Assembly: GCA_003141195.1 (NCBI GenBank)
Contig: PLLC01000052.1
Span: forward strand, 1-50,428
Direction: 5' to 3'
Length of the DNA stretch: 50,428 bases
From: Syntrophaceae bacterium
Lineage (GTDB): Bacteria > Desulfobacterota > Syntrophia > Syntrophales > UBA5619
How positions within the stretch are numbered: position 1 is the first letter of the stretch; each line of letters opens with the position of its first letter. Below the pieces are notes generated by a model. The model worked only from the letters and a program-made list of their open reading frames with translations. It did not search any database and had not been told where the DNA came from. The translations under genes and the position numbers were made by a program. Shown here piece after piece: positions 1 through 50,428 of this stretch.

Positions 1-2
1 TA

Positions 3-1005
3 ATGAATTAGAAATGGTATTAGCCTGGTTCTGAGCCTGGCTCTGGCTGGCACGCTGCTTGCGGCACCACCGAAGGATACCCTCACCACAACAGCGACAA
101 CAAGTATGAATGGCTCCAGTCCCACTCAAGAGGGGAACGGAGCGAATTGGGTGTATGCGTACACACTGCCCTGCAATTCTTCGCTGAGCGACACGCTGCA
201 CGTTGAACTTACGATTTTCAACACCAACACCACGACTCCAGAATCCTACACCATCGGATTTAGCCAAGCCGGCAGCTCGCCCGTTGTCGCCACCCTTCCA
301 GCCTCGTTCTCTCTTACAGACAACGGGGTTACAGTGACGAAAGATATCCCAATCGCTGCGAACAACCTGGCACCGGGAAACTACGAGCTCAATATCAACA
401 TTGATACACCTCCAAGTGATCTTACCGAAAGTAATGCTAAAAAAATCCATGTAATGATTCAGGTGAACGAGTGCGCCGCGTCTGCTCCGACCTGCTTCTT
501 CACCGACTCCAATGGTGAATTCCTTGCTGACTGCTCGGGAGACCTCGTATCGACCAACGAAGGCGGAAAGTTCATGCTTGTCAACAAAAAGAATGGTGTG
601 ATCGTTTCGACGAATCCGGGCCAATTCTACTATAACTACATTTGGAGTAACGATGGCGCCGCTGGCAGCGCGGTCTGGACTTCGACTTCAGGAACCTTAA
701 CCAATCTTGTCCCGCAGGGAGCGAATGCAGTGCATGCGTATACTTTCGACACATCAGGCTTCACTCAAAACCTCGATGCCTTCGAAATAGTCAATCATGA
801 CGGTACGCCATGCGGGCCGTCCGGGCCATGCACAATAAACGTAGGAAAAGGCCAAACCTTGTGGGTTACCTGGCACCTCGCCTACAGTGGGATCGGTTTA
901 CCGAAGCCAGGAGCCACTTACCTTTGCGAAACAGCGGATGAGGTGATTGGAGCAGTTGCAAATACGAATATCGCGGGCGCATGCTCTACCAGCGCTAAGG
1001 GCTAC
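3..1005 (+). CDS. Secreted protein of unknown function, 3' end lost at a junction and probable frameshift at codon 3
   Basis: I do not recognise the family. From position 10 the frame reads RNGISLVLSLALAGTLLAA, a good signal peptide (short basic start, hydrophobic core, small residues before the cleavage site), followed by a Thr/Ser/Asn-rich mature region with about eight cysteines (for example around 172, 472, 487, 529, 811 and 829), as in an exported beta-sandwich protein. The only suitable start is ATG at 3, which gives Met-Asn and then TAG. Removing one T at 8-9 would join it directly to the signal peptide, so a one-base indel or sequencing error is likely; the first in-frame ATG otherwise is 106. 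Codon use is AT-richer than everything to the right. The frame runs past ~1005 into antisense sequence of the neighbouring dehydrogenase, so the natural C-terminus is missing. Secretion is inferred from the leader only. Confidence 0.55.
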
Positions 1006-2059
1006 AATAGCCGATGCTCTGGGCCAGGGCGAAGGGTCCGAAGGGGGAACCGCCGCCGTTTGCCATGGCCAGATCGATCTCCTTCGGATCGTCCGCGACG
1101 CCCTCTTCCAGCAGTTTCGTTGCCTCGTTGACCTGGAGGGCGATCATATGATTCAAATCAAATTCCTTGGTTGCCTTGGACAGATCGATGACAGGCCGGC
1201 CCTGGGACCAGTCGTAGATGCCCCGGCCGGTCTTCTTGCCCAGGGTGCCCGCCTTGACGAGGGCGGAGAGCGGCGCTGACGGCTTATACTCGAGGGAGAG
1301 GACCTGCATCATATACTCCATGCTGTGCAAGCCGATATCGAGACCTACATAATCCAGGAGTTCGAAAGGCGCCATGGGCATGAAGGGTTTCATGGCGGCG
1401 TCGAATTCCTCCGGCGTCGGATGGCCGGCCTCCAGAATCTTCGATAGAAAGGCTCCGTTCGGAATATTGACGCGGTTGTAGATGAAGCCGGGCGAATCCT
1501 TCTTCACGATCACGGGCACCTTGTTGATCTTCTTGGCGATGTCATAGGCGATTTGGATCGATTTGTCGGAAGATCCGGCCCCCTTGATGACCTCCACCAG
1601 CTTCATCAAAACGGCGGGGTTGAAGAAATGATACCCGATCACCTTTTCCGGCCTTCCGGTCGCCGCGGCGATCTCCGTAATGCTCATGTTGGAGGTGTTC
1701 GAAGCCAGGATGGCACGCTTCGGCGCATACTTGTCTAGATCGGCGAAGACGCTCTTCTTGAGTTTCAGATTCTCCGGCACGGCCTCGATAATGAAGTCGG
1801 CATCCTTCACCGCCTCCTGAATATCGACCATTGGGATGAGCCGGGCCAGGGCGCTGTCATAGGCCTCCGGGGTCATTTTGCCCTTCGCCTTGAATTTGTC
1901 GAAGCTGGCTTTGATGCCGGCCATGCCCCGGTCCACAAATTTCTGTTCGATGTCGCGCAGCACAACCGTATAGCCCCCGATCAGGCAGCAGGCCGCAATG
2001 CCGTGTCCCATGTCCCCCGCACCGATCATGGCAATCTTTTTTACATCCTCCGTTTTCAT
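1005..2059 (-). CDS. 3-hydroxyacyl-CoA dehydrogenase, C-terminus truncated
   Basis: This NAD-dependent beta-oxidation enzyme oxidises 3-hydroxyacyl-CoA to 3-ketoacyl-CoA. The N-terminus has the Rossmann dinucleotide motif GAGDMG at residues 13-18. The catalytic pair is visible as H144 in HFFNP and E156, twelve residues later as in characterised family members. A C-terminal helical domain follows (about 190-290) and then part of a second one (from ~300). The reading frame stops after SIGYCSP at 995, but family homology ends at SIGY (about 1005-1008) where unrelated DNA begins, so the true C-terminal tail is missing. It lies 28 bp downstream of the enoyl-CoA hydratase gene and is the last gene of the beta-oxidation block. 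The start ATG at 2059 has GGAGAG just upstream. Cytoplasmic. Chain-length preference cannot be read from the sequence. Confidence 0.88.
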
Positions 2060-2087
2060 CGGACTCTCCTACCTTTGAAATATGGAA

Positions 2088-2852
2088 TTACTCGCCCGTA
2101 AAATGGGGTTCGCGTTTTTGGAAGAACGCCGTGAACCCTTCAATCGCGTCCTTTGAGGTACTCACTTCGGCGCTGCCCAAGGCCTCCATACTGATGCCGG
2201 CTTCGAATCCCTGCTCGATGCCCGCCATGACCGCATTCAGAACGGCCTTTATCGCAATCGGCGGCCGTTTGGCCAGCAATCCCGCCATCTCCATGACGTC
2301 CTTCATCAGCTCCCCTTCCTTCGCCACCCGATCGACGAGACCGATCTCCAGGGCCTCCCGGGCGGTTATCCGCTTGCTGAAAAGGATCATGTCGAGTGCC
2401 TTCGACTTGCCGATGAGGCGGGGCATGCGCTGCGTGCCGCCCCAACCGGGGATGATGCCGAGATTGAGTTCCGTGAGACCGATCTTGGCGTTTTCCTGCA
2501 TCACGCGGAAGGTGCAGGCCATGGCCAATTCACACCCGCCGCCAAAGGCGTAGCCGTTGATGGCGGCAATGATCGGTTTCGAAAAACGGTCGATCCGGGT
2601 CCAGAGCGCCCGGCCCCGGGGGCTCGTCTCGGCGGCATTGGCGGCATCGGTCACATCGAAGCCGGCAGAAAAGCCTTTTTCGCCGGCGCCCGTGAAGACG
2701 ATGACCCGAACGTCTTTGTCTTTTTCCGCTTCGTCCATGGCCTTTTCGATATCGATCACGGTTGTCAGGTTCACCGAATTGGCCGGCGGGCGATTGATCG
2801 TGATCACAAGAACATGATTCTCTTTCCGGTACAGCAGGGTTTGGAATTCCAT
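2088..2852 (-). CDS. Enoyl-CoA hydratase/isomerase (crotonase family)
   Basis: A 254-residue crotonase-fold protein, the usual length for the family. It likely hydrates trans-2-enoyl-CoA to 3-hydroxyacyl-CoA, the step before the dehydrogenase encoded just downstream. Visible features are the first oxyanion-hole segment FSAGFD (61-66), the second GGGCELA (104-110) and the two glutamates that act as general acid/base in rat crotonase, E108 and E128, with the canonical spacing of 20. The segment after them, GIIPGWGGTQRMPRLIG, is typical. The start ATG at 2852 follows GAGGTGATATC, a good ribosome-binding site. The 106 bp upstream to the thiolase stop show no hairpin I trust, so it is probably cotranscribed. 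Both glutamates argue for a hydratase rather than a hydrolase or decarboxylase. Confidence 0.9.
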   Translation of the reverse strand: MEFQTLLYRKENHVLVITINRPPANSVNLTTVIDIEKAMDEAEKDKDVRVIVFTGAGEKGFSAGFDVTDAANAAETSPRGRALWTRIDRFSKPIIAAINGYAFGGGCELAMACTFRVMQENAKIGLTELNLGIIPGWGGTQRMPRLIGKSKALDMILFSKRITAREALEIGLVDRVAKEGELMKDVMEMAGLLAKRPPIAIKAVLNAVMAGIEQGFEAGISMEALGSAEVSTSKDAIEGFTAFFQKREPHFTGE

Positions 2853-2958
2853 GATATCACCTCTTTAGTTTTTGTGGATGTCCAGGGGTGTGACGCGGTC
2901 CCTGCGGGTTGTTTGCATCATGCCGCCATCTGAACTCTCGGGGATCGCCCGACCGCAA

Positions 2959-4170
2959 TCAGCACTGCAGGTTCTCGATGACCGTGGCCACACCGAGGCC
3001 GCCGCCGCAGCAGGAGCTGAAGAACCCGTACTTGCCGCCCCGGCGGATCAGCTCCTTCATCGTGAAGAGGCAGATCCGGGCGCCCGAGGCGCCGTTCGGA
3101 TGACCGAAGGCGATGGCGCCGCCGTTGGGGTTCCATTTGACCATGTCGATCTTCCCCCCCGTCTGCTTTTCGAGTTCCTTGATCACCGCCAGGTTCTGAA
3201 CGGCAAAGGCCTCGTTACACTCCATGACGTCCACCTGGGAGAGCTTCAGAGCCGCCCGCTGCAGGGCCTGGGGAATCGCATAGGCTGGACCGATGCCCAT
3301 GATCTTGGGGTCGACGCCGAAATCTCCGCCGGAGAGCCATTTGGCCATGGGTTTGTAGCCGAAGGCCTCGGCCTTCTCCCGGGTCATCATCAGGACGAAG
3401 GCGGCGCCGTCGTTCCGCCCGGAGGCATTCCCGGCTGTGACCGTTCCGCCCGGGACAAACGCCGGCGGCAGGGCCGAGAGCGCTTCCATGGAGGTTGCCC
3501 GGGGATGCTCATCCACTTTGAACTCGAGGGGCGGCTGCTTCTTTCCCTGGGGAACCATGACCGGGATGATCTCGTCCATGAAATAGCCGGCGTCGATGGC
3601 CTTCCTCGCCAATACCTGGCTCCGCAGACCGAATTCATCCTGGGCCTGGCGGGAAATCTCGTACATCTTCTGCAGGGCTTCCGCCGTCAGTCCCATGTTG
3701 GAGGTTGCCGGGTCGAGGGTGGGGGAAAGGGACGGGGCGATCGGAAAGGGGGGAATCATTCTGAAGGGTTCGGTTGACATGGAGAATTTGACGCAGGCCT
3801 GGCTGTAGGACTCCATGCCACCGGCGATCATGATGTCGGCCTGGCCCGCGATGATACGCCAGGCGGAGTGGTTGATCGAATCGATGGCCGAACCGCACTG
3901 CATCTCAACATAGGAGGCCGCCGTGCTCTCGGGAAGACCGCCCGCGAGGGCCGCCCAACGGGCCGGGTTGAGGGCCGAGGTCCCGCCGATGGCCGATCCG
4001 GCAAAGACGGAATCGACCCTGCCGCCCTTCTCGATGATCTTCGTCTTCTCCAGGAGGCCCTTGATGGCCAGACCGCCCAACTGCTCCATCGTAAAGTTTC
4101 GGAGTGTCCGTCCCATCGTGCCGAAGGCCGTCCGGACGCCGTCTACAAATACAACATCTCGTTTGCTCAT
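2959..4170 (-). CDS. Thiolase (acetyl-CoA C-acyltransferase family)
   Basis: A 403-residue thiolase that probably cleaves 3-ketoacyl-CoA with CoA, the last step of the beta-oxidation round. The nucleophile Cys92 lies in MQCGSA, NEAFAVQ is present, and the C-terminal catalytic pair is H357 in FGHPNGASG and C387 in SSCCGGGLG. The last motif has Cys-Cys where most thiolases have Cys-Ile/Val, a mild variation. Length and motif order are normal. It lies 37 bp downstream of the acyl-CoA ligase gene and upstream of the hydratase and dehydrogenase, so ligase, thiolase, hydratase and dehydrogenase form a catabolic set. The start ATG at 4170 is preceded by GGAGGAGTT. A biosynthetic acetoacetyl-CoA thiolase role is possible, but the context favours degradation. 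Confidence 0.9.
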   Translation of the reverse strand: MSKRDVVFVDGVRTAFGTMGRTLRNFTMEQLGGLAIKGLLEKTKIIEKGGRVDSVFAGSAIGGTSALNPARWAALAGGLPESTAASYVEMQCGSAIDSINHSAWRIIAGQADIMIAGGMESYSQACVKFSMSTEPFRMIPPFPIAPSLSPTLDPATSNMGLTAEALQKMYEISRQAQDEFGLRSQVLARKAIDAGYFMDEIIPVMVPQGKKQPPLEFKVDEHPRATSMEALSALPPAFVPGGTVTAGNASGRNDGAAFVLMMTREKAEAFGYKPMAKWLSGGDFGVDPKIMGIGPAYAIPQALQRAALKLSQVDVMECNEAFAVQNLAVIKELEKQTGGKIDMVKWNPNGGAIAFGHPNGASGARICLFTMKELIRRGGKYGFFSSCCGGGLGVATVIENLQC

Positions 4171-4207
4171 AACTCCTCCATAAAATTGGCTTTAACGGTG
4201 CGGATCA

Positions 4208-5875
4208 TTATTGTTTCTTCTGCCGGGCTTCCTCCTCTGCCCGCAGGATCTTCCGCAGCACCTTCCCGATGACGGACTTCGGCAGGGAGTCGCGGAATTC
4301 GACTCGCCTGGGCACCTTGTAGGCGGCCAGTTTTTCCCGGCAGAAGGTGATGATCTCCTCCTCCGTGGCCGTCACCCCCGGTTTCAGAACGATACATGCC
4401 TTGACGGTTTCGCCCCGGTACGGATCGGTGATGCCCACCGCGACCGCTTCCTGAACCTTCGGGTGCTTGAAGAGGACCTCGTCGATCTCCCGCGGGTAGA
4501 TGTTGAACCCGCCGGCGATCACCATGTCCTTCTTGCGGTCCACGATGAAGATGTAGCCGTCCTCGTCCCGGACGGCGATGTCCCCCGTGTAAAGCCAGCC
4601 GTCGCGGATCTGTTCCGCCGTCTCCTGCGGGTTGTTCCAGTAACCCTGCATGATGAGTGGGCCTTTCATGATGATCTCGCCCGGCTCTCCCTGCGGGACC
4701 TCTTCGTTGCCCTCACGGAGGTCCACCAGCCGCACGTCATTGTCCGGGAAGGGGATCCCGATGCTCCCGACTTTCATGAGTCCCAGGATCGGGTTGGAGA
4801 TCCCCAGGGAGGTCGACTCGGAAAGCCCGTACCCCTCGCTGAAGAAGATTCCCATATCCCGGATCTGCTCGATGAGCTCCACCGGCATCGGGGCCGCCCC
4901 GGAATTGAGCAGCTTCAGCTTCCGGGCCAAATCCAGCTCCGGGGCCTTGGGGTGGTTGATCAGCGCGTTGATCAGGGTGGGGACGGTGGGGAAAAAGGTG
5001 ATCTCCTTGAAGTTTGCCAGCAGGCCCATCATCTCGTCGATGTTGAAGCGGGGGACCTGGATCTGCGTGGCGCAGTTGAACATCGCCCAGTTCATCACCA
5101 CGATGTTGCCGTAGACGTGGAAGTACGGCAGGATCGCCATGACATTGCGCCGTTCCGGGGGCGTCAGGTTGATGGTGGCGCTCCCCCACAACGAGCACTG
5201 GAGGGTGGCGGCGATGACGTTGGCGTGCGTAAGCACGGCCCCTTTGGGGATGCCGGTCGTCCCTCCGGTGAACTGGATCAGGGCGGGATCTTCGGGATTC
5301 ACCTGGACGCGGGGGAGCTTCGTGCTCGGGCAGCCCTCGATCAGGGCGGAAAAATGGCGCCACCCCTCTTCCAGCGCCAGGCTTTGGGCCGTGCTGGCTC
5401 CGAACCCTTTGATGTAATCCGTGACCCCGGTGGCGATCACCCGGGGGATCGGGATCTCCTTGCACAACGCGCGAACGGCGGGGAGCACCATGTCGAAGGT
5501 GACGAGCGTCGTCATCCCCGTGGCGAGCGCCGTCATCTTGAGCTCGTCGGCCGTGTACATGGGATTGAGGTTCACGACGATAGCACCGAGCGACAGCGCC
5601 GCGTAATAGGCGATCGGATACTGGGGACAGTTTGGCAGTTGAATGCCCACCCGCTCCCCTTTTTTAACCCCCAGGGCGCCCAGCGCATTTGCGAACCGCA
5701 GGACCTGCAGGCGCAGCTCCCAGAAGGTCATTTCGGTGCCGAAGTAGGTCAGGGCCGCCTTGTCCGGGTAGGCGTTGGCTGGGATCCCGAGCAGGTCATG
5801 GACCGCCAGGTGGGGATAACGGATGGTCGTGGGCGTTGCGTAGTCGTAGTGACGATGCCAGGGTCTTTCGTCCAT
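4208..5875 (-). CDS. Acyl-CoA ligase (AMP-forming), FadD-like
   Basis: A 555-residue ANL-superfamily enzyme that activates a carboxylic acid to its CoA thioester via an acyl-adenylate. The P-loop-like motif reads FTGGTTGIPKG (about 200-210), followed by the adenine-binding EGYGLSES, YTGDIAVRDEDGY, the hinge region VDRKKDMVIAGGFNIYP and the C-terminal catalytic lysine region PKSVIGKVLRK. Length and motif order match FadD-type long-chain ligases, but a shorter or aromatic acid substrate cannot be excluded. The start ATG at 5875 has AGGAGG about seven bases upstream. It heads the ligase-thiolase-hydratase-dehydrogenase group; 86 bp separate it from the flavin oxidoreductase gene. A second ligase lies at 10853-12562 inside the transporter operon, so the two may serve different substrates. 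Confidence 0.9.
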   Translation of the reverse strand: MDERPWHRHYDYATPTTIRYPHLAVHDLLGIPANAYPDKAALTYFGTEMTFWELRLQVLRFANALGALGVKKGERVGIQLPNCPQYPIAYYAALSLGAIVVNLNPMYTADELKMTALATGMTTLVTFDMVLPAVRALCKEIPIPRVIATGVTDYIKGFGASTAQSLALEEGWRHFSALIEGCPSTKLPRVQVNPEDPALIQFTGGTTGIPKGAVLTHANVIAATLQCSLWGSATINLTPPERRNVMAILPYFHVYGNIVVMNWAMFNCATQIQVPRFNIDEMMGLLANFKEITFFPTVPTLINALINHPKAPELDLARKLKLLNSGAAPMPVELIEQIRDMGIFFSEGYGLSESTSLGISNPILGLMKVGSIGIPFPDNDVRLVDLREGNEEVPQGEPGEIIMKGPLIMQGYWNNPQETAEQIRDGWLYTGDIAVRDEDGYIFIVDRKKDMVIAGGFNIYPREIDEVLFKHPKVQEAVAVGITDPYRGETVKACIVLKPGVTATEEEIITFCREKLAAYKVPRRVEFRDSLPKSVIGKVLRKILRAEEEARQKKQ

Positions 5876-5961
5876 TTCTCGTTCCTCCTAGGTGTAGGAT
5901 TCCGGAAATACGGGGAGCCGACAACCCTCAACCCTTGTTACGATATCGCGGCGATTTCAGA

Positions 5962-7071
5962 TCATGCCAGATTCTGATGCATGTTTCTTATAATCTCGGT
6001 GGCCTCCTTCATGATCCTATCGATCAGATCCTGAACCTTGGGCAGGTCTTTCACCCGTTGCGCGCATTCTCCCCCCGCCATCATCGCCTTTTTCCGATCA
6101 CCCGTGCAGACGGCCTTGATGCCCTCTCTTTCATATTCGATCAATTCCGGTGGAACGGTGGACCAGTCATCGGGAATGCCTGTGAACACACCGGGAGACT
6201 TCACGACCGTATTCTGCAGATGGATCACACTGGAGGGGGTTTTCAACCATCGGGCAGGCCCCACAACACCGCGGGCCACCAGAGTTCCTCGGTCCTCGGT
6301 TGAGACCACCTGCTCCTTCCACAACGGATGAAAGTCGCTCTCTTCGGTGGCCAAAAATCTTGTCCCCATTTGAACACCGGCCGCACCCATCGCAATGGCC
6401 GCGGCCAGGGTCTTGCCGTCACAGAATCCGCCTGCCCCCACCACGGGGAAACTCGGATCGGCAATCGCATCGATCACGGCAGGCAATAAAACCATCGAGT
6501 GGAGCGGCTCCCAGGCAATGTGAAAACCGCCTTCATGCCCGGAAGCAACGATGCAGTCCACCCCCGCTTTCTTGCATCGCAGCGCGCCCTTGACCGAGGG
6601 GACGACGTGCAGCCAGGTAAATCCGGCGGACTTGATCTTGTCGCGCCAGGGGACAGGGTCGCCGGCCGAGGTGAAGATCACCTTGAAATGATCTTTCATT
6701 CCAGGGTTCTCCTCTCGGACTCGGATGGCCGTGTCGATCAGGATTTGCGATTTGTCGAGCACTTCCGCCGACACCATCACGTTAATCCCGAAAACGCCGC
6801 CTTTTTCCTTGGTCAGGCGATAGGTCCGTTTCAGCACCTTTTCGAGCACCTGGGCCATATCATCATCCATCGAGGCCTCTCCGCTCTCGACGAATGCGTT
6901 GTATATCCAGGGCTGCCCCTCCTTGTCAAAAAGTCCACTGGTTGAAAGCAGTCCGAGCGCTCCGGCATTGGCCGCGGCAACGCAAAGGTTATTGTTGCTG
7001 AACGGACCCATGCCGGCCTGGATAATCGGGTGTTTGATTCCGAGTAATTCGGTAAGTCTGGTTTTCAGCAT
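5962..7071 (-). CDS. NAD(P)H-dependent flavin oxidoreductase / nitronate monooxygenase family
   Basis: A 369-residue FMN-dependent TIM-barrel protein of the 2-nitropropane dioxygenase-like family. Supporting motifs are the N-terminal IKHPIIQAGMGPF, SGHEGGFH in the position of the family's GxEAGGH active-site segment, VVGAGGFCDGKTLAAAIAMGAAGVQMGTRF (phosphate binding) and the following TEES. The variant active-site segment suggests it may not be a true nitronate monooxygenase; relatives next to acyl-CoA genes include enoyl-CoA-type reductases. I prefer ATG at 7071 to the ATG at 7077, because AGGGAG sits six bases before the former and abuts the latter. It lies between the crotonase/dehydrogenase fusion (7108) and the ligase (5875), all in one direction. 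Substrate unknown; involvement in acyl-CoA metabolism is inferred from position. Confidence 0.8.
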   Translation of the reverse strand: MLKTRLTELLGIKHPIIQAGMGPFSNNNLCVAAANAGALGLLSTSGLFDKEGQPWIYNAFVESGEASMDDDMAQVLEKVLKRTYRLTKEKGGVFGINVMVSAEVLDKSQILIDTAIRVREENPGMKDHFKVIFTSAGDPVPWRDKIKSAGFTWLHVVPSVKGALRCKKAGVDCIVASGHEGGFHIAWEPLHSMVLLPAVIDAIADPSFPVVGAGGFCDGKTLAAAIAMGAAGVQMGTRFLATEESDFHPLWKEQVVSTEDRGTLVARGVVGPARWLKTPSSVIHLQNTVVKSPGVFTGIPDDWSTVPPELIEYEREGIKAVCTGDRKKAMMAGGECAQRVKDLPKVQDLIDRIMKEATEIIRNMHQNLA

Positions 7072-7107
7072 TTTCATCTCCCTGCATCGATGGTTAAAGG
7101 TTTGTTT

Positions 7108-9186
<2,079 letters not shown>

Positions 9187-9328
9187 GGGACCTCCTTGAA
9201 AAAGATATGGATCACCCTGAGGCGACCCCGTTCCTTGCCCGGAATGTTCCGCAAACTGCCGCCGATCCGTCCGATGGGCGTGCGGACGGCGTGCGTGATG
9301 ACCGCATCCCTTATAACACGACCCTTTT

Positions 9329-10078
9329 TTAAAGTCCCAGGTAGGTTTTGCGCAGAACTTCGTCGGCAAGCAGTTGTTGGCCGGTTCCCTGGGCGAGGAT
9401 CTTGCCCGAGGAAAGGACGTAATTGCGACTGGCCATTTTGAAGATCACGCTGACCTCCTGTTCTACCAGCAGGATGGTTATCCCCAGGCGGCTGATCTCG
9501 GAGATTTTTTCGAAAACCTCCTGGCGGATCAGGGGTGCCAGCCCTGTGGAGGGTTCGTCGATACAGAGGAGCTTCGGATCAGACATGAAGGCCCGGCCGA
9601 TGGCCAGCATCTGCTGTTCTCCGCCCGAGAGAGTCCCGGCGATTTGATGAGAACGATGCCGGAGCAGCGGGAACAAGTCATAGACCTTGTCCAGGGTCTC
9701 CCGGCATTTTTGCCGGTCTTTCTGCAGGTAGGCTCCCGCCAGAAGATTCTCCAGGACCGTCATTTCCCGAAAAGGCCTTCGGCGTTCAGGACAAAGAACG
9801 AGTCCCCTTTGGACGATTTCATGGGCCGGGATCTGATCGATCCGTTCGCCGTTGAAGGTCACCGTCCCTTCCAGCACGATTTCACTTCCGGCGGACCGGC
9901 GCTTGATCTCCCTTTCCCATGCCACCAGGCCGCTGATGGCCCGCAGGGTCGTGGATTTGCCGGCCCCGTTCGGTCCGACCAGGCTGACCAGTTCTCCGGT
10001 GTCGACATACAGGTTCAGATCGTTGATGAGAACGGCTTTTTCGTAGCGGACGGTCAAATGGGCGATTTCCAGGAGCAC
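9329..10078 (-). CDS. livF: Branched-chain-type ABC transporter ATPase LivF
   Basis: A 249-residue ATP-binding subunit of a HAAT-family importer. Walker A is GPNGAGKST, the signature is LSGGEQQ, Walker B is LLCIDEP, and the H-loop equivalent lies in LLVEQEV. The C-terminal YVLSSGKILAQGTG is typical of LivF. It lies 2 bp downstream of livG, so the two ATPases are translationally linked and would form the ATPase dimer under LivH/LivM. It is the last gene of the tight transporter operon; the next gene, fadJ-like, follows after 142 bp. The 22-residue stretch near 75-95, WEREIKRRSAG and its surroundings, is longer than in Escherichia coli LivF. The name reflects family membership; the cargo may be a carboxylate rather than an amino acid given the interleaved ligase gene. 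Confidence 0.9.
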   Translation of the reverse strand: MLLEIAHLTVRYEKAVLINDLNLYVDTGELVSLVGPNGAGKSTTLRAISGLVAWEREIKRRSAGSEIVLEGTVTFNGERIDQIPAHEIVQRGLVLCPERRRPFREMTVLENLLAGAYLQKDRQKCRETLDKVYDLFPLLRHRSHQIAGTLSGGEQQMLAIGRAFMSDPKLLCIDEPSTGLAPLIRQEVFEKISEISRLGITILLVEQEVSVIFKMASRNYVLSSGKILAQGTGQQLLADEVLRKTYLGL

Positions 10079-10080
10079 GG

Positions 10081-10851
10081 CTATTGTCCTCCTCCCTGAC
10101 CCAGATAGGCCTCAATGACCTGAGGGTTGTTCACCACTTCATCGGGCGTTCCTTCGGCCAGAAGGGTCCCGAAATTGAGGACGACGATGCGATCAACGAT
10201 CTTCATGAGCTGCTGCAATTTGTGTTCTACAATGATCATCGCCGGTCCCTCGCTGTGCAGGCGACCGAAGCGCCCGCCCTTATGAAGCCTTCGAATGGAT
10301 TTGGCCATCAAATCCGTCTCGGCCGGACTGAGTCCGCCGAAAGGCTCGTCCAGGAGGAGCAGCTCCGGGTCCGTTGCAACGGCCCGGGCTACTTCCAGCC
10401 TTTTCAGGTCGCCCTGGGACAGGCTGGACGCCTTTTCCAACGCCATATCCGAAATGCCTGCAAATTCGAGGGCATCCATGGCCCTGGCCTCCACGACCTT
10501 TACCCACTCTCCTCGCCTCATGGAGCGGGGGGAGAGACAGGAGACCATCACATTGGCAATGATGGGCAGCCGGCGAAAAGGCCTCATGTTCTGAAAGGTG
10601 CATGCCACGCCCAGGTTGACGATATCCCAGGTCTTCATGCCCACGAGCTGTTTTCCGTGAAAGCGAACGCTTCCCGAATCCGGTTTCAGGATTCCGGTGA
10701 GCAGACGCAACAGGGTGGTCTTTCCCGCCCCGTTGGGGCCGATGAGGCCCAGGATCTCCTTTTGCTCCATGCGAAACCGTATGTTCTTGACCGCTTGCAG
10801 TCCCCCGAAACTCTTGGACAGCGCCTCTACCTCCAGGAACGGTTCGGCCAT
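10081..10851 (-). CDS. livG: Branched-chain-type ABC transporter ATPase LivG
   Basis: The second ATP-binding subunit of the importer, 256 residues from the preferred start. It has Walker A GPNGAGKTT, the Q-loop segment CTFQNMRPF, signature LSQGDLKR (a LivG-like variant of LSGGQ), Walker B LLLLDEPFGG and H-loop VEHKL. I place the start at ATG 10851 because GGTGAGGAG ends seven bases upstream; an ATG at 10866 would overlap the ligase gene and lacks a site. The ligase stop codon is one base before this start, so translation is probably coupled. LivG and LivF are 2 bp apart. It would act on the cytoplasmic face of the membrane with LivF, LivH and LivM. Confidence 0.9.
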   Translation of the reverse strand: MAEPFLEVEALSKSFGGLQAVKNIRFRMEQKEILGLIGPNGAGKTTLLRLLTGILKPDSGSVRFHGKQLVGMKTWDIVNLGVACTFQNMRPFRRLPIIANVMVSCLSPRSMRRGEWVKVVEARAMDALEFAGISDMALEKASSLSQGDLKRLEVARAVATDPELLLLDEPFGGLSPAETDLMAKSIRRLHKGGRFGRLHSEGPAMIIVEHKLQQLMKIVDRIVVLNFGTLLAEGTPDEVVNNPQVIEAYLGQGGGQ

Positions 10852-10852
10852 G

Positions 10853-12562
10853 TCAGCACTCCTCACCCTCTTCCCTCAGTTCCCGCCGGGAGACCTTCCC
10901 CACATCGGTCTTGGGCAGCTCCCCCCGGAACTCGACAATCTTGGGCACCTTGTAGTGGGCCAGTTTCTGGCAGCAAAATGCGATGATTTCCTCTTCCGAG
11001 ACCTTGCCCCTGGCCTCGCTTTCGAGGACCACATAGGCCTTGATCAGGCTGCCCGCCGCAGGATCCGGCACGCCGACCACCCCGGCAGCCTTGATCTGCG
11101 GGTGTTGATAGAGGACCTCCTCCACATGCCTGGCGAAGACCGAATATCCCTTGTATTTGATCAGGTCCCGCTTGCGGTCAAAAAAATGGAAATACCCCTC
11201 TTCATCCATGCTGACCAGGTCGCCGGTGCGCAGCCACATCTCTCCGTCTATTTCCATCATGACCTCTTTGGTGCTCTCCGGTCTTTTCCAGTAACCCTGC
11301 ATGATGTTTGGACCGGACAGGATCATCTCCCCCACCTCTCCCACGGGAAGGAATCCGGTTCCATCCGGCTCGATGATGGCGGCTTTGACATTGGGCAGGG
11401 GCACTCCGAAAGAACCCCTCTTGTGCCGGTGGAGGGGGGTGCTGTGGCTGACGGCCGTGGTTTCGGTCATTCCATAACCTTCAAAGATCTTGGAACCGGT
11501 CCGCTTTTCCCACGCGTCGATGGTCGATTCGTGGAGGGTATCGGCCCCGCAGGCGATCAATTTGAGCCGCTTCCAATTGACCCGGTCGGTTTTCTCATAC
11601 TCTTTGAGATATTCAAAGAGGGTGGGCACGCCGTAGAATCCGGAGGCCTGATAGCGCTCCATGGCCGATAGAATTTGATCAATATCCGGGGTGGTGAACA
11701 GGACCAGGGTCGCCCCCTGGACCAACCCGCCCAGCATGACGACCACCTGACCGTAAATATGAAAAAAGGGCAAAAAGGCCATGATCACCTCTTTCCCCTC
11801 TTCCAAGGTGGGCCAGAAGGACAATGCCTGGCCCTGGAGGGCAACGAGATTGCGATGGGTCAACATGGCCGCCTTCGGAAGCCCGGTCGTTCCCCCGGTG
11901 TAGGGGAGGACCGCCAGGTCTTTCCGGGGATCAATGGCCACCGGGGGAGGCGCCGGGGAATACTTTTTCAGAAGCTCCTGAAAGGAGTAAACACCCTTTT
12001 TTTTCAGCGATTCAGCCGCAGGGGCCTGCTTTCCGTTACAGGCCTTGGCCTTGGCGCTCTTGCCGAACCATTTCTTCAAGGTGGGCAGATATTCGTCAAT
12101 GCTGGTCAAAATCACCCGTTCCGGATGGAGACCGGCCTTATCCAGGTTGTCAAAGAGGATATCCTGGCAGACAACGGTCCGGGCCTCGCTGTCCTCGATC
12201 TGGTGTTTAACCTCGATGCTGGTATAAACTGGACTGATGGGCGTGACCTTGGCGCCCAACCTGAGGGTGGCGAAATAGGCAATGACATACTGGGGGCTGT
12301 TTAAGAGATATAGGGCCACAGTATCCCCCTGGATGACCCCCAAATCGGCCAGGGCTGTTGCCAGGCGGTCGACCAGCTCTTTGAGCTCCCGGTACTTTAT
12401 CTGTTTACCGTAAAAGATTAGCGCGGGTTTGTTCCCGTATTTTTCCACCATCCGGTCGAAGAGTTCCGGCACCGAGATATCGAGGATATCAATTTCGGCC
12501 GGCACCCCTTCCGTGTAGTACTTCAGCCAGGGTTTGGACAGATAGACCTCTTTCGGGTTCAT
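10853..12562 (-). CDS. Acyl-CoA ligase (AMP-forming) embedded in the liv operon
   Basis: A 569-residue ANL-superfamily ligase. Its motifs are PYTGGTTGLPKA, FEGYGMTE, LRTGDLVSMDEEGY, DRKRDLIKYKGY and the C-terminal lysine segment PKTDVGKVSRRE. It is likely to activate an imported carboxylate to acyl-CoA. It sits inside the transporter operon, 12 bp after livM and 1 bp before livG, which argues that the importer and ligase share a substrate. The start ATG at 12562 has AAGGAA seven bases upstream; a TTG at 12568 is in frame but worse placed. A Lys/Ala-rich segment near residues 170-190 is an insertion relative to compact ligases. The substrate may be a fatty, branched or aromatic acid; the sequence alone does not decide. 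Confidence 0.88.
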   Translation of the reverse strand: MNPKEVYLSKPWLKYYTEGVPAEIDILDISVPELFDRMVEKYGNKPALIFYGKQIKYRELKELVDRLATALADLGVIQGDTVALYLLNSPQYVIAYFATLRLGAKVTPISPVYTSIEVKHQIEDSEARTVVCQDILFDNLDKAGLHPERVILTSIDEYLPTLKKWFGKSAKAKACNGKQAPAAESLKKKGVYSFQELLKKYSPAPPPVAIDPRKDLAVLPYTGGTTGLPKAAMLTHRNLVALQGQALSFWPTLEEGKEVIMAFLPFFHIYGQVVVMLGGLVQGATLVLFTTPDIDQILSAMERYQASGFYGVPTLFEYLKEYEKTDRVNWKRLKLIACGADTLHESTIDAWEKRTGSKIFEGYGMTETTAVSHSTPLHRHKRGSFGVPLPNVKAAIIEPDGTGFLPVGEVGEMILSGPNIMQGYWKRPESTKEVMMEIDGEMWLRTGDLVSMDEEGYFHFFDRKRDLIKYKGYSVFARHVEEVLYQHPQIKAAGVVGVPDPAAGSLIKAYVVLESEARGKVSEEEIIAFCCQKLAHYKVPKIVEFRGELPKTDVGKVSRRELREEGEEC

Positions 12563-12574
12563 AACCAATTCCTT

Positions 12575-13615
12575 TCAATCCAGACCCGCGGTACAAACCC
12601 GGCATGTTTTCCGGGTGGCCACGTTTCTGATTTTGCACCGGGGGCATCCTTTTTCAATTTTGTCCCTCACCCAGGGGATCAAACCTTCCGGCATATAAAG
12701 CAGGATCAGCAAGACGACGACGGCAAATATCATCGTGCGATACTCGGGCCAGAAGCGGACGAATTCCAGCAGCGGGAAAAGGATGAATACCGCGGCCACA
12801 GGGCCGTAGATGGTTGCCATCCCCCCGAAAACCGCCCAGATCACCACCGAAAAAGACATGGAGACCTCCAGCGTAGAGGGGCCGGCAATCCTCATGTAGT
12901 GGGCGTAGAGCCCGCCGGAGATACCGGCAAAAAAACCGCTCAGGCAAAAGGCCAGCAGTTTATAGCGGGTGGTGTTGATACCGGAGGCCTTCACCGCCAG
13001 CTCATCCTCACGGATGGCATGAAAAATAATGCCCGTATGGGAATCGGTTATTTTCCACATGATGGTGCACAGCACGAGCATGATCACGATGTAAATGTAA
13101 TAATTGCCGATGAGGGAGTTGGAAATGCGCTGCAACCCGGAAATCCCCAACTCGCCGCCCGTTACATCAGGAAGAGCAAAAACGATACCCATTAAAATAA
13201 TCGGGAAGGCCATGGTCGTCAGGGCCAGGTAGGTGTGTTTCAGGCGAAGACAGGGAATCCCGACAATCAGGCCGGTCAGGACCGCGGCTGCGGCACCCAG
13301 GGGAACGCTGCCCCAGGGGGGAAGATGAAGATGGATATTCAGCAGGGCGGAGGTGTAGGCCCCAACGCCGAAGAAAAGGGCATGGCCGAAGTTCATCTGA
13401 CCGGTGAACCCGGACAGGAGGTCCCAGCTTGCGGCCAGGATGGCAAAGATGCTGGTCAAAACAATAACGCGGATCAGATAGGGATTCCGGCTAATCAGCG
13501 GCATCCCCAACAGGACGATGAAGAAAAGGGCGACGATGATTCGACTGGGGAGGACCAGCACCTCTTTGCGTACAACCGTATAAAATCTTTTCAAATACAA
13601 TCCGGCAGCGACCAT
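12575..13615 (-). CDS. livM: Branched-chain-type ABC transporter permease LivM with C-terminal zinc-ribbon tail
   Basis: A 346-residue polytopic membrane protein with about nine to ten hydrophobic segments and the conserved LivM features NFGHALFFGVGAYTSA and AIREDELAVKASGIN (the latter the coupling region contacting the ATPases). It ends in an unusual cytoplasmic tail with two CxxC pairs, C324/C327 and C338/C341, spaced like a small zinc ribbon; Escherichia coli LivM has no such tail. It starts 2 bp after livH stops and is followed by the ligase gene after 12 bp. With LivH it would form the membrane channel. Start ATG at 13615. The tail could be regulatory or structural; metal binding is inferred from the cysteines only. 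Confidence 0.88.
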   Translation of the reverse strand: MVAAGLYLKRFYTVVRKEVLVLPSRIIVALFFIVLLGMPLISRNPYLIRVIVLTSIFAILAASWDLLSGFTGQMNFGHALFFGVGAYTSALLNIHLHLPPWGSVPLGAAAAVLTGLIVGIPCLRLKHTYLALTTMAFPIILMGIVFALPDVTGGELGISGLQRISNSLIGNYYIYIVIMLVLCTIMWKITDSHTGIIFHAIREDELAVKASGINTTRYKLLAFCLSGFFAGISGGLYAHYMRIAGPSTLEVSMSFSVVIWAVFGGMATIYGPVAAVFILFPLLEFVRFWPEYRTMIFAVVVLLILLYMPEGLIPWVRDKIEKGCPRCKIRNVATRKTCRVCTAGLD

Positions 13616-13617
13616 GG

Positions 13618-14481
13618 TTACCTCTCTTCTTCAAAGGAGATACCAAAAAGGCCCTCCGGCCGAAGCAGCAGGACCAGGATCATGATCGACAGGGCGACCG
13701 ACCCTTTTAAGAAAGCGCCCTTGGGGATCATAAAAACCACCAGCGCCTCGGTAAACCCCAGGATATAGGCCGCCACGAAACTTCCCTTGATGCTGCCCAG
13801 CCCGCCCAGGACGACAACGGCCATCATCATGATCAAGGGTTCCATCCACATGTAGGGACTGAGCACGGTCAGAGGCGCAAGCACCGCCCCGGTAAATCCG
13901 GCGAGCGCAACGGAGATGCCCATCGTGATCATGGCCAGGCGGCTGTCGTTCATCCCCATCAGGTTGGCCACCTCCCGGTCCTCGGCTGTGGAACGAATGG
14001 CCAGGCCCAATTTTGTCTTCATCAGGAGAACCCAGAGGATACCCAGGATCACCAGAACCACGCCAAAGGTCAGCACCTGTTGATAGAAAACCTTGACACC
14101 CGTCACGATGAAATATCCCTCAATCAGGGCTGATACGGTCCGGTAGTCTCCGGTGAAGATCAGCATGACCGCTTCCTGAAAGATCATGGCCAGCGCGATC
14201 GTGGCAATCAGAACCGCGGCCTCGTGTTCACGGATCGGGTCAATGAGGAACTTGTAGGCCAGCAGACCTAAAACGGTAACGACCACAACCGCGATCATCA
14301 TCCCCGCGACGGGATTGAGCCCGAATTTGCCGGTCAGGCTGAAGATGCAATAAGCGGCGACCATGTAGAAGGCGGTGTGGGCGATGTTGACGATGCGGGC
14401 CACCCCGAAGATCAGCGAGAAACTGATGGCCAGCAGGGCCAGCATGCTGCCGGTGATGAGACCGGTAATGATAATATTCAT
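13618..14481 (-). CDS. livH: Branched-chain-type ABC transporter permease LivH
   Basis: A 287-residue inner-membrane permease with about eight hydrophobic segments, beginning with GLITGSMLALLAISFSLIFG and containing the coupling motif STAEDREVANLMGMN and the late VVVLGGLGSIKGSFVAAY. Length and motif order are normal for LivH. It is 106 bp downstream of the binding-protein gene, with a strong hairpin in that gap (14531-14564), and 2 bp upstream of livM. Start ATG at 14481. It would pair with LivM to form the translocation path in the cytoplasmic membrane. No truncation seen. Confidence 0.9.
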   Translation of the reverse strand: MNIIITGLITGSMLALLAISFSLIFGVARIVNIAHTAFYMVAAYCIFSLTGKFGLNPVAGMMIAVVVVTVLGLLAYKFLIDPIREHEAAVLIATIALAMIFQEAVMLIFTGDYRTVSALIEGYFIVTGVKVFYQQVLTFGVVLVILGILWVLLMKTKLGLAIRSTAEDREVANLMGMNDSRLAMITMGISVALAGFTGAVLAPLTVLSPYMWMEPLIMMMAVVVLGGLGSIKGSFVAAYILGFTEALVVFMIPKGAFLKGSVALSIMILVLLLRPEGLFGISFEEER

Positions 14482-14530
14482 AACGCCTCAGAAGAATTCA
14501 TCGATCGACAGATAAGGGAGAACCGTTCTT

Positions 14531-14564
14531 CCCATCCCTCCCCTTTGGCACGGGGAGGGATGGG
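14531..14564 (-). terminator. Intercistronic hairpin between the binding-protein gene and livH
   Basis: Positions 14531-14543 (CCCATCCCTCCCC) are perfectly complementary to 14552-14564, giving a 13-bp stem with an 8-base loop. There is no T-run on the minus-strand exit side, so it is not a classic terminator. In many importer operons a hairpin after the binding-protein gene stabilises that upstream message and raises the binding protein above the permeases; that role is inferred here. Confidence 0.55.
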
Positions 14565-14587
14565 GCTTATTCAACACGAGGCATGCG

Positions 14588-15886
14588 TTATTTTTTCATC
14601 CAGGGCGGTATTTTAAGGGGAACCATCCCTTTATAGGTGACCTCGGGAGCCCCGGGGGCCGCCACCCATTTGTAGGGCCAGACCCCGACAAATTTGCCGT
14701 CCTGCCATTGGCCGGCGAGGCCGGTCAGGTACCCCGGTCCCCAGGTCAAATCATGCGTGGGGCGGCCCTGGGCATCCTTTTCATATTTCACCTTTCCGCT
14801 AGGCACCAGGTACTCGCGGTTTTCCAGGTAGGCCACGATTTTGTCGGCATCCAGACTCCCAACGGCTTCGATGCTGGGGACCAGCGCCTCGGCAATGGCG
14901 GTATGCGTGTCGGCCGTATATGTGGGGACCTCACCGAATCGCTTAAAATAGCCCTCTACAAACGGCTTGGTCAGTTCGCTGTATTCGACCCCCCGGATAT
15001 AGGTGCTCGACGTATAGACATAATTTCCCATCCCCTTGGTGGCCTCCCAGAAGCCTTCTTTTTGGGCCTCTACATTGATGCCCGCCTGAAGGGCCGGGAT
15101 CTTGAGTTCCCCGGCCTGCCGGGCAAAGGTGATTCCCACCGAGGAGGAGAAAAGGGTAAAGATCAAATTGGCCCCGCTCTTCTGAATGGCCGAAAGCTCC
15201 GCCGTGACGTCCGTGGCCACGGCAGAAGGCCGCCAGACCCCGACCAGCTCAAAGCCCATTTTGGGGATCGTGGCTTCGGCTACCTTGACCATGCCCTCTG
15301 TCCAGGCGGCCTTTTCCGCCACAATGGCGCATTTAACGGGCACCTTCAATTCGTTCTTGATCACTGCCGCTCCCGCACCCAGATGGGAAAAACTGGTCCG
15401 GACCAGATAATTGTCATTGAAGGGAGTGCCCCGGAACCAGTATTTGTAGCGGTTGTAATTCTCAGCCACCCGATCGCAGAGTGATTTCGTGGCAGCCCCA
15501 CAGCCGATAAAGATTTTTTTATAGTCCATGGCAATGTCCTGCATGGGCAGAACGGCCTCGGTTCGGAACCCGCCGACGACAAAATCCACCTTGTCCTGGG
15601 TCATTAACCGTTCCATGGCATTTGTGGCGTCGGTCACGTTCAGGAATTCATTGGAGTCGGCCTTGACCAGCTCTATCTTCATTTTTTCGTTGCCGACCTG
15701 AACGCCCCCCTTGGCATTGATCTCCTCGGCGGCCATGACGGCGCCGTTCCAATGGCTCTTGCCCTGGACAAAATTCATCGGTCCGATGACGCCGATCTTG
15801 ATGGTCCGCCCCCAGGCGGGTAAACACATCGCCATAACGATGCACAAAGTAAGCAACAATCTCCAACCCAAGGTAAGTATCTTCAT
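14588..15886 (-). CDS. Periplasmic substrate-binding protein of the liv-type ABC transporter
   Basis: A 432-residue type I periplasmic binding protein (LivJ/LivK-like). It starts with a signal peptide, MKILTLGWRLLLTLC and following, ending near LPAWG at about residue 26. The mature part begins TIKIGVIGPMNF and shows AAEEINAKGGV, ADSNEF and GGFRTEAVLPMQDIA, characteristic of this fold. It is longer than LivJ (about 365 residues). The start ATG at 15886 has AAGGAG seven bases upstream; the frame extends six codons further but without a site. The gene leads the transporter operon. Upstream, TAGAAT near 15922 resembles a -10 box without a good -35, so an activator may be needed. The bound ligand may be a carboxylate, given the ligase and beta-oxidation genes downstream. 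Confidence 0.88.
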   Translation of the reverse strand: MKILTLGWRLLLTLCIVMAMCLPAWGRTIKIGVIGPMNFVQGKSHWNGAVMAAEEINAKGGVQVGNEKMKIELVKADSNEFLNVTDATNAMERLMTQDKVDFVVGGFRTEAVLPMQDIAMDYKKIFIGCGAATKSLCDRVAENYNRYKYWFRGTPFNDNYLVRTSFSHLGAGAAVIKNELKVPVKCAIVAEKAAWTEGMVKVAEATIPKMGFELVGVWRPSAVATDVTAELSAIQKSGANLIFTLFSSSVGITFARQAGELKIPALQAGINVEAQKEGFWEATKGMGNYVYTSSTYIRGVEYSELTKPFVEGYFKRFGEVPTYTADTHTAIAEALVPSIEAVGSLDADKIVAYLENREYLVPSGKVKYEKDAQGRPTHDLTWGPGYLTGLAGQWQDGKFVGVWPYKWVAAPGAPEVTYKGMVPLKIPPWMKK

Positions 15887-15956
15887 TGCCCTTCTCCTTT
15901 CCATGTTGTTGTTTATTCTATAAATGCCTTGTAAGACATCCGCTGGGAAAGATCTA

Positions 15957-15985
15957 TTGACAAGGGGTGTTTTCCCCCGTGTAAA
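15957..15985 (+). promoter_or_regulatory. Plus-strand sigma70-like promoter with no evident gene
   Basis: TTGACA (15957-15962), a 17-base spacer and TGTAAA (15980-15985, four of six matches) face right, against the MBL-fold gene whose stop is at 16082. The spacer contains GGGG-tgtttt-CCCC, a small hairpin. No plus-strand coding region follows, so any transcript would be antisense or a small RNA. Confidence 0.35.
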
Positions 15986-16081
15986 GTCTTGCCTGTCGTG
16001 GATAGGGTGGAAGTGCCGGAAAAACTACCGATAATATCAAACGATTTTTACGTTAAAAAGTCAAACAGATTTTTTCGGTTC

Positions 16082-16900
16082 TTAAAACGCCATGGGTTGG
16101 AAAAGTGTGGGATAAACGATCCGCGCGTCCGGGGTCTCCTCGGCAATCCTGTTCAGAAAACGTTTTTCCGACCTCCACGGCACGGAAGGCGCCCGGTAAT
16201 CTTTCGACAGCGGGGCCGAAAAATCATCGAAATGGAAGGGGATCACGATCTTCGGCTTGACCCGCGACAGGATGCGGCCGGGGTAGTCCTGGATCGTTTT
16301 CCATCCCGGCATGCACAGGAACAGCACATCGCAGGTCTGCCCTTCCAGTTCGTCGTCGATCAGATTGGCCGTGCCGACGTGCAGGAACGATTTCCCGCCG
16401 ATTTCCAGCCGGATATTGAACACCCGACCGTGGCGGTAGTGAGAGGCCTTCAATGGAGGCTTTTGCCCCGGCTCGATCTCTCCGGCATAGGGTGCGCGGC
16501 CGAAAAGCACCAAACCGTGAAGGGACGGGATCATCGTTACGGATGCCCCGCCGGGCAGATCCACGCGCGTTCTCTCTTTGCAGACGGCGACCTTTCCGGG
16601 CATCCCGTGGAGGGCCATCAGTGTTTCGAGGCTCCCGCTTCCGACCAGCGGAACGGGAAAACGCCGAAGGATCTCGGGAACGTCCAGGGCGTGATCCAGG
16701 TGCGTATGGCCGACGACCACGGCCTGAAGTTTGCCGGGAAGGGCGTCGAGGTAATGGGAGACCGTCTTCCGGGCGGGTTGCGGGCGGCCGAAGAAAATGG
16801 ACACCTTGCCGACCCGGGAAATATAGGGGTCAATCAGCCAGGTTTTTCCCTCGTGCGTGAATTCAAGGCCGGCGGCGCCGGTCCAGCGAACGGATACCAT
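16082..16900 (-). CDS. Metallo-beta-lactamase-fold hydrolase (UlaG-like)
   Basis: A 272-residue MBL-fold protein. The metal-binding signature HTHLDH is in VVGHTHLDHALDVPEIL near residue 65, and later ligands are plausible in SLHGLV, HVGTANLID and IPFHFDD. The overall plan resembles the UlaG / Zn-dependent hydrolase family, whose members open lactones or cleave phosphodiesters; the actual substrate is unknown. I choose ATG 16900 over the GTG at 16903, because AAGGTG lies seven bases upstream. It is the first gene of the minus-strand block running to the left and is separated by 195 bp from the binding-protein gene, so it may be independent. No signal peptide; cytoplasmic. Confidence 0.8.
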   Translation of the reverse strand: MVSVRWTGAAGLEFTHEGKTWLIDPYISRVGKVSIFFGRPQPARKTVSHYLDALPGKLQAVVVGHTHLDHALDVPEILRRFPVPLVGSGSLETLMALHGMPGKVAVCKERTRVDLPGGASVTMIPSLHGLVLFGRAPYAGEIEPGQKPPLKASHYRHGRVFNIRLEIGGKSFLHVGTANLIDDELEGQTCDVLFLCMPGWKTIQDYPGRILSRVKPKIVIPFHFDDFSAPLSKDYRAPSVPWRSEKRFLNRIAEETPDARIVYPTLFQPMAF

Positions 16901-16967
16901 CACGTTGCACCTTAGGTGATCCTTTTCCTATTATTCCCCCAATGTCTGATGGTTAGTGTAACAGTGA

Positions 16968-19900
16968 TCATTGTGGCCGGTTTGTTTTCGTCCGGTCAGC
17001 CTCGTGATGTAGACGATAAATCCGGAGCAAGCCGCCAATCCATTGGATCAAGGCGGTTTGAGCCTTTTCCCGGTCCGTCAAATCTTTTTCCTGGTGGGCC
17101 ACGTAGGTGTTCCGGAAGTCGCGCAACTCTTCGATCAGCCGGTGAAATTCCGAGTCGTTGAATCTTGAGAAATGTTTCCGGATAGAACCAAAAACACCGC
17201 CAACGGGGTGATCCGTCTGCCGACCATAGTCGAGGCAGAAGGAGAGGAGACCCAGTGGCATCAATCCGTTCCGATACACCAGCGTCCGTTTGAGGTTGTT
17301 CGCCTGACCCTTCAACCAGGCTACGTCCTTTCGGGGGAGGTTGCCGTAGTAGGGATCGAAAAAGGCGGCCTGTTCGGCGGCAGTCGCCGGAAGATCCGGA
17401 AGAAGGAGGTCCAGGATCAGCCCCCGGGCCGCCTCGTCGAGAGGCCCCAGCAGCGACGTAAAGGCCGGGGCAAACGACAACCCCTCCTTCTTTTCCGTGA
17501 ACCGGTAGAGGATGACGGCCTGTTCGACCGCCTTCCGATAGCGCGACGGCAGGGATTCGAGATCCTTGGAGGCGATGAAGCTCTCCGGAATCGCCGCGCT
17601 CCCATCCGTCTCGTCGAACGGTAACGGCAGTTGACCTTCGTCTTCTTCCCGAAGCAGGTCTGCCAGCGACGGCGCACAGGTCCGGACCAGATCCGCCATC
17701 CGGTCCGCGCTCAGTTTTTCCATCACCCCCTGGGGGACGTAGAGGTACTCCCATTTGCTTTTCCTCGTCGAAGCGGCCCGGCACCAGGCTGAGGCGGCCA
17801 GCGCCTTGGCCGGGACGTCCCGGTCTTCGCGTCCTTTGGTTTCCACGAGCAGATAAGCGCCGTCGGTCAGACGGACAAGGAAATCCGGGGTGTAGAAGGA
17901 AAGTCGTCCGGATTGGGTCTGATAATCTATCCGGAGGGCCTGGGGACCGGCGTTCTTGCAGAAGGCGGCTGTATCCGGCGCCCGGTCGGCGAAGCGGGTC
18001 ATGGCGACTTCCAGCTCCCGGTTACAGGGGACGAGGTTGAAGGGGGTCTTGCCGGCCGGGATGGCGGGATGCCGTTCCGAATGGGTCGCCTGGAAGGGTT
18101 TCCAACCGGTTACGGAAATCGGTTCCGCCCGAGGGACCGGCGTCTCTTTCCGGGTGATCTTCTCCAGAATCAGGGGAACAAACGTCGCCCGGATATGCTC
18201 TTGGACGTCGCTGTCGGCCAGGCGGCTGCACAGACGGGGATCGCAGAGATCCGCCTTTTCCGTAAAGAGAAGTTCTTCAAGGAATTTCTGAAGGAGCGGC
18301 GCCAGGATGCGCTGGCTGTTCTGGCACCGCGTCTGGAGCTCCAGCGCCTTGCGGAAAAAGGAGATCGCCGTGATGCCGTTCTGGAGCAACGGCAGATCCA
18401 CCTTCATTTTTTCGACGACCTCATTGGTGAAAAGATGCCGTCCCTCGTATTCCACCGTCGTCGAACGGGGTTTGCCGAGAGGAAGCGGCTTGTATCGGGA
18501 AAAGGCCTTTCTCACCTCGTCGAACGAGATCGGGCCGAGTTCGGAGACGATCCGATGGCCGGGCGTCAGGCGTGGAATTTTCAGATCCAGCGTCTTGAGA
18601 TCCTTGTTCTGGGCGTCGGGGTAGATCGTGACTGTCGTTTTTGGGATCTGCTCGATATCGACTACTTCGATCGGAAGACCTTCCTGACTCAGCTCCTGGA
18701 CGTAGAGGCTGGTGAAGGCCTTGTGTTCCACGACGGAGACGACCTCCAGGGCCTCTCCCGGCGGCGTCATCCGCCGGAGCCCCCGGCCCAGGGTCTGTTC
18801 GGGGAGGATATTTGCCTTGGACGTGTAAGGCCGAAGCGGCACGATCGTCGTCACGTTCCGGACGTCCCACCCCTCCCGGAGCATCAGAACGGAGACGATG
18901 CAGAGATAAGGGCTCTGATCCTCGTCCAACTCCCGCGAAAGCTTCCGGAGTTCCTTCAGATCATCGTCGCTGATCTCCTTGTCGTTTTCCACAAAAACGA
19001 CTTCCGCCTCGCTTCCCCGACCTCGCTTTTTCAAGGACCCTTTCAGGCGGGTATGGAGGTTGATCGTTTTCCCGTTGAGTTCCTGATAGAGAGGATCGGT
19101 GTTGAGGCGTTGGGCGATCTGGTTCGCCGCTTCGGTATCCTCCGTCATGATGAACAACAGCGCTTTTTTGCCGCTCTTCTCCCACTCTTCTTTGGATTTC
19201 AGCCAGCGGCTGTAGCCCAGCATCAGGTGGTGCTGGTATTTGACCGAGGCGTCCTCGCCGGGCTGTTCGATCAGGCTCCGACCCCGGCCGATGATGGGGG
19301 ATTTCACGATTCCCGCGTCCACCGCCTCGCCAAGGGGCGTGTCGCAGACGATGTGCTTGAAGAGGTTTCCGTGGTTGTCCTTCGGCGTGGCGGAGAAGTC
19401 GAGCTGAAAGGCCAGGGCGCCGCCGGTCCGTTGGTGGATCGTCCGATGGAGCCAGGCGATCGCCTCGTTCCAGGCGGAACCGGGGTCCCAGACGTGGTGG
19501 GATTCGTCGTTCATCAGCAGGACCCGTTCGTGGGAGGTGATCCGTTCCCGGAGCGCCTCGCCCGTATCGAGGGCCTTCGCCTTGGAAACGGTCGGTCCCA
19601 TCCAGGGATACGACTCATCCTCTTTCCTTTTGCGCCGTTTGTCGATGTCGTAGAGGCGGTGGATGTTCGTCAAGTAAAGGGCGCCGCCGGTTGCCGCGCC
19701 GCTTGCCGCGTCCTGGAGGATGACGGAGAGGTTCCAGTCCCCGCGCCAGGCCGGGGGGATCAACGGGTCTCGGTCGAAGATCCGGCCGTCGCCGAAGTCC
19801 TCTTTGAGACGTTCGAAAACGGTGAGGTTGGGCGCCACGACGACAAAATGCCGGGCCAGCGGCGAATCCGATTCCCGCAGGGCGTGGAAGTAACTCCAGA

Positions 19901-20405
19901 CGACGGCCAGGCTCATGACCTTCGTCTTTCCCGCCCCGGTCGCCACCTTGAAGGCGTACTTCGGCCAGAGGTCCTCGTCCGGGTCGATGCCCAGGGCGGC
20001 GATGTCGCTGAGGGGGCCGCCGAATTCGCCGGTCATGGCGGCCATGCTACGGATTTGCCGTACCTCGTAAAGGTAGATCAGGGTTTCAATGGCCTCGCGC
20101 TGGCAGAAGTAGTACCGGAAGGGGATCTGCCCGCCGTCTTTGGCGGCCGACAGGTGGCGCCGTTCGAACCAGTGGTTGAGCAGCTCGCGGGTCGTGTCCG
20201 AGGCCCCGGGGTATTCGCTCAGTCGCCACTCTCCCACCATTCGGCGGAGATTTTGGGCGACCGTGACGGGGCTCGGCCGGCGTCCCTGGACGATTTCGGC
20301 AGATTTTCCCTCCGCCTTGGCCCGCACCCGGTGGTGGGTCGGTTCCTCGTGCGGTTTGTAGAGCGGTTCCAGGGCGGCGATATTGACAATGGTTTCAGAG
20401 CTCAT
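16968..20405 (-). CDS. res: Type III-style restriction helicase-nuclease (Res) with C-terminal HEPN-like domain
   Basis: This 1145-residue protein has an SF2 helicase core: Walker A VATGAGKT (154-161), DESHH Walker B (300-304), SAT (338-340) and motif VI QTLGRGLRR (537-545). A PD-(D/E)XK nuclease follows, with PD at 840-841 and ETK at 855-857. This is the Type III Res plan (ATP-dependent translocation, then cleavage). Residues ~960-1145 are extra compared with ordinary Res subunits and contain RNTYVAH (1098-1104), a match to the R-[NDH]-x4-H catalytic motif of HEPN ribonucleases, embedded in predicted helices. The start ATG at 20405 overlaps the mod stop by 11 bases and has GGAG upstream, so mod and res are coupled. 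It partners the adjacent methyltransferase. The HEPN assignment rests on motif and helical context only. Confidence 0.88.
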   Translation of the reverse strand: MSSETIVNIAALEPLYKPHEEPTHHRVRAKAEGKSAEIVQGRRPSPVTVAQNLRRMVGEWRLSEYPGASDTTRELLNHWFERRHLSAAKDGGQIPFRYYFCQREAIETLIYLYEVRQIRSMAAMTGEFGGPLSDIAALGIDPDEDLWPKYAFKVATGAGKTKVMSLAVVWSYFHALRESDSPLARHFVVVAPNLTVFERLKEDFGDGRIFDRDPLIPPAWRGDWNLSVILQDAASGAATGGALYLTNIHRLYDIDKRRKRKEDESYPWMGPTVSKAKALDTGEALRERITSHERVLLMNDESHHVWDPGSAWNEAIAWLHRTIHQRTGGALAFQLDFSATPKDNHGNLFKHIVCDTPLGEAVDAGIVKSPIIGRGRSLIEQPGEDASVKYQHHLMLGYSRWLKSKEEWEKSGKKALLFIMTEDTEAANQIAQRLNTDPLYQELNGKTINLHTRLKGSLKKRGRGSEAEVVFVENDKEISDDDLKELRKLSRELDEDQSPYLCIVSVLMLREGWDVRNVTTIVPLRPYTSKANILPEQTLGRGLRRMTPPGEALEVVSVVEHKAFTSLYVQELSQEGLPIEVVDIEQIPKTTVTIYPDAQNKDLKTLDLKIPRLTPGHRIVSELGPISFDEVRKAFSRYKPLPLGKPRSTTVEYEGRHLFTNEVVEKMKVDLPLLQNGITAISFFRKALELQTRCQNSQRILAPLLQKFLEELLFTEKADLCDPRLCSRLADSDVQEHIRATFVPLILEKITRKETPVPRAEPISVTGWKPFQATHSERHPAIPAGKTPFNLVPCNRELEVAMTRFADRAPDTAAFCKNAGPQALRIDYQTQSGRLSFYTPDFLVRLTDGAYLLVETKGREDRDVPAKALAASAWCRAASTRKSKWEYLYVPQGVMEKLSADRMADLVRTCAPSLADLLREEDEGQLPLPFDETDGSAAIPESFIASKDLESLPSRYRKAVEQAVILYRFTEKKEGLSFAPAFTSLLGPLDEAARGLILDLLLPDLPATAAEQAAFFDPYYGNLPRKDVAWLKGQANNLKRTLVYRNGLMPLGLLSFCLDYGRQTDHPVGGVFGSIRKHFSRFNDSEFHRLIEELRDFRNTYVAHQEKDLTDREKAQTALIQWIGGLLRIYRLHHEADRTKTNRPQ

Positions 20406-22437
20406 AGGAGATCTCCACGGTTATCGACGTATCGCAGCCGAAGGTGTCGATGACCTTGACGCAGGCCGTGTAGCGGCCCGGCGCCGGATAGACGAAACGC
20501 TGTTCTGAGACGGTGACCAGTTTGCGGTCCTTCCGGGTCCGGTAGGCCTGCCAGTGATGTTTGAAGGGCCGGTCGGGGTGGTAGTCGAAATCGATGGCCC
20601 AGAAGTCGATGAAATCGAAACCGGAGCGGACGGCCCTTTCCTTGAGCGCCTGAAGTTCCCGGGCCGGGACCTCGGCGAGGGAGGGGATGAAGCTCGTCAG
20701 CTTGATATCGACAATGGTCCGGCCATCCTTCTTTTGCAGAACCGGCTTGGCCTCCAGGACGGCCATCTCCAGGAAGGGGGGCGGCTCCTTCCGGTTTTTC
20801 TCCATGATCTCGCGCGGGATGGGGATGAGCCGGAGCCGGATGCCGTGCTCCGCCTCCAGGGCGTTGCAGGTGATGCGGAGGTCCATCTCGAACTCCCAGG
20901 CGAGACAGGCGACCTCTTTCGCTCCCGCCTCCCGGACGGCGCGGGCGACCTGGGCCGCTTCGTCCCGCGTGAAGATCCCGTCGATCCCATCCACGTGGAC
21001 GAGGATCGGGCCTTTGCGGCCGTGGAGGAGGGGCGAGGGGGCGTCCGTCAGGGGCTCGGCTCGGTAGAATTCCAGAATGACGCGGCGGTGCTCCTCATCG
21101 GCCCCCATAAGGCGTTCCTTCTGCCACCACTGCCGTTCGTATCGGCCGAGGTTGTATACGTCGAAGGCCCGGTAGGGCTGGCCGTTGGTGTGGAGCTTCC
21201 GCTGGAGATCAATGAGGCGTTTCCTCGACGTGTGGATGGCGAACCGCCCCAGGTCGGCCATAATCCATCGCCGCCCCAGCCGCTCCGCCACGGCCCCGGT
21301 CGTCCCGGAGCCGCAGAAGATATCGGCCACCAGGTCGCCTTCGTTCGATGATGCCTTGATGATCCGTTCGAGTAGGGCTTCGGGTTTTTGGGTGGCATAG
21401 CCGGTGTCCTCTGAAGCCTGGGAATTGACAGGGAAAATATCTGTCCACATATCATCTATAGCCCGGCCGCTAGATTCATCCAAGTACTGTTTCTTACGGG
21501 GCTTTCCGCCCGAGGTGAATAAAATAAGGCCAGCAGCCATTGCCTCATCAATTCTTTCTTGGGACCAAATCCAATGTCGTCCTTGGCCAGGCGACATAAT
21601 CTTTCCACCGAAGGACCGGGATGGGCCATCACCAGATTGAAGGAGACTCACAAGTTGGTATTTCCGTCCACTGCTCTTTTCAATCTTATCGAACTTATCA
21701 ATATAATTATGGTCTTGCTTGCTGAGTTGCTGGTTGAATGTGTGTGTTCTGGATTTTGAAAAAACAAGCAAGGAATCGTGAACATTCCCAAACGAAGAGC
21801 TCTGTGCTTTAACGACTCTTATCTTCTGCCAAATTATTTCGTTCTGATAATGTTCCCGGCCAAATAATTCATCAAGCATCAAGCGCAGGAATCTGTTCAT
21901 GCGGTAGTCGCAGTGCACATAAATACTTCCCGTCTCGCTCAGAAGCTCCCGCATCAGAACCAGATCTTCGTACATCATGTGCAGGTAGGAATCCGTTCCC
22001 TTGCCCCACATGTCGCGGTAGGCCACCATTTCCAGCGTGGATTGGTCTTTGCCGATAGTCTCCGACGCGTCGCCGATGGGGACGTTCATGGTAAAGTCGG
22101 CCCCCACGTCGAAGGGCGGGTCAATGCAAAAAAGGTCGATCTTGCCCTTGAAATCCTTGAGCAAAGAGGCCATGACGAGCTTGTTGTCCCCCCAGATGAG
22201 CATATTCCGGAATTCATCAAGGTGGGCCTTCACAGCGTTAAAGAGGCCCGGCTGCTGCCCTAAACGACTGGCCGGTTCATCAACCGTCTCAATCCGCTGG
22301 AGCGGCATCGCCGACCCGGCAATATCCACTTCCCGCCGCCGGCCGTACTCGTCGTACTTCCCCTCCCACACCAGCTCCGTCCGCATCTGCGACAACGGAT
22401 GCGGATTCCCCGGCCCGTAATTATTGATTTCTTTCAT
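20395..22437 (-). CDS. mod: Type III-style DNA methyltransferase (Mod), beta-class
   Basis: A 680-residue adenine/cytosine-N4 methyltransferase. The catalytic DPPF motif is at 106-109 and the AdoMet-binding motif FCGSGTTG at 374-381, the order typical of beta-class Mod proteins. Between them, residues ~205-345 form the likely target-recognition domain. There the DNA (about 21400-21830) is distinctly AT-richer than the flanks, suggesting that the specificity cassette was swapped in. A C-terminal segment of about 200 residues follows the catalytic part, ending in VEISYEL. It overlaps res by 11 bases and starts 22 bp after the HicA-like gene. It would methylate its recognition sequence and supply specificity to Res. 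The target sequence cannot be read from the protein. Confidence 0.9.
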   Translation of the reverse strand: MKEINNYGPGNPHPLSQMRTELVWEGKYDEYGRRREVDIAGSAMPLQRIETVDEPASRLGQQPGLFNAVKAHLDEFRNMLIWGDNKLVMASLLKDFKGKIDLFCIDPPFDVGADFTMNVPIGDASETIGKDQSTLEMVAYRDMWGKGTDSYLHMMYEDLVLMRELLSETGSIYVHCDYRMNRFLRLMLDELFGREHYQNEIIWQKIRVVKAQSSSFGNVHDSLLVFSKSRTHTFNQQLSKQDHNYIDKFDKIEKSSGRKYQLVSLLQSGDGPSRSFGGKIMSPGQGRHWIWSQERIDEAMAAGLILFTSGGKPRKKQYLDESSGRAIDDMWTDIFPVNSQASEDTGYATQKPEALLERIIKASSNEGDLVADIFCGSGTTGAVAERLGRRWIMADLGRFAIHTSRKRLIDLQRKLHTNGQPYRAFDVYNLGRYERQWWQKERLMGADEEHRRVILEFYRAEPLTDAPSPLLHGRKGPILVHVDGIDGIFTRDEAAQVARAVREAGAKEVACLAWEFEMDLRITCNALEAEHGIRLRLIPIPREIMEKNRKEPPPFLEMAVLEAKPVLQKKDGRTIVDIKLTSFIPSLAEVPARELQALKERAVRSGFDFIDFWAIDFDYHPDRPFKHHWQAYRTRKDRKLVTVSEQRFVYPAPGRYTACVKVIDTFGCDTSITVEISYEL

Positions 22438-22459
22438 TTAAACCCCAATGCCAAACTTA

Positions 22460-22744
22460 TTATACTACAAGTATTTTCTTCGTTTTTAATATGGAGAGAT
22501 AGTCCTCATACTTCAAAGGGCAATCCAGGAGGTCGTCGAGTTGTTTTGTGGAGAGGTGCAGTTCACGGGCTACGCAAGATAAAAGATTATCGCCATATTC
22601 TTTTATACCGTGACTGATTTTGGTGCGAATGCTGGATTTGCGACCTTCGACGGAGAGAAAAAGAAAGGTGTGGTCACCTTGAACAGTGATGAATCCTTTT
22701 TTAGTTAATCCCTCTTTGATCTCCCGCGCCTTCCTTGTCGCCAT
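22460..22744 (-). CDS. HicA-like small protein (putative toxin)
   Basis: A 94-residue basic protein. The N-terminal KKGFITVQGDHTFLFL has the GF...H strand pattern of HicA-type RNA-binding folds, with H25 as candidate catalytic residue and a second histidine (H45) in TKISHG. The tail, GDNLLSCVARELHLSTKQLDDLLDCPL, matches a branch of HicA-like proteins found in archaea and bacteria, as far as I recall. The preferred ATG at 22744 has AAGG nine bases upstream; a TTG at 22753 is also in frame. The gene overlaps the end of the upstream HicB-like gene by 44 bases and is followed 22 bp later by mod, so all four defence genes may be cotranscribed. mRNA interferase activity is inferred from the fold resemblance only. 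Confidence 0.6.
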   Translation of the reverse strand: MATRKAREIKEGLTKKGFITVQGDHTFLFLSVEGRKSSIRTKISHGIKEYGDNLLSCVARELHLSTKQLDDLLDCPLKYEDYLSILKTKKILVV

Positions 22745-23684
22745 GTGCCTCAACCTTTCTGACCAGTTTGATAAGTTTCCTTTTCAGTGAAAGGGCATCC
22801 TGGGTAAGCAGATTGTCTTCTTCCTGGGCGATAACGTCCCAAAGGACTGCAAATTCTTCAGAGAATTCCCGGATGACCTCCTCACGGCTGTCGCCGTAGG
22901 CGATGATGCCAAGGTTGGCATCTTCCGAAAACAACAAATCATCCTGCTTTTCGATCACGCAGGCGATAGGGTGCGCGAGATGAAACAGTTTGCCTTTCGC
23001 CCTGATCTTTGATGGTCTCCAGACATGATCGGGATCGAGATCGAGTTCTGAGACCTCGTATGTTTCCACCCATTTCTTGATATCTCCGTTTTCCATTTGA
23101 GCCATGCCTTTTGCTTCCACGAACTTCAGCGTCGGCTCTTCGATTTTTTCATAAGAGTCCGGTATTGGCGCCAGTCTATAGAGGCTTTCCTTTGAAGGAC
23201 GGATGAGCACCTTGGGCGGACCTCCGTTGAAGCGAAAGGAAAGGCGGTAGTCGGATCCATCTGAAGGGGCGATGGCGCGGATATGATTGACGATGCGCCG
23301 CCGCAGGGAAGGTTGCGGCAAGGTCTCTTGCAGTCTGGCTTCATCCACTTCCGAAAAGGCTTCGATTACCTTCCGCGTGTCCTCGATCACATGCTCGGAA
23401 AAATCAGGCTCGTCCTGAAACAGAGAGGTTTCTTTTTCCGGCAGCTCGAGAATGGCGCTGAGGCTTCCGGGTTCCGTCCGGACCAGAAACAGTTCACACG
23501 CTTTTCGGATAACGGCCGGGACAGGCCCTTTCATCTCGCGTTTCAGGCGGGAACCGGCGATCTGGAATACGACCTCTTGGATGGACTGAAGCGTTTTGGC
23601 GAAGAGCGAAACCGACACCCTGCCGTCCTGAACGGCGTCGCCGGCAAGGGTCACTTCGATTTTTCGGTTTTTGCCTTCGCTCAT
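22701..23684 (-). CDS. Large HicB-like protein (putative antitoxin), 327 residues
   Basis: Residues 1-210 form a domain I cannot name; it includes GPVPAVIRKACELFLV and TEPGSLSAILELPEKE. The C-terminal ~90 residues, including LGIIAYGDSREEVIREFSEEFAVLWDV, carry the GDSREE pattern resembling the GdTleEA segment of HicB antitoxins, followed by LTQDALSLKRKLIKLV. The protein is far longer than a classic HicB (about 130-150 residues). It immediately precedes and overlaps the HicA-like gene, the antitoxin-before-toxin order. The start ATG at 23684 has AGGA seven bases upstream. A sigma70-like promoter with a palindrome over its -10 box lies at 23828-23856, fitting autoregulation. The pairing is inferred from overlap and weak similarity. 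Confidence 0.55.
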   Translation of the reverse strand: MSEGKNRKIEVTLAGDAVQDGRVSVSLFAKTLQSIQEVVFQIAGSRLKREMKGPVPAVIRKACELFLVRTEPGSLSAILELPEKETSLFQDEPDFSEHVIEDTRKVIEAFSEVDEARLQETLPQPSLRRRIVNHIRAIAPSDGSDYRLSFRFNGGPPKVLIRPSKESLYRLAPIPDSYEKIEEPTLKFVEAKGMAQMENGDIKKWVETYEVSELDLDPDHVWRPSKIRAKGKLFHLAHPIACVIEKQDDLLFSEDANLGIIAYGDSREEVIREFSEEFAVLWDVIAQEEDNLLTQDALSLKRKLIKLVRKVEAHGDKEGAGDQRGIN

Positions 23685-23708
23685 TTTCCGATCCTGATCA
23701 CGCCAGAC

Positions 23709-23743
23709 AAAAACCCCCGCTCTACTGTTGAGAAGCGGGGTTT
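23709..23743 (-). terminator. Rho-independent-type hairpin upstream of the HicB-like gene
   Basis: On the minus strand the arms CCCCGCT and AGCGGGG (with an inner TCT/AGA pair and one bulge) are followed by GTTTTT. It lies between the promoter at 23828-23856 and the HicB-like start at 23684. It could end ilv transcription, or act as a conditional stop in the leader of the defence operon. Confidence 0.6.
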
Positions 23744-23823
23744 ATGGCATTGTCCGTTCATGGTTCTTTCCTTCTTGTGAATGAAAAGGGGAGCCGCGAC
23801 GGTGTAAAAATCTGTGCTGACGA

Positions 23824-23856
23824 TAGGTTGATATACCTAACCGGCCTTCACGTCAA
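23824..23856 (-). promoter_or_regulatory. Promoter with overlapping palindrome for the HicB-HicA-mod-res operon
   Basis: On the minus strand TTGACG (23851-23856), a 17-base spacer and TATCAA (23828-23833) form a sigma70-like promoter. The palindrome TAGGT-tgatat-ACCTA (23824-23839) covers the -10 box, a typical operator position for toxin-antitoxin autoregulation. Operator function is inferred. Confidence 0.5.
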
Positions 23857-23908
23857 GATTTTTTCTGTTCGGGTGGGAAACGGTAGCCAGAGAGCAGGAA
23901 AGCCCCGG

Positions 23909-23944
23909 CATCCTCCCCTGGAGAAGCGGAAGGACGCCGGGGCG
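23909..23944 (-). terminator. GC-rich hairpin downstream of ilvC
   Basis: GCCCCGGC and GCCGGGGC form an 8-bp stem, extended by TCCT/AGGA beyond one mismatch. On the minus strand it is followed only by TTTCC. It lies 80-115 bases past the ilvC stop and is a weak terminator or a repeat-type palindrome. Together with the elements at 23709-23856 it accounts for the 338-bp gap between ilvC and the HicB-like gene. Confidence 0.4.
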
Positions 23945-24022
23945 GGGGGTCCACGAAAAATGCAAGTCACGGGGATGTCCTCGTTATAAGCATCCAGAGC
24001 CGTTGTTTTAGGTCAGCACATT

Positions 24023-25075
24023 TTACCGCTTACGGTTCTCCGGACGCAGGGCGCGGACGGCGGCGCCAGCCTGCCACATCTCCGTTTTGTTCATCGTCTC
24101 CAGCTCCGCGTTGAGCTTCTTGCGGTAATCGGGGGCGTTGTTCACCGAAAGGACGATCCGCGTCTCCTCGCCGGAGCGGACGCTCTCGTAGAGTTTATCA
24201 AAAATGGGGACGACAGCCTCGCGGAAGGGTCCTTTCCAGTCCAGGGCGCCGCGCTGGGCGGTCGTGCTGCAGTTCGCGTACATCCAGTCCATCCCGTTTT
24301 CCGCGACGAGGCGGATGAGGCTCTGGGTCAGCTCCTCCACGGTCTCGTTGAAGGCCTCGCTCGGGCTGTGGCCGTTTTTCCGGAGCACGTTGTACTGCGC
24401 CTCCATGACGCCCGCCAGGGCGCCCATCAGGACGCCGCGCTCGCCCGTCAAGTCGCTGAACACCTCCTTCTCGAAGGTCGTCGGAAAGAGGTATCCCGAG
24501 CCGATGGCAATGCCCAGCGCAAGGGTCTTCTCGGTCGCCTTCCTCGAGGCATCCTGGAAGATCGCGTAGCTCGAGTTCAGACCGCTGCCGTCGAGGAAGT
24601 TGGCGCGCAGCGAGCGTCCCGAACCCTTGGGGGCGACGAGGACGACATCGATGTCCGAAGGCGGGATCACGCCGGTCTGTTCCCGATAGGTAATGGAAAA
24701 TCCATGCGAGAAGTAGAGGGTTTTCCCCTTCGTCAGGTAGGGTTTGAGCGTCGGCCACATCTGAGTCTGGCCCGCGTCGGAGAGCAGGTATTCAATGATC
24801 GTCCCCCGCTTCGCCGCCTCTTCGACGGGGAAGAGGGTCTTCCCGGGAACGAAGCCGTCCTCGACGGCCTTCTTCCACGTGGCGCCGCCTTCGCGCTGCC
24901 CCACGATCACCCGGATGCCGTTGTCCCGGAGGTTGAGGGCCTGCCCCGGCCCCTGCACGCCGTAGCCGAGAACGGCCACCGTCTCCCCTTTGAGGACCTC
25001 CTGGGCCCGGCTCAATGGAAATTCCTTAGAGGTCACGACCTCTTCCCACACACCGCCAAAATTGATCTTTGCCAT
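24023..25075 (-). CDS. ilvC: Ketol-acid reductoisomerase
   Basis: A 350-residue NADPH-dependent enzyme of isoleucine/valine synthesis that converts acetohydroxy acids to 2,3-dihydroxy acids with Mg2+. The dinucleotide motif is GYGVQG (37-42), followed by a cofactor loop VGQREGGATWKKA. The middle and C-terminal segments DLTGERGVLMGA, EELTQSLI and MDWMYANCSTTAQRGALDWKGPF resemble, from memory, the Bacteroidetes-type class I enzymes more than the common proteobacterial GYGSQGHA type. The frame extends 49 codons upstream, but ATG at 25075 with GGAG just before it gives the normal N-terminus MAKINFGG. It is 172 bp downstream of ilvN; that gap carries two tight hairpins. It is the last gene of the ilvBNC operon. 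Confidence 0.93.
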   Translation of the reverse strand: MAKINFGGVWEEVVTSKEFPLSRAQEVLKGETVAVLGYGVQGPGQALNLRDNGIRVIVGQREGGATWKKAVEDGFVPGKTLFPVEEAAKRGTIIEYLLSDAGQTQMWPTLKPYLTKGKTLYFSHGFSITYREQTGVIPPSDIDVVLVAPKGSGRSLRANFLDGSGLNSSYAIFQDASRKATEKTLALGIAIGSGYLFPTTFEKEVFSDLTGERGVLMGALAGVMEAQYNVLRKNGHSPSEAFNETVEELTQSLIRLVAENGMDWMYANCSTTAQRGALDWKGPFREAVVPIFDKLYESVRSGEETRIVLSVNNAPDYRKKLNAELETMNKTEMWQAGAAVRALRPENRKR

Positions 25076-25099
25076 GTTCTTCTCCTTTTTCGATAAACG

Positions 25100-25140
25100 G
25101 GGCCGGCGTTCCGGCCCTGGTAAAGGGGTCGCCCGACCCC
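25100..25140. repeat. Two tandem hairpins between ilvN and ilvC
   Basis: GGGCCGG-cgtt-CCGGCCC (25100-25117) and GGGGTCG-cc-CGACCCC (25125-25140) are perfect short inverted repeats within the 172-bp ilvN-ilvC gap. No T-run follows, so they may tune ilvC message stability rather than terminate. Nothing else recognisable is seen in the gap. Confidence 0.45.
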
Positions 25141-25247
25141 GTTGAACCCGGTTTCCGCGAGGATCCGCATGCCCGGAGGCAAGCCGCGGCAGGAACCCTC
25201 GCCCTGTCGATTGCTCCGTCATCCCCCGCCGCCTGCGGCGGGAACCG

Positions 25248-25742
25248 TCATCCCTCCCGCTTCTGGCGGAAGACGGCGATCGCCCCGGTCCGGTTCATCT
25301 CCTCTACGCCGAAGGGCTCGAAGTACCGGAGGATGGCCGCCGTCTTGTCCTTGTTGGCCGTGATCTCCATGATCAGGCAGTCCTCGCTCATCGCGACGAC
25401 CCGGCAGCCGAAGATATCGATTGCCCGGATGATCTCCTGGCGATTCTCCTCTTTCAGGCAGAGGCTGATGAGCATCAGCTCCCGCTGTACGGAGGGGGCG
25501 CCCGTGAAATCGGTGATCGAGATAACGTCGATGAGCTTGTCCAGTTGTTTCTTGATCTTCTCCGTGAAATCGCTCTCCGCCCGGCTGGTCAGCGTGATCC
25601 GGGAGACCTCCGGGTTTGTCGTCTCGGCGACGCATAGGCTCCGAATGTTGTAACCCCGGCTACTGAAGACACCGGCGATCCGGGAGAGCACCCCCGGCTG
25701 GTTGTTCACGAGCATCGAGATGGTGCGTTCTTCAATGGCCAT
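25248..25742 (-). CDS. ilvN: Acetolactate synthase small (regulatory) subunit
   Basis: A 164-residue regulatory subunit of acetohydroxyacid synthase. The N-terminal ACT domain (about residues 5-80) is clear from TISMLVNNQPGVLSRIAGVFSSRGYNI, and the C-terminal domain shows SRELMLI-like VQRELMLISLCLK and GCRVVAMSEDCLIMEITANKDK. It would bind valine and confer feedback inhibition on the IlvB catalytic subunit. It lies 31 bp downstream of ilvB and upstream of ilvC. The start ATG at 25742 is preceded by GGAAAGGAAA. Length matches IlvH/IlvN proteins of about 160 residues; the symbol ilvH would be equally acceptable. Confidence 0.92.
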   Translation of the reverse strand: MAIEERTISMLVNNQPGVLSRIAGVFSSRGYNIRSLCVAETTNPEVSRITLTSRAESDFTEKIKKQLDKLIDVISITDFTGAPSVQRELMLISLCLKEENRQEIIRAIDIFGCRVVAMSEDCLIMEITANKDKTAAILRYFEPFGVEEMNRTGAIAVFRQKREG

Positions 25743-25773
25743 ATTCCTTTTCCTTTCCTTCCTTCGCTATCCC

Positions 25774-27432
25774 CTATTTCCCGCAGATCATCTCCATATT
25801 GGAGGCGCCCGGAGGGATGATCGGATAGACGTAGTTGTTCTGATCGACCATCGCCTCCAGCATATACGGGCCGGTGGCGCCGCTCATCCGGGCAATCGCC
25901 TCCGCCGGGTCCTCGTCCACGGCGATCCGCTCCGCCGGAATGCCAAACCCCTTCGCCACTGCCGTCAGATCGACTGTGTCGCCCAGGGCGCTCGTCGTAA
26001 AACGCGCTTCGTAGAAGAGGTCCTGGATCTGCCGGATCATCCCCAGGTGGCCGTTGTTGATCACGACGATCTTGATCGGCAGGCTGTAGGCGCTGATCGT
26101 CGCCAGCTCCTGGATATTCATGTAAAAACCGCCGTCGCCGCAGATGACGACCACGTCCCGGTCCGGGGCGCCCACCTTGGCGCCGATGGCGGCCGGAACG
26201 GAGAAACCCATCGTCCCCATGCCGCCGCTCGTGAGCAGGCTTCGGGGAGAATGGCTCTGCCAGGTGCGGACCGTCCAGATCTGGTTCAGCCCCACGTCCG
26301 GGACGACAATCGTTTTCCGGGGCATGGCGGCCTGGATCTTCCGGATCAGGTTCCCCGCCTGGCCGCACCCGCCGTCGATGAGCTTGTCTTCCAGGGTTTG
26401 ACGGTCCGTTCGGATCCGTTCCAGCCATGCGTCCCGCTCCCGGGGAACGATCAGCGGGATCAGCGCCGAGAGGGCGTTTTGGATTTCCCCCTCGTAGGGG
26501 AGATCCACCTTGATGTTCTTTCCGATGGAGGTGGGATCGATGTCGATCTGGGCGACGGTGGCGAGCGGGGCGAACTCCTCGATGACGGAGGTGCTCCGCT
26601 CCGTGAAGCGGGTGCCTAGGGCGAGGATGAAGTCGGCCTGGTGAACCGTCCGGTTGGCCATTTCGTTGCCGTGCATGCCGATGAACCCGAGGTTGAAGCC
26701 GTTCGCGGAGGCGACCGAGCCGATTCCCATCATCGTCGTCACGAACGGAACCCGCGCCGTCTGCACGAACTCGGTCGCCCGGTCGCAGGCGTCGCCTAAC
26801 TTGACCCCGCCGCCGATGATGATGACCGGCCGCTCGCTCCGGTTCAGGGCCTGGGCGATCCGTTCGATCTGTTCCGGGTTCTCGATCCGTTTCAATGGGG
26901 CCGCCGGGATCTTCTTCGGCTGATCGCCGCAGGGGGCGCTCAAGATGTCCTTCGGGATGTCCACGAGGACGGGACCCGGCCGGCCGGTACTGGCGAGTTG
27001 GAAGGCCTGCCGGAGCGAGGAGGCAAGCTGGTTCACGTCCCGGACCATGAAGCTGTGCTTCGTTATGGGCATCGTGATCCCGATGATGTCCATCTCCTGG
27101 AAGGCGTCCCGGCCCCAGAGGTCGCTGTTGACCTGGGCGGTGATGGCGACCATCGGGGTCGAATCCATGTAGGCGGTGGCGATCCCCGTGACCAGGTTCG
27201 TGGCGCCGGGGCCGGACGTCGCGAGGCAGACCCCTACTTTGCCCGTCGCCCGGGCATAGCCGTCGGCGGCATGGGCCGCCGCCTGCTCGTGCCGCATCAG
27301 GTAGTGCCGGATGGGGCTGTCGGTGAGGCGGTCGTTGAGCGGCAGGGTGTTGGCCCCGGGGTAGCCGAAGATCACATCCACCCCCTCCTCCGCCAGGGTT
27401 TTCAAAACAATGTCCGCACCGATGGTACCCAT
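25774..27432 (-). CDS. ilvB: Acetolactate synthase large (catalytic) subunit
   Basis: A 552-residue thiamine-diphosphate enzyme that condenses two pyruvates, or pyruvate with 2-oxobutyrate, the first step of valine, leucine and isoleucine synthesis. The catalytic glutamate E49 is in RHEQAAAHAADGYAR. The ThDP/Mg motif begins GDGGFYMN (about 432) and ends at NN (about 459). The central FAD-binding region is present. The reading frame extends 22 codons upstream, but that stretch encodes the leader hairpin; ATG at 27432 has AAAGGAG five bases before it. It heads the ilvB-ilvN-ilvC operon. Expression is probably controlled by the leader peptide and attenuator at 27453-27638. Confidence 0.94.
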   Translation of the reverse strand: MGTIGADIVLKTLAEEGVDVIFGYPGANTLPLNDRLTDSPIRHYLMRHEQAAAHAADGYARATGKVGVCLATSGPGATNLVTGIATAYMDSTPMVAITAQVNSDLWGRDAFQEMDIIGITMPITKHSFMVRDVNQLASSLRQAFQLASTGRPGPVLVDIPKDILSAPCGDQPKKIPAAPLKRIENPEQIERIAQALNRSERPVIIIGGGVKLGDACDRATEFVQTARVPFVTTMMGIGSVASANGFNLGFIGMHGNEMANRTVHQADFILALGTRFTERSTSVIEEFAPLATVAQIDIDPTSIGKNIKVDLPYEGEIQNALSALIPLIVPRERDAWLERIRTDRQTLEDKLIDGGCGQAGNLIRKIQAAMPRKTIVVPDVGLNQIWTVRTWQSHSPRSLLTSGGMGTMGFSVPAAIGAKVGAPDRDVVVICGDGGFYMNIQELATISAYSLPIKIVVINNGHLGMIRQIQDLFYEARFTTSALGDTVDLTAVAKGFGIPAERIAVDEDPAEAIARMSGATGPYMLEAMVDQNNYVYPIIPPGASNMEMICGK

Positions 27433-27452
27433 GTCTGCTCCTTTCACCGAAT

Positions 27453-27484
27453 AAAAAAGCCGCCGATTCTCCCGAACCGCGGCT
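27453..27484 (-). terminator. Second leader hairpin (terminator-like) before ilvB
   Basis: On the minus strand AGCCGCGG...GGCGGC forms a stem followed by TTTTTT (A-run 27453-27458), about 20 bases before the ilvB start codon and just upstream of its ribosome-binding site. Terminator form is clear; regulatory use is inferred together with the hairpin at 27497-27530. Confidence 0.6.
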
Positions 27485-27509
27485 TTTCTCAGAAACAAAA
27501 AAGCCGCGG
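27477..27509 (-). promoter_or_regulatory. Candidate antiterminator pairing in the ilv leader
   Basis: The segment 27499-27509 (on the minus strand CCGCGGCTTTT, the right arm of the first terminator) is perfectly complementary over 11 bases to 27477-27487 (AAAAGCCGCGG, the left arm of the second). With an 11-base loop between them this hairpin would disrupt both terminators. Which structure wins is not shown by sequence alone. Confidence 0.5.
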
Positions 27510-27530
27510 ACCTTCAAGGGGCCCGCGGCT
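27497..27530 (-). terminator. ilv attenuator terminator
   Basis: On the minus strand AGCCGCGG and CCGCGGCT pair as an 8-bp GC-rich stem (extended inward by GG/CC) and are followed by TTTTTT (A-run 27497-27502). It begins 21 bases after the leader-peptide stop codon, the position expected of a transcription attenuator in a branched-chain amino acid operon. Confidence 0.75.
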
Positions 27531-27551
27531 CTTGTCTTTTATGTCATCCCA

Positions 27552-27638
27552 TCAAAGACGCCGAGCAGCAGCCCCCGTGCGTACGAGTACTACGACGTTC
27601 AGTACGAGAAGCAGGCTGTTCGACAATGGGTGGTTCAT
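27552..27638 (-). CDS. ilv operon leader peptide, 28 residues
   Basis: An ORF of 28 codons starts with ATG at 27638 and ends with TGA at 27552-27554. It encodes the run LLLVLNVVVLV (residues 9-19), with nine of those eleven codons for Leu or Val apart from one Asn, and ends in an Arg/Ala-rich tail. AAGGA lies seven to eight bases upstream of the ATG. It sits between the predicted promoter (27673-27701) and the terminator hairpin (27497-27530), ahead of ilvB. This is the arrangement of leader peptides such as IvbL and IlvL in Escherichia coli, where ribosome stalling at scarce Leu/Val tRNA prevents termination. No other function is expected of the peptide. Too short for standard gene calling. 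Confidence 0.8.
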   Translation of the reverse strand: MNHPLSNSLLLVLNVVVLVRTGAAARRL

Positions 27639-27672
27639 AAATAAATCCTTCCAGTCCAAAAATTGAGGTCGA

Positions 27673-27701
27673 ACCCTACAGGAAAGAAAAACCCTTGTCA
27701 A
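27673..27701 (-). promoter_or_regulatory. Promoter of the ilv operon
   Basis: On the minus strand a consensus -35 TTGACA (27696-27701) is followed after 17 bases by TAGGGT (27673-27678), a weak -10. Transcription would start near 27666, about 28 bases before the leader-peptide ATG. It lies 95 bp past the mrcA stop codon. Confidence 0.55.
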
Positions 27702-27795
27702 GGTGATTTTTTAGACGGTTTTCCGTTGCCTTTGCTCTGGCAGGCGGACGGCCCCTTTTATGTCACGGCCCTGTACCTGGTTCGGAAATCGGTCG

Positions 27796-29853
27796 TCAGA
27801 AGTTGGGGTCCGTGTCGAATCGGTGCACCCCGCCGGGCAGATTGGCAGGATCGATCGTTTCGGCGTCTTCGGGCGTCGTCCCCTCGAGGAAGCATTCGAA
27901 AATCGCCCCGCGGTTCGAGGGCTTGGCCGGGGCGCCGGTCTTCGGATCGACCTTCATGAAGACGATCCCATCCGGTACGGGGAAGACCTCGACCGGTGTC
28001 CCCTGGAGGGCCTTCTCCGCGAAATAGAGCCAGATCGGGGCCGCGGCGCGGCCGCCGACCTCCTGCCGGCCCATGGGCCGCTCCTGATCGAAGCCCACCC
28101 ATACGCCGGCGACCAGCGAAGGCGTGAACCCCATAAACCAGGCGTCGCGCGTGTCGTCCGTCGTCCCGGTTTTGCCGGCGACCGGCCGCCCGAGTTTCTT
28201 CACCCGCTGCCCTGTCCCGCTTTCGACGACGTCCTGCATGACGTAACTCGTCATGAAGGCGATCCGCGGATCGATCACCTGTTCCACCTTCGGTTGCGTC
28301 TCCTCGAAGACATGCCCCGTCCGGTCGACGATCTTCTTGATGAAAAAGGGCTGCACCCGCTTCCCCTCGTTTGCCAGGACGCCATAGGCCCGGACCAGCT
28401 CCTGGAGGGTGACCCCGGAGGTGCCGAGGGCCATCGAGAGGTTCCGGGAAAGGGGCGAGGAGATCCCCAGGTTGGTCGCGTAGGCAGCCGCATAATCCAC
28501 GCCGATCTCCTCAAGAACCTTGATCGTGATGATGTTCCGGGAGTGGATCAGGGCGTTGTGCAGCGTCGTCGGGCCGAGAAACTTCTCGTCGAAGTTCCTC
28601 GGTTTCCAGACCCCATCGGGCTGCTGGGGATCCGGATAGACGATGGGGGCGTCCACGATTACCGTCGCGGGGGTCATCCCCTTGTCAAAGGCCGCCGTGT
28701 AGATGAGCGGCTTGAAGGCCGATCCGGGCTGGCGCCGGGACTGGGTCGCGCGGTTGAACTCGCTCCGCTGAAAATTGCGCCCCCCGACCATCGCCCGGAT
28801 GGCGCCGGTCTTCGACTCCATCGCAAAGAGAGCCCCCTGGACGAGCCCCTTCTCGTAGTGTTCCCGTTCCTCCATCTCCCGGAGGCCCTTCTCCACCGCA
28901 TCCCGCGCCGCCTTCTGCATCTGAATGCTCAGGGTCGTGTAAACCTCAAGACCCTCCTTGTAGAGGACGTCGCTGCCGTATTTCTCCTGGATGTAGCGGC
29001 GGATGTTTTCAATGAAGTAGGCGGCGATCTTTTCCTTCGGCTTGATCGATCGGAGTTTGATCACCGTGGAGAGCGCCCGGTCCCTCTCGCGTCGGGTGAG
29101 GTAGCCGTCCTCCAACATCCGGTTGAGGACGTAAGCCTGCCGCTGGTAGGCCCGCTCCGGGTGGAGATAGGGGGAGTAGTTGCCCGGGGCCTTGGGGAGT
29201 CCCGCCAGCATGGCCGCTTCCGGCAGCGACAGGTTTCGGGCGCTTTTCCCGAAATACCCCTGGGCGGCGGCCTCGACGCCGTAGGTCCCGTGGCCGAGGT
29301 AGATGTGGTTCAGATAGAGGGTGATGATCTCTTCCTTGGTCAGATACCGGTCGATCTTGTAGGCGAGGAGCGCCTCCTTGATCTTCCGTATGTAGCTCTT
29401 CTCCGGGGAGAGGTAGAGAGACTTGGCGACCTGCTGGGTGATCGTGCTTCCCCCCTGGACGATCCTGCCCGCCTCGAGATTCTTGAAAAAGGCCCGGGAC
29501 ATACTCTGCATGTCGAACCCGCTGTGCTGGAAGAAGCGGGCGTCCTCGGAGGCGACGAAGGCCTGGATCACGATCTTCGGGATGTCCTCGTATTTGATAA
29601 CCTTCCGGTCCTCGAGGAAGAATTCGTCGATCAGTTCGTTGTTGTCCGCATAGACCCTCGTCGTGATGCTGGGGCGGTAGTCCTTCAGGGCGGCGATGCT
29701 GGGGAGCTCCTTCAGGAGCACGTAATAAAACAGGCTGGTTCCCGCCAGGGCGACGGTGACGAATAGCACGAGGATCGCAACGATAATGATCCCCAGGAGG
29801 GAGTGTCGGGAAGACGATCTCCTCTTCCGCGGGGCAGGACGCTTGACGGTCAT
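27796..29853 (-). CDS. mrcA: Penicillin-binding protein 1A (bifunctional transglycosylase/transpeptidase)
   Basis: A 685-residue class A PBP that polymerises lipid II and cross-links peptidoglycan in the periplasm. A basic N-terminal tail and one membrane anchor (about 19-45) precede the GT51 domain with catalytic E103 in ASEDARFF and GGSTITQQ (134-141). The transpeptidase has SAFK (378-381, serine nucleophile S378), SRN (438-440) and KTG (561-563). An OB-like insert typical of larger PBP1A proteins is short or absent, in line with the modest length. The start ATG at 29853 overlaps the tatC stop by 4 bases (ATGA), so the two are translationally coupled. It is the last gene of the tatB-tatC-mrcA operon. 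Confidence 0.93.
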   Translation of the reverse strand: MTVKRPAPRKRRSSSRHSLLGIIIVAILVLFVTVALAGTSLFYYVLLKELPSIAALKDYRPSITTRVYADNNELIDEFFLEDRKVIKYEDIPKIVIQAFVASEDARFFQHSGFDMQSMSRAFFKNLEAGRIVQGGSTITQQVAKSLYLSPEKSYIRKIKEALLAYKIDRYLTKEEIITLYLNHIYLGHGTYGVEAAAQGYFGKSARNLSLPEAAMLAGLPKAPGNYSPYLHPERAYQRQAYVLNRMLEDGYLTRRERDRALSTVIKLRSIKPKEKIAAYFIENIRRYIQEKYGSDVLYKEGLEVYTTLSIQMQKAARDAVEKGLREMEEREHYEKGLVQGALFAMESKTGAIRAMVGGRNFQRSEFNRATQSRRQPGSAFKPLIYTAAFDKGMTPATVIVDAPIVYPDPQQPDGVWKPRNFDEKFLGPTTLHNALIHSRNIITIKVLEEIGVDYAAAYATNLGISSPLSRNLSMALGTSGVTLQELVRAYGVLANEGKRVQPFFIKKIVDRTGHVFEETQPKVEQVIDPRIAFMTSYVMQDVVESGTGQRVKKLGRPVAGKTGTTDDTRDAWFMGFTPSLVAGVWVGFDQERPMGRQEVGGRAAAPIWLYFAEKALQGTPVEVFPVPDGIVFMKVDPKTGAPAKPSNRGAIFECFLEGTTPEDAETIDPANLPGGVHRFDTDPNF

Positions 29854-30638
29854 GGATGATTCATTTCCTCTTTTTCCGCATCCGCGGTTTCTTCCGGCGC
29901 CGGCTTTTTCCTGCGGGCGAATTTTGCCACAAAAATGCTCACCTCGTAAAGAACCATCAGCGGGATCGCCATCAGGATCTGGCTGAGGGCGTCGGGAGAC
30001 GGGGTCAGGATAGCGGCGACGATGAAGATGATCAGGATCGCGTAACGCCGCTGTTTTGATAGCATTTTCGCGTTGACGATGCCGAGTTTGGCCAGGAAGA
30101 AAATGAAAACCGGCATTTCGAAACTGAGGCCGAAGGCGAGGAGGAATTTGAGCGTCAGGCTGAGATATTCCCGGAAAGAGATCATCGGCTTGAGAAAATC
30201 CGTGGAAAAACTCACGAAAAAGCTGAAGGCCGGCGGCAGGGCGATGAAGTAGCCGAACAGAACGCCACTGACGAAAAGGGTCGTGGAGAAGAAAACGAAC
30301 GGAAAGACGAATCTCTTTTCGTCTTTGTAAAGCCCTGGGGAGACGAAGCGCCAGATCTCGAAGAGGGTGTAGGGGGCCGTCAGAAACAGGGAGGCGAAGA
30401 AGGCGATCTTCATGTGGATAAAGAAGGCCTCCGGGAGCCCGGTAAAGATCATCGAACTCTGGGCCGGCATGGCGTCGACGAGGGGCTTGGTGATCACCCG
30501 GAAGGACCAGTCCTTGAACAGATAGCAGACGCCGAAACCGATGCCGACGACGATGAGGATGCGGATCAGCCTCGTCTTCAGCTCTTCGAGGTGCGATATC
30601 AGCGACATTTTTTCTTCTTTGTGATTTTCGTTTTCCAT
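29850..30638 (-). CDS. tatC: Sec-independent protein translocase TatC
   Basis: A 262-residue, six-span inner-membrane protein, the receptor core of the twin-arginine translocase that exports folded proteins. It starts MENENHKEEK and has the conserved SLISHLEELKTRLI near the N-terminus, a conserved glutamate-bearing segment TAPYTLFEIWRFVSPGLY and FGLSFEMPVFIFFL. The C-terminus is a charged Glu/Lys tail. Start choice is uncertain: ATG 30638 lacks a good ribosome-binding site, and ATG 30608 (MSLISHLEELK) has the weak AAAGAAG before it. The frame extends further upstream without support. It lies 34 bp downstream of the TatA/B gene and overlaps mrcA by 4 bases. Confidence 0.93.
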   Translation of the reverse strand: MENENHKEEKMSLISHLEELKTRLIRILIVVGIGFGVCYLFKDWSFRVITKPLVDAMPAQSSMIFTGLPEAFFIHMKIAFFASLFLTAPYTLFEIWRFVSPGLYKDEKRFVFPFVFFSTTLFVSGVLFGYFIALPPAFSFFVSFSTDFLKPMISFREYLSLTLKFLLAFGLSFEMPVFIFFLAKLGIVNAKMLSKQRRYAILIIFIVAAILTPSPDALSQILMAIPLMVLYEVSIFVAKFARRKKPAPEETADAEKEEMNHP

Positions 30639-30672
30639 AGAGGAGATGGTTTGTGCGGCTAAAGGCAAGGGG

Positions 30673-30987
30673 TCAGGGCTGGGGTTTGGAATCGGCCGGC
30701 TTCGGGGCGTCACTTCCTGCCCCGTCGGCCGCGGCGGGAGGGACGGGGGCTTCCTTCTCTTCTCCCTTCCCGTAGAGCAGGGAATCCTTGAGCCCGTCCA
30801 TGTCCTTTTTCAACTCGTCCGTCTTCAGCGTCTCCTTGATCGTTTCGGTGGCGCTTTCGGTTACCTTGCGGAATTCAGAGAGACTCTTTCCCAGCGCCTT
30901 TGCGATATCGGGCAATTTTTTAGGGCCCACCACGAGCAGGGCGATCACCGCAATCACCAGCAGCTCCGGCATACCGATACCAAACAT
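30673..30987 (-). CDS. tatB: Twin-arginine translocase TatA/TatB family subunit
   Basis: A 104-residue protein with one N-terminal membrane helix, MFGIGMPELLVIAVIALLVV, the hinge GPKKLP and an amphipathic helix DIAKALGKSLSEFRKVTESATETI, then an acidic, Ala/Pro-rich tail. The VGPKKLP hinge and length are closer to TatB of related anaerobes, but TatA cannot be excluded. The start ATG at 30987 has AGAGG seven bases upstream; the frame continues 21 codons further without a better site. It is the first gene of the operon with tatC and mrcA and is driven by the promoter at 31071-31100. Confidence 0.88.
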   Translation of the reverse strand: MFGIGMPELLVIAVIALLVVGPKKLPDIAKALGKSLSEFRKVTESATETIKETLKTDELKKDMDGLKDSLLYGKGEEKEAPVPPAAADGAGSDAPKPADSKPQP

Positions 30988-31070
30988 GCTCCCACCTCTT
31001 TTTTTGCCGACCTCCCGGAAATCTCTTTGAAACCGGAGGAATTCCCGCAAAAAGACATCCCGGCTCTGGA

Positions 31071-31100
31071 TTTATACCCGCAGACGGAAAGGTTTGTCAA
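31071..31100 (-). promoter_or_regulatory. Strong promoter of tatB-tatC-mrcA
   Basis: On the minus strand a consensus TTGACA (31095-31100) and TATAAA (31071-31076, five of six) are separated by 18 bases. Transcription would start near 31064, about 77 bases before the tatB start. Confidence 0.65.
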
Positions 31101-31135
31101 TGTTTATTCCGGGAGGCGAGCGTCCGCAAAATCTT

Positions 31136-31164
31136 TTGCCATTTCAGGGTTTTTGTGTTAGAAA
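31136..31164 (+). promoter_or_regulatory. Possible promoter of the deacetylase-family gene
   Basis: TTGCCA (31136-31141), a 17-base spacer and TAGAAA (31159-31164, four of six) face right, about 50 bases before the ATG at 31214. It is divergent from the tat promoter 36 bases away, so the two could share regulation. Confidence 0.4.
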
Positions 31165-31213
31165 TAATCTCCTATCCGAGGCGATGAGTTGACCCCCAAG
31201 GGAAGGTGGCCTG

Positions 31214-32269
31214 ATGTCGAAGAACACGGGGATTGTGAAGGACCGGCGTTATTTGCGGCACGGATCTGAATTTACCCATCCTGAGACCCCCCAGCGGCTC
31301 GTCTCGATTTACGAGATGCTCGACAATCCGGACATGGCCTGGAAGTTCACCGGGATCGATGCGAGGCACGCCACGCGCGAAGAACTGGAACGGGTCCATC
31401 GGTCTTCCTACATCGATTTCATTGCCCAAACGGCGGGAAAGGCGATGACGATGCTCGACCCCGACACGGTGGCCACCGCTGAGACTTATGATACGGCGAG
31501 ATTGGCGGCCGGGGGGGTCATGAACGCCATCGACAGCGTGGTCTCCGGGGAGACGGACAACGCCTTCGCCTTGGTCCGGCCGCCGGGGCACCACGCCCAG
31601 GCGGCGGAGGCCGCGGGGTTCTGCATCTTTAACAACATCGCCATCGGCGCCCGGCATGCCCTATCCCGGTGGGGCATGGAGCGGATCCTGATTGTGGACT
31701 GGGACCTCCATCACGGCAACGGCACTGCGGAGACTTTTTACGAGGATCGTCAGGTTCTCTACTTTTCCACGCACCAGTCCCCCGGTTACCCGGGGACGGG
31801 CGGCCTGGCGGAGACGGGAAGGGGGCCGGGGCTCGGCTACACGATCAATGTCCCCCTGCGGCCCGGGGCGGACGACGCCTTCTACGTCCGTGTGTTCCGG
31901 GAGCTCCTCCGCCCGGTCGCCCGGGAATTCCGTCCGGAGATCATCCTGGTTTCTGCCGGTTTCGATATCTATATCGGCGATCCCCTGGGGGAGATGAAGG
32001 TGACGCCGGAAGGCTTCGCCTGCCTGACCCGGATCCTTCTCAACCTGGCGGATGAGTGCTGTAATGGCCGTATGGTGATCGTCCTCGAGGGAGGGTATAA
32101 CATCCAGGGGCTGACCCGATCCGTGCGTGCGGTTCTCCTCGAACTCCTCGGGGAAACCCGGGTGACGGAGGAGACGCTGAGCCGGATGGCCGCGGATACA
32201 GATGAAACCTGTGACCGCCTGATCGGACGGGTGCGGGAGAAGATCAGCCCTTTCTGGCCGGTCTTTTGA
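31214..32269 (+). CDS. Histone deacetylase family protein (AcuC/Class II HDAC-like)
   Basis: A 351-residue arginase/deacetylase-fold hydrolase. The active-site histidine pair is H126/H127 in RPPGHHAQ, and zinc ligands D164 and H166 lie in VDWDLHHGNGT, with the third in SAGFDIYIGDP. STHQSPGYPGTG and LEGGYN are further family hallmarks. Bacterial members remove acetyl groups from proteins (AcuC acts on acetyl-CoA synthetase) or from acetylated polyamines. In a cell with several AMP-forming acyl-CoA ligases, a lysine deacylase that keeps ligases active is plausible, but this is inference. The start ATG at 31214 has AAGG eight bases upstream. It is followed directly by a palindromic repeat (32270-32393). 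Apparently monocistronic. Confidence 0.9.
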   Translation: MSKNTGIVKDRRYLRHGSEFTHPETPQRLVSIYEMLDNPDMAWKFTGIDARHATREELERVHRSSYIDFIAQTAGKAMTMLDPDTVATAETYDTARLAAGGVMNAIDSVVSGETDNAFALVRPPGHHAQAAEAAGFCIFNNIAIGARHALSRWGMERILIVDWDLHHGNGTAETFYEDRQVLYFSTHQSPGYPGTGGLAETGRGPGLGYTINVPLRPGADDAFYVRVFRELLRPVAREFRPEIILVSAGFDIYIGDPLGEMKVTPEGFACLTRILLNLADECCNGRMVIVLEGGYNIQGLTRSVRAVLLELLGETRVTEETLSRMAADTDETCDRLIGRVREKISPFWPVF

Positions 32270-32393
32270 CAGGCTGTTGAAAAACGCCCATCTGCGGCGT
32301 TTCCCTTATCCTTCGCCGTTCAACGTACCTGCAAGTACGCCTCACGGCTCAGGATTTCGGGGGCCCTGCATCTGGGCATTTTTGAACAGCCTG
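32270..32393. repeat. 124-bp palindromic (MITE/REP-like) element between the deacetylase gene and gatC
   Basis: The ends are inverted repeats of 21 bases matching at 19 positions (32270-32290, starting CAGGCTGTTGAAAAA, and 32373-32393, ending GAACAGCCTG). Inside lies a nested hairpin, GCCGT...CGTAC-ctgcaa-GTACG...ACGGC. The element starts at the deacetylase stop codon and could fold as a large RNA hairpin serving as terminator. It has no coding capacity. Similar elements recur in related genomes as far as I recall, which needs a genome-wide search. Confidence 0.7.
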
Positions 32394-32432
32394 CAAGACT
32401 TTTTCAACATGGTGTTAAAAAGAGGTGATTCT

Positions 32433-32729
32433 TTGGAGAAGATCAGGATCAGCAAGGAAGAGGTGGCCCATGTGGCCCACCTGGCGAGGCTGGAGTTCGG
32501 CGCGGAGGAGATGGAGAAATTCACCTCCCAGTTGAACGACATCCTACTGTATATGGACAAACTGGGCGAGGTCGACACGGCCGGCGTCGAGCCGGTTACC
32601 CACGCGATTGCCCGGAAGAACGCCTTCCGTGAGGATGCGGTCGGCGCGTCCCTCCCCCCGGAGGTCTCGCTGGCCAACGCCCCGGAGGCGCGGGGGGGCT
32701 GTTTTCAGGTCCCGAAGGTGATCGAGTAA
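32433..32729 (+). CDS. gatC: Asp-tRNA(Asn)/Glu-tRNA(Gln) amidotransferase subunit C
   Basis: A 98-residue subunit that stabilises the GatAB amidotransferase. Typical features are ISKEEVAHVAHLARLEF at the N-terminus, LNDILLYMDKL and the Arg-bearing FREDAV segment before a short C-terminal tail. I place the start at TTG 32433, because AAAGAGGTGA ends four to five bases before it; the ATG at 32409 has no site, and longer starts run into the palindromic element. It is followed by gatA after 18 bp and gatB, so the three form one operon. Cytoplasmic; the complex makes Gln-tRNA(Gln) and/or Asn-tRNA(Asn) from misacylated precursors. Confidence 0.9.
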   Translation: MEKIRISKEEVAHVAHLARLEFGAEEMEKFTSQLNDILLYMDKLGEVDTAGVEPVTHAIARKNAFREDAVGASLPPEVSLANAPEARGGCFQVPKVIE

Positions 32730-32747
32730 AAGAGGAAAATATCCGAC

Positions 32748-34205
32748 ATGGAATTGCATGAGTTGACCATTCACGAACTACTGGACCGGCTCAGGGCGGG
32801 GGAGACCACCTCCGCGGAAATCACCGCCTCCGTCTTCGGCCGGATCGATGCCGTTGAAAAAGAGGTCCACGCCTACATCACGCTGATGCGGGAAACGGCC
32901 CTGGCCGAGGCGGCACGGGCGGACGAGCGGATTCGAAAAGGCGAGATCGGCGCGCTTACGGGGATCCCCATCGCGCTGAAAGACATCTGCTGCACGAAGG
33001 GGGTCCGGACGACCTGCGGCTCCCGGATCCTCCAGAACTTTATCCCGCCCTACAACGCGACCGTCGTGGAGAAACTCCGGGCGGCGGGCGCCGTCTTCCC
33101 CGGGAAGACGAACATGGACGAGTTCGCGATGGGTTCCTCCACGGAGACCTCCTTCTTCGGCGTGACCCGCAACCCCTGGGACCTCGATCGGATCCCCGGC
33201 GGCTCCAGCGGAGGCTCCGCGGCGGCGGTGGCCGCCGACGAGTGCATCGCTGCGCTGGGATCCGACACGGGCGGCTCCATCCGCCAGCCGGCAGCCCTCT
33301 GCGGCGTCGTCGGGATGAAGCCGACCTACGGGCGGGTCTCCCGCTTCGGCCTCGTTGCCTTCGCCTCGTCGCTGGATCAGATCGGCCCCTTCACGAAGGA
33401 TGTGGAGGACTGCGCCATTGTGATGAACGTCATCGCCGGCTACGACCCCAGGGAGTCGACCTCGGTGCCGGAAGAGGTCCCCGATTACCGGCGGTTCCTG
33501 GGAAAGGGGATCGAGGGATGGAGAGTCGGGATCCCGAAGGAGTACTTTATCGCCGGGATCGACCCGGAGGTCGAGGCGGCCGTCCGCCGGACGATCCAGG
33601 TCGCCGAGGGGGCGGGGGCAAAATGCATTGAGGTCTCGCTTCCCCACACCGAGTACTGTCTCGCCGTCTACTACATCGTCGCCCCGGCGGAGGCGTGTTC
33701 GAACCTTGCCCGCTACGACGGCGTCAAATATGGCTTCCGCTCCGAAGAGGGCCGCGATCTGATGGAGATGTACAAGAAGACCCGCGCCGCGGGTTTCGGC
33801 GCCGAGGTGAAGCGGCGGATCATGATCGGCACCTACGCCCTCTCGTCGGGCTACTACGACGCCTACTATAAGAAGGCCTCGCAGGTCCGGGCGCTGATCA
33901 AGCGGGATTTCGACGAGGCGTTCGCGAAGTGTGACGTGATCCTGACCCCCACGACGCCCACGCCGGCCTTCCGGGTCGGCGAACGGACGGACGATCCCAT
34001 GCAGATGTACCTTTCGGACATCTTCACGATCTCGACCAACCTGGCCGGGATCCCGGGGATCTCCGTCCCCTGCGGATTCACCGCCGCCGGACTGCCCGTA
34101 GGGGTGCAGTTCCTGGCGGGCCATTTCCAGGAGGGACGGCTGATCCAGTTCGCCTCGGCCTACGAGAAACACGCACAGATCGAGAAAAGGAGACCCACGC
34201 TATAA
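32748..34205 (+). CDS. gatA: Asp-tRNA(Asn)/Glu-tRNA(Gln) amidotransferase subunit A
   Basis: A 485-residue amidase that releases ammonia from glutamine and feeds it to GatB. The amidase-signature catalytic triad is visible: K78 in GIPIALKD, S153 in GGSSGGS and S177 in [12 protein letters not shown]. Length and order match GatA. The start ATG at 32748 is 18 bp after gatC, preceded by AGAGGAAAAT. The stop overlaps the gatB start by one base (TAATG), so translation is probably coupled. Cytoplasmic. An isolated amidase is excluded by the flanking gatC and gatB. Confidence 0.95.
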
Positions 34206-35635
34206 TGCAATTTGAACCGGTCATCGGGCTGGAGATCCATGCCCAGCTCCTCACGGATGCGAAGATCTTCTGCGGTTGCTCGACGAAGTTCGGAGCGCCG
34301 CCCAACACCCACACCTGCCCCGTCTGCCTGGGAATGCCCGGGGTGCTTCCGGTGCTCAACCGCAAGGTCGTGGAATTCATGATCCGAATGGCCCTTGCGA
34401 CCAACTGCCGACTCAACCGGGAGTGCAACTTTGCCAGAAAAAATTACTTTTACCCCGATCTTCCCAAAGGATACCAGATCTCCCAGTACGCCGCACCGCC
34501 CGCCGAGCACGGCTGGGTCGATGTGGAAATCAACGGCGGGAAGAAGCGGATCGGGATCACGAGGATCCACATGGAGGAGGACGCGGGGAAACTGATGCAC
34601 GACGAGCACAACCCGGCAAGCTACGTCGATCTGAACCGGACGGGGGTGCCGCTCATCGAGATCGTCAGCGACCCGGACATCCGGAGCGCCGAGGAGGCCG
34701 CGGCCTACCTCCGGCGTCTGCATGAGACCCTCGTCTATCTCGGGATCTGCGACGGAAACATGGAGGAGGGGAGCTTCCGCTGCGACGCGAACGTTTCCCT
34801 GCGGCCGAAGGGCACGGAGGCCTTCGGGACGCGAGCGGAGCTCAAGAACATGAACTCCTTTCGGAACGTCCAGCGGGCCCTCGAATACGAGATCAAGCGT
34901 CAGCAGTACGTTCTCGAGGGAGGCGGCGAGGTGGTCCAGGAGACCCGCCTCTGGGACGACACGGCGGGTGTGACCCACGCCATGCGGGGCAAAGAAGAGG
35001 CCCATGACTACCGCTACTTCCCCGATCCGGACCTTGTTCCCGTCGTGATCGACGACGCCTGGATCGCAGAAATCCGCAGCAGCCTGCCCGAACTCCCGCT
35101 GGAGAAGCGGGAGCGGTTCGTCCGGGATTATCAGATTCCCGTCTATGACGCAGGGGTGCTCACTGCGAGCCGGGCGCTCGCCGACTATTACGAAGAGGTA
35201 GTCCGTCTCTCCGGCGAGCCGAAAATTGCCGCTAACTGGGTCATGGGAGACGTCCTGCGGTTTTTGAATGAGGAGAAGAGGGATATCCGGGAGTGTCCCA
35301 TCTCGCCGGCCTCCCTTGCCGGGATGATCCGTCTCATTCAGCAGGGGACGATCAGCGGAAAGATGGCCAAAGAGGTCAGCGAGGCGATGTACAGAAGCGG
35401 CAAGACGCCGCAGGCGATCATCGAGGAGAAGGGTCTCGTCCAGATCACGGACGAGGACGCCCTGGCCAAGACTATTGCCGAGGTCATCGATAAAAATCCT
35501 ACGCAGGTCTCACAGTACCGGGGGGGGAGAGAAAAGGTATTCGGCTTCTTCGTCGGCCAGGTGATGAAGGCGACGCAGGGGAAGGCCAATCCCCAGCTCA
35601 TCAACGACCTCCTGAAAAAGATGCTGGCGGGCTAA
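34205..35635 (+). CDS. gatB: Asp-tRNA(Asn)/Glu-tRNA(Gln) amidotransferase subunit B
   Basis: A 476-residue kinase-transamidase subunit that phosphorylates and amidates Glu-tRNA(Gln) or Asp-tRNA(Asn). The N-terminus [23 protein letters not shown] and the CPVCLGMPG segment (a Cys cluster, possibly zinc-binding) are characteristic, followed by [15 protein letters not shown], the helical cradle and the C-terminal YqeY-like domain ending [12 protein letters not shown]. The start ATG shares its first base with the gatA stop. Full length. It ends the gatCAB operon; the 155 bp that follow lead into an AT-richer accessory insert. Confidence 0.95.
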
Positions 35636-35703
35636 GGCCTTTAGGTCGTTATCAGTTTGTCCTTGTTTTCCGCGGATGGTGGCCTGACGCTGGGTTTTGC
35701 TGG

Positions 35704-35709
35704 TACAAT
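35704..35709 (+). promoter_or_regulatory. Possible extended -10 promoter of the HNH gene
   Basis: TGGTACAAT gives an extended -10 (TGnTACAAT; TACAAT at 35704-35709, five of six), 82 bases before the HNH nuclease start. No convincing -35 is present. Confidence 0.3.
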
Positions 35710-35790
35710 GGGACAAGGTATCCGACCCTGGATGGGCATGCAGAGGGAACGATATCTCCTGTATAAGTCATCAGATCTGCGAGTTGGTAT

Positions 35791-36567
35791 ATGTTCAGTG
35801 AATCATATGAAAATCGCTATGGCACCCCTTGGTCAAGAGAGGAACTGATCCTCGCCTTCGAGCTTTATTGCAGGATACCCTTCCAGAAGACAAAGACAAA
35901 CAACCCTGCCGTACAGAAACTCGCGAAGTTGCTGGGGCGATCACCGGCATCCGTGGCAAGAAAGTTGGGTAATTTTGGATCATTCGATCCTGAGCTCCAA
36001 AAAGCGAAAATCAGCGGTCTGATTCACGTAAGTAAACTCGATCGCCAGATTTGGGATGAATTTCATGAGAACTGGGGCGAATTGGTTTGGGAAGCGAACA
36101 AATTAAGGCACGAATTCATGGAACAAACCGCTGATCAGGTGTTCTTGGATCGTCCTAGTGGAGCCTCCGAAACGCTTAGGATGACCAAACAACGTATCCA
36201 TCAGTCTTTTTTCCGTGAAACCATTCTCAGCAGTTACAACGAAACTTGCTGCATAACCGGTTTACAGGTCCGCGAGTGCCTTATAGCGAGTCATATCGTA
36301 CCCTGGAGCACAAGCGAAAAATACCGCACAGATCCGACTAATGGCCTTTGTTTGAGTGCAACCTTTGATCGCCTATTCGATTCAGGTTTCATCACTGTCT
36401 CAGAAAGCCTTACTGTTTGCGTATCGGAAACACTGCTTCAGATACGGAACCCTGTTGTGAAGAATCTGATTGATATTTATCACGGGAAACCCATTATTCG
36501 ACCGCAGCGTTTTTTGCCATCGATGGAAAAATTACACTGGCATCGAACCAACGTGTTCAGAAAGTAG
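35791..36567 (+). CDS. HNH endonuclease domain protein (possible solitary restriction enzyme)
   Basis: A 258-residue protein with a C-terminal HNH_2-type nuclease. C153/C154 and ITGL start the beta-beta-alpha metal fold, H168 in ASHIVPW is the first catalytic residue, N184 in DPTNGLCLS the second, and D193/D197 in FDRLFD the metal-side position. The N-terminal 130 residues contain SREELILAFELYCRIPF and KLAKLLGRSPASVARKLGNF, a helix-turn-helix-like segment shared with related restriction endonucleases. Base composition is clearly AT-richer than gatB and mtnA on either side. No methyltransferase accompanies it. Ribosome-binding site weak. DNA cleavage in defence is plausible; housekeeping is not excluded. 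Confidence 0.75.
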   Translation: MFSESYENRYGTPWSREELILAFELYCRIPFQKTKTNNPAVQKLAKLLGRSPASVARKLGNFGSFDPELQKAKISGLIHVSKLDRQIWDEFHENWGELVWEANKLRHEFMEQTADQVFLDRPSGASETLRMTKQRIHQSFFRETILSSYNETCCITGLQVRECLIASHIVPWSTSEKYRTDPTNGLCLSATFDRLFDSGFITVSESLTVCVSETLLQIRNPVVKNLIDIYHGKPIIRPQRFLPSMEKLHWHRTNVFRK

Positions 36568-36590
36568 AGTCTCAGAATAAAGGAGCATCT

Positions 36591-36848
36591 ATGACTACAG
36601 AAGGTATGTTATTGGAATCAAGAATTCATGAGTATGAGAATCTGCTTAAAGTGATGAGGGATGAACGCCAAACGGATCAAGATGATTCGATCAGCATTAC
36701 ACAAGCCCTATGCAGAAATGCGGATTGGACAGTAAGCGGGGCACAGGAAATTGTGGAGTTGGTTAAAAATTATGGAACTTTTATACTCCGAAATGCTTTA
36801 GCGGTTGCAGTCGTATTAGGTATGGAGGATGGTAACAAAGGTTTTTAA
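36591..36848 (+). CDS. Small protein of unknown function downstream of the HNH nuclease
   Basis: I do not recognise this 85-residue protein. The N-terminal half is charged and helical (SRIHEYENLLKVMRDE), and the second half reads ADWTVSGAQEIVELVKNYGTFILRNALAVAVVLG, an amphipathic then hydrophobic helix, ending in an acidic tail. A good AAAGGAG lies five bases before ATG 36591. It is 23 bp after the HNH gene and shares its lower G+C, so the two probably form one acquired module; it ends nine bases before mtnA. It may be an immunity partner or simply a passenger. Confidence 0.6.
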   Translation: MTTEGMLLESRIHEYENLLKVMRDERQTDQDDSISITQALCRNADWTVSGAQEIVELVKNYGTFILRNALAVAVVLGMEDGNKGF

Positions 36849-36857
36849 AGTCAGGAT

Positions 36858-38090
36858 ATGCAGATAAACGAAGAAGCGGAGATCCGGACCATTTTATGGC
36901 AGGATAAAAACGTCGTCATGCTCGACCAGCGGGCTCTGCCGCTTGCAGAAAGGTATGTGACGTGCACCGATTACCGTGAAGTCATCGCGGCGATCAAAGA
37001 CCTGACCATCCGCGGCGCCCCGGCGATCGGCGTCGCCGCGGCGATGGGAATCGCTTTGGGTGCCCTCCGTCTTCCCGACTCTTCCCCCGAGGCCTTCCGG
37101 CAGACCTTTGACGACATCTGTACGCAGTTCGCGGCCTCGCGCCCAACGGCCCGGAACCTCTTCTGGGCGATTGACCGGATGCGCCGTCGCTGCTACGAAA
37201 CCCTGGCCCGTATCCCGGGACGGGATGAGGAATCCTGCCTTCCGGCGGAGGCCTCTTCCCGCCTTTCGGAACGATCCGCCTCCGGACCGCAAAGCCGGGC
37301 TGAAAATTTGCTGTCATGTTATCAGGGCAGAGATGGGGCGCCGCCGGGGGATGAGCTTCCGGTGGTGCAGGGAAAGGCGACAACCGGTCCAATGATCCGG
37401 GAGGCCCTGATCGCCGAGGCGATCAAAATCGGTGAGGAGGATATCGCAATCAACCGCCGTCTCGGCCAAAACGGCCGCGACCTGATCCCGGACGGCGCCC
37501 GGATCCTGACCCACTGTAACGCCGGTGCGCTTGCCACCGCCGGTTACGGGACGGCGCTGGGCGTCATCCGCGCGGCCTGCGAAGCGGGCAAGAAAATCCA
37601 TGTTTATGTTGACGAGACCCGTCCCATCCTCCAGGGGGCGAGGCTGACCGCTTGGGAACTGATGCGCGAGGGCATTCCCTGCACGCTGATCGCGGACAAC
37701 ATGGCGGGTTTCCTGATGCAAAGGAAAAAGGTCGATCTGGTCATCGTTGGCGCCGACCGGATTGCCGGAAACGGCGACACGGCGAACAAGATCGGAACCT
37801 ACCCCCTCGCCCTCCTCGCACGGGCGCACGGGATTCCGTTCTACGTGGCAGCGCCCCTCTCGACGATCGATCCGGCGCTGCCGGACGGCGGGACGATCCC
37901 GATCGAGGAGCGAAATCCGGACGAGGTAACCCGGTGCGGCGGCGTCCGGACGGCCCCGGAAGGGATCGCCGTCTGGAATCCCGCCTTCGATATTACGCCT
38001 TATAATCTCATCTCTGCGATCATCACCGAAGCAGGCGTGTTCCGGCCGCCTTACGAAGAAGCGATCAAAGGGGCAACGAGGGGCGGATGA
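36858..38090 (+). CDS. mtnA: Methylthioribose-1-phosphate isomerase with a 60-residue insertion
   Basis: A 410-residue isomerase of the methionine salvage pathway (MTR-1-P to MTRu-1-P). Motifs are [15 protein letters not shown] (50-64), catalytic C220 in [33 protein letters not shown] and D300 in [21 protein letters not shown]. In the Bacillus enzyme the Cys and Asp are residues 160 and 240, so both are shifted by exactly 60 here. The extra residues lie near 121-180, a Ser/Arg/Gly-rich, low-complexity-looking segment (about 37218-37397), and the frame remains open. Activity is probably retained, as the insert falls in a variable loop between domains. It starts nine bp after the small unknown gene and overlaps the radical SAM gene by 4 bases. 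Confidence 0.9.
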
Positions 38091-38830
38091 AGATCAAAGA
38101 GATTTGGGCAAAGTCCATTCTGTCAAAATCCCAGATCTACGACTACGCCGTCAACCCCTACGTGGGGTGCAGCCACGGCTGCCGGTACTGTTACGCCGCG
38201 TTCATGAAGCGCTTTACGGGGCACACGGAGAGATGGGGAGAATTTGTCGACGTCAAGATCAATGCCCCGGAGCTTTTGGCCAGGGAGATTGCCAGGCGGA
38301 AAAGGGGAAGAGTCTGGGTGAGCGGCGTCTGCGATCCGTATCAGATGGCGGAGCAGAAGTACGGGCTGACAAGAAGGTGTCTCGAGATCCTGGTGGAAAA
38401 CGGCTGGCCCGTGACCGTTCAAACCAAGTCACCCCTGGTCTTGCGGGACAGCGGGATCCTGGAAAAATCGAAAGAGGCCGAGGTCGGCTTCACCATCACC
38501 ACCGCCGACGAAGGGATCAGAAGGCTCTTTGAACCGGGGGCGCCCCCGATCCGGGATCGGATCGACGCCTTGGGAGCCCTGCATTCCAAGGGGATCAGTA
38601 CCTTTGCGATGATCGCCCCCGTCCTGCCGGGTGCAGAAGATCTGGTCACATTGCTTGCGGGCAGGGTGGACCATGTCCTGGTGGATCGGCTGAATTATCA
38701 CTACGCCAACCGGATCTACCGGGAGAACGGGATGGAATGGGCAAAGGAGGAACCGTTCTTTCTCCAGGCAGCCGAAGAACTCAGAAGGGGCTTCGAGGGG
38801 CAGGGGATTCCCGTGCAAATTCTTTATTGA
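38087..38830 (+). CDS. Radical SAM protein, SplB-like (SPL family)
   Basis: A 247-residue radical SAM enzyme. The cluster-binding CxxxCxxC is C28, C32 and C35 in [11 protein letters not shown], with [27 protein letters not shown] following, as in the Rv2578c/SplB-like group (COG1533). These small members lack the spore photoproduct lyase lesion-binding tail, and their reaction is generally unknown. The start ATG overlaps the mtnA stop (ATGA), suggesting coupling with methionine salvage, which would recycle the methylthioadenosine made by SAM chemistry. The 3' end overlaps the convergent ftcD gene by 50 bases. Cytoplasmic. Substrate not inferable. Confidence 0.85.
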
Positions 38831-39857
38831 GGCGGCATTCGATGATCTTCTCTTCTGCGACAAAGGGTTTCAGGTCGTTCAGGCCGAGCGAGCGTATCGC
38901 GGTTCGGATCAGTTCCTCCTCAGGGACACCGGCGGAACGCCGCTGCTTATGAAGGAAATATCGGCCGGCCTCGGTCAAGGCCCTTTTGGGGACAAGCCCC
39001 ACGATCTCCGAGCCGGTGACCCGGAGCCCCAGAGATTCCGCGCTGCGTCGGACCTCCTCAAAAGCCCTGTGAATGGGCGTCACGGAGATATCGATCAGAT
39101 TCATGGAGACTTGGGCGATCCCGTATTCCCGGATATACCAGCCGATCGCCTTGCAGGCCTTCAGGGTTCCGGGGACGCGTAAGGGGTTCCCTTCCGCATC
39201 CCGGACAACGTTTATGCCTTCTTTGCGGGGGCGGCCTTTCTCGCGGATCTCCGCGGCGATCATGCCGGCCAGCCGTTCGGATGTCGTGTTCAGGTTCACG
39301 TTGTAGGCCACGAGGAAATCCCGGGCGCCGATCACGGTGGCGCCCGCCCCGGCGTTGAACCGGGCCGGCCCGAAATCCGGTTTCCAGCGCGGGTCCCGGA
39401 GGCGCTCTGAGAGCCCCTCGTATTCACCCATCCGGCAGAAGGCGAGATTCCGTCTCTCCTCGGTGAATGCCGCATTTTCATACAAGTAGACGGGGATTTG
39501 CAGTTCCCGGCCGACCCGCTCCGCGAGCGTTCGGGCTAGGGCGACCGCCTCTTCCATAGAAATGCCGGAGACGGGGACAAGGGGACAGACATCGGTGGCT
39601 CCGATCCGGGGGTGTTTCCCGGAATGCCCTCTCATGTCGATGAGCTCCGCCGCCTTTTCAATGGCGGCAAAGGCGGCCTTGACCACCGCATCGGGCGGTC
39701 CCACAAAGGTGATCACGGTACGGTTGGCGGCCCTCCCCGGATCCACATCCAGGAGTCTGATCCCTTTCACCGCCTCGATCCGGTCGGTGATCCGGTGGAT
39801 CACCTCCATGTCGTTGCCCTCGCTGAAGTTGGGAACGCATTCCAATAAAGCAGGCAT
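38781..39857 (-). CDS. ftcD: Glutamate formimidoyltransferase
   Basis: A 358-residue formiminotransferase that moves the formimino group from formiminoglutamate to tetrahydrofolate, linking histidine breakdown to one-carbon metabolism. N- and C-subdomains are present: LLECVPNFSEG at the start, RGHSGKHPRIGATDVCPLVP with catalytic H82, and RFNAGAGATVIGARDFLVAYNVNLNT. It is the stand-alone form without the cyclodeaminase domain found in mammals. The last ~17 codons overlap the convergent radical SAM gene. The start ATG at 39857 has GGACGGAAATGCC upstream, a weak site. No other histidine-degradation gene is in the window, so it may instead serve folate or purine fermentation routes. Confidence 0.9.
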   Translation of the reverse strand: MPALLECVPNFSEGNDMEVIHRITDRIEAVKGIRLLDVDPGRAANRTVITFVGPPDAVVKAAFAAIEKAAELIDMRGHSGKHPRIGATDVCPLVPVSGISMEEAVALARTLAERVGRELQIPVYLYENAAFTEERRNLAFCRMGEYEGLSERLRDPRWKPDFGPARFNAGAGATVIGARDFLVAYNVNLNTTSERLAGMIAAEIREKGRPRKEGINVVRDAEGNPLRVPGTLKACKAIGWYIREYGIAQVSMNLIDISVTPIHRAFEEVRRSAESLGLRVTGSEIVGLVPKRALTEAGRYFLHKQRRSAGVPEEELIRTAIRSLGLNDLKPFVAEEKIIECRLNKEFARESPAPRSPF

Positions 39858-39914
39858 GGCATTTCCGTCCTGAGTTGGGAATGGAATATCTTACTATTAC
39901 TCCGACAATTAAAC

Positions 39915-40021
39915 ATATCAAATGTCATGCCGGACCCCGTATCAGGTACGGGGCAGGCCCGATCCGGCATCCAGTTCAATTCTGGATTCCCGCTTTCGCG
40001 GGAATGACGGTTTTGACATAT
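39915..40021. repeat. REP-like palindromic repeat pair
   Basis: Two strong hairpins: ATGCCGGA (39927-39934) pairs with TCCGGCAT (39963-39970) and encloses CCCCGTA-tcagg-TACGGGG, and TTCCCGC-tttc-GCGGGAA (39987-40004). The outer parts, ATATCAAATGTCAT and TGACGGTTTTGACATAT, are roughly inverted. This is the common proteobacterial TCATTCCCGCGAAAGCGGGAAT type of repeat. No coding potential. The rest of 39858-40140 holds nothing I recognise. Confidence 0.65.
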
Positions 40022-40149
40022 ATTGTTGCCAAAGTAATAACTTTATATCATGATCCCTTAAGGAGCAGAAATGGTTTTTAGGCCTCCTCGGATATTCGTG
40101 ATTCAGCCGGAACCGGAGCGGGGAAAATGGCGACGGGCCAGGGCGGGGC

Positions 40150-40479
40150 AAGTATGGTTGCCCCGAGATCTTCAATACGAACCAGGGCAGCCAGTTCACC
40201 GCGGAAGCGTTTACAGACACTCTCCGTTCGAGAGGCATTTCAATCAGCATGGAAGGCAAGGGCCGTTGGACGAATAACGTCTTTATCGAACGGCTCTGGA
40301 AAAGCGTCAAGTATGAGGATATATACCTAAATGCGTATGGTTCAATGGCGGAGATGAAGAAAGGTCTTGCCACCTATTTCATGTTCTACAACGAAAGACG
40401 AAGGCACCAAAACTTTGACAGGAAGACCCCGGCTGTGGTTTACTTCAGCACTCAACCGCAGAAGCAGGCTGCGGCATGA
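40150..40479 (+). pseudogene. IS3-family transposase orfB fragment (C-terminal integrase core)
   Basis: The frame reads KYGCPEIFNTNQGSQFTAEAF and continues through WTNNVFIERLWKSVKYEDIYL to FYNERRRHQNFDRKTP, the typical C-terminal half of an IS3-type DDE integrase. The second catalytic Asp of the NTDQGSQFT motif is Asn here, the HTH and first Asp are missing, and the glutamate in ERLW is still present. The piece cannot be active. It has an internal ATG at 40249, but nothing suggests it is expressed. Confidence 0.75.
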
Positions 40480-40545
40480 ACATGAACCCAGAGCAGTTTC
40501 CCACTTATAAATCCCTGTTTCCTGTCCTAAGAACCCAGACCACCT
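40150..40545 (+). mobile_element. IS3-family remnant (right end)
   Basis: Only the 3' part of an IS3-type element remains: the end of orfB (see 40150-40479) and a tail ending near CCTAAGAACCCAGACCACCT, similar to the right inverted repeats of this family. The left end and orfA are absent; sequence left of 40140 is unrelated. The element lies between the REP-like repeat and dppD. Beyond it, 40546-40687 shows only the hairpin CCAGAC-cacct-GTCTGG (overlapping the end) and no gene. Confidence 0.65.
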
Positions 40546-40687
40546 GTCTGGCATGAAGGAGAGTGTTACAGGATTCGACCGGTCCAGAGGGGAAGAGAAA
40601 CGATCTGGCGGGGCAGTCAGGACGGCGGTATAACCGAGAAACAGGATAGGCGTCCGCTGCAGGAGAAGCGATCAGGGAGAAGAAACC

Positions 40688-41686
40688 GTGTCTCGTGAAG
40701 CACTACTGGAAATCAAAAATCTGAAGACCCATTTCTTTACCGACGCAGGTGTGGCCCGGGCCGTCGACGGTATGGACCTGACGCTCTCTCGGGGGAAAAC
40801 TCTGGGCGTCATCGGCGAATCGGGGTGCGGGAAGAGCGTCACGGCGCTCTCCGTCATGCAGCTCGTCGCCGCACCGGCGGGGCGGATTGTCGCGGGCGAG
40901 ATCCTTTTCGAAGGGCAGGATCTCCTGAAGAAGAGCCGGGAGGAGATGCGCGCGATCCGAGGGAACGAGATCGCCATGATCTTTCAGGAACCCATGACAT
41001 CGCTCAATCCCGTATTCACGATCGGCTATCAGATCATGGAGCCGATCATTCTTCACCAGAAACTCAGCAAGAAAGACGCCCGTAAGAAGGCGATCGAGAT
41101 GATCAATCTGGTGGGCATTCCCTCCCCGGAGAAGCGGATCGATGAGTATCCCCACCACATGAGCGGCGGGATGCGGCAAAGGGCCATGATCGCCATGGCT
41201 CTCTCCTGCCGGCCGAAGCTGTTGATTGCCGATGAACCGACCACGGCGCTCGATGTGACCATCCAGGCGCAGATCCTGCGGCTGATCCGGAAGATCAGGG
41301 AAGAGACCGGTATGGCCGTCATGATGATCACCCACGATCTGGGCGTCATTGCCGAGGTGGCCGAAGATGTGGTGGTGGCCTATGCGGGGAAGGCGGTGGA
41401 GTACGCCGATGTGAGAACGATCTTCCAGAATCCCCTCCATCCCTATACACGCGCCCTTTACAACTCGATTCCCCGGTTGACGGACAGCCGGAAGAAGCGT
41501 CTAAGTGTCATCTCCGGATCGGTGCCCAATCCGCTCGATTTTCCGCCGGGGTGCAGGTTTCATCCTCGCTGCGGCTACGCCCGCGACTTCTGCCGTGAGG
41601 AGGAACCGGCGCTGGAGGATGCCGGCGCCGGCCACCGGGTCCGCTGTTTTATGTACAATGAGAAGAAAAAAAGCTTCTTTGCCTGA
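40688..41686 (+). CDS. dppD: Oligopeptide/dipeptide ABC transporter ATPase DppD/OppD
   Basis: A 332-residue ATPase: Walker A GESGCGKS, signature MSGGMRQR, Walker [14 protein letters not shown]-loop ITHDLG, then the peptide-importer-specific C-terminal domain with CRFHPRC and later cysteines that bind a 4Fe-4S cluster in homologues. The start is GTG 40688, with GGGAG eight bases upstream. It is paired with the next ATPase 20 bp downstream. No DppA, DppB or DppC gene is found in the window, and upstream lies an IS remnant, so the permease genes may have been lost by a deletion or lie elsewhere. Cargo: peptides or nickel, unresolved. Confidence 0.9.
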
Positions 41687-41706
41687 GAAACTCGGAGAAA
41701 GAGATC

Positions 41707-42690
41707 TTGCTGGACGTTAAAGACTTGAAGAAATATTTCCCGATCCGGGGCGGCGTTTTTTCCCGTATCCGGGGACAGGTTCAGGCCGTGGACGGCGTCA
41801 GCTTCCACCTCAATCGGGGCGAGATCCTGGGGCTCGTGGGGGAATCGGGCTGCGGAAAGACGACGGTGGGGAGGCTGGCCCTGGGACTCCTGGAACCGAC
41901 GGCCGGAGAGATCACCTTTGAGGGGGTGAATCTGGCGGGGCTTACGAAAGAGGAACTGCGACGGATCAAGCGGGACATGCAGATCATCTTTCAGGATCCC
42001 TATTCCTCCTTGAATCCCCGGATGACGGCGGGGGATATTATCGGCGAGCCGCTCCAGATCCACGGTGTCGCAAAGGGGAGGGAGAAAAAAGACCGGGTGG
42101 CCGCCCTGCTGGAGACGGTGGGGATGGATCCCCGGTATGCCCGGAAGTACCCCCATGAGTTCAGCGGCGGGCAGCGGCAGCGGATCGGGGTGGCCCGTGC
42201 GTTGGCCCTGAATCCCAAGCTGATCGTCTGTGACGAACCCTTGTCGGCCCTGGATGTGTCGATTCAGGCCCAGGTGATCAATCTTCTGGAGGATCTGCAG
42301 GCCCGTTTCGGCCTCACGTATCTGTTTATTGCCCACGACCTGAGCGTCATCAAGCATATCTCCGACCGGGTCGCCGTCATGTATTTGGGAAAGATCGTGG
42401 AAACCGCCGGCACGGACGAACTCTATGGGCATCCCCTCCATCCCTATACGGAGGCCCTCCTTTCAGCCGTGCCGGTGCCGGACCCGACGCTGGCGCGGAA
42501 GCAGATCATCCTCAAGGGGGATGTCCCCAGCCCGATTAACCCGCCCTCGGGCTGCCATTTCCGCACCCGCTGCCCCTATACCCGGCCTGTCTGCGCCGAG
42601 CGGGAACCGCTTCTCGTGGAGTTGGAAAAGGGACATGAGGCGGCCTGTCACAAACTCGATGCGGCCCTGGCGGCCCACTGGGGGGAGTAG
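41707..42690 (+). CDS. dppF: Oligopeptide/dipeptide ABC transporter ATPase DppF/OppF
   Basis: A 327-residue partner ATPase: Walker [10 protein letters not shown], signature FSGGQRQR, Walker [14 protein letters not shown]-loop IAHDLS, and the C-terminal CHFRTRCPY segment with further cysteines. The start is TTG 41707, nine bases after GGAG; the protein then reads [10 protein letters not shown] as expected for OppF. It lies 20 bp after dppD. Its 3' end is followed by 130 bp without a recognisable gene and then by the MttB remnant. Full length, so the ATPase pair could serve a transporter encoded elsewhere. Confidence 0.9.
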
Positions 42691-42818
42691 CCCCGGAAAA
42701 ATGGCGGTGAGCGGACGGGAGGCGGGCTTCCCCGGCGGTTGCACCCCGGGAGGAGCCCGGGAGAAGAGAAGAAAAACGGGCGGAAGGGGTTTTTGCGGAG
42801 GCAACAGGGGAATCCCGG

Positions 42819-43108
42819 GAGGAAACTACCTCTCCTCTCCGCAGACGGTCCGGTTCATGCGCCAGGAGTATTTCCGGCCCTCCGTGGCCGACCGTCAGAA
42901 CCGGGAAGCCTGGGAGGCCGCCGGTGCGCCGGACGGCCGGGAAAGGGCGCGCAGGCTGGCAAAAAGGATCCTGGAGACCCACCGGCCGGTGGCGATCGAC
43001 CCGGCGGTTGACGGAGAGATCCGGAAGCGTTTCACCATCCTTCCCTTGGGGCTTTCCCGGGAGCTCAATGATTCTTTGCGGACGCAGTTTCCCGGGATCA
43101 GTCCGTGA
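42819..43108 (+). pseudogene. Trimethylamine methyltransferase (MttB-family) C-terminal remnant
   Basis: In this frame the peptide runs YLSSPQTVRFMRQEYF, then DRQNREAWEAAGAPDGRERA, then RPVAIDPAVDGEIRKRF, the recognisable C-terminal ~90 residues of MttB-superfamily corrinoid methyltransferases (normally about 470-500 residues). No upstream methyltransferase body exists: the frame before it is a shadow of dppF. It lies directly upstream of an intact corrinoid-protein gene, the normal MttB-MttC order, so the enzyme gene appears to have been deleted at its 5' end, perhaps in the event that joined it to dppF. No amber codon can be assessed in such a short piece. Confidence 0.65.
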
Positions 43109-43248
43109 TGGGCATGGTTCCGCGGTCGCACCGGCGGTCTGGTCCGGCGAAGGCCGTAACGGCGCCATGGCAGTGAAGATCATTCCCCTTTACGCGCGGC
43201 GAAAATAACGGGAGAGGGGATACGTAATCGAGAAAAGGAGATGAACCG

Positions 43249-43881
43249 ATGGAGCTATTGGAGAAAATTTCGGAGGAGCTGCAAAATGGCAACTTTATCG
43301 ATGTGCCTAAACTGACACGGGAAGCCCTGGTTCAGGGCATTTCGCCGGCGGTGATCCTCAGCGACGCTCTGGTTGCCGGCATGGACGTGGTGGGGGAGAA
43401 GTTCCGCCGGGATGAGCTCTTCATGCCCGAGGTCCTCATCGCGGCGAAGGCCATGCAAGCGGCCATGGCGGTCCTGCGGCCCAGGCTCATTGAAACGGGG
43501 GCGGAAACGGCAGGGACGATTGTCATCGGCACAATCCAGGGGGACCTCCATGATATCGGCAAAAACCTTGTGGGGATGTTTTTCGAGGGCGCGGGCTATC
43601 AAGTGATCGATCTGGGCGTGGATGTGGCGCCAGGACGTTTTGTCGAGGCGGTGAGGACCCACAAGCCCGATATCGTCGGCCTTTCAGCGCTGCTCACCAC
43701 GACAATGTCCCGGATGAGGGAGGTTATCGAATCCCTCGTGGAGGCGGGCCTGCGGGGCCGTGTGAAGGTGATGGTGGGGGGGGCGCCGGTGACGGAGAAG
43801 TTCGCCCGGGATATCGGGGCGGACGGCTATTCCCCCGATGCGGCCAGCGCCGTCGAAAAAGCTCGTACCCTGAAACCCTGA
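43249..43881 (+). CDS. Corrinoid (B12-binding) methyltransferase protein, MttC/MtbC-like
   Basis: A 210-residue two-domain protein: an N-terminal helical cap (about 1-85, with VLIAAKAMQAAMAVLRP) and a Rossmann B12 domain with the lower-ligand motif DLHDIG (99-104; H101 is the Co ligand), and the late VGLSALLTTTMSRM and VMVGGAPVT. It would carry a methyl group between a substrate-specific MttB-type enzyme and a second methyltransferase. The start ATG at 43249 has AAAAGGAG close upstream. Its partner gene is reduced to a remnant, so this protein may now be orphaned or serve a methyltransferase encoded elsewhere. The reading frame is intact and well conserved. Confidence 0.9.
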   Translation: MELLEKISEELQNGNFIDVPKLTREALVQGISPAVILSDALVAGMDVVGEKFRRDELFMPEVLIAAKAMQAAMAVLRPRLIETGAETAGTIVIGTIQGDLHDIGKNLVGMFFEGAGYQVIDLGVDVAPGRFVEAVRTHKPDIVGLSALLTTTMSRMREVIESLVEAGLRGRVKVMVGGAPVTEKFARDIGADGYSPDAASAVEKARTLKP

Positions 43882-43913
43882 ACGTGCCGGAAGCGGCGTT
43901 TCCGTAATAAACC

Positions 43914-44282
43914 ATGAGCGACACCATCGGCCTTTCAACGATCCTGGCTACGAACGCCATCGTGGAGGGGGCCAGGAGGCGAGTTTTAGGCCTCCTCATC
44001 GGTTACGGTCCCGATGATTTTCCTCACGCCCTGAGGGAGGATGCCGTGCTGATCCGGGGCGGCCATGACGTGCGGGGGGAGGAGAGGGAACCCCTCGATA
44101 CGGAAACCCTGCGGGAGATCGTCGAAAGGAAAAAGGGCGGGATCGAGGCCTACGCCGGGGATGTGGAGGTGACCCTGGAGGAGAAGGAGCACTGGGCGAC
44201 CTCCCGGGGTGGAGAATCGCTTTTCATGGAGAAACGGCTGATCGCCAGGGCCGTGGGGAGTCCCCGGTTCGCTCGCGCCTGA
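43914..44282 (+). pseudogene. Truncated hydantoinase/oxoprolinase-like ORF
   Basis: A 122-residue ORF starts IGLSTILATNAIVEGARRRV, LLIGYGP and LIRGGHDVRGEEREPLD, the N-terminal part of hydantoinase A-type ASKHA proteins but without their first ~60 residues (the nucleotide-binding glycine-rich start). After EAYAGDVEVTLEEKEHW the similarity ends, and the tail is unrecognised. Full-length homologues exceed 500 residues. It lies 32 bp after the corrinoid-protein gene, consistent with such ATPases accompanying methyltransferase clusters. I read it as a decayed gene, expressed or not. Confidence 0.5.
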
Positions 44283-44412
44283 ACCGGTCCGGAGGAACAT
44301 TCTCCGGAAAGGCATCCCGCTTTTCTGACCTTCACAGAGATGACCTCCCGTATTTCCGTCCTGTCGATTTCACCGGAACGGCACACAAAATCTGGACAAA
44401 GACGCCGAAAGC

Positions 44413-44565
44413 ATGTACGATCCCGAACAGCTCTGTCGCTTCTGCCTGTTCCCTGCGGCGACCGGAAGAGGCTGCCGGGTCCGATGTCCGTTGGCAGGCG
44501 GACCGCGGTGCGGGGAGGCTGGCATGGGGATGAGCGCCGCCCTTGGATCGATTCAACCGTTGTAG
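44413..44565 (+). CDS. Possible Cys-rich small protein, 50 residues
   Basis: A short ORF (ATG 44413 to TAG 44563-44565) with cysteines at residues 8, 11, 21, 25 and 33, spaced C-x2-C-x9-C-x3-C-x7-C, as in a small zinc- or cluster-binding protein. The start region begins MYDPEQLCRFCLFP. It ends seven bases before the MBL-fold gene at 44573, which has AGAGGGG in between. Its own ribosome-binding site (GAAAG) is weak. Nothing else was found in 44283-44572. Function unknown; the call rests on the cysteine spacing and position. Confidence 0.4.
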   Translation: MYDPEQLCRFCLFPAATGRGCRVRCPLAGGPRCGEAGMGMSAALGSIQPL

Positions 44566-44572
44566 AGGGGTT

Positions 44573-45529
44573 ATGTACGTCCGTTTCTGGGGGACGCGAG
44601 GCTCGCTGCCCGCGTCGGCAACAGCGCGACAGATCCGGGAGAAGATCTCCCGGGCCATCCGGTCATTCCGATCGCAGGATCTCGCCACGGATGAGGAGAT
44701 CGAGGCCTTTATCGACCGGGATCTTCCCTTCGCCGTCCGGGGGGGCTACGGGGGAAATACCGCCTGTGTCGAAATCGGCGGGGGCGAGGGTTTCGTTCTC
44801 TGCGATGCGGGGACGGGAATCCGGGATTTTGGTAACGCCTTTCTGCATTCCGGAAAGGGCGGGTCGCCCGCCGTTTTTCATCTTTTCCTGTCACACCTCC
44901 ACTGGGACCACATCCAGGGTTTCCCGTTCTTTACCCCGGCCTATCTTCCCAACCAGGAGATCCATATCTACGGTGGCCATGCGGACATTGAACAGGCGTT
45001 TGAACGCCAGCAGGGTCCACCCTTTTTTCCGGTTCCCTTCCGCGCCCTGAGGGCGACGATCGTTTTCCATACCCTCGATCCGGAGCGGCCGCGCAGGATC
45101 GCCGGATTCGCCGTCCGTATGTTCCGCCAGAAGCATCCTGGGGGGTCCTATGGTTACAGCTTCGTCCGGGAGGGGAAGAAGATCGTCTATTCGACCGATA
45201 TGGAGCACAGGACAGAGGCGGGGGAAGAAGATTACCCCTTTATCGACCTCTTCCGGGATGCGGACCTGCTCATCTTCGATGCCCAGTACCCCCTGGCGGA
45301 CGCCATCGGTTCGAAGGAAAACTGGGGCCACTCCAGCAACCTCCTTGGGGTCGAACTCGCCGTCCGCGCCGGGGTAAAGCGTCTCTGTCTCTTCCACAGC
45401 GAGCCGACCTGGGAGGACGAGGCCCTGGACCGTTTTCTCGCCGAAACCCGCGACTATCTGAAGAGCCATGCCCCTTCTTCGCCGCTCCGGATCGATGTGG
45501 CGTATGACGGCCTGGAGATTGCGCTGTGA
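44573..45529 (+). CDS. Metallo-beta-lactamase-fold hydrolase
   Basis: A 318-residue MBL-fold protein starting MYVRFWGTRGSLPAS. The metal site is SHLHWDHIQGFPFF (HxHxDH), then YSTDMEHRT and WGHSSNLLGVELAVRAGVKRLCLFHSEP supply the later Asp and His ligands. The layout resembles the cAMP phosphodiesterase / beta-CASP-lacking ribonuclease Z-type group, often annotated simply as MBL-fold. Its substrate is unknown. ATG 44573 has AGAGGGG upstream; the frame extends ten codons more without a site. It overlaps the HAD phosphatase start by 4 bases (GTGA), suggesting a two-gene operon. No signal peptide. Confidence 0.85.
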   Translation: MYVRFWGTRGSLPASATARQIREKISRAIRSFRSQDLATDEEIEAFIDRDLPFAVRGGYGGNTACVEIGGGEGFVLCDAGTGIRDFGNAFLHSGKGGSPAVFHLFLSHLHWDHIQGFPFFTPAYLPNQEIHIYGGHADIEQAFERQQGPPFFPVPFRALRATIVFHTLDPERPRRIAGFAVRMFRQKHPGGSYGYSFVREGKKIVYSTDMEHRTEAGEEDYPFIDLFRDADLLIFDAQYPLADAIGSKENWGHSSNLLGVELAVRAGVKRLCLFHSEPTWEDEALDRFLAETRDYLKSHAPSSPLRIDVAYDGLEIAL

Positions 45530-46152
45530 AAGACAGGAAGCTGTTTCTGTTCGACTTTGACGGCGTCCTCGCGGATTCTCTGGACCTCTATGCAGAGGCG
45601 GTAGCGCGCTGCCTGGAGCGGATCGGGACCCCGATCGTGAAGAACAGGGAGGATTATCTGGCGCTTTTCGAGGGCAATTTCTACGAATCGATGGCGGCAC
45701 GGGGGGTGGACCTTGCCGCCTTCGCCCAGGCGGCGAAGGAGATCCTTCCGGGAATCGACTACGGCGCCATGAAACCCTTCGACGGCCTGATCCCCGTACT
45801 CGATTCCCTTCAGAAGGACCATCTCCTCGCGGTCATCTCCTCCAATGGATCCCGGACCATCCGCCGGATGCTCGAACGCTTCGGATTCGATCCCTATTTC
45901 GAGGAGGTCCTCGGCTCCGACTTTCTTTTCAGCAAAAAGGATAAGATCGATTACGCCCTTGCGAAGTACGGAATCCCTCCGGAGAGAACCTTCTACATCG
46001 GCGATACAACGGGGGACATCGTGGAGGCCCGGGCCGCCGGCGTCCGGACGGTGGCCGTCACCTGGGGCTGGCACAGCCGGGAAAGGCTCGTCGCCGCCCA
46101 CCCGGATTTTCTCGTCGAGACGCCGGAGGTTCTGCTGAGCGTCGGCAAGTGA
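45526..46152 (+). CDS. HAD-family hydrolase (phosphoglycolate phosphatase-like)
   Basis: A 208-residue HAD phosphatase: motif I DFDGVLADS with nucleophile D10 and D12, motif II SSNG, motif III lysine in FSKKDK, motif IV GDTTGD. A small helical cap lies between motifs I and II. This plan fits Gph-type phosphatases, but the substrate cannot be assigned. The start is GTG 45526, overlapping the MBL gene stop by 4 bases. It ends 10 bp before the convergent FmdB-type gene. Cytoplasmic. Confidence 0.85.
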   Translation: MKDRKLFLFDFDGVLADSLDLYAEAVARCLERIGTPIVKNREDYLALFEGNFYESMAARGVDLAAFAQAAKEILPGIDYGAMKPFDGLIPVLDSLQKDHLLAVISSNGSRTIRRMLERFGFDPYFEEVLGSDFLFSKKDKIDYALAKYGIPPERTFYIGDTTGDIVEARAAGVRTVAVTWGWHSRERLVAAHPDFLVETPEVLLSVGK

Positions 46153-46162
46153 GAAAAGGGGG

Positions 46163-46651
46163 TCACAGGTCGTAGAGGGTTTCGTCCACGCGGGGCTTCT
46201 GTTTCCGGCCCCCCCTTTTCCCCTTCCCCCCGGTGAGAAAGGGCTCCTCCCCCTCGAGCAGGTCGCCCATCTCCTCTTCAATCCGGTCGGGGTCTTCCCC
46301 CTTTTCCAGACGGTTCAGGGCCTCTTCCATGCCGGAGCCGAGGGAGAGTCCGGTCGCATCGGTCAGCTTCCGCATGAGTTGTGCGGCCTGACGCGGGTCA
46401 TCCTCGCTGATCTTCTCCGCCTCCCCGGCGAGCATCGCCATCGCCTTCTCCATCTTCGCCTCGTCGATTGGGGGCATGTCGTCGCCGGCCGGTTCCTCTT
46501 TTCCCCGGGAGCCCTTGGCGAAGAGCGACATCTGCCGTTTCAGGGGACGCCGGCACACCGGACACGCGGGAATCTTCGCCGTGTTCACCCTCCGGGAGAA
46601 AAAACTGAAAGCGGTATTGCAGGATTTGCAGTGGAATTCATAGATGGGCAT
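46163..46651 (-). CDS. FmdB-family zinc-ribbon protein with long acidic tail
   Basis: A 162-residue protein: N-terminal MPIYEFHCKSC and PACPVC give the C8/C11 and C30/C33 zinc-ribbon of the FmdB/putative regulatory family (usually 60-110 residues). The remaining ~125 residues are charged and helical, with KMEKAMAMLAGEAEKISEDDPRQAAQLMRKL and an acidic stretch, then a basic GGKGKRGGRKQK patch. The tail is unusually long for the family. It lies alone on the minus strand between plus-strand genes, converging with the HAD gene. Role unknown; sometimes found with amidase/formamidase regulation. Confidence 0.75.
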   Translation of the reverse strand: MPIYEFHCKSCNTAFSFFSRRVNTAKIPACPVCRRPLKRQMSLFAKGSRGKEEPAGDDMPPIDEAKMEKAMAMLAGEAEKISEDDPRQAAQLMRKLTDATGLSLGSGMEEALNRLEKGEDPDRIEEEMGDLLEGEEPFLTGGKGKRGGRKQKPRVDETLYDL

Positions 46652-46832
46652 GGCTTCTTTCCGTTCTCCTGTTCATGAAAAACTTATCGTCGTATGAAAT
46701 CATTTACCTGAGGCTATAACGAATTAGCAAATCGGGAGGACGACTTCAAGGGAAACTTGCCGCTTCCAACCCGCACCCGGCCCATCTGATTCAAAAGTTT
46801 GCAGATATTCGGTCACTTAGAAAGCAAATGCC

Positions 46833-46861
46833 TTGACAAATCCGCTTTTCTGGCATATTTA
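46833..46861 (+). promoter_or_regulatory. Promoter of the DEAD-box helicase gene
   Basis: TTGACA (46833-46838), a 17-base spacer and TATTTA (46856-46861; a weak -10) give a transcription start near 46868 and a 5' leader of about 100 bases before ATG 46970. The rest of 46652-46969 contains no recognisable gene. Confidence 0.5.
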
Positions 46862-46969
46862 TGCCTCCAAAACCGTGCAGGAAAGCGTTGCATCCCTCCT
46901 GGTCCGGGTGAATCACCCTTTGACCGCTTACGGAAGATCAGCCCCCCTGTCCATCGAAAGAGAGGAATC

Positions 46970-48559
46970 ATGCAAGAGGATACTATGGAGAACGGCCCCG
47001 TGGCCAAAATCGAACCGCAGCCGGTGACGGCGGAGAGCCGCCCGCAGGAGGCGGTTGGGGAACGGATCGTTGAACCGGAGAACGCCCTGCCGAAGGTGAC
47101 CCTCGAGGAACTTCCCGAACGGCCCCGCGCGGCGTGCGCCAAGGCGGGATGGGCGAAACTGCTGCCGGTCCAGGCCCGGGCGATCCCATATATTCTGGCC
47201 GGACGGAACCTGATGGTCCAGTCGCAGACGGGAAGCGGCAAGACGGGGGCCTTCCTCCTGCCGATCCTTGAGAGGATCGATATGGCGAAGAAGGCCTGCC
47301 AGGCCCTCGTCCTCGTCCCCACCCGGGAGCTTGCCGCTCAGGTCTCCCGTGAGGCGGAGCTCTTAGGCGGCGAACTCGGGCTGCGGACGGCCGTCGTTTA
47401 CGGCGGCGTAAAATACGGCCCGCAGTTGGACGCCTTCCGCGGGGGGGCGCAGCTTGTCGTGGGGACGCCGGGGCGCATCCTCGACCATCTCCTCAAGGGG
47501 ACCCTGATCCTCGATGACCTGCGGATCTTCGTCTTTGACGAGGCGGACCGGATGCTCTCGATGGGGTTCTACCCCGACATGAAGCGGGTCCAGCAGTTCC
47601 TGCCCCAACGGCCGCTCAACGGTTACATGTTCTCCGCGACCATTCCCGCCTTCGTGATCCGCCTCGCCGTGGAGTTCATCCGCCATCCCGAGTTACTCAG
47701 CCTGAGCCGGGACCACATCCATGTGTCCGAAACGGATCACATCTACTACGTCGTTCCGGGGATGCAGCGGGAGCGTTCGCTCGTCCGGATCATCGAAATG
47801 GAGAATCCCGTTTCGGCGATCATCTTCTGCAACATGCGCTCGACGGTGCACTTCGTCTCGGTCGTCCTCAAGCGGTTCGGCTACGATGCCGACGAGCTCA
47901 GCTCCGATCTCGCCCAGGGGGCCCGCGAGAAGGTCATGGCGCGGGTGCGCAAGGGGACGCTCCGCTTCCTCGTGGCGACCGACGTGGCGGCCCGGGGGAT
48001 CGACATCCCCGATCTGTCGCACGTGATCCAGTACGAGCCGCCGGAGGATCCGGAGCTCTACATCCACCGCGCGGGGCGCACGGGCCGCGTCGGGGCGAGC
48101 GGCACGGCCATCATGCTCGTGGCGGGCATGGAGCAGTTCGCCCTCAAATCGATCGCCCGGAGTTTCAACATCCTCGATCTGCACGAAAAAACGGTTCCCA
48201 CGGACGAGGACGTCGAGGGGATCGTCGCGCAGCGGGTAGTCGCCTCCCTGGAGTCCGAACTCCGGTCGCGCGACAGTCTCGAGAAGGAACGGATGCGGCG
48301 CTTCATCCCCTTGGGCCGGAGCCTTGCCGAGGCGGAGGAGGAGTCGCCCCTCATCGCCATGCTCTTGGATGATTACTATCAGCGCACCCTTCAGGCCCCG
48401 CCCCAGTCGCCCTCGGGAGAACCCGTGGAAGAGGAGCCCACAGCGCTCACGGTCGAGGCGGCGCCCGCCGGCAGGTCTGTCCCCGGGGGTCAGGAAAAAC
48501 GCCCCCGGCGGCGGAACGACCGGTATCGCGGCCGCAAACGGACCGGGAATCCGGCGTAA
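46970..48559 (+). CDS. DEAD-box RNA helicase
   Basis: A 529-residue SF2 RNA helicase: Q-motif Gln in LLPVQARAIPYILAGRN, Walker A SQTGSGKT (85-92), PTRELA (118-122), TPGR, DEAD (190-193), SAT (222-224), and the second domain with VATDVAARGIDIP and HRAGRTGR. An acidic N-terminal stretch (~45 residues) and a C-terminal basic tail rich in Arg (KRPRRRNDRYRGRKR) flank the core, typical of RhlE-like cold-shock or ribosome-assembly helicases. The reading frame is open upstream to 46799, but ATG 46970 has AGAGG four bases before it. Another ATG at 46985 is also possible. It is followed after 130 bp by typA, a pairing that hints at ribosome biogenesis at low temperature. Confidence 0.92.
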   Translation: MQEDTMENGPVAKIEPQPVTAESRPQEAVGERIVEPENALPKVTLEELPERPRAACAKAGWAKLLPVQARAIPYILAGRNLMVQSQTGSGKTGAFLLPILERIDMAKKACQALVLVPTRELAAQVSREAELLGGELGLRTAVVYGGVKYGPQLDAFRGGAQLVVGTPGRILDHLLKGTLILDDLRIFVFDEADRMLSMGFYPDMKRVQQFLPQRPLNGYMFSATIPAFVIRLAVEFIRHPELLSLSRDHIHVSETDHIYYVVPGMQRERSLVRIIEMENPVSAIIFCNMRSTVHFVSVVLKRFGYDADELSSDLAQGAREKVMARVRKGTLRFLVATDVAARGIDIPDLSHVIQYEPPEDPELYIHRAGRTGRVGASGTAIMLVAGMEQFALKSIARSFNILDLHEKTVPTDEDVEGIVAQRVVASLESELRSRDSLEKERMRRFIPLGRSLAEAEEESPLIAMLLDDYYQRTLQAPPQSPSGEPVEEEPTALTVEAAPAGRSVPGGQEKRPRRRNDRYRGRKRTGNPA

Positions 48560-48689
48560 TCCATTTTTTTAAACAACCCCCCTCTTGCGCCGATTCGTTC
48601 CGCCCAGGCGGGGCGATCCGGCGGCGGGGATATTTTAACTTTTTCCGCCCCAGAGGCGCTTTGAATGAGAAGGATTGGAAGATCAGAAG

Positions 48690-50428
48690 ATGCGTAAAAC
48701 GAATATCCGTAATATTGCTATCATTTCCCACGTGGACCACGGAAAGACGACGCTCGTGGACGGGATGCTCCGACAGACGGGAACCTTCAACGACCACCAG
48801 GTCATCGAGGATCGCGTGATGGATTCGCTCGATCTCGAAAAGGAGCGGGGCATCACGATCATGGCCAAAAACACGGCCATCCTCTATGGGGAGGTGAAGA
48901 TCAACATTGTGGACACGCCGGGCCACGCCGATTTCGGCGGCGAGGTCGAGCGGAGCTTGAACATGGTGGACGGGGTGATGCTGCTGGTCGATGCGAGCGA
49001 AGGCCCGCTGCCGCAGACGCGCTTTGTGCTGAAGAAGGCGCTCGCCCGGGGAATCCCCGTCGTTCTGGTCATCAACAAGATCGACCGCCCCGACGCGCGG
49101 ATCGAGGAGGTGATCAACGAGGTCTATGACCTCTTCATCGACCTCGATGCAACGGAGGAGCAGATCGAGTTTCCCATCCTCTACACGAACGCCAAGCGCG
49201 GCATCGCCCACCGGAAGCCCGGGGACGATTCGACGGATCTCAAACCGCTATTCGAGACGATTCTCACGGCGATCCCCGGACCGGAGGGGGATGACGGCGC
49301 CGTACCGCAGTATCTCGTCACGAACCTCGACTATGACCCCTACGTGGGCCAACTCGCCATCGGCCGCCTGATGAACGGCGTCCTGGAGATGCGCCAGGCC
49401 TACAGCCTCTGCGGCGAGAAGACGATCACCCCGGGGGTCAAGTTCTCCGCCCTCTACACCTTCGTGGGGCTGAAAAAGGTTCCGGTGGAGCGGGTCGAGG
49501 CGGGCGACATCGTCGCCTTCTCCGGCGTGGAGAATCTCCAGATCGGCGATACCATCTCCTCCCTGGAGAATCCGCAGCCCCTGCCGCGGATCCGCGTGGA
49601 TGAGCCGACCGTTTCGATGCTCTTTTTCGTGAACAACGGCCCGCTGGCCGGCCGGGAGGGCAAGTATCTCACCTCCCGCCATATCCGGGACCGGCTGGAA
49701 CGGGAGATCCTCCGGAACGTGTCGCTCCGGGTGAAGCCGACGGAACGGGCCGACGCCTTCGAGGTGTGCGGGCGCGGGGAACTCCAGATGGCGATCCTCA
49801 TCGAGACGATGCGCCGGGAGGGGTACGAGTTCATGGTCTCCAAGCCCCACGTGATCACGCGGCTTGAGGGCGAGAAGGTCTTCGAACCGGTCGAGAGCCT
49901 GTTCATCGACGTCCCCGAGGAGTTCATCGGGATCCTCACGGAGAAACTTGCGGCGCGGAAGGGGCGGCTGGTCAACCTGGTGAACAAGGGGAGCGGCCGG
50001 GTGAACCTGGAGTTCATCATCCCGGCGCGCGGCCTGATCGGCTTTCGAAGCCACTTCCTCACGGACACAAAGGGGTCCGGGGTGATGAATACGCTGTTTG
50101 AGGGATACGAGCCTTGGGCGGGTGCGATCCCGCAGCGGGTGACGGGGGCGCTCGTGGCCGACCGGCCGGGGAAGGTGACCGCCTACGCCTGCCACGCGAT
50201 GGCGGACCGCGGCGAGCTCTTGATTTCGCCTGGGACGGAGGTGTACGGCGGGATGGTCGTCGGGGAGCGGAACTGCTCCATCGACATGAACGTGAACATC
50301 GTCAAGGAGAAGAAGCTCACGAACATGCGGAGCTCCACCTCGGACCAGACGGTGATCCTCCGCCCGGCGCGGCCCATGTCGCTCGACCAGTGCATCGAGT
50401 TCATCGCCGAGGACGAACTCGTCGAGGT
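48690..50428 (+). CDS. typA: GTP-binding translational regulator TypA/BipA (partial, runs off the window)
   Basis: About 579 residues are visible of a protein usually ~600 long. The GTPase domain shows the G1 region HVDHGKTT (14-21), RGITIMAKN (switch I), [16 protein letters not shown] (G3), NKID (G4) and TNAKRG (G5 region). The later domains include [26 protein letters not shown] and the TypA-specific C-terminal FIAEDELVE. TypA binds the ribosome and is needed for growth under cold or other stress. ATG 48690 has GGAAG about nine bases upstream. The window ends inside the C-terminal domain, so no stop is seen. It follows the DEAD-box gene with no clear terminator between. Confidence 0.95.

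Follow-up and report, generated by a model that had tools for sequence, protein, structure and literature searches.

Predicted ribosome-mediated attenuation of ilvBNC by a leader with two terminators in series in Syntrophales

The analysed window, a stretch of 50,428 nucleotides from a Syntrophaceae bacterium (contig PLLC01000052.1), carries on its minus strand the ilvB, ilvN and ilvC genes, identified by Pfam and NCBIfam models over their cut-offs. The gap between the upstream penicillin-binding-protein gene and ilvB, also read on the minus strand, measures 363 bases and contains putative promoter elements, a leader ORF and two terminators. The features are as follows:

29853..27796, minus strand: penicillin-binding-protein gene, the upstream neighbour of the ilv leader
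27701..27696, minus strand: -35 element TTGACA, assigned by sequence and invariant in 13 close relatives
27678..27673, minus strand: weak -10 element TAGGGT, separated from TTGACA by a 17 bp spacer
27652..27646, minus strand: leader Shine-Dalgarno sequence GGAAGGA, assigned by sequence; a purine-rich site precedes most relatives' leaders
27638..27552, minus strand: leader ORF of 28 codons, MNHPLSNSLLLVLNVVVLVRTGAAARRL, from ATG 27638 to TGA 27554..27552
27582..27614, minus strand: regulatory codon run LLLVLNVVVLV, within the leader ORF
27518..27576, minus strand: antiterminator hairpin, formed by the leader 3' end (27576-27554) and the 5' arm of terminator 1
27533..27499, minus strand: terminator 1, with 14 pairs, 9 of them G-C, and a U6 tract
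27474..27512, minus strand: possible relay hairpin between the 3' arm of terminator 1 and the 5' arm of terminator 2
27487..27454, minus strand: terminator 2, between terminator 1 and the ilvB ribosome-binding site
directly 3' of terminator 2, minus strand: ilvB ribosome-binding site, GAAAGGAG
25774..27432, minus strand: ilvB, acetolactate synthase large subunit, ATG at 27432, 552 aa (TIGR00118 above cut-off)
25248..25742, minus strand: ilvN, acetolactate synthase small subunit (TIGR00119 above cut-off)
24023..25222, minus strand: ilvC, ketol-acid reductoisomerase (TIGR00465 above cut-off)

The original prediction had placed a 28-codon ORF between a TTGACA promoter element and one strong terminator, ahead of ilvB, and every one of these elements was located on the minus strand. 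The strong terminator corresponds to terminator 1, whereas the second terminator (27487..27454) and the antiterminator had been overlooked. The matches of all three downstream genes to NCBIfam models agree with the proposed ilvBNC operon, and the presumed deltaproteobacterium is of Syntrophales type, its nearest named relatives being Syntrophaceae/Syntrophales MAGs. Four terminator-like sites are found in the region, compared to 0.8 expected. A simple sigma-70 scan of the region scored no promoter, the TTGACA/TAGGGT pair included. Two other possible ilvB starts, TTG 27517 and TTG 27498, were rejected, as ATG 27432 has a good ribosome-binding site and agrees with the relatives. Homology of ilvC starts only at residue 77 of the annotated frame, and the real start of this gene probably lies near 25000.

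Orthologues of ilvB were gathered by protein similarity only, from two sets: 61 genomes close to that of the window, and species genomes, which contributed 63 loci and among which the nearest named are Syntrophaceae/Syntrophales/Syntrophus MAGs. The 41 distinct ilvB genes examined, from Syntrophales and relatives, are 59-91% identical, and a leader with a Leu/Val/Ile run stands ahead of each one of them (41 of 41 distinct upstream regions), with a Shine-Dalgarno-like site before most of these leaders. The leader peptides diverge widely, as in MLRNIILILGIITVVIVRKGTAARFL compared to MKHTAMAVVSVVVVVVSEGTAARPF, but the run persists, as does a G(T/A)AAR-like C-terminus. Among close relatives, runs of different length differ by whole codons. 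Nonsynonymous differences are frequent in the leader, indicating no strong constraint on which amino acids stand outside the run.

A covariance model of the ilv attenuator element, R1, matches 138 of the 149 genomes of the order at E <= 0.001, with a score of at least 66 bits in 122 of the 149; the lower-scoring matches, among those opened, lie mostly at other operons. A match of R1 on the opposite strand (27422-27542) was treated as a terminator artefact, the element being palindromic. In one genome the ilv leader stands before ilvC (L156, G010:C92), and in two others before an ilvB about 43% identical to that of the window (L150, G025:C6; L151, G053:C336). At these three loci, the pathway has kept its attenuator, but a different gene now follows it. 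Two loci, L021 and L050, have a repeat-like insert of about 300 bases between the attenuator and ilvB; in L021, the leader, the antiterminator and both terminators are intact despite this insert. Five further loci (G035:C26, G037:C228, G055:C48, G038:C2 and G054:C1) carry two ilvB types, about 43% identical, in the same direction with about 0.7-1 kb between them; the two may belong to a single attenuated operon.

The most constant signal of the leaders is provided by Val codons, mostly the rare GTA, with Leu codons in second place. GTA accounts for 71% of the Val codons in the pooled leaders, compared to 5.2% in the genes of the window, and for four of the five Val codons in the window leader. 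The use of rare regulatory codons is consistent with a sensor of tRNA charging and may make sensing more sensitive here. In 35 of 36 leaders, the antiterminator begins 5 or 8 nt downstream of the last V/L/I codon, counted from the first base of that codon. Considering the size of the ribosome footprint, this spacing suggests that a ribosome stalled early in the run would spare the antiterminator, while one at the stop codon would cover it.

The 5' arm of the antiterminator consists of the last leader codons, GGGGGCUGCUGCUCGGCGUCUUU (27576..27554), which encode G(T/A)AAR-L, and its last base is the first of the stop codon. This arm pairs with AAAGAC..GAGCCGCGGGCCCC, a segment that contains the 5' arm of terminator 1. 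The antiterminator overlaps the leader ORF, and it and terminator 1 are mutually exclusive, with predicted folding energies in the window leader of -31.9 kcal/mol for the antiterminator and -24.9 kcal/mol for terminator 1. The antiterminator segment shows a single fold architecture in all 37 aligned sequences. In alignment A1, half of its pairs (9 of 18) are changed on both sides, and the number of double-changed cells is 31 compared to 19.8 in shuffles, with none of 500 shuffles reaching 31. The covariation is also above that of all slid controls. Since the 5' arm is coding, synonymous recoding served as a further test. In each of the 36 testable leaders, the native codons yield a more stable antiterminator than the mean synonymous recoding (mean z -2.0; the combined significance is overstated because the leader sequences are related), which argues for selection on the RNA and not on the peptide alone.

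Folding in silico of the nascent RNA gives the antiterminator near-maximal probability in 37 of 37 sequences. When the antiterminator is masked, terminator 1 folds in most of the 37; with the leader end masked, L014, L018, L019 and L037 fold otherwise than terminator 1. The unconstrained fold of the whole leader contains terminators 1 and 2 without the antiterminator, so the switch is not settled by equilibrium folding alone. The equilibrium balance also differs between species, suggesting that function depends on kinetics.

The arrangement of two terminators in series is found in 36 of 37 aligned sequences, both terminators carry U tracts, and terminator 2 displays 34 compensatory cells compared to 14.3 in shuffles; the double terminator is thus established at the level of the aligned sequences. 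In the exception L022 (G011:C3), a natural single-terminator variant, terminator 2 has decayed and the leader, the antiterminator and terminator 1 remain. The putative relay hairpin between the 3' arm of terminator 1 and the 5' arm of terminator 2 has a predicted energy of -21.1 kcal/mol, and its core pairs in nearly every aligned sequence but with little covariation. In the window leader, the antiterminator together with the relay hairpin (ON, -58.8) is about as stable as the two terminators (OFF, -58.9), and the lowest-energy ON state includes the relay pairing. In silico, occupation of the 5' arm of terminator 1 allows the relay hairpin to form in the nascent RNA. The relay complementarity is barely better within than between genomes (permutation p of 0.11 for ilv and 0.003 for trp), and may therefore partly reflect stereotyped terminator stems; for this reason, a relay from terminator 1 to terminator 2 is put forward here as a candidate step.

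Attenuation could instead operate through terminator 1 only, terminator 2 being an independent, partial or backup terminator and the relay hairpin not forming. The largely stereotyped complementarity of the two terminators would fit such an arrangement, as would the L022 leader, which lacks terminator 2 yet keeps the rest, and the finding that terminator 2 holds its own against the relay hairpin at equilibrium when terminator 1 is deprived of its 5' arm. However, terminator 2 is kept in 36 of 37 sequences at a position between terminator 1 and ilvB where a strong unregulated terminator would defeat antitermination, and the relay core pairs in nearly all sequences and is present in the lowest-energy ON state of the window. 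Taken together, we regard control through terminator 1 only as a tenable but somewhat improbable reading. The double terminator poses a testable question, namely how one stalled ribosome deals with two terminators in series.

The ilvBNC leader very probably acts as a ribosome-mediated transcription attenuator that senses charged tRNA-Val, along with tRNA-Leu and, in some relatives, Ile. The sequence features of such an element are all found here: an ORF with a ribosome site and a regulatory run, an intrinsic terminator, an overlapping and mutually exclusive antiterminator, and conservation. From these segments and their compensatory changes, as read in the sequences, we infer leader translation, stalling and termination, together with the relay to terminator 2. 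When Val and Leu are ample, the ribosome would reach the leader stop codon at 27554 and cover the leader 3' end; with this end covered, the antiterminator would be blocked, terminator 1 would fold and transcription would stop, while terminator 2 would catch read-through past terminator 1. Under a shortage of Val or Leu, stalling of the ribosome in LLLVLNVVVLV would leave GGGGGCUGCUGCUCGGCGUCUUU free to base-pair with the 5' arm of terminator 1 and block this terminator. The freed 3' arm of terminator 1 may then capture the 5' arm of terminator 2, so that this second terminator is disarmed as well, and with both terminators disarmed the polymerase would reach ilvB. Leader-peptide attenuation, as first proposed for this locus from the window alone, is supported by the conserved run, spacing and hairpins across the order. 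In the comparison of leaders of ilvB homologues that had been suggested as a check, the peptide, the codon run, the spacing and the hairpins are kept across an order; the loss of peptide and codon-run conservation that would have spoken against attenuation did not occur, all 41 leaders having a run.

Two other explanations of the region do without a translating ribosome as sensor. The hairpins could be ordinary terminators of the penicillin-binding-protein gene, and the short ORF a chance Leu/Val run. This gene is indeed on the same strand and is syntenic in about 17 of 29 loci, and LLLVLNVVVLV by itself could be hydrophobic noise, but a chance run is at odds with its retention in 41 of 41 leaders, with the rare-codon bias and with the pairing of the coding segment favoured at synonymous sites. 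Moreover, the TTGACA between the two genes is invariant in close relatives, the element also occurs before another ilvB type and before ilvC, and parallel Trp (at trpE) and Phe leaders exist, which makes an origin as terminators of the upstream gene extremely unlikely. Control by a riboswitch, a T-box or an RNA-binding protein would likewise account for a structured, conserved 5' RNA before ilvB, and ppGpp riboswitches regulate ilvB in some bacteria according to work cited in PMC10272879. Against this, a search of Rfam (T-box, riboswitches and curated leaders) found no family at gathering score, either here or in the related elements. What is conserved is the codon run together with stems that exclude one another, and the identity of the codons tracks the pathway controlled (Val/Leu, Trp or Phe). 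We therefore consider control by such an RNA or protein very unlikely and retain attenuation by a translating ribosome.

In enterobacteria, the ilvL (ilvGMEDA) and ivbL (ilvBN) leaders contain a branched-chain run, alternative hairpins and one terminator before the first gene. The enterobacterial ilv plan that had been invoked for this locus holds for the leader run and the hairpins, but the layout is not simply enterobacterial, because it has two complete terminators and an antiterminator built by the last leader codons. The antiterminator of ilvL and ivbL is not similarly built, and these leaders belong to another operon and another phylum. In the enterobacterial his leader, alternating hairpins A to F pass the switch along the RNA and only the last is a terminator; the chain of alternating hairpins is alike, whereas here two OFF-state hairpins carry U tracts. 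Attenuation in Proteobacteria was reportedly treated by Vitreschak et al. in 2004.

Leader-peptide attenuation has been predicted in Actinobacteria (PMC1262725) and shown by mutation for ilvBNC of Corynebacterium glutamicum (PMC11857589, PMC10272879). The C. glutamicum ilvBNC leader (ilvL; ilvB-II motif) shares with the present one a Val/Leu/Ile leader and an overlapping antiterminator and terminator before ilvBNC (PMC11857589, PMC10272879). According to work cited in PMC11857589, exchanging the three Val residues of this leader for Ala abolished valine-dependent expression. By description, to which this likeness is confined, ilvL has 15 codons, begins one nucleotide from the transcription start and has one terminator, compared to 28 codons and two terminators here. 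The ilvB-OMG and Leptospira ilvB motifs (PMC10272879) similarly have an upstream ORF with many branched-chain codons before ilvB, with a consensus that is different as judged by description. Tandem terminators with a potential antiterminator are known from the rimP-leader of Gammaproteobacteria (PMC2965389); the tandem terminators are alike, but the gene is different and that paper does not present the element as an amino-acid leader-peptide system. In the open literature searched, we found no leader-peptide attenuation in this lineage, which does not by itself prove it undescribed, and no description of a two-terminator version kept across a whole order. The ilvBNC leader represents a known mechanism in a new lineage with a variant architecture, and adds a group of syntrophic anaerobes for which little genetics exists to the bacteria with probable leader-peptide control of branched-chain synthesis.

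The weaker R1 matches correspond to attenuators of other operons; within the window's own genome (G000), such elements were sought with R1 only. In this genome, trpE is preceded by a Trp leader, MTNKLNSMRNWWWQNSHREGFVHR, with the same tandem terminators (L133, G000:C77:82564-82703), and a DAHP-synthase-like gene by an aromatic leader, MEHIKNCNYGFWFYYFYAPVCPMLRRT, with two terminators (L137, G000:C77:72820-72982). Tyr/Phe leaders similar to the latter were observed at L142, L166 and L168. A further leader, MFGVMGLRDFRRGGFTGFFGFFIGVCPPRL, stands before a Liv-type ABC operon that includes two acyl-CoA ligases (L136). At L173 (G000:C74) of this genome, an attenuator near 12250-12040 with a Phe-rich leader and two terminators precedes an operon with genes at 12058-3892 on the minus strand, which encode a Liv-type ABC transporter and FadD-like and PaaK-like acyl-CoA ligases.

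Samples of trpE and of the Liv-type binding protein were drawn by protein, avoiding selection by R1. A Trp-run leader is present at 28 of the 30 trpE genes of the order, nearly all with two terminators. The two leaderless genes, L196 and L197 of genus g15, are also without the terminator pair, the g15 genomes G031 and G047 yielded no match to R1, and attenuation may have been lost in this genus. Of the 30 binding-protein orthologues sampled, 25 have a Phe leader, and both terminators were detected in 19 of these. The combination of a short ORF and an RNA signature reveals which amino acid an operon serves: the Phe leader before the otherwise unassigned Liv-type transporter/acyl-CoA-ligase operon suggests a role in phenylalanine supply. 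An indolepyruvate oxidoreductase (TIGR03336) is encoded on the L173 contig (G000:C74:21759-23540). Together with the L173 operon, it suggests uptake of phenylacetate for phenylalanine synthesis.

In the broadest reading, for which we see an even balance of probability, Syntrophales and probably wider parts of the phylum would share a double-terminator attenuator in which one stall disarms two terminators through the relay, reused for ilv (Val/Leu), trp (Trp), DAHP synthase (Phe/Tyr), leuA (Leu) and the Phe transporter/acyl-CoA-ligase operon. Outside the order, one R1 match was located before an ilvB-like gene (L165) and one before a gene resembling leuA (L171), and further matches correspond to Trp or Tyr/Phe leaders. 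The genes downstream of these matches outside the order, like the DAHP synthase, were named from the protein start only. L171, from another family of the phylum, shows a possible Leu leader, MKTNTARIAVVGSLALAGLPGGRSTAA, and two terminators before its leuA-like gene.
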